Shown: piece by piece, positions 1-33,864 of the stretch
How positions within the stretch are numbered: position 1 is the first letter of the stretch
How the letters are laid out: each line of letters opens with the position of its first letter
NCBI GenBank assembly: GCA_021809545.1
Contig: JAKAYL010000015.1
Span: 1-33,864 of the forward strand
Origin: Thermoplasmata archaeon
GTDB lineage: Archaea; Thermoplasmatota; Thermoplasmata; Lutacidiplasmatales; UBA184
Direction of reading: 5' to 3'
DNA length: 33,864 bases
Notes under the pieces: model-generated
Told to the model about the DNA's origin: nothing
Database searches by the model: none
The model's input: the letters and a program-made list of their open reading frames with translations, nothing else
Made by a program: the position numbers and the translations under genes

Positions 1-1160
1 TGGCGGATCTCTTCGAACTCGACCATGTCCTGGGTCGTCGAGATGGTCGTCCCGACCTGGGCGTCAGAGAGTCCGATGATGGCGGCGATGTTCCCGGCAG
101 GGACCTCCTCTACCATGAGGCGCTCCGGCCCCATGAAGAGACTGACGTGCTGGACCTTGTTCTTGATCTTCGTGCCCGCGAGGTTGACTTCCATCCCCTT
201 GGCGACCTTGCCGGCGAAGACCCGACCGGTGGCGATCTCCCCGGCGTTGGGGTCGACCGTGATGTCGGTGATCATGAAGGCGAGCGGACCGCTCTCGTTG
301 GTGCTGATCATCGCCTTTCCCACCTCGGAATCCAGCTGGCCCTTCCAGATGTGTGGGATCCGGTACTTCTGGGCGTCGATCGGGTTCGGGAGGTGCCGCA
401 CGACCATGTCGAAGACGACGTCGTTGATCTTCGCCTTCTGGGCGAGAGCCTTGGAGTCTCCGGCCGTGACGCGTTCGTTGATCTCCTTGAACGTCGTCCC
501 GGTCTTTTGCATGTAGGGGAAGCTGATGGCCCAGTTCTCGTAGCCGCTGCCGAAGGCAACGGAGCCGTTCTCGACCTTGACCTGCCAGAGGTTGACGAAC
601 TCCTCGGGCGCCATCTTGCGGATGAGCTCGTTGACCTCCGAGATGATGGTGAGGAACCGCTTCTGCATGCTTTCGGTGGTGAGCTTGAGCTCTTTGATGG
701 CGCGGTCGACCTTGTTGATGAAGAGGACCGGCTTCACCTTCTCGCGCAGGGCCTGCCGGAGCACGGTCTCGGTCTGGGCCATCACACCCTCCACGGCGCA
801 GACGACGACGATCGCCCCGTCCACCACGCGCATGGCGCGGGTGACGTCTCCCCCGAAGTCCACATGGCCCGGGGTGTCGATGAGGTTGATCAGATACTTC
901 TGGTCTTGATAGTCGTGGACGATCGAGACGTCCGCGTTGTTGATGGTGAGTAGGCGGGCCTGTTCCTGCTCGTCGAAGTTCAGGTAGAGCTGCTTTCCGG
1001 CCAGTTCGTTCGAGATCATACCGGCGGCGGCCAGCAGGTTGTCGGAAAGGGTGGTCTTCCCGTGGTGGATGTGGGCCACGATCCCGATGTTGCGGATGTT
1101 CTCCCGCTTGTGCATCATTGCCGGTATGGCTTCTGCGAGCTCGCTTCTTACATGTCCCAT
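1..1160 (-). CDS. fusA: Translation elongation factor 2 (aEF-2), N-terminal part; cut by the window start
   Basis: GTPase that drives translocation on the ribosome. About 386 N-terminal residues are present; the C-terminal domains lie outside the window. The ATG at 1160 has GGAG about 10 nt upstream and gives [13 protein letters not shown]. The G domain is clear: P-loop at residues 29-37, switch I at 69-73, [12 protein letters not shown] (G3), FINKVDR (G4), followed by the start of domain II ([11 protein letters not shown]). It lies 25 nt after rps7 in the normal rps12-rps7-fusA order, so it is the main EF-2 of an str operon. Oddity: the P-loop reads AHIHHGKT (H32) where the family has AHIDHGKT, and switch I reads RLLTI (L70) where the family has RGITI; both codons were read directly from the bases. 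The identification is secure; the effect of these changes is inference. Confidence 0.96.
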
Positions 1161-1185
1161 GGTCAGTTTCTCCAGGAGTGACTCA

Positions 1186-1833
1186 TCATCGAGCAGACTG
1201 GGCGATGCGCTCGACCTCGTCCTTCTTGGCGACCGCGAAGGATCCCATGTCCGCCTTGGCGGCGAGATCGATCTCCTTGGCCAGCGCAATGCCGAGGTTC
1301 ATACGAGGTTTCTTCGAGGCCTCGAGGGACCCCATGGCGATGTTCCGAAGGGCCACGCTGAGGCGGCGGGAAGGGGATGTGTCGACGGCGCGGGGGACCG
1401 AGATCCCTCCGAACTGGAGACGTGTGACGACCTCGCGCGGGGCCGCGTTCTCCACGGCGTTGACCAGGAGCTGGAGGGGGTTCGCGCCCGGGTTCGACTT
1501 CGCCAGGATGTCGAACGCATCGCGGACCGCGTTCAGGGCCCGGGCCTTCTTCCCGGTGCGGCGACCGCCCCGCATGAGGTTGTTGGCGAGCCTTTCGACG
1601 ATGTGCATCTTGGCTCGGGAGAAGGGGTGGTTGACGAGCCGTCCCTCGGTGTGGGGCACGTAGACCGGGTCAGCGAAGACGTAGGCTTTGAGCGAGACAT
1701 CGTGGATCTCGACTCCCTCGAAGCTGTACTTGCCGAAGAGCGGTGGGAACGTAAGGGCCGGGCCCGCGGGCTCGGGGGTCTCCGCTTCCGTGGCGGCAAC
1801 CGCTGGGGGGGTACCCTCTTCTTCTGCGCTCAT
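1186..1833 (-). CDS. rps7: Small ribosomal subunit protein uS7 (S7)
   Basis: Ribosomal protein that nucleates assembly of the 30S head and lines the E site. It is 215 residues. The archaeal/eukaryotic S7 core runs from about residue 30 ([15 protein letters not shown]) to the end and contains [27 protein letters not shown] and the C-terminal [15 protein letters not shown]. The first 28 residues are an acidic, Ala/Pro/Glu-rich extension that looks disordered. The ATG at 1833 overlaps the rps12 stop (ATGA), and GGAG lies about 11 nt upstream, so translation is probably coupled to rps12. A longer in-frame reading extends back across rps12 but has no ribosomal protein similarity there. Confidence 0.96.
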
Positions 1834-2261
1834 CGTTGCGGTTTCTCCTTCCGTCCGTGCACAAGCTCGTTGAGGGATATGTTGTTTACCTTGATCACCT
1901 TGTACCGGACTCCCGGGACATCCCCGTAGGACCGTCCCATGCGTCCGCCGATGCCCTCGACCAGGACCTCGTCGTGTTCGTCGATGAAATTGATGGCGCC
2001 GTCCCCGACGGCGAAGGCCGTCACCTGACGGCCGTTCTTGATGAGCTGGACCTTGACGCACTTCCGGATGGCGGAGTTGGGCTGCTTCGCCTCGATCCCG
2101 ATCTTCTGGATGACGATGCCACGAGCCTGCGGGGCCCCCTCGAGGGGGTCGGAGCGTTCCTTGAGATGCAGCGTTCGCCGCTTGAAGTAGCGGTCGGACC
2201 ATCGCCGGTCCTTCCGGTTCCGCTTCAGATGACTCGCCGTGTACAGCCCTGGTGGACTCAT
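1830..2261 (-). CDS. rps12: Small ribosomal subunit protein uS12 (S12)
   Basis: Decoding-centre ribosomal protein, 143 residues, the normal archaeal length. It contains the conserved [19 protein letters not shown] segment and the [17 protein letters not shown] segment near the C terminus. It is the first gene of the rps12-rps7-fusA operon. No Shine-Dalgarno sequence precedes the ATG, and a TATA box 25-33 nt upstream predicts a transcript starting within a few bases of it, so the mRNA is probably leaderless. The rpoH-rpoB-rpoA-rpl30e-nusA genes that often precede rps12 in archaea are absent here; a tRNA gene and its neighbours lie upstream instead. Confidence 0.97.
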
Positions 2262-2285
2262 GAGCGCCGGGGCAACCTTAGCGCC

Positions 2286-2294
2286 CTATAAAAG
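2286..2294 (-). promoter_or_regulatory. TATA box of the rps12-rps7-fusA operon
   Basis: On the minus strand the sequence reads CTTTTATAG. Its centre is about 29 nt upstream of the rps12 ATG, so transcription should start within a few bases of the start codon. This fits the lack of a ribosome binding site. Confidence 0.7.
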
Positions 2295-2369
2295 ATTATC
2301 TGCTGATTTCTTGGACCACCCGCTCCGGCCCGGTTTTCTCGCCGTGCCAGGGCCCGTAGGCGACGCGGA

Positions 2370-2444
2370 TGGGGCTGCCCGAATTTGAATCGGGGTCCCG
2401 AGGTCCCAAACCTCGAAGGATGGACCAAACTACCCCACAGCCCC
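2370..2444 (-). tRNA. tRNA-Pro (anticodon TGG)
   Basis: Complete cloverleaf on the minus strand: acceptor GGGGCTG/CAGCCCC, D arm with GGTCC in the loop, anticodon stem CGAGG/CCTCG closing loop TTTGGGA (anticodon TGG, G37), and T stem CCCGA/TCGGG with loop TTCAAAT. The discriminator is A at 2370. The next bases are TCC, so CCA is not encoded. There is no intron. The 5' end lies one base after the stop codon of the UPF0179 gene, so the tRNA is probably processed from an egsA-UPF0179-tRNA transcript. Confidence 0.95.
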
Positions 2445-2445
2445 A

Positions 2446-2871
2446 CTATTTCGCCAGGACGATCTTCACGCGCCTGCCGGCCAGGCAGACCTTCTCCTCG
2501 AGGATCTTGGAGACATCGAATTTTCCCTTCCCGTCGAGGGTCGGGCCGGCGCAGTCGTTCCAGTGGGGGCAGTTGAGTATCCCGCAATCGTAGCGGGAGA
2601 CCTCGACAGTGGACCCCTCCACCCGGCCGGGCCCGTCCACGACCAGGGTGCGCGGGACCTGCTCGACCTCGACGACGTTCGCGTCCACCTCCTGCAGTGC
2701 GCACTTGTGCTTCAGGGCCCGGACGGCCCTCACCGCATAGCGGTGGCCCGGCTCGAGCGTGAGGCAGGCGTTGCGGAACTTGCACGGTCCGCAGGGGGTT
2801 GTCGCCCCCATGTAGTTGAAGGCGAATCCATTGTGGGCTTGTCGCTCCGAGATTAGGGTTATTGATGCCAT
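2446..2871 (-). CDS. UPF0179 family protein, probable metal-binding protein
   Basis: A 141-residue protein of the archaea-specific UPF0179 family, whose function is unknown to me. It shows the family pattern of an N-terminal beta strand (ITLISERQA), a first cysteine group CGPCKFRNAC at residues 27-36 and a second group CGILNCPHWNDC near residue 100; another Cys lies in HKCALQ. The spacing suggests an Fe-S cluster or zinc site. It starts 10 nt after the egsA stop with GAGG overlapping that stop, so it is the second gene of an operon. Its TAG stop is separated from tRNA-Pro by one base. Confidence 0.85.
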   Translation of the reverse strand: MASITLISERQAHNGFAFNYMGATTPCGPCKFRNACLTLEPGHRYAVRAVRALKHKCALQEVDANVVEVEQVPRTLVVDGPGRVEGSTVEVSRYDCGILNCPHWNDCAGPTLDGKGKFDVSKILEEKVCLAGRRVKIVLAK

Positions 2872-2881
2872 GGTATTTCCT

Positions 2882-3964
2882 CTAGATCACTCCTGTAACG
2901 TGCGCGAGGCGCTCCGCTGCCTCCCGCGTAAGGCCGCTCGTGCCCAGAATGGTGTACCGTTCGGGGCGGAGGGTGTGGGCATTCATGAGGGCCGTGATGA
3001 TCTCCTCCGCTGTCACCCCCAGCGTCTCAGCTGTCGTGGGGGCCCCAATCTCCTTGAGGACCTGCTGGATCTGCTGCCAGTTCCCACCGTGGAGGTACAT
3101 CATCATGATGGTCCCGACTCCCACCGCCTCCCCGTGGAGAAGGGGGGGTCCGCTGTGGACCCGCGAGAGGGCGTGAGCGAAGAGGTGCTCGGAACCGGAG
3201 GAGGGGCGGGAGGTGCCCGCGACCGCCATGGCGATCCCGCTCATGATGATGGGACGGATGGCGATCCAGACGCTCTCCTCGCTGCCGGGCCGGATGAGGC
3301 TGGCGTGCTCCAGGATCTCCCGGGCCGCGTATTCGGCGAGAGCGGCGGCGGTGCTGGAGAACTCCTCGTTGTGAAGTCGCTGGGCGAGCCGCCAGTCTAA
3401 CACCGCGGTGGTGTTCGAGATGACGTCAGCGCATCCCGCGACCAGGAACCGGAAGGGGGCCGCGAGGATGATCTGCGTGTCCGCGACCACGGCGCTCGGG
3501 ACCGCCGCCTCCACCGAGAAGGACTCGCGCTCCCCTTTGAGGGAGGCCCGGGGAGAGGAGATCCCGTCGTGGGAGGCGGCCGTCGGGACCGAGATAAAGG
3601 AAAGCTTGAGTTGGGAGGCGACAAGCTTGCCGATGTCGATCTTGCTGCCGCCACCGACGGCGACCACGAACCGTCCGCCCCAGTCCCGGACTTCGGAGGC
3701 CAACCGATTGACCTCCTCGAGAGTGGGGTCGCCCGCGACCCACGTCCGGACCTCGAACCCTTCCTTCTTCAGGCCCTCGGCCGTTTGACGGCCGGCGATG
3801 CCCTCGGTGGTCTTGCCGGTGATGAGCACGCAGCGGGAGGACAATCCCAGCGAAGTGGCGACTTCCCCGACCCGGCTCAGTACCCCATGGCCCGCGAGCA
3901 CCGTACGGGGAAAGGTCATGGTCTTGGCCTTTTCGAATACCGGGTGGGCCCGACCTTCCGCCAT
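2882..3964 (-). CDS. egsA: sn-Glycerol-1-phosphate dehydrogenase
   Basis: NAD(P)H-dependent enzyme that reduces dihydroxyacetone phosphate to sn-glycerol-1-phosphate, the backbone of archaeal membrane lipids. It is 360 residues. It shows the iron-containing alcohol dehydrogenase/DHQ synthase fold signatures: GGGSKIDIGK (nucleotide binding), SHDGISSPRASLKG, GCADVISN, SGSEHLFAHAL and LLHGEAVGVGTI; the Asp and two His residues of the metal site lie in the last three. A TTG at 3979 would add five residues, but the ATG at 3964 is preferred because a TATA box about 29 nt upstream predicts a leaderless start there. It leads an operon with UPF0179 and tRNA-Pro. Confidence 0.95.
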   Translation of the reverse strand: MAEGRAHPVFEKAKTMTFPRTVLAGHGVLSRVGEVATSLGLSSRCVLITGKTTEGIAGRQTAEGLKKEGFEVRTWVAGDPTLEEVNRLASEVRDWGGRFVVAVGGGSKIDIGKLVASQLKLSFISVPTAASHDGISSPRASLKGERESFSVEAAVPSAVVADTQIILAAPFRFLVAGCADVISNTTAVLDWRLAQRLHNEEFSSTAAALAEYAAREILEHASLIRPGSEESVWIAIRPIIMSGIAMAVAGTSRPSSGSEHLFAHALSRVHSGPPLLHGEAVGVGTIMMMYLHGGNWQQIQQVLKEIGAPTTAETLGVTAEEIITALMNAHTLRPERYTILGTSGLTREAAERLAHVTGVI

Positions 3965-3986
3965 CTGGGAAAACGGCAATGAGGCG

Positions 3987-3997
3987 TATTATTTAAG
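3987..3997 (-). promoter_or_regulatory. TATA box of egsA
   Basis: The minus strand reads CTTAAATAATA, an AT-rich island in a GC-rich background. Its centre is about 29 nt upstream of the ATG at 3964, which points to a leaderless or nearly leaderless transcript and helps decide the egsA start. Confidence 0.65.
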
Positions 3998-4041
3998 AAA
4001 GCACTCGCCGGAAGTACCCGCTAAGGCTCGCCGAGCGAAGT

Positions 4042-4078
4042 GGGGGGAGGGGAAGGGTTTCTACCCCCCCCCGGGGGG
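4042..4078. repeat. Homopurine/homopyrimidine G and C runs in the intergenic region
   Basis: The plus strand has G6-A-G4-AA-G3 (4042-4057), then TTTCTA, then C9 and G6 (to 4078). The four G runs could form a quadruplex, and G9 on the minus strand can pair with the pyrimidine run after TAGAAA. It lies 9 nt beyond the stop of the large phosphoesterase gene and upstream of the egsA promoter, so it may help end that transcript. No function is proven. Confidence 0.5.
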
Positions 4079-4086
4079 CGGATGCC

Positions 4087-7000
4087 TTACTGGGACGGTG
4101 GCGGGTTGTGGTAGCCCGCTTGGGGCTCGTAGTACTGATCGTACGCAGGTTGCTTGGGTTTCCGGGAACGGGCCACGACCGCAATGACCGCGATGATCAA
4201 CACGGCGATGACGATCAGCATGGCCCAGAACCACCAGGGCGTCGCGGAACTTCCGCTGTTGGATTGGTTGGTACCCTGGGACACCGTGATGTTGGCGAAG
4301 GCGTGGCCAACGTTGCCGCTGCTGTCGGTGACCGTGAGTTCCACCATGTACGGGGTCGAGCGCGGGGTCGTGTACGTGTGGGCGGTCTGGGCATTGACCC
4401 CCGTGGAACCATCCCCGAAGTTCCAGGCGTAGCTGACGTAACTTCCGGAGCCACCCGAGGCGGCGGCGTCGAAGTCGACCGTCAGCGGTGATGAGCCGTT
4501 GACCGGGGAGGCCGCCAGAGCGACCGCCAACTGTCCGCTGATCGTGGGGTTGACCGAGACCGTGAGATGGTAGGGGTTCGCGGAGTGGCCCGCCGAATCG
4601 TTCACGTACATCGTGACCGTGAAGGTTCCGGTAGAGGTGTAGGTGTGAGACACCGTCGATCCACTGCCGGTTTGGCCATCCCCGAAGGACCAGCTGAAGG
4701 TGTACGGCGCCGTCCCTCCCTGGGCACTGCCCGTGAAATCACAGGTCAGTGGGATAGCCCCGGTCGTCGGGGTGGCGGTCGCGGTGGAGGTCAAAGATAC
4801 TGTGCCGTGACAGTTGCCGGTGACCGTGATCGCCGCGAGGGAAGAGGTGGCGGTGTGGCCGGAGCTGTCCGAGACGGTGACCGTGGGGGTATACTGACCC
4901 GCGGTACAGTACTGATTGCTGGGGTTCTGGGAGGCGCTGGTGTTGCCATCCCCGAAGATCCACGAGTAGGAGTAGGTTCCGCTGCCTCCGGCCGCAGTGG
5001 CCGTGAAGCTGACCGTGAGGGGAGCGGCCCCTGAAGTCGCGCTTTCCGTTGCCGTGACACCGAACACCGTGATGGCATCCGTGGCCGTGACCGGTGGAGC
5101 GGGACCCGAGGTCGCCGTGACCGAGACGGTTCCGGTGGCACCTGCCGTGGTCCCAGCGGTGAAGGTGTCCGAGGTGCCGGTCGTGGAGCTCAGGCTCCCG
5201 AGGGACGCCGCGGAGAGGCTCCAAGTGTAAGTGATGCCCGAACTCATGTTGTTCCCGTACTGGTCCTTGGCCTGGGCGTTGAAGGTCGTCGTGGACCCCT
5301 CTCCCAGAGTGAGGGACGTGGACGGAGAGATGGTCACGGAGGTTAGCGTGGGCGGAGAGTTGGTGATCGAAATGGTCGCGCAGGAGGGCCCTTTGGTAGT
5401 TCCAGAATACGTGCCGTTGACGCAGATCGTGACGTTACCTGTCGTCGTGCCCGCCGTGAAGGTCACCGCAGTGCCGGTGGACGCGTTCAAGCTACCCAGC
5501 GCGGTGCTCGACAGGGTCCAATTGAAGGTGGTCGACGAGGTGAGTGAACCACCATTGGTGCCGAGCGAGGTTGCCCCGAAGGCCTTGGTGCCACTAGGGT
5601 TGACCCCCACAGTACCGGTCGGGGAGATCGCAACCGAGGCCAGCGACACGGTTGTACTAACGGTCGTGGGATCGGATGCTTGTTTCACAAGACTATTGTA
5701 GCTGGCATTGACGTAGATGTTCCCGGTCACGGCGCTCGTTCCCGCGGTGAAGGTGACGGAAGTCCCCGTGGTGGAGCTCAGGCTGCCGAGCGTTGTGGGG
5801 GAGTAGGACCACGTGTAGGTAACCCCGCTCGTTATCGGACTTCCGGAGGTGTCCAGAGCCGAGGCCGTGAGCGTGGTAGTTGAGCTGGAGGCGGCGTTGA
5901 GCGGGTTGGGGGAGATCGAGGCGCTCGCCAAGGTCTGCGTGGTGTTGGTAACCCCGGTGTTGCAGTAGGCTGCGTTGGCGCCAGCGCACTTCCAGAGCGG
6001 CTCCAGGGGATTCCCTTCGGCCAGGTAGTCGTTCTGGATCATCGGGAACTGGTTCTTGGAAGGTGCGACGCCCCCAAGGTAGAAGGACGTCGGGTTCACA
6101 TTCATCTCGACCCGCTCCATCACGGCGAGGACGTTCGAGGTGTTGAAGGTCTGGTGGACTACGTAGCCACAGGAGCTGTAGGTGGCCGCGATCCCGCAGG
6201 TAGACGGGGCACCCCCGGTCTTCTCCACGGTGTGCGGGGCGACCATGACGAAGGGAAGGCGGCGGCCACTGTTCACGTGGTCGACCCCGTTCTGGCCGTT
6301 CTGGGTGTCGTCCTCAGTGATGGCGATGACGGTGTTCTTGCTGTAAGTCGTGGAATTCTCGATGGTCCCGACGACCGAGCTCATCGCCGCGTCGTTCCAC
6401 TGGATGCAAACGGACTGGGTCTGGCCGCAGTTGCCTCCGGGGTGATCATCGAAGAGCTCAACGAAGGTGTAGGTCGGGAGGCCGTAGTCCGCGACGTAGG
6501 CCTTGAAGGAGTTGGAAACGTAGGAGTCCAGGAAGGGGTTCGGGGCCGATCCCGAACAGGCGTACTGGCATTGCCAGAGCATCTGGGGGACTCCGGTCAC
6601 GGTATTGACGGCCGGGGGCATGTCGGGACTGCCGCTTGTGGTGTTGTACCACCAGCCGTTCGAGCAGCCAGTGACAACTTGGAGGGCACTCTGCGAGTCT
6701 CCCGGGATTGCCGAGGAGGACGCGAGTGTGCAACCCGGGCTGGAGAGCTCCCAGATGATGTCCCCATCGGAGAGGAAGGGTGGGGTTGTCTTGGATTGCG
6801 GAATGTTCGTCCCCAGGAAGCGGTCGAAGATCGAGCCTCCCGTGGTATCGTAGCTCTGGGAGCCGCTGTCGGAAGCCCAGGCACAGCTGCCGGACCTGAC
6901 ATTGGAGGCATTGTAGATCCCCCACTCCGTGGTCGCTCCCGTCCCCTCGACGCCGCCCGGCGCGCAGCTGTCGGTCGAGCCCCAACTGTTGGCCGTGAAA

Positions 7001-7461
7001 AGGTAAGCGTGGGCCTGGGCCGAGTACGGGTCGATGGAGGAGTACATGTTGTCGAAGACCGCATAGTTGCGGGCGAGGTGGTGCAGATTCGGGGTCAGGA
7101 GCTGATCCCCGCTGGGCGCGGTTTCGGTAGCTGAGGTTCCCGAGGTGGGGCTGGTGTAGGACTGGCCCCCATTGCAGGTGTCGTTGATGGTCAATGAGCA
7201 GTCCCCAAGATAGTCATCGAAGACATGGTTCTCGCGGACGATGTAAACGAAATGCGTGAGGTTCGTGGGGAACTCGGGAAGATTTCCACTCGCAAGCTTG
7301 GAGTAATTAAACGCCGGCTGCGAGGGAGCCGTCAACTTCTCTTGCAGTACGGGTCCGGACGAAGTCAGGGGGATTGCGAATCCAATAGCCCCCCCAGACA
7401 GCACCAGAATCGCACCCAACACTACGGCGAAACTCCCCCATTGTCTTACGGTAACGCGCAT
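4087..7461 (-). CDS. Secreted phosphoesterase with Ig-like and PKD repeats and C-terminal membrane anchor
   Basis: Large surface protein, 1124 residues. Layout: signal peptide or N-terminal anchor at about 9-31; phosphoesterase domain of the phospholipase C/acid phosphatase (AcpA-like, PF04185) type at about 65-480, with the metal-site motif VRENHVFDDY (E77, N78, H79), later TEDDTQNG (383-390) and GVDHV with H395; three Ig-like repeats at about 509-795, each with a TWS..LGSL.....GT...FTAGT pattern; three PKD domains at about 800-1060, each with an FGDG motif; one transmembrane helix near 1078-1098; and a short basic then Pro/Tyr-rich tail. Many N-x-S/T sites suggest glycosylation outside the cell. 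The ATG at 7461 is preferred over the adjacent TTG; GAGG lies about 5 nt upstream. The substrate is unknown; phosphate scavenging or phospholipid cleavage are possible. Confidence 0.87.
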   Translation of the reverse strand: MRVTVRQWGSFAVVLGAILVLSGGAIGFAIPLTSSGPVLQEKLTAPSQPAFNYSKLASGNLPEFPTNLTHFVYIVRENHVFDDYLGDCSLTINDTCNGGQSYTSPTSGTSATETAPSGDQLLTPNLHHLARNYAVFDNMYSSIDPYSAQAHAYLFTANSWGSTDSCAPGGVEGTGATTEWGIYNASNVRSGSCAWASDSGSQSYDTTGGSIFDRFLGTNIPQSKTTPPFLSDGDIIWELSSPGCTLASSSAIPGDSQSALQVVTGCSNGWWYNTTSGSPDMPPAVNTVTGVPQMLWQCQYACSGSAPNPFLDSYVSNSFKAYVADYGLPTYTFVELFDDHPGGNCGQTQSVCIQWNDAAMSSVVGTIENSTTYSKNTVIAITEDDTQNGQNGVDHVNSGRRLPFVMVAPHTVEKTGGAPSTCGIAATYSSCGYVVHQTFNTSNVLAVMERVEMNVNPTSFYLGGVAPSKNQFPMIQNDYLAEGNPLEPLWKCAGANAAYCNTGVTNTTQTLASASISPNPLNAASSSTTTLTASALDTSGSPITSGVTYTWSYSPTTLGSLSSTTGTSVTFTAGTSAVTGNIYVNASYNSLVKQASDPTTVSTTVSLASVAISPTGTVGVNPSGTKAFGATSLGTNGGSLTSSTTFNWTLSSTALGSLNASTGTAVTFTAGTTTGNVTICVNGTYSGTTKGPSCATISITNSPPTLTSVTISPSTSLTLGEGSTTTFNAQAKDQYGNNMSSGITYTWSLSAASLGSLSSTTGTSDTFTAGTTAGATGTVSVTATSGPAPPVTATDAITVFGVTATESATSGAAPLTVSFTATAAGGSGTYSYSWIFGDGNTSASQNPSNQYCTAGQYTPTVTVSDSSGHTATSSLAAITVTGNCHGTVSLTSTATATPTTGAIPLTCDFTGSAQGGTAPYTFSWSFGDGQTGSGSTVSHTYTSTGTFTVTMYVNDSAGHSANPYHLTVSVNPTISGQLAVALAASPVNGSSPLTVDFDAAASGGSGSYVSYAWNFGDGSTGVNAQTAHTYTTPRSTPYMVELTVTDSSGNVGHAFANITVSQGTNQSNSGSSATPWWFWAMLIVIAVLIIAVIAVVARSRKPKQPAYDQYYEPQAGYHNPPPSQ

Positions 7462-7494
7462 CAATCCTCGCGACTTTTTTGGCCAAGAGTCGAT

Positions 7495-7504
7495 GTTATT
7501 TAAC
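7495..7504 (-). promoter_or_regulatory. TATA box of the phosphoesterase gene
   Basis: The minus strand reads GTTAAATAAC, centred about 39 nt upstream of the ATG at 7461. It predicts a leader of roughly 13 nt, enough to hold the GAGG ribosome binding site. Confidence 0.55.
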
Positions 7505-7567
7505 CTTGGCTATGGCAAGTCATAGCTCACCTCCGTCTCCGGAGATGTGCCTCCTTAACAGTGCATC

Positions 7568-8926
7568 CTAGTGAATGTACCGTTTGCGTTGTCGTACCTT
7601 GAGACGCCCCTGGAGCTTCTTGTAATCTGCCGAGTCCTTTGTCTCTCCGGGGCCTTGGTTCTCTCCTCGGAACCGGACCCACCAATATCCCACGATCGCC
7701 GTGCTCCCCGCAAGTAGGGCCAGGATGAAGACCGTGGGTGGGGAAACGGGGGTGGTTTGGTTGGCTGGACACTGGCTGATGTCGTTGCTTCCTAGGCCGC
7801 CGTTGTTGGTGTACCAGACCACCCCATCCCCTGCCGTGACGCCCTGCTGCGGTGAGTAGAAGCTCACGGAATAGAGCTCGGGGATCTGGGGCACGGACTC
7901 CTCAATCCAGCAGGCTCCGGAATCCGCCGTGTAGAAGGTGTTGGCATCGTCCGAGACGACCCAGGCATACGGCGGGTCCACGAAGATCTGGTGCGTTTTC
8001 TGTTGCGTACGCAGTTCCATGGTGGTGTAATTCGTGCCGTCGGTCGTCTTCCAGACCGTACCCTGATACTGGAGGATCCAAGCCTCCGAAGGGCTCAGAG
8101 CTACTATATCGGTGGCCGACACAGGGGTCATTCCCAGGCCGACCTCGTTCCAGTGGGCCCCGCCGTCCGTGGTTCGGTAGATCGCTCCGTTCAGGCCCGC
8201 GTTGATCCAACCCACTTGGGAGTTGGCGAAGCCCGCGGACTGGACGGGAGGAGACGCGGGCAGGTGGGCGGCCGTCCAAGTCTCGCCGGCATCCTGGGAG
8301 AAGTAGAGGCCCGAGTCGGTCGCAGCATATCCGAACGAGAGGCTCGGGAACCCCATCTCGCTGACGTTCCCCTGAAGTCCTCCGTGGGGATAGTACGGAT
8401 ACCAGCTGGCCCCGCCATTGTTTGAGGCAATGAGGTCCCCGTACGATCCCGCCGCGAGAAGTACCCCTCCCGGCAGACCGACAACGCTGTTCAGGGTGAC
8501 CCCCGGAATCGGAGAACTGACGAGGTTCCAGGTGACCCCCCCGTCCGTGGACCTGAGGATCGTCCCTTGCCCCCCCACGATGACGACGGTCTGGGAGTCC
8601 ACGTACACGATGGAGTTCAGGTTGGTCTGGGCGGTCGCAACGCTCTGGGGGATGGTGGCGAACTGCCAGCCGCATGTGCCTCCGTTACAGATGGGGACCC
8701 CGGTCGCAGGATGTATTCCGAGAGCCATTGCCGGTCCCGTGGGAAGGAGGAGGCTCAGTCCTGCCACCGCCAGAAGAAGGGCCCTCCACGGGGCCTTGGG
8801 GTGCCTCTGGCGAGCAGCGAGTCGCCCAGCTTGGGTGCCCCGCAAGGTGGAAGCAACCTTCACGGAGCGGGAGGCTAATCCCTTCGAACCACCCCTACTC
8901 ATGATGCGAAAGGAAGCGAGCGGCAT
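7568..8926 (-). CDS. Membrane-anchored Ycf48-like/BNR beta-propeller protein
   Basis: Extracytoplasmic beta-propeller, 452 residues. A signal peptide (WRALLLAVAGLSLLLPTGPAMA) ends near residue 68. At least five Asp-box-like turns follow (STDGGVTW, SNNGGASW, SQDAGETW, TTDGGAHW, and TADSGACW as a variant), plus weaker ones, consistent with about seven blades as in the photosystem II assembly factor Ycf48 fold. A transmembrane helix (PTVFILALLAGSTAIVGYWW) lies near the C terminus, followed by a basic cytoplasmic tail rich in Lys/Arg. The start is uncertain: the ATG at 8926 has a G-rich weak ribosome binding site, and an ATG at 8902 is possible; both keep the signal peptide. The fold is clear, but nothing in the sequence tells the ligand or partner. 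Confidence 0.82.
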   Translation of the reverse strand: MPLASFRIMSRGGSKGLASRSVKVASTLRGTQAGRLAARQRHPKAPWRALLLAVAGLSLLLPTGPAMALGIHPATGVPICNGGTCGWQFATIPQSVATAQTNLNSIVYVDSQTVVIVGGQGTILRSTDGGVTWNLVSSPIPGVTLNSVVGLPGGVLLAAGSYGDLIASNNGGASWYPYYPHGGLQGNVSEMGFPSLSFGYAATDSGLYFSQDAGETWTAAHLPASPPVQSAGFANSQVGWINAGLNGAIYRTTDGGAHWNEVGLGMTPVSATDIVALSPSEAWILQYQGTVWKTTDGTNYTTMELRTQQKTHQIFVDPPYAWVVSDDANTFYTADSGACWIEESVPQIPELYSVSFYSPQQGVTAGDGVVWYTNNGGLGSNDISQCPANQTTPVSPPTVFILALLAGSTAIVGYWWVRFRGENQGPGETKDSADYKKLQGRLKVRQRKRYIH

Positions 8927-8985
8927 TCTGGCCCCCGCGAGAGATGTGCTGTCATGGGTCTACTTTCCCCGGAAGGCCACGCAGA

Positions 8986-8994
8986 GTTATTAGG
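8986..8994. promoter_or_regulatory. Possible bidirectional TATA element between divergent genes
   Basis: GTTATTAGG on plus, CCTAATAAC on minus. On plus it would start transcripts near 9016, just upstream of the ATG at 9028. On minus it would give a leader of about 38 nt for the propeller gene. It is the only AT-rich element between the two genes. Confidence 0.4.
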
Positions 8995-9027
8995 TTGAAC
9001 GTCCATGCCTGGGACGAGTGGGTAGTC

Positions 9028-9441
9028 ATGTCCAGCGATGATACCAGATTCAAAGAACATCTAGCCGAACTCCGAAACGCCGCCAAGGGTTTGGGCGGAG
9101 ATATCGAGTCCGAGCTCCGGGGACTGGAGCGGGAAATCGAGAAGCTACCCGGGGCCGTCGAGAAGGACGTGGAGCGCATGAGCGAGGACATCGAGTATGG
9201 CCTCTTGAGGACCGCCCTCAAGATCCAGAAGGAGCTCAAGACGATCCCGGGCAAGGTCTCGGGAGGGGCGAAGACCTTCGCCCGCGACTCGGTCAAGCTC
9301 GCCCGGGCCGCGAAAGTGGAGGCCCGACACACCCAGAAAGTGGTAAAGCACGACGTCAAGGCAGGCTTCGCCCGCGCCGCAGGAGTGGAGACCCGGCCGA
9401 TCTCCGAATGGAAACGCCCCAAGAAGGAAGAGAAGAGCTAG
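9028..9441 (+). CDS. Small charged helical (coiled-coil) protein of unknown function
   Basis: A 137-residue protein that I do not recognise. It has no cysteine, no signal peptide and no membrane segment. Almost all of residues 8-75 (RFKEHLAELRNAAKGL...) and 85-115 are predicted amphipathic helix, with alternating Glu/Lys/Arg; the C terminus is strongly basic (EWKRPKKEEKS). It could be a coiled-coil or a membrane- or nucleic-acid-associated helical bundle. The ATG at 9028 is chosen because upstream in-frame sequence does not look coding and the TATA-like element at 8986-8994 fits. It is 35 nt upstream of the polytopic membrane protein and may be co-transcribed with it. Confidence 0.7.
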   Translation: MSSDDTRFKEHLAELRNAAKGLGGDIESELRGLEREIEKLPGAVEKDVERMSEDIEYGLLRTALKIQKELKTIPGKVSGGAKTFARDSVKLARAAKVEARHTQKVVKHDVKAGFARAAGVETRPISEWKRPKKEEKS

Positions 9442-9476
9442 GGTCCCCTCTCTCTACACGGCAGCAGGGACAACGG

Positions 9477-11258
9477 ATGGCTTTGCATCCCTCGGCCCCG
9501 CGGCTTCAGCTTCATGTCCTCGTCCTCCTATCGGCGATCTTCTGCCTCGCGCTCTTCCTGGCCTGGGAACCTCTCCTTTCCTTCCCGATCTGGGGTTCGG
9601 ACACGGGGGAGTACTACTACCTCACCCACTACCTGGTCCAGCACGGAAGCCTCCTCCTGCAGGGATACTCCGGGTGGGGGTTCGGCTATCCCTATTTCCC
9701 TGGCATGTTCGTTCTTTCGGGGGCGATCGCAGAGGCCTTTGGCGCCTCCCCCCTCTTTGCGCTCCAGGTCGTCATCCCGCTCACCGGCGCCCTTTCCCTC
9801 TTCCCGCTCTTCCTGCTCGCCCGCAAGATCCTCCCGAGCGACGGGGCTGCCCTGGTCGGGGCGGGCATAGCCTCGGTGGTCTTCCCGAGGATCTTCATCC
9901 TCTCCCATCCTGTGCCCGACACCCTCGGGGATCTCCTGGCCCTTGGGTCCCTTTGGATGTTCGTGGAACAGCGGCGGGATGCCCGCTGGCTCCTCCCCCT
10001 CACCCTGACGGTCTCGGCCCTTGTGGTGAGCCACCATCTCTCCTCCTACTTCTTCCTGCTGTCGGCGGTGAGCATCCTGGTCGGCCTCGAGTTCGTCAGC
10101 CCCGGGCGCTGGTCCGCCCGGTTCCCGTTGCGCGAGTTCGTCTTCTTGGGGGGTTTCACCTCGCTCCTCTTCGCCTACTGGAGCCTCTACGCGGTCCCAT
10201 TCCGGCAGATCCTCCTGGAAGGCTTGCCGTTCCTGCACAATCACCCGTCCCTTGCCCCACCGTTGGAACTCGCCGCCACGCTCTTCATGCTGGGGATCCT
10301 CGGACTCCTTGTCCAGCTCCGCCGCACCCGTTTCTCCGGCGTCCGTTCCCTACTGCGGCCCAAGTGGCCCACCACCCGGAAGATCTATCGTGACGGGATT
10401 ATCCTCGCCGTGCTGATCTTCGGTGGAGCCTCGCTCCTCATCTTCTTTCCGATCCCAGGGACGGGCCAGATGGCGCCTCCCGTGGACGTGCTGTGGTTCA
10501 CCCCGCTCCTCGTCCTGGTGCCCTTCTCGACCGGGGGGATCCGCCTTTCCGCCATCTCCCGTCTCGGTCCCTCTCCGTACGTTTGGCTCGTGGGACTCAT
10601 CGTCTCGGTGACCCTGACCGCGGGCCTGAACGTGCAGGCGATCCCTCTGGCCCGGCAAGCCGAATACGTGGTGCTGGCCATGTCCATGGTCTGTGCCATC
10701 GGGATCGGGGGACTCTTCGCCCGGCTGGAGGGTTCTACCTGGAAGTCCGTCGCTGCTGCGGGTCTGGTGGTCCTGGCCATCGGCGCCAATGCGCTGGTGG
10801 CGGTCCCACCCCCCCAAGTCACCGACGGGTTCCAAGAGGGGTTCTCCCATCAGGACATCACCGAGGCTTCGTGGATGGCCGCATCCCTTTCCCACGGCAG
10901 CACTCTTGCCTCGGATCACCGGCTGAGCGATCTCTACTTTGGGCTCTCGGGAAACCCCGCGACGTGGTGGACGACCTGCTATCTCTTCTTAGGCAATTCC
11001 TCGGAGTGTCCCTCCTACCCGGGGAACGTGTCCCAGGCGGTCCAGAGCGAACTCAACGGCAGCGGAGCTCCGACGGTCGTCCGCCCGGTGAACGCGGTGG
11101 CCGTTGACGGAACCATGATCTCGGTTGGGGTCGCCCTCGATCCTGCCCAATACGCTTATCCTATGAACGCCACCCAGCTCAAGTTCCTCCAGGGCCCCCA
11201 GTTCGTCCTCCTCTACGAGAACGGACCCCAGGAGGTCTGGTGGGTCACGGGTTCCTGA
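9477..11258 (+). CDS. Polytopic membrane protein, GT-C-like glycosyltransferase candidate
   Basis: A 593-residue integral membrane protein with about ten or more hydrophobic helices between residues 10 and 440 and a C-terminal, probably extracellular, domain of about 150 residues with N-x-S/T sites (LGNSSECPSYPGN). The first loop after helix 1 contains SDTGEYYYLTHYLVQHG; an acidic residue here matches the catalytic loop position in GT-C glycosyltransferases of the PMT/Dol-P-mannose type, but the match is structural rather than by sequence. The later EASWMAASLSHGSTLASD segment resembles the soluble end of such proteins. An upstream ATG at 9408 would overlap the previous gene; the ATG at 9477 with AGGGA upstream is preferred. 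It ends 14 nt inside the convergent mptE gene. A role in surface glycosylation is inference. Confidence 0.72.
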   Translation: MALHPSAPRLQLHVLVLLSAIFCLALFLAWEPLLSFPIWGSDTGEYYYLTHYLVQHGSLLLQGYSGWGFGYPYFPGMFVLSGAIAEAFGASPLFALQVVIPLTGALSLFPLFLLARKILPSDGAALVGAGIASVVFPRIFILSHPVPDTLGDLLALGSLWMFVEQRRDARWLLPLTLTVSALVVSHHLSSYFFLLSAVSILVGLEFVSPGRWSARFPLREFVFLGGFTSLLFAYWSLYAVPFRQILLEGLPFLHNHPSLAPPLELAATLFMLGILGLLVQLRRTRFSGVRSLLRPKWPTTRKIYRDGIILAVLIFGGASLLIFFPIPGTGQMAPPVDVLWFTPLLVLVPFSTGGIRLSAISRLGPSPYVWLVGLIVSVTLTAGLNVQAIPLARQAEYVVLAMSMVCAIGIGGLFARLEGSTWKSVAAAGLVVLAIGANALVAVPPPQVTDGFQEGFSHQDITEASWMAASLSHGSTLASDHRLSDLYFGLSGNPATWWTTCYLFLGNSSECPSYPGNVSQAVQSELNGSGAPTVVRPVNAVAVDGTMISVGVALDPAQYAYPMNATQLKFLQGPQFVLLYENGPQEVWWVTGS

Positions 11259-11940
11259 CGGGCCAGGGGGATCTGCCCCGCTCGGTGAGGATCTCCACGG
11301 GAAGGTTGCCGCGCTCCACGAGACCGTCGATCAGGCGGCGGGCCACCGCAAGCTTCCGCGACCGGAGCTCCCCTTCAGGGGACGGCCCTGCGCCCAGGTC
11401 GAAGCGGGCCAAGAGCGCCCGGGTCGCTCCGCAAGCTTCGGCGAGATAGAGGGAGCGGTCCCCGTCGGTGAAACCGCCGTAGTTGGCCAGGTTGCCCCGC
11501 GGAGCCCCCGTCACGCTCCCTCCCATCGGGGCCCGGAACCGAGGCACCCAGGTGAGGAGGGCCGGTTGATTGTCCCCATGAGCGTGGAGCAAAGCGAACG
11601 CGCCTCGGGCGTTGGCGGAGACCTCGTCGGGAAGGTTCCCATCGAGGTCGGTCACGATGATGTCCGGCACGAACCCCGCCTCAAGGCAGTAGGTGGTGGC
11701 CCCGTCCGCGGCGATCGTGGCTTGGTCCGCCCTCGGGCGAGGTAGGGGGAGGGTGCGGGGACCGGCCCCCACGACCAGGACCTCGCGCCCTTTCAGGATC
11801 CGGTCGAGCGCAGGAGTGGGGTCCTCTGCTTGAGGAAGCAGGCTTTCCAGCAGCCGGGCGGAACGTTCGTCCTCTTCCATGGAAAAACCCATCTCACGGA
11901 CGACGCGTTCGTACTCTGGCTTCCACTCCCGGAATTCCAC
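11245..11940 (-). CDS. mptE: 6-hydroxymethyl-7,8-dihydropterin pyrophosphokinase, archaeal MptE type (DUF115)
   Basis: Archaeal enzyme that activates 6-hydroxymethyl-dihydropterin with ATP on the way to tetrahydromethanopterin or tetrahydrofolate-type cofactors. It is 231 residues. The PF01973 pattern is visible: LVVGAGPRTLPLP, a strand ending in AADGA, GFVPDIIVTDLDGN and LLHAHGDNQPAL, with the DLDG and HAHGDN motifs expected in the ATP/metal site, then a Gly-rich loop (NYGGFTDGDRS). The GTG at 11940 is chosen because GAGGAG lies just upstream and the predicted protein then starts with the family-like VEFREWKPEYERVVREMGF; a TTG at 12015 would run into the divergent ftsZ1 start. It overlaps the convergent membrane-protein gene by 14 nt. 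Confidence 0.87.
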   Translation of the reverse strand: MEFREWKPEYERVVREMGFSMEEDERSARLLESLLPQAEDPTPALDRILKGREVLVVGAGPRTLPLPRPRADQATIAADGATTYCLEAGFVPDIIVTDLDGNLPDEVSANARGAFALLHAHGDNQPALLTWVPRFRAPMGGSVTGAPRGNLANYGGFTDGDRSLYLAEACGATRALLARFDLGAGPSPEGELRSRKLAVARRLIDGLVERGNLPVEILTERGRSPWPVRNP

Positions 11941-11973
11941 GGCTCCTCGACTCGGCCGGTTCAAATCAAGCAG

Positions 11974-11987
11974 GCTTATATGATATG
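11974..11987. promoter_or_regulatory. Divergent TATA element between mptE and ftsZ1
   Basis: GCTTATATGATATG on plus reads CATATCATATAAGC on minus, so it offers a TATA box in each direction. On minus, starts near 11953 would leave a 13-nt leader with GAGGAG for mptE. On plus, starts near 12000 would place the strong AAGGAGGAG site (12000-12008) at the very 5' end of the ftsZ1 message. Confidence 0.6.
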
Positions 11988-12018
11988 AGTGTTGTGCGTA
12001 AGGAGGAGTTCTCAACCT

Positions 12019-13164
12019 ATGCGACCACTGGCACAGGAGATATTGTCAAGGATACCTGAGGAATCGAAGTCGTCCCGGCCCAGCCAGCAGGGCGGTCCTA
12101 CCACCGATGACCAGGAACTCGAGGCGGTCCTCGCCAGCCTGAAGACCAACATCAAAGTGGTCGGATGTGGCGGAGGGGGCTCCAACACGGTGAGCCGTCT
12201 CTTCGAGGAGGGAATCACCGGGGCCGACCTCATCGCCTGCAACACGGATGCCCAGCATCTCCTTACGATCAATTCCCAGCACAAGGTCCTCCTCGGACGC
12301 CGCTGCACGAGGGGACTCGGTGCCGGAGCCCAGCCCCAGGTGGGGGAACAGGCCGCCCGCGAGGCCGAGGACGAACTGAAGAAGCAACTGAACGGCGCGG
12401 ACCTGGTCTTCATCACCCTCGGGCTCGGAGGAGGCACGGGAACGGGCTCAGCCCCCGTCGTCGCCGAGGTCGCCCGAGACATCTCCCAGGGCAACTGTCT
12501 CGTCATGGCGGTCGCCACCTTCCCCTTCTCTGCGGAGGGCGAGGTCCGGAGGGAGAACGCCCTGCTCGGGCTGGAGCGCCTGAGCCATGTGGTCGACACC
12601 GTCATCACGGTGCCCAACGACAAGCTCCTCGAGCTGGTTCCCCGCCTCCCCCTCACGAGCGCCTTCAAGGTGGCCGACAGCGTGGTCGCGAACGCCATCA
12701 AGGGCATCACGGAGATCATCACGAAGCCCGGACTCGTCAACCTGGACTTCAACGACCTGCGGACCATCATGAAGGGGGGCGGCGTCGCCCTCATCGGTCT
12801 CGGACAGTCCGACTCGGACAACCGCGCCGAGGACGCGGTCAACGAGGCCCTGAACTCCCCACTGCTTCGCGTGGACACCCGCAACGCCCACGGCGCCCTC
12901 GTCAATGTGATCGGGGGTCCGGACATGACCGTCTCGGAGGCCCAAAAAGCGGCCGAGGTGGTCCAGAAGGCCATCAGCCCCACCGCCCGCATCATCTGGG
13001 GTGCCTCCGTGGACCCAACGCTCTCCAACACCATCCGCTGCATGGTCGTCGTGACGGGAGTCGATTCCCCCCAGCTCTTCAACCGGGAGCGCCCTCCCTC
13101 CTCGGTACCGCCCCCTCCCGGCGCCCGACGAACCAGCCCCCCGGGCATCGAAACCGTCTTCTAG
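12019..13164 (+). CDS. ftsZ1: Cell division protein FtsZ, FtsZ1 type
   Basis: Tubulin-like GTPase that forms the division ring; 381 residues. The N-terminal tail (1-45) is Ser/Pro/Gln-rich. Then come VVGCGGGGSNTVSRL (phosphate loop T1), ACNTDAQHL (T3), the tubulin signature LGGGTGTGSAPVVAE (T4) and the T7 loop GLVNLDFNDLRTIM with the catalytic acidic residues. The C terminus has a Pro-rich linker ending PPGIETVF, a short hydrophobic tail that may bind a membrane anchor such as SepF. The order ftsZ-secE-spt5-rpl11 is the context known for FtsZ1 in methanogens. The ATG at 12019 has AAGGAGGAG 10 nt upstream; an upstream TTG at 11989 would bypass this site. Confidence 0.95.
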   Translation: MRPLAQEILSRIPEESKSSRPSQQGGPTTDDQELEAVLASLKTNIKVVGCGGGGSNTVSRLFEEGITGADLIACNTDAQHLLTINSQHKVLLGRRCTRGLGAGAQPQVGEQAAREAEDELKKQLNGADLVFITLGLGGGTGTGSAPVVAEVARDISQGNCLVMAVATFPFSAEGEVRRENALLGLERLSHVVDTVITVPNDKLLELVPRLPLTSAFKVADSVVANAIKGITEIITKPGLVNLDFNDLRTIMKGGGVALIGLGQSDSDNRAEDAVNEALNSPLLRVDTRNAHGALVNVIGGPDMTVSEAQKAAEVVQKAISPTARIIWGASVDPTLSNTIRCMVVVTGVDSPQLFNRERPPSSVPPPPGARRTSPPGIETVF

Positions 13165-13186
13165 TGGCAGGTGTGACCTTAGGCCA

Positions 13187-13429
13187 ATGGGATTCATCGA
13201 CAGGATTAAGAAAACACAGGATCAGTTCGACAGTCACCTCAAGGGAGTCGGCCATGGCAAGTACGGCCGTATCCTTCGGATGGCTCGGAAACCGGACACC
13301 GATGAGTACGTGAAGGTGCTCCAGATCACCGCGTTGGGAGCAGTGCTTATAGGGGGGGTTGGGTTCGTGATTTACATCTTCTTCACGCAGATTGGCCCCT
13401 GGCTGTGGACGCAGCTTCAGGGTCTCTGA
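13187..13429 (+). CDS. secE: Protein translocase subunit SecE/Sec61 gamma
   Basis: Essential small subunit that clamps the SecY channel in the cytoplasmic membrane. It is 80 residues, a normal archaeal size. It shows the typical amphipathic helix with Arg/Lys (RILRMARKPDTDEYVKVLQIT) followed by one transmembrane helix (about residues 46-68), with the C terminus outside. It is 22 nt after ftsZ1 and 16 nt before spt5, the conserved archaeal order. Confidence 0.93.
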   Translation: MGFIDRIKKTQDQFDSHLKGVGHGKYGRILRMARKPDTDEYVKVLQITALGAVLIGGVGFVIYIFFTQIGPWLWTQLQGL

Positions 13430-13445
13430 CGTAGAGGGGCAAGAA

Positions 13446-14414
13446 ATGACACAAGACGAAGGTGGAGAAGGCATCGGTCTCTTTTCGGGTCCGCTGCCCG
13501 AGGAAAAGGTACGGAAGGAGCCGCAGCGCCAGCAGCAGCCACCGACCCCGGCGCCGACCCCCGCTCCCTTGACCCACGCTTCCCTCACCTTCCTGCCGCT
13601 CGATGCCTCGGAATCCGAGGTCGCGGCCGGCATGATGAGTTCGCTCTCGGCCGTCCTGCGTTCCAAGAGGGACGAGAAGTCTGCCGTGAAGCTCAAGATC
13701 GAAACCCGCTACTCCTCGACCTACCAGGGTGAGGGGGCCGAATGGCGGGTCTGGGTCCGCACCTCCGAAAAGTCCCGGGAAGAGGTCTTCTCCCAAACTA
13801 CGGAGAAGACCATCAATCTCGACCCGCATGCCACGCTCCCTATCACCCTCGATGTCGAGGCCCCCGTCGGAGTCCGGTACAAGGACCGGGTGGACATCCA
13901 GCTTTCTGCACGGTGGGAGAAGGGCGAACCCGACGCCTCGACCCTCAAACTCAGTTGGGTCACCCGCCAGGCACTCCTTGCGATCAAGACCTTCCGCGGG
14001 TATGAGCGGGAGGTGGCCGATTCCCTGGCCACCAAGGCCGAGGAGAAGCCGGGCGCGATCTTTTCCCTCATGGTGCCGAGCGCCATGCGAGGGTACGTCT
14101 TCGCCGAGGGCATGAGCTTCGAGGGCATCAACGAGATGCTCGTCGGGATCCGGAAGGCCCGCGGACTCGTCAAGGGCGAGACCTCCCTCAAGGAGATCGA
14201 GCCGCTGCTCGAGCCCAAGGTCACGGTCGAGGGCTTCGTCGAAGGGTCCATCGTGGAACTCATCTCCGGTCCGTTCAAGGGGGAGAAAGCCCGGGTCAAG
14301 AAGATCGATCCGGAGAAGGAACACATCACCGTCGAGCTTATGGAGGCGGTGGTTCCTATCCCGGTCACGGTTCGCGGCGATCATGTGCGTATGGTAGAGA
14401 AAGGAGGAGGATAG
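13446..14414 (+). CDS. spt5: Transcription elongation factor Spt5 (NusG) with long N-terminal extension
   Basis: Processivity factor that binds the RNA polymerase clamp with Spt4. The NGN domain spans about 170-258 (FSLMVPSAMRGYVFAEG, GLVKGETSLKEIEPLL) and the KOW domain about 264-317 (EGSIVELISGPFKGEKARVKKID). The protein is 322 residues, whereas archaeal Spt5 is usually near 150. The extra N terminus has a Gly/acidic start, a Pro/Gln-rich linker (28-41), and a beta-rich segment (about 75-170) with alternating hydrophobic residues that looks Ig-like. The ATG at 13446 has GAGGGG upstream; the upstream reading at 13392 lies inside secE. It sits between secE and rpl11 with short spacers, so it is in one operon. 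Confidence 0.93.
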   Translation: MTQDEGGEGIGLFSGPLPEEKVRKEPQRQQQPPTPAPTPAPLTHASLTFLPLDASESEVAAGMMSSLSAVLRSKRDEKSAVKLKIETRYSSTYQGEGAEWRVWVRTSEKSREEVFSQTTEKTINLDPHATLPITLDVEAPVGVRYKDRVDIQLSARWEKGEPDASTLKLSWVTRQALLAIKTFRGYEREVADSLATKAEEKPGAIFSLMVPSAMRGYVFAEGMSFEGINEMLVGIRKARGLVKGETSLKEIEPLLEPKVTVEGFVEGSIVELISGPFKGEKARVKKIDPEKEHITVELMEAVVPIPVTVRGDHVRMVEKGGG

Positions 14415-14417
14415 GCG

Positions 14418-14870
14418 ATGGCAGAACAAGTATCGGTGATGGTGGAAGGAGGAAGGGCCAACCCTGGTCCCCCCCTGGGGCCCGCGCTCGGTCCCCTGGG
14501 GCTGAACGTGGGACAGGTCGTGGCCCAGATCAACGAGAAGACGAAGGTCTTCGACGGCATGAAGGTACCTGTGATCATCAAGGTGGGTGCGAACCGAAGC
14601 TTCACGCTCGAGGTTGGGCACCCCCCGACGGCCGCGATGCTCCTGAAAGAAGCCAAGAAGGAGAAGGGCAGCGGCAAGGCCAAGCACGACTCCATCGGGA
14701 GCGTGTCCATGGCGACCGTCAAGAAGATCGCTGAGGCCAAGGCCGAGGACCTCTTCGGCAACACGATGGACGCCAAGATCAACCAGGTGCTGGGGACCTG
14801 CGTGTCCATGGGCCTTCTGGTCGACGGGGCGTCTGCCCGGGACCTCCTCCGGGAACGGAAGGGAGCGTAG
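14418..14870 (+). CDS. rpl11: Large ribosomal subunit protein uL11
   Basis: Stalk-base ribosomal protein that binds the 23S rRNA GTPase-associated centre. It is 150 residues with the signature GGRANPGPPLGPALGPLGLN at the N terminus, VPVIIKVGANRSFTLEV, and the C-terminal rRNA-binding half (VKKIAEAKAEDLFGN...INQVLGTCVSMGL). It starts three bases after the spt5 stop. The rpl1-rpl10-rpl12 genes that commonly follow in archaea are not here; a small conserved protein and then a convergent gene follow. Confidence 0.96.
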   Translation: MAEQVSVMVEGGRANPGPPLGPALGPLGLNVGQVVAQINEKTKVFDGMKVPVIIKVGANRSFTLEVGHPPTAAMLLKEAKKEKGSGKAKHDSIGSVSMATVKKIAEAKAEDLFGNTMDAKINQVLGTCVSMGLLVDGASARDLLRERKGA

Positions 14871-14872
14871 CC

Positions 14873-15169
14873 ATGATGGGCTATCCCGGCGGGAACGTCC
14901 CTGACCTCTCCAGCGCCGAGGTCGTGGACTTCTCGACCGAGGGAGGCGAGCCCCGCGTCCGCCTCAAGCTCAAGGACGGGACCACCCTCGAGGTCAAGAT
15001 GGAGATCACGAACATCCTACGGGTGGGGAACGACCCGGCCACGGGGCTTCCGACCTACATGATCCAATCCACGAACATCGTCCGCCTCGTGAGCTGCCCG
15101 AAGGAGCTCCGGAAAGCCCCCATGCGGCCCGGGGCAAAGGACGAGAAGCACCTTCCTGGGTTCTCTTAG
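14873..15169 (+). CDS. Small conserved archaeal protein of unknown function
   Basis: A 98-residue protein starting two bases after rpl11. It has a beta-rich pattern (VVDFSTEGGEPRVRLKLKDG, then LEVKMEITNILRV) and a conserved-looking segment GNDPATGLPTYMIQSTNIVRL. From memory, proteins with this (DP.TG.P.Y.IQ) pattern occur widely in archaea, but I cannot assign a function. It has no cysteine pair that would mark a metal site, no signal peptide and no membrane helix. It is the last gene of the ftsZ1-secE-spt5-rpl11 operon, so a link to ribosomes or transcription is suggested by context only. Confidence 0.72.
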   Translation: MMGYPGGNVPDLSSAEVVDFSTEGGEPRVRLKLKDGTTLEVKMEITNILRVGNDPATGLPTYMIQSTNIVRLVSCPKELRKAPMRPGAKDEKHLPGFS

Positions 15170-15179
15170 GCGGCCTCTC

Positions 15180-16097
15180 TCACATCAGAAGGAAAAGGAC
15201 GTTCCCGACCAGGACGGCCAACACCGCCCCGGCGGCCAATGCGGCGACCATCGGGAGCTGGGGAGTAACGTACACCCTGTCGATACCCAGATCCTTGAGC
15301 CTCCGAGCCTCGCTCTTTCGAAGTTCCCGATCATCCTCGGCGGTCTCGACGTCCTCGTCCCCCTCGGGCAGCGGCTTCCTGAGCCACACGAACTTTCGAG
15401 GCAGTTCCTCGGTCGGGATCTCGTACAGGAAGAAGGCCTCGGGGAACTCGTGGTACCCCCGCCGAAGGTTGTAGGCGAAGATCCCGAGCGGGATGAAGAG
15501 CGTGAGGATGGCCCCGTCGATGAGCATCGTGATCGGGAGGGGCATGATGGAGAGGAGCGTCGACTGGACGTAGCCGGGAGATGTGACGAGGAAGGGGAAG
15601 GGAGCCGCCAGCAACGGCAGCACCACGGCGGAGGCCATCAGCGCCTTCGCATCGGCCCCGCCGTAGAGCAGCCGGGCCTCGAAGAGGGCCCGGGAGATGA
15701 TCACCGTAGCGACGATCGCCAGGACCTGGCTCGTGACGATACCGCTGTGGTCCAGGTAGCCGTAGGTCACGAAGGCGACGACCATGATGTAGATCCCCAC
15801 CTCGATCACGAGGGGAAGATTCTCTCCGCTCTGGAGATAGTCCTCCCACGTGACGAAGTGCTCGAGGACGAAGAAGACCACGAGCGCGTCGGTGAGGAGC
15901 GCCAGCAGGCCCGCGGAAGAATCCCCGAGGAGGAGAAGCACGCCGCCCGCCAATCCCATGACGATCCACAGGCGGTCGGAGACCTCCCGCGATTTCACAT
16001 CGCGGTAGCCCGCGAGCGTGAGGCAGGATAGCAGCACGGCCACCCTCGCATACTCGATGTAGACCGGGAACAAGGAAGAGCACCAGCCCTCGGGCAT
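15180..16097 (-). CDS. Type IV prepilin/preflagellin peptidase (A24 family, FlaK/PibD-like)
   Basis: Membrane aspartyl protease that removes class III signal peptides from pilins or archaellins. It is 305 residues. The first catalytic Asp is in YRDVKSREVSDRLW (D33) and the second in the GxGD-type motif GGADAKAL (D148). Six or more hydrophobic helices fill residues 15-210. After them comes a cytoplasmic charged stretch of about 70 residues (ELPRKFVWLRKPL, then acidic) and one more C-terminal helix. This C-terminal layout is longer than bacterial PilD cores but is seen in archaeal members. The ATG at 16097 has no clear ribosome binding site, so the start is uncertain (a GTG at 16064 is possible). 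A candidate substrate is the pilin-like protein at 22682-24277. Confidence 0.85.
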   Translation of the reverse strand: MPEGWCSSLFPVYIEYARVAVLLSCLTLAGYRDVKSREVSDRLWIVMGLAGGVLLLLGDSSAGLLALLTDALVVFFVLEHFVTWEDYLQSGENLPLVIEVGIYIMVVAFVTYGYLDHSGIVTSQVLAIVATVIISRALFEARLLYGGADAKALMASAVVLPLLAAPFPFLVTSPGYVQSTLLSIMPLPITMLIDGAILTLFIPLGIFAYNLRRGYHEFPEAFFLYEIPTEELPRKFVWLRKPLPEGDEDVETAEDDRELRKSEARRLKDLGIDRVYVTPQLPMVAALAAGAVLAVLVGNVLFLLM

Positions 16098-16106
16098 TGG
16101 GAGGAA

Positions 16107-16116
16107 CCTTTTTAGG
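16107..16116. promoter_or_regulatory. TATA-like palindromic element between prepilin peptidase and rps6e
   Basis: CCTTTTTAGG on plus, CCTAAAAAGG on minus. On plus it predicts a start near 16137, giving rps6e a 12-nt leader with GGGAG. On minus it would start inside the annotated peptidase N terminus, which is one reason to doubt that gene's start. Confidence 0.5.
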
Positions 16117-16148
16117 TCAACGGTGGCTGGGCCCCCGGGAGAACAGAG

Positions 16149-16538
16149 ATGGTCGAATTCAAACTCGTAATCTCGGACGGAGCCAAGTCGTACGCGGTCG
16201 CAGCCCAGGAGTCCCAGGCCGCCGGATTCCTTGGAAAAAGGATCGGCGAGTCAGTGGACGGCGAGCTGCTCGGATTCGGAGGGTACACACTCAAGGTGAC
16301 CGGGGGGACCGACCGCAACGGATTCCCCATGAGGCCGGAACTCACGGGGGCGCGGCAACAGAAGATCCTCACGGGGGAATCCGTGGGATTCCACCCCGAA
16401 CGCCAGGGGGTCAGGGATCGCCGAACCTTCCGCGGGAACACCATTAGCGAAGACACGGTCCAGATCAACCTGACGGTGACCGCGAAGGGCGCGAAGCCCC
16501 TCGACGAGCTCATCGTCAAGGAAACCAAAGCCAAATGA
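16149..16538 (+). CDS. rps6e: Small ribosomal subunit protein eS6
   Basis: Archaeal/eukaryotic ribosomal protein S6e, 129 residues, typical for archaea. It shows FKLVISDGAKSYAV at the N terminus, FLGKRIGESVDGELLGFGGYTLKVTGGTD, the GFPMRPEL segment and the Arg-rich VRDRRTFRGNTISEDTVQINL. GGGAG precedes the ATG. The stop overlaps the start of aIF2-gamma (ATGA), the usual archaeal pairing. Confidence 0.95.
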   Translation: MVEFKLVISDGAKSYAVAAQESQAAGFLGKRIGESVDGELLGFGGYTLKVTGGTDRNGFPMRPELTGARQQKILTGESVGFHPERQGVRDRRTFRGNTISEDTVQINLTVTAKGAKPLDELIVKETKAK

Positions 16539-17770
16539 AGACCCCGACCCAGCCGCAGGTCAACATCGGCCTGGTAGGCCATGTCGACCACGGGAAGACC
16601 ACGCTCACGAAGGCCCTCACGGGCGAGTGGACCGACAAACACTCCGAGGAAGTGAAGCGAGGGATCTCCATCAAGCTGGGATACGCGGACGCCGCCTTCT
16701 ACGAATGCCCGGTCTGCCCGTCGCCGGACAAGTACTCCACGGCCCTGAAGTGCCCGCACTGCGGGGCGGAGACCCGCCTCCTTCGATCCGTCTCCCTGGT
16801 GGACTCTCCTGGCCATGAGACGCTCATGGCCACGATGCTGTCCGGGGCAGCCATGATGAACGGAGCGATCCTCCTTGTGGCTGCCAATGAGAAGTGCCCG
16901 CAGCCGCAGACCCGGGAGCACCTCATCGCCCTCCAGATCATCGGGGTGAAGAACGTGGTGGTGGTCCAGAACAAGGTCGACCTGACCGATCGGGCCGCCG
17001 CGAACGCGAATCACGAGGACATTCTGAAGTTCCTCTCGGCCTCCGGGTTCCCGGACGCCGCCGTCGTACCGCTCTCGGCCAACCACGGGGTCAACGTGGA
17101 TGCCCTGATCGGCATGCTCGAAGCGAAGATTCCCACTCCTCCCTTCAATGACGCAAAGCCTCCATTCATGTACGTCGCCCGCTCCTTTGACGTCAACAAA
17201 CCCGGGACGGAGCCCGAGGAGTTGACGGGGGGCGTGATGGGCGGTTCCCTCATCCAGGGAAAGCTCCGCGTGGGGGACGAGATCGAGATACGGCCCGGCC
17301 CCACCTCCGGTGAGGTCATTACCCCGAGCATCCGGACCAAGGTCACCTCCCTCTTCGCCGGTGGGCGGACGGTCGACGAGCTTCGGCCGGGAGGGCTGGC
17401 CGCCATCGGCACCACATTGGATCCCTCGCTCACGAAGTCGGACGCCATGACCGGCCGACTGGTCGGAAAGCCCGGCGAACTCCCCCCCCTCTCGGCCAAG
17501 ATCGTCCTGAAACCGGTCCTCCTGAAGAACGTGGTCGGTAGCCAGCAGGACGTGCGTGTGGAGAAGATCCACACCGGGGAACTCCTGACGTTCACCATCG
17601 GCACGATGATCGTGGCCGGCAAGGTCGTCAGCGCCCGGCCCGACGAGGTCGAAGTCCGTCTGACCCGTGCCGCCCCCGTGCTGCCCGAGGCCCGGGTAGC
17701 CATCTCCCGGCGCCTGAATGCCTGGCGCCTGATCGGCTACGGGATCGTCAAGAGCCTTTCGGCGAACTAG
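16535..17770 (+). CDS. eif2g: Translation initiation factor 2 subunit gamma (aIF2-gamma)
   Basis: GTPase subunit of aIF2 that carries Met-tRNAi to the ribosome; 411 residues, the usual length. It has the P-loop GLVGHVDHGKTTL, switch I EVKRGISIKLGYADA, a zinc knuckle with two CxxC pairs (ECPVCPSPDKYS and KCPHCGAE), DSPGHETLMATML (G3), NKVDL (G4), and two beta-barrel domains in the C-terminal half. It is translationally coupled to rps6e. Note that this GTPase keeps the canonical D in the P-loop and G in switch I, unlike EF-2 in this window. It converges on the flavoprotein gene with a single base between the stops. Confidence 0.97.
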   Translation: MKTPTQPQVNIGLVGHVDHGKTTLTKALTGEWTDKHSEEVKRGISIKLGYADAAFYECPVCPSPDKYSTALKCPHCGAETRLLRSVSLVDSPGHETLMATMLSGAAMMNGAILLVAANEKCPQPQTREHLIALQIIGVKNVVVVQNKVDLTDRAAANANHEDILKFLSASGFPDAAVVPLSANHGVNVDALIGMLEAKIPTPPFNDAKPPFMYVARSFDVNKPGTEPEELTGGVMGGSLIQGKLRVGDEIEIRPGPTSGEVITPSIRTKVTSLFAGGRTVDELRPGGLAAIGTTLDPSLTKSDAMTGRLVGKPGELPPLSAKIVLKPVLLKNVVGSQQDVRVEKIHTGELLTFTIGTMIVAGKVVSARPDEVEVRLTRAAPVLPEARVAISRRLNAWRLIGYGIVKSLSAN

Positions 17771-17771
17771 C

Positions 17772-18938
17772 CTAACCGAGGGAGAGTCCTTCCACCGGGC
17801 GACCGGGGATCTGGCCCGTGAAACGGTCGGGGGAGATCCAATGGGGGTCGAGGTCCGTCCTCTCCCCGAGTAGGATCTTGGCGAGGCGCGCCGTGGAACT
17901 GGGGGCCAGCATGAAGCCGTGCCCACCAAATCCGTTTGCCTGGTAGAATCCCTTCAGGCGTGGATCCTCCCCCAAGAGAGGCAGTCCGTCGGGAGAATCG
18001 TCATAGTAACCCGACCAGCACCGGAGGATCCGCACGTCCGCCACGCGGGGCATCAACCGGGCAAGTTCCCGGGCCATCTCGACCAGGAACTCCCCGCTGG
18101 AGTACAGTCCCTGGCGCTGACTCCGGGAATGGTCCATCGTGAGCCCGCCCACGATCTCTCCGCGCATGGTCTGGGAGAAGTACGTTCCGCGGCCTAGCGT
18201 CACGACCATCGGCTTGAGGAACGGCTTCACCGGCTCCGTGGCCAAGATCTCGTGCAGGGTCGGCTTCGTGAAGGAGGGCAGCCCGGCCAGGGAGTTGATC
18301 TGTTGGGACCATCCCCCCGCGGCATTCACCACCCGGTCGGCCCGGAGCAATTCTCCCTGGACACGCACCCCGCGCACGCCGCCGGAGACCGTCTCCACGC
18401 CGGAGACTTCCGTCCGATACCGCAACTCGACTCCGCGCCTCTTCAGCTCCGAGATCAGACCCCAGATCACGGGGAAAGGATGGATCACACCGTCCGTGGG
18501 CAGATAGGTCCCTCCGAGGATGCCCGGCACCTCCAGCTCTTCAACCAAGGCATGGACCGCCGCGGGATCGAGCCAACGGATTGGAAGCCCCTCCTCCCGG
18601 ACTCCGCGCTCCATCTTCTGAAGAGTCTTCCGCTCCTCCTCGCGGAACGCCAGGAATAGGTATCCACCCTGACGGAACCAGGGATTGAAACCGAAGTCCC
18701 GACCGAACCGCGAGTACGTCTGGACCGACTCCTTGGCGAGCCGGATCGTCGCCTTCGACTCCCACTGCTGACGGACTCCTCCGCCGTTCCGGCCGGAGGC
18801 GCCGCCCGACGGGAACGTGCGGTCAACTACGAGGACCTTCCGGGGATCCATACGGGCGGAAAGGTGGAAGGCTGTGTAGAGCCCGATGACGCCTCCCCCG
18901 ATAATGATCGTGTCGTAATGGGAAGCTTCGGACGGCAT
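17772..18938 (-). CDS. FAD-dependent oxidoreductase of the DAO family (HcnC/sarcosine oxidase beta-like subunit)
   Basis: Probable catalytic flavoprotein subunit that oxidises an amine or amino acid (glycine, sarcosine, proline or an opine), 388 residues. The FAD-binding motif is TIIIGGGVIGLYTAFHL (near 10-26), followed by VVDRTFPSGGASGRNGGGVRQQW, a hallmark of this family; near the C terminus are CWSGYYDDSPDGLPLLG and GFYQANGFGGHGFMLAP. The substrate cannot be read from the sequence. The ATG at 18938 overlaps the stop of the preceding Fe-S flavoprotein (TGATG), so the two form an operon and probably one complex. A much longer reading to 19187 is an out-of-phase reading through that upstream gene. 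No separate small ferredoxin-like subunit is found; it is fused in the partner. Confidence 0.87.
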   Translation of the reverse strand: MPSEASHYDTIIIGGGVIGLYTAFHLSARMDPRKVLVVDRTFPSGGASGRNGGGVRQQWESKATIRLAKESVQTYSRFGRDFGFNPWFRQGGYLFLAFREEERKTLQKMERGVREEGLPIRWLDPAAVHALVEELEVPGILGGTYLPTDGVIHPFPVIWGLISELKRRGVELRYRTEVSGVETVSGGVRGVRVQGELLRADRVVNAAGGWSQQINSLAGLPSFTKPTLHEILATEPVKPFLKPMVVTLGRGTYFSQTMRGEIVGGLTMDHSRSQRQGLYSSGEFLVEMARELARLMPRVADVRILRCWSGYYDDSPDGLPLLGEDPRLKGFYQANGFGGHGFMLAPSSTARLAKILLGERTDLDPHWISPDRFTGQIPGRPVEGLSLG

Positions 18939-20626
18939 CAGCGGCCTCCGGCCAGGTCGCCGATCCGCAATGGCCAGACGGGGGGGCGCTGGGTCATGAA
19001 GCCGATCGCTTCGGGGGAGCGTCCCGTCAGCGCAGACAGGAGGAGGATGGAATCGGGTACGCAGTACCGTCCTTGACAAAGGCCCATTCCCGTCCCTGTG
19101 AGACGTTTCACCACTTCGAGCGTGGGATCCCACCCCTCCTTCACTACCCCTTCCACCTCTTCTAGGGTCACATCTTCGCAGGGGCAAAGCACGGTCTTTC
19201 GAGTTCTTGGCAGCCGGAGGAACTCGGTGAGATACTCGAGCATGAAACCGTTGTCCTCTTGGGGAACTCTCTTCGCCAGCAGCCCGGCGGGATCCGAGGA
19301 CGATTGTGAAGAAGCGTTCTTGCCGCTCTGACCTCCCCCCGCAAGGGTTTCCGCAGCGCAGCGTGCGCTCTCGAGGGACGAGGTCGGGTCGAGGAATCCT
19401 GCGGCGGAACCTACAGCAAAGAGTCCCGGGACCGTGGTCTCACATCTCGGGGAGAGCTCGGGGAAATAGGCGGAGCCGCCCTCTCTCCACTGCATCACCG
19501 CTCCCGCTTGGAACAGGAGGGTTGCGTTCGGTAGGACCCGATGGGCGAGGACGAGAGCGCCCGCACGCACCCTGCGCTGCTCACCGGTCTTCCGGTCTTG
19601 GAGGAGAACACTGCGCAAGCGGTTTCTCCCCTGGGCGGAAAGGATCATGGATCGCTCGACCACCTCGATCTCAAGCGATCGGGCCAACTGTCGAAGGTCC
19701 TCCGACAAAGTGGTGGGGGCGGCGAGCAGCTTTACCCGCGATCCGAAGCGCTTGACCAAGCGACGGGTTCGTGGTCCTCCTCCGAAAACGACGATACTCT
19801 GGAAGGGGTGCACTCCCTGCTCTCCGGCGAGGCTCTCGAGTCCCTCTCCGGTAAGTACGCCAGGGAGGTCGCTTCCGGGGAAGAAGAGTCCCGCGTCGTA
19901 GCTCCCCGTCGCCACGAGTACCTTCCGGCTCGTCACTTGCAAGGCGGGAAGCCCCTTCCGGGACACAAGGGCGAGGAAGCCCTTGTCCTCCGAGGGACCG
20001 AGGTAGACCACGCTCTCTCCGGCCACTCTGCGGTCGCTGAGGTGTACCCGCTGGCGGATGCTGCCTTCGATAACGGCCTGCTCCGCCGCTCTCCCCGTTG
20101 CGCCTCCGCCTACGATGAGCAGATCGACGGTCTTCTGCTCCATCGAGGGAGACTTCTTCGGTGCGGTATCGGGCATCGCCCCCAGACCGCTGAAACTCCG
20201 CACCACCTTGAGGTAGGGCCGCCGGAGCACGAGGGGACGCGTGAAACCCCGAAGGGTGTCCATCTTCTGGGAGAAGACCCGGTCCATCAGACTCAGGAGA
20301 TCGTGCTCAGTGGACGGCCATCCGCTCTCGGTCTCGACCACATCCCCGTCCTCCGGCACGATCTGGCAGGCCCGGGCCATGGGCACCCCGTTGTGCCGCA
20401 CGAGACACCCCGCACACTGCCCGGTGCCGCAGTACTGGCCCCGGGGCCGATGGTACTTGAGCGAACGGACCAGCACGGGGATATGCTCCTCCGAGAGCGC
20501 CGAGGACAGGGACCTGCCCGAGGGTATGCTCCGTTTCCTCCCGTTGAGATAGATGGTGATGCGGGAGGTCGGTTGACCCGTCGGGGCGTCCTTCTTGCTG
20601 CTGCGGGGGCGCGAACGGTCAGCCAC
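18938..20626 (-). CDS. Fused 2Fe-2S/FAD/BFD-like subunit of an amine or amino-acid dehydrogenase (HcnA-HcnB-like)
   Basis: Electron-transfer subunit, 562 residues. Domains: N-terminal 2Fe-2S ferredoxin-like domain, about 20-100, with C66, C71, C74 and C87 (CGTGQCAGC ... ARAC); pyridine-nucleotide-disulfide-oxidoreductase-like domain from about 166 (DLLIVGGGATGRAAE), with LVATGSYDAGLFFPGSDLPGVLTG (238-260), VVFGGGPRTRRL, and GLFAVGSAAGF; and a C-terminal BFD-like [2Fe-2S] domain with C481, C483, C517 and C522 (CPCEDVT...GMGLCQGRYC). This matches the N-terminal half of sarcosine oxidase alpha, or HcnA plus HcnB fused, without an aminomethyltransferase domain. Oddity: only about 60 residues separate the GGGATG motif and the ATG motif, so the second beta strand region with the FAD ribose-binding acid seems missing. 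The start is uncertain: the GTG at 20626 is chosen; a TTG at 20653 is possible. Confidence 0.85.
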   Translation of the reverse strand: MADRSRPRSSKKDAPTGQPTSRITIYLNGRKRSIPSGRSLSSALSEEHIPVLVRSLKYHRPRGQYCGTGQCAGCLVRHNGVPMARACQIVPEDGDVVETESGWPSTEHDLLSLMDRVFSQKMDTLRGFTRPLVLRRPYLKVVRSFSGLGAMPDTAPKKSPSMEQKTVDLLIVGGGATGRAAEQAVIEGSIRQRVHLSDRRVAGESVVYLGPSEDKGFLALVSRKGLPALQVTSRKVLVATGSYDAGLFFPGSDLPGVLTGEGLESLAGEQGVHPFQSIVVFGGGPRTRRLVKRFGSRVKLLAAPTTLSEDLRQLARSLEIEVVERSMILSAQGRNRLRSVLLQDRKTGEQRRVRAGALVLAHRVLPNATLLFQAGAVMQWREGGSAYFPELSPRCETTVPGLFAVGSAAGFLDPTSSLESARCAAETLAGGGQSGKNASSQSSSDPAGLLAKRVPQEDNGFMLEYLTEFLRLPRTRKTVLCPCEDVTLEEVEGVVKEGWDPTLEVVKRLTGTGMGLCQGRYCVPDSILLLSALTGRSPEAIGFMTQRPPVWPLRIGDLAGGR

Positions 20627-20680
20627 GGTACCGGGATGAGTGGAAAAGCTCAAAAGGTGTTTCGCTCCTCACTTCGAACC

Positions 20681-21022
20681 ATGAGCGGGGCGGGCCAGAT
20701 CGACTCCGTAGGAGAAGAGGAATTCGAAGAGTTGGTCATGCACTCCTCTATTCCTGTGGTGCTCGACTTCTACGCCGACTGGTGCGGCCCCTGTCGCCAA
20801 GCCGAGACGATGCTTCAGGCCCTCTCGCAAGAGATGGAAGGGAAGATCCGGTTCGCTCGAGTGGATGTGGACGAGTGCGAGCGGATCGCCGAGAGCTTCG
20901 GAGTCCACTCGATCCCCACCCTCATTTTCATCGACAAGGGCCAGGAACGGGCCCGTCAGGTGGGCCTCCTTGCCGAGGCCGAGCTCCGCGGGATCCTGTC
21001 CAAGTACCTGAATGGGCCGTGA
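20681..21022 (+). CDS. trx: Thioredoxin
   Basis: Small thiol-disulfide oxidoreductase, 113 residues. It has the active site FYADWCGPCRQAETML, the cis-Pro region SIPTLIFIDKGQE, and the normal length and order of strands and helices. Two starts are possible. The ATG at 20681 gives a standard length, and a weak TATA-like run (CTCAAAAGG, about 20650-20658) lies about 26 nt upstream, as for a leaderless start. The ATG at 20636 would add 15 residues. It is divergent from the Fe-S flavoprotein and convergent with purH. Confidence 0.93.
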   Translation: MSGAGQIDSVGEEEFEELVMHSSIPVVLDFYADWCGPCRQAETMLQALSQEMEGKIRFARVDVDECERIAESFGVHSIPTLIFIDKGQERARQVGLLAEAELRGILSKYLNGP

Positions 21023-21040
21023 GCCCCGGGGAACGAACAG

Positions 21041-22615
21041 TTAGTGGCGGAAGATCCGCCACCCGGTGAAGTACATCGCCATTCCTGCACGGTCGGCCGC
21101 TGCGATGACCTCGTCGTCCCGGATAGATCCTCCGGGTTGGATCACCGCGGTCACTCCTGCTTTGGCCGCCGTCTCGAGGCCGTCAGCGAAGGGGAAGTAG
21201 GCGTCGGAGGACATGACCGCCCCCTTCGAACGGGCCTCTGCGACCTCCACGGCCTCCCGGACGGCCCCGACCCGGCTGGTCTGGCCCCCGCCGATCCCGA
21301 CGGTGCGTGAACCGCGGGCGAGGACGATCGCATTGGACCGCACGTGGCGGACCACGCTCCAGGCGAACTTCAGGGATTGGATCTCTTCCGGAGTGGCGGC
21401 CCGTCGGGTGACCTGGCGCAGGGCGGAGGGCTCGAGGGCCTTCTGGTCGCTCTCCTGGATCAGGAGGCGTCCGGCGGCGCTCCGTGCCTCGTAGCGCTTC
21501 GATCGGAGCAGGCCTTCCAGCCCTTCCCCAAAGCGCACCGCCTTCAGTTTCGCGCGCTTGGTCAGGCGTTCCAAGGCGGATGGCGTGAAGCCGGGGGCTG
21601 CTAGGAGGTCAACGAAGGTTCCCGTGAGCGCCTGCACGAGGGCATCGTCCACCACCCGGTTAAGGGCGATGACGCAACCGTAGCGTGCCACGGCATCCGT
21701 TTCGAGGGCTGCGTTCAGCGCCTCCACCAGGCTCTTTCCCGTGGCCACGCCGCACGGCGTGCCGTGCTTCACCACCGCCGCGGCCGGATCCGAGAAGCAG
21801 TTCACGATGGCAACGGAATTGTCGACGTCAAGGAAGTTGTTGTAGGAAAGCGCCTCTCCCTTGACCACGGTGAGCGGCCAAGGCTGCATGGGATGGGCTT
21901 GGTGGGCCAGAGAATAGGTCCAGGCCTTCTGGTGCTGGTTCTCACCATACCGCATCTTCTCCCCGTCGACCCGGCTTGCGACGATGAGAGCGTCAGGCCC
22001 ATCCGTGCCCCCGTTGCCGGCGAGCCAAGAAGAGACCTGGGCGTCGTAGGTCGCGGTGTGGAGGAAGGTGCGTTGGGCCAGCTCCCTCCGGGTCTCGAAG
22101 CTCAGGCGTCCTTCGTGAGCGTCCATCTCCCGGGCGACCTTCTCGGCGTCTTCGGGAGAGGAGATGGATACCACCCATCGGTGGTTCTTGGCGGCGGCCC
22201 GCAGGAGTGAGACCCCTCCGATGTCGATGAGCTCGGTCAGCTCCTCGACCCCTTTGGGGGGAGTGACGGTACGTGCCGCCTCGAAGGGATAGAGGTGCAC
22301 CGCCACGAGGTCAAAGGGTGCGATCCCCCGTTCCTTGAGCTCGCGTGCGCCCTCCCCTTCCCGGGAAGCCAGGATACCCCCGAAGATCGCGGGGTGTAGG
22401 GTCTTTACCCGGCCCCCAAACCACGCCCCAATCCCCGTGAGCTCCTCCGTGGACCGTGCCGGAAGGCCTTCGGAAGAGAGTCGGCGGGCCGTTCCCGAGG
22501 TGGCCCAGAGCTCCACAGAGTGTTTGGTGAGCGTGCGGGCCAGTGGAAGGAAGAGTGAGGGATCGTAAGCCGCAATGAGGGCGCGTTCGGGCCGGACCGG
22601 CGCAGATTCTCCCAA
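21041..22615 (-). CDS. purH: Bifunctional AICAR transformylase/IMP cyclohydrolase
   Basis: Catalyses the last two steps of IMP synthesis. It is 524 residues, normal for bacterial-type PurH. The N-terminal cyclohydrolase domain (about 10-190) has [29 protein letters not shown] and [12 protein letters not shown]. The transformylase domain has [23 protein letters not shown] with the catalytic Lys-His pair, [22 protein letters not shown] and [20 protein letters not shown]. The only nearby start is TTG at 22615; the family N terminus ([10 protein letters not shown]) begins about 10 residues later, and a TATA-like CTTATCTACAG on minus fits a 10-nt leader. Many archaea use PurP/PurO instead, so this points to a lineage with bacterial-type PurH, as in some Thermoplasmatota and halophiles. 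Confidence 0.94.
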
Positions 22616-22643
22616 GACAGTTACCCGTCCGGGAGTTGCTTCA

Positions 22644-22653
22644 CTGTAGATAA
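22644..22653 (-). promoter_or_regulatory. TATA-like element of purH
   Basis: The minus strand reads TTATCTACAG, about 35 nt upstream of the TTG start. The identical 10-mer occurs upstream of the thiolase gene at 31459-31468. Confidence 0.5.
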
Positions 22654-22681
22654 GTGTTGTGCTGGAGGGCGGAAGGTTCCG

Positions 22682-24277
22682 TCAGAGGAAGCTGACGCCG
22701 ACCGTGATCACCCGCACGTTGAAGCCGTTCGCCTTGAGGGGGGCCACGACCTCCCAGGTCGGATAGCCATTCTCAGGGGCGAAGGTGGCACTCGCCCCGG
22801 AGGAGGGGATGACCTGGGACAGCGTCTTGAAGAAGCTCAACCACGCTCCGGGATAGAGCGTCGTGATGTTGAGATAGAAGGGGTTCACCAAGAAGGGCGC
22901 CTTCCCAAGCAGCGAATTGGGCGAGTTCGCATAGGTGAACTCGCTGACCCCGAGGAGGTGCGTCTCGATGCTCGTGATGCCCCCGCCGCTCCGGATCATG
23001 TTCCCGGTGAGGACGAGCTGGATCAACGTGATGTTGACATCATACCCGTAGGGCGTCTTGATGACGCTGAGGAGTGGGACCGAGACCATCTGGGAATTCA
23101 TGGCAGAAGTCCCCGCAACCACCGCCCCCTCCTCGAAACCGACCGTCTCCCTCGGGTAGTAGCGGTTGTCGAGTGCGTCAAAGATCCCGCTCAGGGCCGC
23201 CTGCTGGTATCCGCTGCCCGAGACGACCGTGAAGGCGCAAGCGATGAATCCGCTGTCGTTCTCGAAGTGCTGGTAGTCGTTCGAAGAGGAGACATTGTTC
23301 CCGATGTTGGTGGGGGGAATGGGCATGTAGAAGGGTGAACTGGAGTTCGTGTAGCCCAGATTGTTCCACCAGGACACGTTCTGCCAGACATTCTGGGCAT
23401 TGTTCCCGACGGAGACGCCCCCGAAGACATCGGTCTGGGAGAGAGTGGTCGCTGGGCAGAGCCCCCCGTTCCACCCGATAAAGGTGGTGTTGATATTGAC
23501 CCCGGCGAAGTTCTGCCCGCTGCCGGCACCGCTGACCGCGGCCGCATAAGAATCGTACTGTCCGTAGATGAACATGTTGACGTACCGGTGACTCTTGCTG
23601 CTTCCACCGTAGCTGAGATTGATCACGTTGTGCGCGCCCTCAACGACCACCGTGGCATTGCCGACGTTGTTCCCCTTGAAGATGATGTTGATGGTGTCGT
23701 AGTACCCCGAGACATTGTAGATGACCACGCAGCCCGAGCTACCGCAACCGTTGACAGTGACCGACAGGGTGGTGTGGTTCCCGCTCGCGTTGTAAACGTG
23801 GACCCCGTTGCTGGTCCCCGAGCAGCTCCAGGTAACGTTGGAGCCCGAGCATCCGGTGGGGATCGGCCCATTCCAGGCCACGGGGACATGCGAGACGGTC
23901 CCCATCTTGTAGGAGAAATTGGCCGAGGCGGAGGTGGAGGGGTTGGCCGAGAGAAGGCTCTCCGCCGGGAAGCCGAAGGGGGGGATCCCCTGGCTCTGCA
24001 TGGAGATCGGCGTGTCCAATTGAACGTGGAGGTTGGGGTGGTTCGCTTCGGCCAGAATGTCCGACTGGAGCTGGACGAAGTCGCTCTCGACGTGGAGGGT
24101 GTGCTGGTACTCCAGCACGGCCATCTGGGAGGGGAGGGTCGTCACGAGATAGGTATTGATCCCCGCCACGATGAGGAGAAGGATGAACAGGATCGCGATG
24201 GCGCTCGCCACGCCTCGAGAACCGCTGCGGTGAAGCCGCCGCCTGCGGTGGATACGATGAGTTTTGGGGGAGCGCAC
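22682..24277 (-). CDS. Pilin-like surface protein with N-terminal hydrophobic helix
   Basis: A 531-residue protein that I do not recognise by name. The N terminus is very basic (HRIHRRRRLHRSGSR), followed by GVASAIAILFILLLIVAGIN (22-41), which resembles the class III signal/helix of archaeal type IV pilins (cleavage after Arg-Gly or nearby). The rest is a long exported, beta-rich, Ser/Asn/Gly-rich domain with many N-x-S/T sites and Cys pairs (GCSGSNVTWSCSG, GCGSSGC) that may form disulfides. The start codon is GTG at 24277 with GAGGAGAAT 7 nt upstream. The prepilin peptidase at 15180-16097 is a candidate processing enzyme. It could equally be a simple type II membrane-anchored surface protein. 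Confidence 0.72.
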   Translation of the reverse strand: MRSPKTHRIHRRRRLHRSGSRGVASAIAILFILLLIVAGINTYLVTTLPSQMAVLEYQHTLHVESDFVQLQSDILAEANHPNLHVQLDTPISMQSQGIPPFGFPAESLLSANPSTSASANFSYKMGTVSHVPVAWNGPIPTGCSGSNVTWSCSGTSNGVHVYNASGNHTTLSVTVNGCGSSGCVVIYNVSGYYDTINIIFKGNNVGNATVVVEGAHNVINLSYGGSSKSHRYVNMFIYGQYDSYAAAVSGAGSGQNFAGVNINTTFIGWNGGLCPATTLSQTDVFGGVSVGNNAQNVWQNVSWWNNLGYTNSSSPFYMPIPPTNIGNNVSSSNDYQHFENDSGFIACAFTVVSGSGYQQAALSGIFDALDNRYYPRETVGFEEGAVVAGTSAMNSQMVSVPLLSVIKTPYGYDVNITLIQLVLTGNMIRSGGGITSIETHLLGVSEFTYANSPNSLLGKAPFLVNPFYLNITTLYPGAWLSFFKTLSQVIPSSGASATFAPENGYPTWEVVAPLKANGFNVRVITVGVSFL

Positions 24278-24317
24278 GGGGAATTCTCCTCTACAGGTGA
24301 ATTAGCAAGGGTAACTA

Positions 24318-24328
24318 CTTTAGGTCTT
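24318..24328 (-). promoter_or_regulatory. Possible TATA element of the pilin-like gene
   Basis: The minus strand reads ACCTAAAGTAG, centred about 45 nt upstream of the GTG at 24277. It predicts a leader of about 20 nt that contains GAGGAG. It overlaps the stop of the upstream Pop5-like gene. Confidence 0.4.
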
Positions 24329-24649
24329 CCACTGGCTTGCGAGCCACTTCTTGCCCTTCCGGAGGGTGCCCCAGGTCCGGTAGGTACGGGCCCCTTGGCT
24401 GTTCCAGGCTCTCCGGGCGAGGGCCACGGCAGGAGAAGGGAGTTCCACTAACGCCGCCGACCGTCGAACCTTCACGACCCGGAACCGGAAACCCGCCACA
24501 GGGCCCACCAGGGAGCCCAGGATTCGGGAATAGGTTGCCGGGGAGTTTGCCTCCCCGGCGATGGTTACACCCAGGTACCGCTTCCGTGCGGGGGGCCTAC
24601 CGGACGAGGTCGATGGTCTCGGAGGACTCGCCGCTGGCGTAGCCGCCAC
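24320..24649 (-). CDS. Probable RNase P protein component 2 (Pop5/Rpp14-like)
   Basis: A 109-residue basic protein filling exactly the space between the ftsZ2 stop and the pilin-like promoter. From residue 22 it reads RKRYLGVTIAGE, then TYSRILGSLVGPVAGFRFRVVKV, a hydrophobic strand, VALARRAWNSQ and the C-terminal RTYRTWGTLRKGKKWLAS. This order (RYL..I strand, helix, strand, helix, R.....GT.+...+) matches archaeal Pop5, a protein of RNase P needed for 5' processing of tRNA. The only standard start is GTG at 24649, which overlaps ftsZ2 by 53 nt in another frame, so the first 20 residues are doubtful. The similarity is from memory and modest; an unrelated RNA-binding protein is the alternative. 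Confidence 0.5.
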   Translation of the reverse strand: MAATPAASPPRPSTSSGRPPARKRYLGVTIAGEANSPATYSRILGSLVGPVAGFRFRVVKVRRSAALVELPSPAVALARRAWNSQGARTYRTWGTLRKGKKWLASQWKT

Positions 24650-25739
24650 CCTTCGATCCCAGGAGGTTCGCTGCCCGCACTCCGGTGATGATCAGGAGCA
24701 CCTTGATGGAGTTCTCCATCTCGGGAGAGGGGTCCACAGTGCATCCCCAGATGATCCGGGCGCGCTTCGAGATCCGAGAGCCGACGATCTCCGCTGCCTT
24801 CTGGGCCTCGCTGACGGTCATGGAGGCTCCGCCGATGACCCGAACCAGGGCTCCGTGGGCGTCCTTGAGGTCGACGTCTCCCAAGAGCGGCGAGTTCAGG
24901 GCTTCGCCGACGGCCTGCGTCACTCGGTCGGTGGTGTCTTCGCTCTCCCCCAGTCCGATGAGGGCCACGCCGCCATCCTTCATGACGGTCATGAGGTCCG
25001 CGTAGTCCAGGTTCACGAGGCCGGGCTTCGTCACGATCTCAGTGATCCCCTTGATCGCGGTCATGAGGACCGTGTCGGCCAGCTTGAAGGCGGCATCGAG
25101 AGGCATCCGAGGCGCCAGTTCGAGGAGCTTGTCGTTCTGGATGACGATCGTGGTGTCGCACATCGAGCGCATGCGCTCGAGGCCATCCTTCGCTTCTTCC
25201 ATACGGACGCTGCCCTCGGCACTGAAGGGAAGGGTGGTCACGCCCATGACGAGCGCCCCCATCTCCTTCGCGATCCGGGCGGCCACAGGTGCCGAACCCG
25301 TTCCGGTCCCGCCTCCCATTCCGGCGGTGACGAAGACGATGTTGGATCCCTGCAGGAACGTGCGGATCTCCTCCTCATTCTCGCGAGCGGCCTCCTCGCC
25401 GATCTCCGGGCGGGCTCCCGCCCCGAGGCCTTTCGTGGCCCGCTTGCCAATGAGGATCTTCCGGGGAGAGTGGATGGTGATGAGGTGCTTGGCATCGGTG
25501 TTGATGGCGCACATCTCCGCTCCTTGGATTCCTTCCTCGGTGCAGCGGTTGATGGTGTTGCAGCCACCGCCCCCGCATCCCATGATTTTGATGTTGACCT
25601 TGAGTTGCTCTGCGAGCTTCGCAAGTTCCTCGTCGTCGGGACTCGGCGCAATAGGTGTGGTGGGTCCCGTGGGTCTCCTGTCGTCGATGTTGCGTCCCTG
25701 CTGGTGGCGTGCCAGTGCCTCCTGCACTATGGATTTCAT
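24597..25739 (-). CDS. ftsZ2: Cell division protein FtsZ, FtsZ2 type
   Basis: Second tubulin-like division GTPase, 380 residues. The N terminus MKSIVQEALARHQQG and the T1 loop IMGCGGGGCNTINR are typical of archaeal FtsZ2. INTDAKHL, GMGGGTGTGSAPVAAR (T4) and GLVNLDYADLMTVM (T7) follow. The C-terminal tail is short and Gly/Ser-rich, ending ETIDLVR. FtsZ1 and FtsZ2 act together in euryarchaeal division, FtsZ2 mainly in constriction (known from Haloferax). The ATG at 25739 has GGGAGA upstream. The leader holds two palindromes directly after the TATA box, which suggests separate control from ftsZ1. It probably shares a transcript with the Pop5-like gene. Confidence 0.95.
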   Translation of the reverse strand: MKSIVQEALARHQQGRNIDDRRPTGPTTPIAPSPDDEELAKLAEQLKVNIKIMGCGGGGCNTINRCTEEGIQGAEMCAINTDAKHLITIHSPRKILIGKRATKGLGAGARPEIGEEAARENEEEIRTFLQGSNIVFVTAGMGGGTGTGSAPVAARIAKEMGALVMGVTTLPFSAEGSVRMEEAKDGLERMRSMCDTTIVIQNDKLLELAPRMPLDAAFKLADTVLMTAIKGITEIVTKPGLVNLDYADLMTVMKDGGVALIGLGESEDTTDRVTQAVGEALNSPLLGDVDLKDAHGALVRVIGGASMTVSEAQKAAEIVGSRISKRARIIWGCTVDPSPEMENSIKVLLIITGVRAANLLGSKGGGYASGESSETIDLVR

Positions 25740-25750
25740 TTTCTCTCCCT

Positions 25751-25770
25751 TGTCTGACGTTTGTCAGCCG
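25751..25770. repeat. 20-bp palindromic element, copy 1, in the ftsZ2 leader
   Basis: TGTCTGACGTTTGTCAGCCG contains a perfect inverted repeat CTGAC-GTTT-GTCAG (25754-25767). It matches copy 2 at 26014-26033 in 17 of 20 bases. It lies between the predicted ftsZ2 start of transcription and the ribosome binding site, so it could be an operator or a leader hairpin. Confidence 0.6.
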
Positions 25771-25783
25771 ATTAGGTAATTGG
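25768..25783. promoter_or_regulatory. 16-bp near-palindrome at the ftsZ2 transcription start
   Basis: CCGATTAGGTAATTGG is an inverted repeat of CCRATTA around GG with one mismatch. It lies just downstream of the TATA box, over the predicted start point, a usual place for an archaeal repressor operator. Confidence 0.45.
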
Positions 25784-25791
25784 TGTCAGCT

Positions 25792-25801
25792 GTATATAAG
25801 T
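25792..25801 (-). promoter_or_regulatory. TATA box of ftsZ2
   Basis: The minus strand reads ACTTATATAC, a good archaeal TATA box. It predicts a start near 25770 and a leader of about 31 nt before the ATG at 25739. Confidence 0.75.
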
Positions 25802-26013
25802 CTTGGCTTTCCACTGGCAAGGCGTCACACGAGCGGGCCCCGGAAGGAGCGCCCTTTCGTACCAGACCCACATTCCTACGGTGAAGAAAAGGCTTTCGGA
25901 GCGGGAAGGCATTGGGAGGGAGTTGCCGGGACCGTTGGAAATCCGGCCCTCCCTGGCTGGGATCCCCCCTGTTCCGTCTCCCTTAGCTGTGTTCACGGCG
26001 GTAACTTGTCCAG

Positions 26014-26033
26014 TGTCTGACATTCGTCACCCG
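26014..26033. repeat. 20-bp palindromic element, copy 2
   Basis: TGTCTGACATTCGTCACCCG matches copy 1 (25751-25770) in 17 of 20 bases and keeps the TGAC/GTCA half-sites. It is 263 bp from copy 1 and lies 27 bp beyond the end of the AIM24 operon. Two spaced copies of one palindrome suggest a protein binding site. Confidence 0.5.
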
Positions 26034-26059
26034 GGAGTGTCGGCCGGGTTTCCGCCGCG

Positions 26060-26713
26060 CTATTCCTTGTGATGGACGCGGGTCGGGTCCAGTGTCTGGA
26101 CGAGGAGGCGCCCTGGGCCTTGAACCTTCAGGCATTCGAAGCTCATGGCGTGGCCCATGAGTCCCCCTCCGAGGGGCTGGTTGAACGACTGCAACTGGAC
26201 CGAGGCGTCCTTCATTAGGAGGGCCCCGTGGTCGATCTCCACCAATTCTCCCTGGGCCAGGGTGAAGGAGAGCACGTTCCCGTGCCCATGGTAGACGACG
26301 GTGCCCGGTCCGGTCAGCCGGTCCATCCAGAAGCCGATCATGCGGCCGATCCGTCCGGTGCCCTGGACATAGAAGGTGTCGTATTGCACCGTATTGGTGG
26401 CGAGGAGAAGGGAGTGCTCGGCGATGTCCAACGTTTCCCCGGGCTGAAGGTCGATGCTCCGTATTTCGCCGGGGGAGAATCGGGAGAAGGCGGCGTAGCC
26501 GGGTCCCGTGTAGGTGTGCATGAAGAAGGGGATTCCTCCCACCAGGGTGCGTTTCATCGTCTGTCCGAACCCGCCCTGGGTGAGCGGACGGATGCCGACC
26601 TGGACGGAGGGGTCTGAATAGACCATGAGTCCCCCCTCGCAGAACACCTCCTCTCCCGGGGCCAGTTGGGTCAGGGCGACCGGGATGAATTCTCCTCGAA
26701 CGTCCAGCTTCAT
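26060..26713 (-). CDS. AIM24 family protein, paralogue 1 (last gene of the operon)
   Basis: A 217-residue beta-rich protein of the AIM24/TIGR00266 family (PF01987). Members adopt a TRAP-like beta fold, and the mitochondrial one affects membrane organisation; the prokaryotic role is unknown. Three GPG-type turns are visible: YTGPGYAAFSRFSPGE, DRLTGPGTVVYHGHGNVLSFTL and VQGPGRLLVQTLDP, together with GRMIGFWMDRL. It is closer to paralogue 3 than to paralogue 2: both share RMIG.WMDRL, the GALxx...V strand and P.GGGL.G...SFE. No signal peptide or membrane helix. The ATG at 26713 overlaps the stop of paralogue 2 (ATGA), so translation is coupled. Confidence 0.88.
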   Translation of the reverse strand: MKLDVRGEFIPVALTQLAPGEEVFCEGGLMVYSDPSVQVGIRPLTQGGFGQTMKRTLVGGIPFFMHTYTGPGYAAFSRFSPGEIRSIDLQPGETLDIAEHSLLLATNTVQYDTFYVQGTGRIGRMIGFWMDRLTGPGTVVYHGHGNVLSFTLAQGELVEIDHGALLMKDASVQLQSFNQPLGGGLMGHAMSFECLKVQGPGRLLVQTLDPTRVHHKE

Positions 26714-27426
26714 AGCCCGCTGTGCACCATCACAACGCCCGGTCCGGTGAGGTCGAGAACAGGGATCGCGTTGTTGGGTTGAAATCCGCCCATTTGCATG
26801 CCACCCGCGAAGGGGGAGTTCATTTGAAAGCCTCCTCCGAAGGGAGAGTTCATCGGCATGCCGGCAAGCCAGTTCAGATTCAGTGTGACCGTGTTTTCGA
26901 GGGCCAGAAGTCCGTGAACGGAGGTCCGGATCGTCTCCCCCGGCTGTAACTGGAAGCTCAGGATGTTCCCGTAGGACTGGAAGACGATACCTCCGGGTCC
27001 CGTCAGTTCGTCGGCAAAGATGTAGTTTACCTCCTGATCGTCCCCCGCCCCGGTCACCCATCGGGCGAGGACCATGGGGTAGTACCGTACCGACTCATCG
27101 AAGCAGACCAAGTGCCCGGAGCGGACCCTCAGTCCCTGCTGCGGGTTGAGGTTAAGGATGCGGGCATCCCCGCTCCGGTCCCGGGAGAAGGTGACGTGTC
27201 CCGGCCCCTCGAACTCGGCGAAGAAGTAGTTCTCTTCGTTGTCCCCGGTGGCGTGCATGCCCATGAGGTGGGCCCGGCTGACCCCGAGAGAGCGCTGGGT
27301 CCGCCGCTGCAGCTTTACGGTGGGTTCCATGTAGAGCATGATACCGTGCTCGGAGAGCACCTTCTCGCCGGTGTTCAAGGTCACGAGGATCGCCGGCGTT
27401 ATGCTTCCCACAGTATCTGCTTTCAT
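26710..27426 (-). CDS. AIM24 family protein, paralogue 2, with Met/Gly/Phe-rich insert
   Basis: A 238-residue AIM24 family protein. It shows FEGPGHVTFSRDRSGDARILNL, ELTGPGGIVFQSYGNILSFQL and DLTGPGVVMVHSGL. It differs from its neighbours by a low-complexity insert near 185-215 built from repeats of MNSPFGGG and MNSPFAGG type, placed before the last GPG strand. The repeat is also visible in the DNA (GAAGGGxGAGTTCAT twice near 26817 and 26840). The insert may be flexible or mediate self-association. ATG at 27426 with GGAGAAAAG upstream, 27 nt after the zinc-ribbon gene stop; overlaps paralogue 1 by 4 nt. Confidence 0.87.
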   Translation of the reverse strand: MKADTVGSITPAILVTLNTGEKVLSEHGIMLYMEPTVKLQRRTQRSLGVSRAHLMGMHATGDNEENYFFAEFEGPGHVTFSRDRSGDARILNLNPQQGLRVRSGHLVCFDESVRYYPMVLARWVTGAGDDQEVNYIFADELTGPGGIVFQSYGNILSFQLQPGETIRTSVHGLLALENTVTLNLNWLAGMPMNSPFGGGFQMNSPFAGGMQMGGFQPNNAIPVLDLTGPGVVMVHSGL

Positions 27427-27453
27427 GGTTCTTCTTTTCTCCTTCCGGAGCCC

Positions 27454-27630
27454 CTATTCGTTGACCTCAAGGGCGTAGCTGGTACCGCAATACCCACACT
27501 TCATGTACCCGTCCTTGACGCTCTCGGAGCCCACTTTGGCCCCGCAACTCCGGCACTTGACTTCCTTGATCGTCGCTCGGCTGACGGTGACTTCTGTCCG
27601 TTTCTTCACGAACTCGTCTGGTATCGGCAT
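27454..27630 (-). CDS. 58-residue zinc-ribbon protein in the AIM24 operon
   Basis: A small gene read directly from the bases on the minus strand: MPIPDEFVKKRTEVTV at the start, then KCRSCGAKVGS and YMKCGYCGTSYALEVNE to a TAG stop. Two CxxCG knuckles at C27/C30 and C45/C48, 14 residues apart, form a zinc ribbon. The N terminus is a short charged helix. GGAGAAAGGAAG precedes the ATG. It lies between AIM24 paralogues 3 and 2, with gaps of 16 and 27 nt, so it is part of the operon and may be the binding partner or regulator of the AIM24 proteins. I do not know a named family. Confidence 0.88.
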   Translation of the reverse strand: MPIPDEFVKKRTEVTVSRATIKEVKCRSCGAKVGSESVKDGYMKCGYCGTSYALEVNE

Positions 27631-27646
27631 GTTCTTCCTTTCTCCG

Positions 27647-28294
27647 CTAGTAATGAGGTTGCTTGGGATCGACGCTCTGGAGGGCCACCTTGCCGGGCCC
27701 GATGAGCTCGAGCGCCTCGAAGGACTCCAACTTCCCCAGGAGTCCGCCCCCGAAGGGGATGTTCAGTGTCCGGGTCTGCACCGTGCCGCTCTTGTAGAAG
27801 AGCGCCCCGAAGTCGCAGAGGACCACCTCGCGAGGAGCCAGTGTCATCGAGATGATGTTCCCGTAACCGTGGATCGCGAGCTTCCCAGGCCCGATGAGCC
27901 GGTCCATCCACAAACCGATCATCCGCCCCGGGCGATTGGTTCCTTTGATGTAGGACATGTCGTAGCGGAGCGTGTTCTCCGCGCAGACGAGCGAACCGTC
28001 GGCCACGTCGATCTCCTCGTTCACCGCCAGTTCGAGCACGCGGAGTTCCCCCACTCCGTCCCGGGAAAACGCCACGTGACCCGGTCCTACGAACTCCGTG
28101 AGGAAGTAAGGGATCCCCCCCACCGTGTTGCGCTCCATGGTCTTCAGAAAGCCTCCGCCGGCGGTGTTCTTCCGGTCCACCCTCACCTGCGGTTCCTTGT
28201 AGAGCATGATCCCGTGCTCACAGAAGACCGAATCTTGGGGACCGAGGGTGGCGAGGATGGAGGGAACTATGCCCGGGACAACTTCCAGATCCAC
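27647..28294 (-). CDS. AIM24 family protein, paralogue 3 (first gene of the operon)
   Basis: A 215-residue AIM24 family protein. It shows SVFCEHGIMLYKEPQVRV (shared with paralogue 2 as LSEHGIMLYMEPTVKL), FVGPGHVAFSRDGVGELRVLEL, GRMIGLWMDRLIGPG, HGYGNIISMTL and LIGPGKVALQSVDP. It is cytoplasmic by sequence. The start is GTG at 28294 with AGGTGA just upstream; a TATA-like GTTTATC at 28331-28339 predicts a leader of about 15 nt. It leads the operon paralogue 3 - zinc ribbon - paralogue 2 - paralogue 1. Confidence 0.88.
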   Translation of the reverse strand: MDLEVVPGIVPSILATLGPQDSVFCEHGIMLYKEPQVRVDRKNTAGGGFLKTMERNTVGGIPYFLTEFVGPGHVAFSRDGVGELRVLELAVNEEIDVADGSLVCAENTLRYDMSYIKGTNRPGRMIGLWMDRLIGPGKLAIHGYGNIISMTLAPREVVLCDFGALFYKSGTVQTRTLNIPFGGGLLGKLESFEALELIGPGKVALQSVDPKQPHY

Positions 28295-28330
28295 TCTGTC
28301 ACCTACCTTCTATTGTAAGTCTCGGGACGT

Positions 28331-28339
28331 GATAAACCT
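28331..28339 (-). promoter_or_regulatory. TATA box of the AIM24 operon
   Basis: The minus strand reads AGGTTTATC, centred about 41 nt upstream of the GTG at 28294. It lies just downstream of the tsr3 stop, so the AIM24 operon has its own promoter. Confidence 0.5.
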
Positions 28340-28356
28340 TGCCACTCTTCGGTGCT

Positions 28357-28896
28357 TCAAGGAGTGCCCGAGCCCGGTCCTTTCGTGGAGAAACGGCGGA
28401 GCTCCACTTGGCGGATCCCCTCCGCTCCCGCGGCGGAATGATATTCCTCCACCAAGACTTCGTTGAGGGCGGCGAACGAGGGTCCAAAGGAGAACCGATC
28501 CAGGAACGTCCGCGCCGTTTCCTTTCCGTAGAGCACGTACAGCGAGGCCCCGAGCGCTTCCGCCGTGTTCAGTTGGGTGAGCCTCCCATAGTGCTGCGGG
28601 TTCGCGGCGAAGAGAAGGGGGAGCCGGCGTCGCACCCGGGACCTCCGGAGGAAGGGGGCCGAATCGGGATACCTCCCGCGGTCGGAGAGGCGGTTCCAGG
28701 AACAGTCCACCACCACAAGGCCGAATTCCGAGACGATGCGCGCATCCGCCCGGCTGAGCGGGATATCGGAGTAGGGGTCCAGGAGGAGCGCGCCGGGAGA
28801 AGGATGCTGCCGTGGGGTGGCGGGACGGGCGAGTCCCAGATGGATGGCCTTCCGCCCGGTGCAGAGCTTCGGGGAATCCTCGCAGGCGAGGATCAC
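28357..28896 (-). CDS. tsr3: rRNA aminocarboxypropyltransferase Tsr3 homologue (DUF367)
   Basis: SAM-dependent enzyme that adds the aminocarboxypropyl group to a hypermodified uridine of small-subunit rRNA. It is 179 residues, a normal archaeal size. Family motifs: CEDSPKLCTGRK at the N terminus, HPSPGALLLDPYSDIPLSRAD, FGLVVVDCSWNR, LPLLFAANPQHYGRLTQLNTAEALGASLYVL and FSFGPSFAALNEVLVEEY. GTG at 28896 is the only sensible start, 13 nt after the aldolase stop; a longer reading overlaps the aldolase gene and is not supported. It appears co-transcribed with the aldolase. Confidence 0.9.
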   Translation of the reverse strand: MILACEDSPKLCTGRKAIHLGLARPATPRQHPSPGALLLDPYSDIPLSRADARIVSEFGLVVVDCSWNRLSDRGRYPDSAPFLRRSRVRRRLPLLFAANPQHYGRLTQLNTAEALGASLYVLYGKETARTFLDRFSFGPSFAALNEVLVEEYHSAAGAEGIRQVELRRFSTKGPGSGTP

Positions 28897-28909
28897 CCAG
28901 AGGTCGGGA

Positions 28910-29881
28910 CTACTGGGAATCGTCCCCGTACCCCTTGAAGAGGGAGCGGATCTGGGAAGTGATGGCGAGGGCCTCGTCATGCTTCCGCTGCCAGAGGTTC
29001 CGGCCGAAGATGATCCCGGTGGCACCTGCTTCGAGGGAGGAGCGCACCTTGTGGATGAGTTCGTCATCCCCCATCTTCTCGCCCCCGGAGACGAGCACCA
29101 TGGTCCGTCCTGCGGAACGCACGACTCGCTGGAACATCTCCTCCTTGCTCAGGTTGAGGGTGTTGTAGGGGGCCGGGGAATCCTTGTCGTTCGGCCCGGG
29201 CACCGGATAGTTCACCTTGACGATGTCCGCGCCGATCTCCTGGGCGACCCGGGCAGCATACTCGACCGCGTAGAGGGACTCCCGTCCTCCCTTCTTCGAG
29301 ATCGCATCCCCGCGGGGGTAGGCCCAGACAACGAGGGGCATCCCGTACTTCTCGCAATCGGCCCGGACCTCCATCGCCTGGGCGATGTCGCGATCCTGCG
29401 CGGGGGAACCCACGTAGAGCGTGTACCCGACGGCGTCCGCGCCGAGGCGTACCGCGTCCTCCACGGTGGCCGTGAGCGGCGAGAAGGCGGCCCCGTCCGG
29501 AGGGATGTTGGTCTTGCCGTTGATCTTGAGGATGAGCGGGACCTTCCCCGCGTATTCCCGAAGGTACTTCTCGGCGAGCCCGATGTGGAGCGCGATGGCT
29601 GAGAAACCCCCCTCGAGAGCGAGGGCGAACTCATAGGACGGGTCAAGGGAGTCGGGGTTGGAAAAGAAGTCGACAGGTCCGTGCTCCAACCCCTGGTCGA
29701 TGGGGAGGATGAGGAGCGTGCCGCCTCCCGGGCCGTGCTCGTAGAGCATGCGGGTCAGGCGCACCCGCTTTCCCGGGGAGAGATCCAGGTCCCGCAGGCG
29801 GGGTCGCGGGATGGCCTTCGAACCTCCGGCCGCGTGAGGCCCGACGGCGCTACCACGGGCGGGGTTGGGCTGCGCGACCAT
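28910..29881 (-). CDS. fba: Class I fructose-bisphosphate aldolase, FbaB/DhnA type
   Basis: Schiff-base aldolase that joins glyceraldehyde 3-phosphate and dihydroxyacetone phosphate; 323 residues. TIM-barrel motifs: LLILPIDQGLEHGPVDFF, VPLILKINGKTNIPP, VGYTLYVGS, PLVVWAYPRGDAISKKGG, GADIVKVNYPVPG with the likely Schiff-base Lys, TMVLVSGGEKMGDDELI and GATGIIFGRNLWQRKH. It is closer to the longer FbaB form than to the short archaeal aldolases of about 265 residues. The first 30 residues (Ala/Pro/Gly-rich) are extra. The ATG at 29881 starts two bases after the DUF35 stop. An ADTH synthase of aromatic amino-acid synthesis is a related alternative, less likely from the motifs. Confidence 0.88.
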   Translation of the reverse strand: MVAQPNPARGSAVGPHAAGGSKAIPRPRLRDLDLSPGKRVRLTRMLYEHGPGGGTLLILPIDQGLEHGPVDFFSNPDSLDPSYEFALALEGGFSAIALHIGLAEKYLREYAGKVPLILKINGKTNIPPDGAAFSPLTATVEDAVRLGADAVGYTLYVGSPAQDRDIAQAMEVRADCEKYGMPLVVWAYPRGDAISKKGGRESLYAVEYAARVAQEIGADIVKVNYPVPGPNDKDSPAPYNTLNLSKEEMFQRVVRSAGRTMVLVSGGEKMGDDELIHKVRSSLEAGATGIIFGRNLWQRKHDEALAITSQIRSLFKGYGDDSQ

Positions 29882-29883
29882 GG

Positions 29884-30276
29884 CTACTGGACCTTTTCGA
29901 AGATGAGGCCGACCTTGTAGGACTTCTTCCACTGGACCTTGTCCCCGATCTGGATGTCCTTCTCGGACTTCGCCTCGGGGAGCCACCCGCTCACCACGGT
30001 GCCGTCATCCAGGTCGACGAGGGCATAGCCATAGGGTGCATCGTTGAGAAACTCGTCGGAGGGCACGTTCTGTACCGTGAAGGAACGCACCTTCCCGGTG
30101 GTCGCGAGCTCGATCTGCTTGAGCGCTTTGCTTCCGCAGCTCGGGCAGAGCAACACCTGCGTCATCTGCCGGTGGTGGCACTGGGAACACTCGGTGCCGA
30201 AGATCTTCCCTTCCTCCTGGTAGCCGTGTTCGAACGCGTCGATCGTATAGATGGGTTTGGAGCCAGTTTCCGACAT
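29884..30276 (-). CDS. DUF35 OB-fold zinc-ribbon protein (thiolase partner)
   Basis: A 130-residue acyl-CoA-binding scaffold. The N-terminal helix (IDAFEHGYQEEGKIFGTEC) leads into a rubredoxin-like zinc ribbon, CSQCHHRQ...CPSCGSKA, followed by an OB fold (GKVRSFTVQNVPSDEF, PYGYALVDLDDGTVVSGWLP, IQIGDKVQWKK). In archaea the DUF35 protein bridges thiolase and HMG-CoA synthase and channels acetoacetyl-CoA (known from the Methanothermococcus complex). It begins three bases after the thiolase stop, with AGGTG upstream, matching this partnership. HMG-CoA synthase itself is not in the window. Confidence 0.93.
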   Translation of the reverse strand: MSETGSKPIYTIDAFEHGYQEEGKIFGTECSQCHHRQMTQVLLCPSCGSKALKQIELATTGKVRSFTVQNVPSDEFLNDAPYGYALVDLDDGTVVSGWLPEAKSEKDIQIGDKVQWKKSYKVGLIFEKVQ

Positions 30277-30279
30277 GTT

Positions 30280-31437
30280 TCACACCTTCTGAAGGATATG
30301 GACAGAGCAGCTTCCGCCGGTCGCTCCCACATTGTGGGCAAGTCCCACCGTGGCGTGGGGCACTTCGCGCTTGCCGGCCTTGCCAGCGAACTGCTCCATG
30401 ATTTCCACGATCTGGGCTGCGCCGGTCGCGCTCACGGGGTGGCCCTTGGCCTTGAGCCCGCCGGAGGGGTTGACCGCGAGCTTCCCGTCGTGGGCCGTGA
30501 CGCCCTCGGCCGCAGCCTTCGCGGCCGCGCCCTTCGGGAAGAATCCCATGTCCTCCATCGCGAGAACCTCGGCGATGGTGAAGCAGTCGTGAACTTCCAT
30601 GAAGTTGATGTCCTTCCGCTCCATCTTGGCCTGCTTCAGCGCCTTGTCGGCGGCGGTCCGGCTTGCGGGGATCGCGGTCAGGTCTGTCCGGTCCTGGAGT
30701 GCGGCGATGCTCCCGGCACGGGCGGAGGCCCGTATCGCGGCGGGCTGACCCTTGATGTCCTTCTTGAACTTCGCGGCGTTCACCACGACCAAGGCGGAGG
30801 CCCCGTCCGAGAAGGGGCAGCAATCGTAGAGCTTGAGCGGCCAGGAGATCGTCGGGGAATTGAGATAGGTCTCCATGCTGATGGGCTTCTGGAAATGGGC
30901 GTGCGGATTGTTCGAGGCGTTCAGGTGGTTCTTCACCGCGATCGCCCCAAGCTCCTCCTGCTTCGTCCCGTACTTCTTGAGGTGGGCGGAGGCCAGGGTC
31001 GCGTAGAGCCCGGGAAACGTGGCCCCGTTCCGGGACTCGAAGGCGTAGTCCGCACCCATGGCGAAGTAGCTGGTCGCTGCGAGGGTCTCAAGGTGGCTCA
31101 ACTTCTCGACACCGACCACGAGGGCGGCGTCGATGAAGCCCCCGGCGATGTGCACGAAGGCCTCGTGCAACGCCGCGGACGAGGAGGAACAGGCCGACTC
31201 GATCGTGCAGCTGGGCACCTCGGGGATCCCGAGGGCGGTGTTGATCAGCGGACCCAAGTGGGCCTGCCGCTCCGCGATCCCGAAGGCATTCGATACGAAG
31301 GTGTAACCGATGTCCTTGGGGGAGATTCCGGAATTTTCTATCGCATCGAGGCTGACAGATGCTGCCATCTCCCGCCCCTTCTCTGATACCTTACCGAAGC
31401 GGTTCATCGCTGCCCCGGCAACCCATACTTCTTCCAT
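30280..31437 (-). CDS. Acetyl-CoA C-acetyltransferase (thiolase), archaeal SCP2-like type
   Basis: Condenses two acetyl-CoA to acetoacetyl-CoA, the first step of the mevalonate route to isoprenoid lipids; 385 residues. The nucleophile Cys is in IESACSSSSAALHEA (C83). The later motifs are EVHDCFTIAEVLAMEDMG, NPSGGLKAKGHPVSATGAAQ with the catalytic His, and HNVGATGGSCSVHIL at the C terminus. It is the first gene of thiolase-DUF35-aldolase-tsr3, all closely spaced. The ATG at 31437 lies about 25 nt downstream of a TATA-like element and has no nearby ribosome binding site, so the message is probably leaderless. Confidence 0.93.
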   Translation of the reverse strand: MEEVWVAGAAMNRFGKVSEKGREMAASVSLDAIENSGISPKDIGYTFVSNAFGIAERQAHLGPLINTALGIPEVPSCTIESACSSSSAALHEAFVHIAGGFIDAALVVGVEKLSHLETLAATSYFAMGADYAFESRNGATFPGLYATLASAHLKKYGTKQEELGAIAVKNHLNASNNPHAHFQKPISMETYLNSPTISWPLKLYDCCPFSDGASALVVVNAAKFKKDIKGQPAAIRASARAGSIAALQDRTDLTAIPASRTAADKALKQAKMERKDINFMEVHDCFTIAEVLAMEDMGFFPKGAAAKAAAEGVTAHDGKLAVNPSGGLKAKGHPVSATGAAQIVEIMEQFAGKAGKREVPHATVGLAHNVGATGGSCSVHILQKV

Positions 31438-31458
31438 GCTTTTTTGTAGAGTGTCTCC

Positions 31459-31468
31459 CTGTAGATAA
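31459..31468 (-). promoter_or_regulatory. TATA-like element of the thiolase operon
   Basis: The minus strand reads TTATCTACAG, centred about 26 nt upstream of the thiolase ATG. It is identical to the purH element at 22644-22653. Confidence 0.5.
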
Positions 31469-31479
31469 CCCTTGCTTTA

Positions 31480-31532
31480 GGCCACCGTGCGCCTCCGATG
31501 GAGGGAGGGACCCTCGAGCCATATCGGTGGCC
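31480..31532. other. Structured intergenic segment (nested inverted repeats)
   Basis: An outer perfect inverted repeat GGCCACCG (31480-31487)/CGGTGGCC (31525-31532) encloses a perfect hairpin CCTCC-GAT-GGAGG (31492-31504) and a smaller GAG...CTC hairpin (31505-31515). The segment lies downstream of the 94-residue gene and just upstream of the thiolase promoter, both on minus. It could be a processed RNA, a transcript end, or a protein site. The rest of 31440-31653 shows no gene. Confidence 0.45.
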
Positions 31533-31653
31533 CGTTCGGGATGCGCCGGGAAGACTGCGAAGCGCTCTGCTTCAACGGGAGAAGGGAAGCGGTACGCCCG
31601 TTCGGCTCCTCTGGATGGGGCGGGTGCTTCGGTGCGAAAGCGACGCCCGGGAT

Positions 31654-31938
31654 CTACACGGAGGCGACCAGCAGGGGGCGTAGCCGCTCCAACTCGGCAT
31701 GGGCCGTCTCAGGGTCTCGGGTCTTGATGAGCACGCGACCATCCTGCATCACGGTGGTCTCTGGAGGGCCCTCGAGGATGAGCATGACCCGGGCATCGAG
31801 GACGTTTCTCCCCATCTTTTCCACCTGGGTCTTCACCCGAGGGAGGTGCAGCCGCACGGGGCGCTGGGGGATGGCCTCGTAGGACCCCTTGCCCGAGCAG
31901 AGACGGAGTTCCCGATAACGGAGTTCCTGGGGGGGCAT
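31654..31938 (-). CDS. 94-residue protein next to ThiI; possible free-standing E1/ThiF C-terminal-like domain
   Basis: I cannot place this protein with certainty. It reads ELRYRELRLCSGKGSYEAIPQ, then VEKMGRNVLDARVMLIL, then TVMQDGRVLIKTRDPETAHAELERLRPLL. The LC(S)G start, the middle helix and the final DGRVLIK..D...A segment recall, from memory, the small domain at the C terminus of archaeal ThiF/HesA-type E1-like adenylyltransferases, here without the E1 part. There is one Cys (C14). It starts 10 nt after the ThiI-like gene, so the two are very likely co-transcribed, which supports a role in sulfur transfer. Alternative: an unrelated small archaeal family. The gene itself is well supported by spacing and codon use. 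Confidence 0.65.
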   Translation of the reverse strand: MPPQELRYRELRLCSGKGSYEAIPQRPVRLHLPRVKTQVEKMGRNVLDARVMLILEGPPETTVMQDGRVLIKTRDPETAHAELERLRPLLVASV

Positions 31939-31948
31939 GCTCCGGAGA

Positions 31949-32575
31949 CTATAGGACGACGGACTTTCGGACCGCTTCTTCGAGGATCTTGGAGACGTCG
32001 ATCTTCGTCTCCTCTGCCCCGATCCGGATGAGGTCCGAGCGGGTCGCGGGCTTGTCCGGGACGGCCTGGCAACAGATGCCCGGTCGGATGGAGATGTCGT
32101 AGGCGCCGATCCTCTTGGCGATCTCCTCGATCTCCTGCTTGTCCAGGCCGACCAGGGGACGGACCATGGGGATCTTGACGGAGGCGGTGGCGGTGCGCAT
32201 GTTCTCGAGCGTCTGGCTGGCCACCTGGCCGAGAGATTCTCCGGTCACCAGGAAGGTGGCGCCCTCCCTTTCGGCCACTGCTTCCGCGGACCTCCACATG
32301 AACCGGCGGCAGAGAACGCAACCGAAATGGCGTTCGGTGTTTCGCATGAGGGTGATCTGGGTCGAGCCGTGGGGCACGACGTAGAGGGGGATCTTCGTGG
32401 AATGGCGGGCCTCCAAGAGCTTCAGGTGGTCGCGGACCTTCTCAAGGGGGCTATCGTCCGTGAAGGGTCGATTGTCCATGTGCACGCCGATGAGCGTGTG
32501 GCCCTGGGCGAGCATGAGCTCCGCTGCGACCGGGGAATCTATCCCCCCCGACATCAGCACGACTCCTTTCCCCAT
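31949..32575 (-). CDS. thiI: ThiI-like PP-loop sulfurtransferase domain protein without THUMP
   Basis: ATP-dependent adenylating enzyme for tRNA 4-thiouridine and/or thiamine thiazole sulfur, reduced to the PP-loop domain; 208 residues. The PP-loop is VVLMSGGIDSPVAAEL at the N terminus. CVLCRRFMWR, LVTGESLGQVASQTLENM, PMVRPLVGLDKQEIEEIAKRIG and RPGICCQAVPDKPAT follow; the CC pair aligns with the region of the catalytic Cys in full-length ThiI. The NFLD and THUMP RNA-binding domains and the rhodanese domain are absent. The start at ATG 32575 is set by a TATA box at 32600-32609; longer in-frame sequence upstream runs into the gcvPA region and is not coding. The small gene at 31654 follows in the same operon. 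Confidence 0.87.
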   Translation of the reverse strand: MGKGVVLMSGGIDSPVAAELMLAQGHTLIGVHMDNRPFTDDSPLEKVRDHLKLLEARHSTKIPLYVVPHGSTQITLMRNTERHFGCVLCRRFMWRSAEAVAEREGATFLVTGESLGQVASQTLENMRTATASVKIPMVRPLVGLDKQEIEEIAKRIGAYDISIRPGICCQAVPDKPATRSDLIRIGAEETKIDVSKILEEAVRKSVVL

Positions 32576-32599
32576 CGGAGAGGAGGAACCGTCGGCCTG

Positions 32600-32609
32600 C
32601 CTTATAATC
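32600..32609 (-). promoter_or_regulatory. TATA box of the ThiI-like gene
   Basis: The minus strand reads GATTATAAGG, centred about 30 nt upstream of the ATG at 32575. The message would be leaderless or have only a few leader bases. Confidence 0.65.
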
Positions 32610-32689
32610 TTTGGCTCGCCCGAGAGCGACAGGCCTCGCCCTTCCGTCCTGGGTCGGGGGCTTTGGCGGGGGCGGGCTCCTGGCGAAAG

Positions 32690-32699
32690 GATTATCTTT
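32690..32699 (+). promoter_or_regulatory. TATA-like element of gcvPA
   Basis: GATTATCTTT lies about 43 nt upstream of the gcvPA ATG and predicts a leader of about 18 nt with GGGGAGG. The flanking bases (ATCTTTGG) repeat those at 32607-32614. Confidence 0.45.
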
Positions 32700-32737
32700 G
32701 GTCCCCGTAGCATGCTCCAACTGGGGAGGGTCCCACC

Positions 32738-33864
32738 ATGGTCAACTGGATTCCGCCGGATTGGGAAGACGCCGAGATGCTGAAGTCGCTCGGGATCGGC
32801 ACCGTCGAAGAGCTCTTCCGAGACATTCCGAAACGGGCGCGGATGGGGCGGATCGGCCTCCAGCCTTCCTTGGACGAGGCGTCCCTCGCCGCCCGGGTCC
32901 GCGGGCTCCTGGAGCGGAACAAGCCCCTCTCGGGATACGACATCTTCCTCGGGGGCGGGTTCTACGATCGGTACACCCCTGCGGTGGTGGACGGGATCCT
33001 GCAGCGCTCCGAGTTCTACACTTCCTACACTCCGTACCAGGCCGAGGCGAGCCAAGGGACCCTCCAGTCGCTCTTCGAGTTCCAGTCCCTCTGGGTGGAA
33101 CTGACGAACATGGAGGTGGCCAACGCCTCCCTCTACGACGGAGCCAGCGCCCTGGCGGAGGGACTTCTCATGGCCGGCCGTCTTCACGAAGGGAGCCGTG
33201 TCCTCGTGCCCGGCAACCTGCATTGGGAACGGCGCAGTGTGCTGGAGAACTACGCCCGCGGGGCCCGGCTCACACTGGTCGACATCCCTTGGGACCGGTC
33301 CACGGGTCTCCTGGACTTCGATTTCATCCGGCAGGAGTCGGCCAAGGATGTGGCCGGCGTCATCGTGGAACTCCCGGATTCTCTCGGGATCGTCGACGGA
33401 CGCCTGCCGACCCTGAAATCCATGATCGGAGACGTTCCGCTCGTGGTCTCCGCCGATCCCATGGCGCTCACGCTCCTCGAACCCCCGGGCTCCTGGGGGG
33501 CCGACATCGTGGTGGCCGAGGGCCAGGGATTCGGCATTCCCCTGTCCTATGGGGGACCTTACCTCGGACTGATGGCGACCCGGAACGCCGCCGTCCGCCA
33601 GCTTCCCGGGCGCCTGGTAGGGGCCACAAAGGACGCACGGGGCCGTCGGGCCTTCACCCTCACCCTACAGACACGGGAGCAGCACATCCGCCGCTCGCGT
33701 GCCACCTCCAACGTCTGCACCAACCATTCCCTCATGGCGCTGGCCTTTGTCTCTTACGCAACCGTTCTCGGTCCGCGGGGACTCCAGCGTTTGGCGCTCG
33801 CCCAGGCGAAGCGGGTCCGGTCCTTGGCCACGGCCCTTGGGAGCGTCCGGGGCCTCCGAGCTCC
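32738..33864 (+). CDS. gcvPA: Glycine dehydrogenase (decarboxylating) subunit 1, cut by the window end
   Basis: N-terminal half of the P-protein of the glycine cleavage system, which decarboxylates glycine and passes aminomethyl to the lipoyl H-protein. About 375 residues are present; the full archaeal protein is near 440-450. Family motifs: LGGGFYDRYTPAVVDGILQRSEFYTSYTPYQAE, GTLQSLFEFQSLWVELTNMEVANASLYDGASALAEG, VVAEGQGFGIPLSYGGPYLGLMA, FTLTLQTREQHIRRSRATSN and CTNHSLMALAF. The PLP-binding Lys is in the partner gcvPB, expected just past the window end. GGGGAGG lies 8 nt before the ATG. It is divergent from the ThiI-like gene. Confidence 0.95.
   Translation, partial: MVNWIPPDWEDAEMLKSLGIGTVEELFRDIPKRARMGRIGLQPSLDEASLAARVRGLLERNKPLSGYDIFLGGGFYDRYTPAVVDGILQRSEFYTSYTPYQAEASQGTLQSLFEFQSLWVELTNMEVANASLYDGASALAEGLLMAGRLHEGSRVLVPGNLHWERRSVLENYARGARLTLVDIPWDRSTGLLDFDFIRQESAKDVAGVIVELPDSLGIVDGRLPTLKSMIGDVPLVVSADPMALTLLEPPGSWGADIVVAEGQGFGIPLSYGGPYLGLMATRNAAVRQLPGRLVGATKDARGRRAFTLTLQTREQHIRRSRATSNVCTNHSLMALAFVSYATVLGPRGLQRLALAQAKRVRSLATALGSVRGLRA

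Follow-up and report, generated by a model that had tools for sequence, protein, structure and literature searches.

Four adjacent genes on the minus strand (28294-26060) of the 33,864-nucleotide stretch of DNA analysed here, the window, encode three diverged paralogues of the AIM24 family and a small zinc ribbon, ZR, in the order A, ZR, B, C. The genes form an operon-like cassette, and it is probable (roughly 0.6) that their products assemble into one hetero-oligomer, in which A, B and C would form a heterotrimeric ring serving as a membrane scaffold and ZR would be a subunit or assembly factor. The computed evidence comprises the cassette, its conservation, the association of ZR with it, and the repeats and fold of C. 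We lean towards a lineage-specific hetero-oligomeric AIM24 ring of which the zinc ribbon is an obligate subunit. To our knowledge this would be the first heteromeric AIM24 assembly.

Genes of the cassette and predicted fold of their products

Gene A (27647-28294, minus strand) has a GTG start and encodes 215 residues that match the AIM24 profile PF01987 at 1.2e-31 (110.4 bits). It is followed by ZR (27454-27630, minus strand), a protein of 58 residues with a conserved N-terminal segment, MPIPDEFVKKRTEVTVSRA, and two CxxC pairs (CRSCG...CGYCG). B (26710-27426, minus strand; 238 residues) is the fastest evolving of the paralogues and matches PF01987 at 1.6e-23 (83.9 bits), and C (26060-26713, minus strand; 217 residues) does so at 1.7e-34 (119.7 bits). 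All three exceed the curated cut-off of 25.7 bits and are thus members of the family, so that the three AIM24 paralogues and two-CxxC ribbon recognised in an earlier note on this DNA are borne out, as are the gaps of 16 nt (A-ZR) and 27 nt (ZR-B) and the ATGA overlap of B and C. Against the equivalog model TIGR00266, C, B and A score 35.5, 30.5 and 32.0 bits, all below the NCBIfam cut-off of 96.6. A profile search of the window's genome found A, B and C as its sole AIM24 genes. Orthologues of A from cassettes show 49-81% identity (10-sequence set), and omega values of 0.02-0.18 for all four genes, from the window and two close relatives, indicate purifying selection.

Structures were predicted for C and ZR as single chains. 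The best Foldseek matches of the AlphaFold2 model of C (pLDDT 85.7, pTM 0.82) are the AIM24 structures 1yox and 1pg6. C contains three internal repeats (hhalign E 4e-9 to 4e-5, probability 70-96%), each with a GPG motif, spaced by ~65 residues; the loops preceding these motifs are less confidently modelled, the first loop having the lowest confidence. The internal repeats and the predicted AIM24 fold together assign C a three-repeat β fold at the level of the model. A and B, for which 1yox and 1pg6 are the PDB relatives by sequence, are expected from this match to share it. Plant AIM24 proteins modelled from the same two structures are described as having three TRAP-like repeats and forming a homotrimeric ring, and the kinship to TRAP (MtrB) given there is one of fold (PMC6677890). 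The TRAP-like fold named in the earlier note agrees with the literature as far as it was drawn on here (PMC3975624, PMC6677890). The link to RNA that it had thought conceivable finds no such backing: significant Foldseek matches were to AIM24 structures only, and TRAP is absent among the matches listed.

An Rfam scan of the window gave no named RNA element at gathering scores. After the cassette and on the same strand lies the second FtsZ-like gene of the window (24597-25739, minus strand), found by Pfam, which among the loci compared adjoins the cassette only in the same-genus locus L035. Its end is overlapped by an unannotated 109-residue frame (24320-24649, minus strand) that is kept in L035 (105 bits). 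The first FtsZ-like gene (11989-13164, plus strand) was recognised by eye from its sequence. A frame of 1125 residues (4087-7464, minus strand), also read by eye, apparently encodes a secreted or surface-anchored protein: its start is signal-like, it contains Ig/PKD-like repeats, and it has a hydrophobic stretch at the C-terminal end.

Conservation of the cassette across loci and genomes

Loss of the gene order or of the ribbon in relatives had been named beforehand as an argument against an assembly; both are kept in ~40 loci, which carry the genes as A-ZR-B-C or, in a second subtype, as ZR-A-B-C. Median gaps over the loci are 16 nt (A-ZR), 9 nt (ZR-B) and 4 nt (B-C), and overlaps are frequent. 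Most loci have flanks of their own, without a recurrent fifth gene. Chance adjacency is ruled out because order, spacing and ZR recur in these ~40 loci while the flanks change. A Ter-like metal or stress-response module was considered because AIM24 adjoins terD in some bacteria. In Psychrobacter an AIM24 gene accompanies ter genes (PMC5822837), and an Acidithiobacillus plasmid has a single AIM24 gene surrounded by genes for metal efflux, but no gene family is a regular neighbour of most cassettes, and this explanation is most improbable. The Ter system itself was rejected, the window's genome containing no match to TerD (PF02342).

A survey of 106 genomes covered the window's order, Lutacidiplasmatales, described as acid-soil archaea of the Thermoplasmatota (PMC9287336). 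Named cassette carriers are Thermoplasmata MAGs and include Candidatus Lutacidiplasma silvani. AIM24 occurs in 41 of the 106 genomes: exactly three copies are present in 32, three plus a fragment in a single genome, six full copies in four (of which one also has a fragment at the edge of a contig) and one copy in four; no genome has two. In two of the one-copy genomes the set is interrupted by contig ends (G156; G198, locus L111), and the other two have a lone bacterial-type AIM24 without ZR. Full-length ZR is present in 38 of the 106, all AIM24-positive, and absent from all 65 genomes of the order without AIM24. One of these (G057) retains a broken ZR remnant that is missing the second CxxC (L121 5835-6071, minus strand), which suggests that the cassette was lost there.

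In samples of the phylum, ZR matches above 110 bits are confined to the order. Outside it, genomes matching the C profile have one match each, and lone AIM24 genes are the rule, in line with the expectation that single genes are common. Two AIM24 genes ~1.6 kb apart (L122 3751-4461 and 6028-6729, minus strand) were seen in a member of the class from a different family, one of them on a long branch in the tree. Viral contigs scanned with C and ZR gave no relative, and a viral origin was rejected.

Four genomes carry two cassettes, and the second cassettes, where present, hold complete A, B and C. ZR is missing from the second cassette in three of these genomes and is truncated in the fourth, with loss of the second CxxC (L108); each two-cassette genome therefore has one intact ZR. 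A further A gene, in locus L075 (1980-2598; same genome as L057), is in two pieces, owing either to misassembly or to decay of this copy.

The copy numbers bear on a different arrangement, in which each paralogue makes a homo-oligomer of its own, the three acting in one pathway and being co-transcribed for convenience, and ZR is a regulator or partner common to them. In its favour, AIM24 evidently functions from a lone gene elsewhere, paralogues that have diverged frequently adopt distinct roles, and the evolution of B is faster than that of A and C. However, independent homo-oligomers would be expected to suffer single losses in some lineages. Copy number instead keeps to threes: neither pairs nor partial losses are seen, and the second cassettes contain all three paralogues. 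We consider separate homo-oligomers unlikely, if the most serious of the alternatives. The hetero-oligomer that we prefer has its own difficulties. Two genomes of one genus have A at a distance from ZR-B-C, which counts against a ring: in G094 it lies on a different contig (L039/L040), and in G156 (L115) ~7 kb separate it from ZR. The fast divergence of B could reflect a role outside the ring, and any obligate functional partnership, of which a ring is only one, would account for the co-conservation.

The tree comes from a rapid search in which long branches were flagged. It sets A, B and C together apart from other Thermoplasmata AIM24 and from bacterial plasmid AIM24 with a support of 94. 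The C and B clades are recovered with 95% and 100% SH-aLRT, respectively; A is not recovered as a clade, 2 changes being needed. An origin of A, B and C as one family from one triplication before the radiation of the order is therefore likely only. The heteromeric assembly put forward in the earlier note is thus upheld indirectly, though shorn of RNA, by the kept order amid changing flanks, the copies in threes, the strict co-occurrence of ZR and paralogues that are recognisable order-wide.

The zinc ribbon and the proposed ring

ZR matches no named Pfam or NCBIfam zinc-ribbon family above the curated cut-off, the best matches lying below. Among 34 sequences, P2, P4, E6, F7, K9, K10, R11, E13, T15 and the four cysteines are invariant, M1, V14, S17 and A19 are nearly so, and residues 20-25 are variable. 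The single-chain structure prediction is poor (pLDDT 60, lowest at residues 7-22), and these worst-predicted residues hold part of the strongly conserved segment 1-19. An N-terminal segment that is conserved yet predicted to be unstructured alone fits folding upon binding; the low confidence of the model also has other causes, as ZR was modelled as a lone short chain without zinc. Because its closest other matches in the samples are ribbons that end larger frames with hydrophobic N-terminal stretches (e.g. L123 4450-4863 and L124 4407-4931, +), ZR may have descended from a membrane-anchored ribbon, which we offer as a lead only.

Many of the small zinc ribbons of archaea work with nucleic acids or RNA polymerase, and ZR might accordingly be a transcription or translation factor for the AIM24 genes and not a subunit. 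Its profile similarities to eL43 and RNA polymerase subunit P (E 0.03-0.1) point the same way but are weak and generic, and the single intact ZR per two cassettes fits a subunit and a regulator equally well. A purely regulatory role is in our judgement rather improbable.

For the preferred hetero-oligomer we infer a heterotrimer to which ZR binds. Each AIM24 chain would consist of three tandem TRAP-like β repeats, and A, B and C would each supply one third of a nine-repeat ring, by analogy with PCNA1-2-3; other AIM24 members are thought to be homotrimers with nine repeats per ring. ZR would take part as a distinct subunit or as an assembly factor; its ribbon would be a small, folded knob, and the N-terminal segment would fold once bound to the ring. 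The ring would probably act as a scaffold at the cytoplasmic membrane, like eukaryotic AIM24 proteins, and a membrane link is plausible from what is described for yeast Aim24 (PMC3975624). If this is correct, each of the nine repeat positions has its own identity and a small metal protein has a defined place at a membrane scaffold. Three fixed subunits and a companion would separate positions that a homotrimer makes identical, and subunit-specific conservation can therefore point to working faces. ZR would also be a candidate partner for AIM24, a family with few known prokaryotic partners.

Comparison with known systems

The cassette paralogues belong by profile score to the AIM24 family (PF01987; 1yox, 1pg6; TIGR00266), C also by predicted fold. 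Unlike typical AIM24, which is encoded by one gene, the cassette is a fixed unit of three diverged paralogues and a dedicated zinc ribbon; five bacterial plasmid loci have a single AIM24 gene each. One plasmid protein, from Candidatus Chlorohelix (WP_341472007.1), has its own N-terminal ribbon-like CPACG/CRCG segment (Pfam E-value 0.0035, weak). It resembles the cassette in combining AIM24 with a CxxCG...CxCG segment, here joined in one chain, but is one gene with a different ribbon type. Given the low Pfam score and the unlike ribbons, this chain lends weak support to a link between AIM24 and ZR.

Yeast Aim24 and plant PAWH1/2 share the AIM24 domain with the cassette proteins and are described as membrane-associated (PMC3975624, PMC6677890), yeast Aim24 being firmly membrane-bound in a complex of ~400 kDa (PMC3975624). 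They differ in being eukaryotic, and the modelled PAWH trimer is a homotrimer; a zinc-ribbon partner is not met for either in the parts of the two papers used here (PMC3975624, PMC6677890). A search of the open-licence literature for AIM24 in archaea, in operons or as paralogues returned no description of the cassette. Sulfolobus PCNA1-2-3 forms a heterotrimeric ring where others have a homotrimer. The likeness lies in the heterotrimer taking the place of a homotrimer; fold and function are unrelated, and the comparison is one of analogy only.
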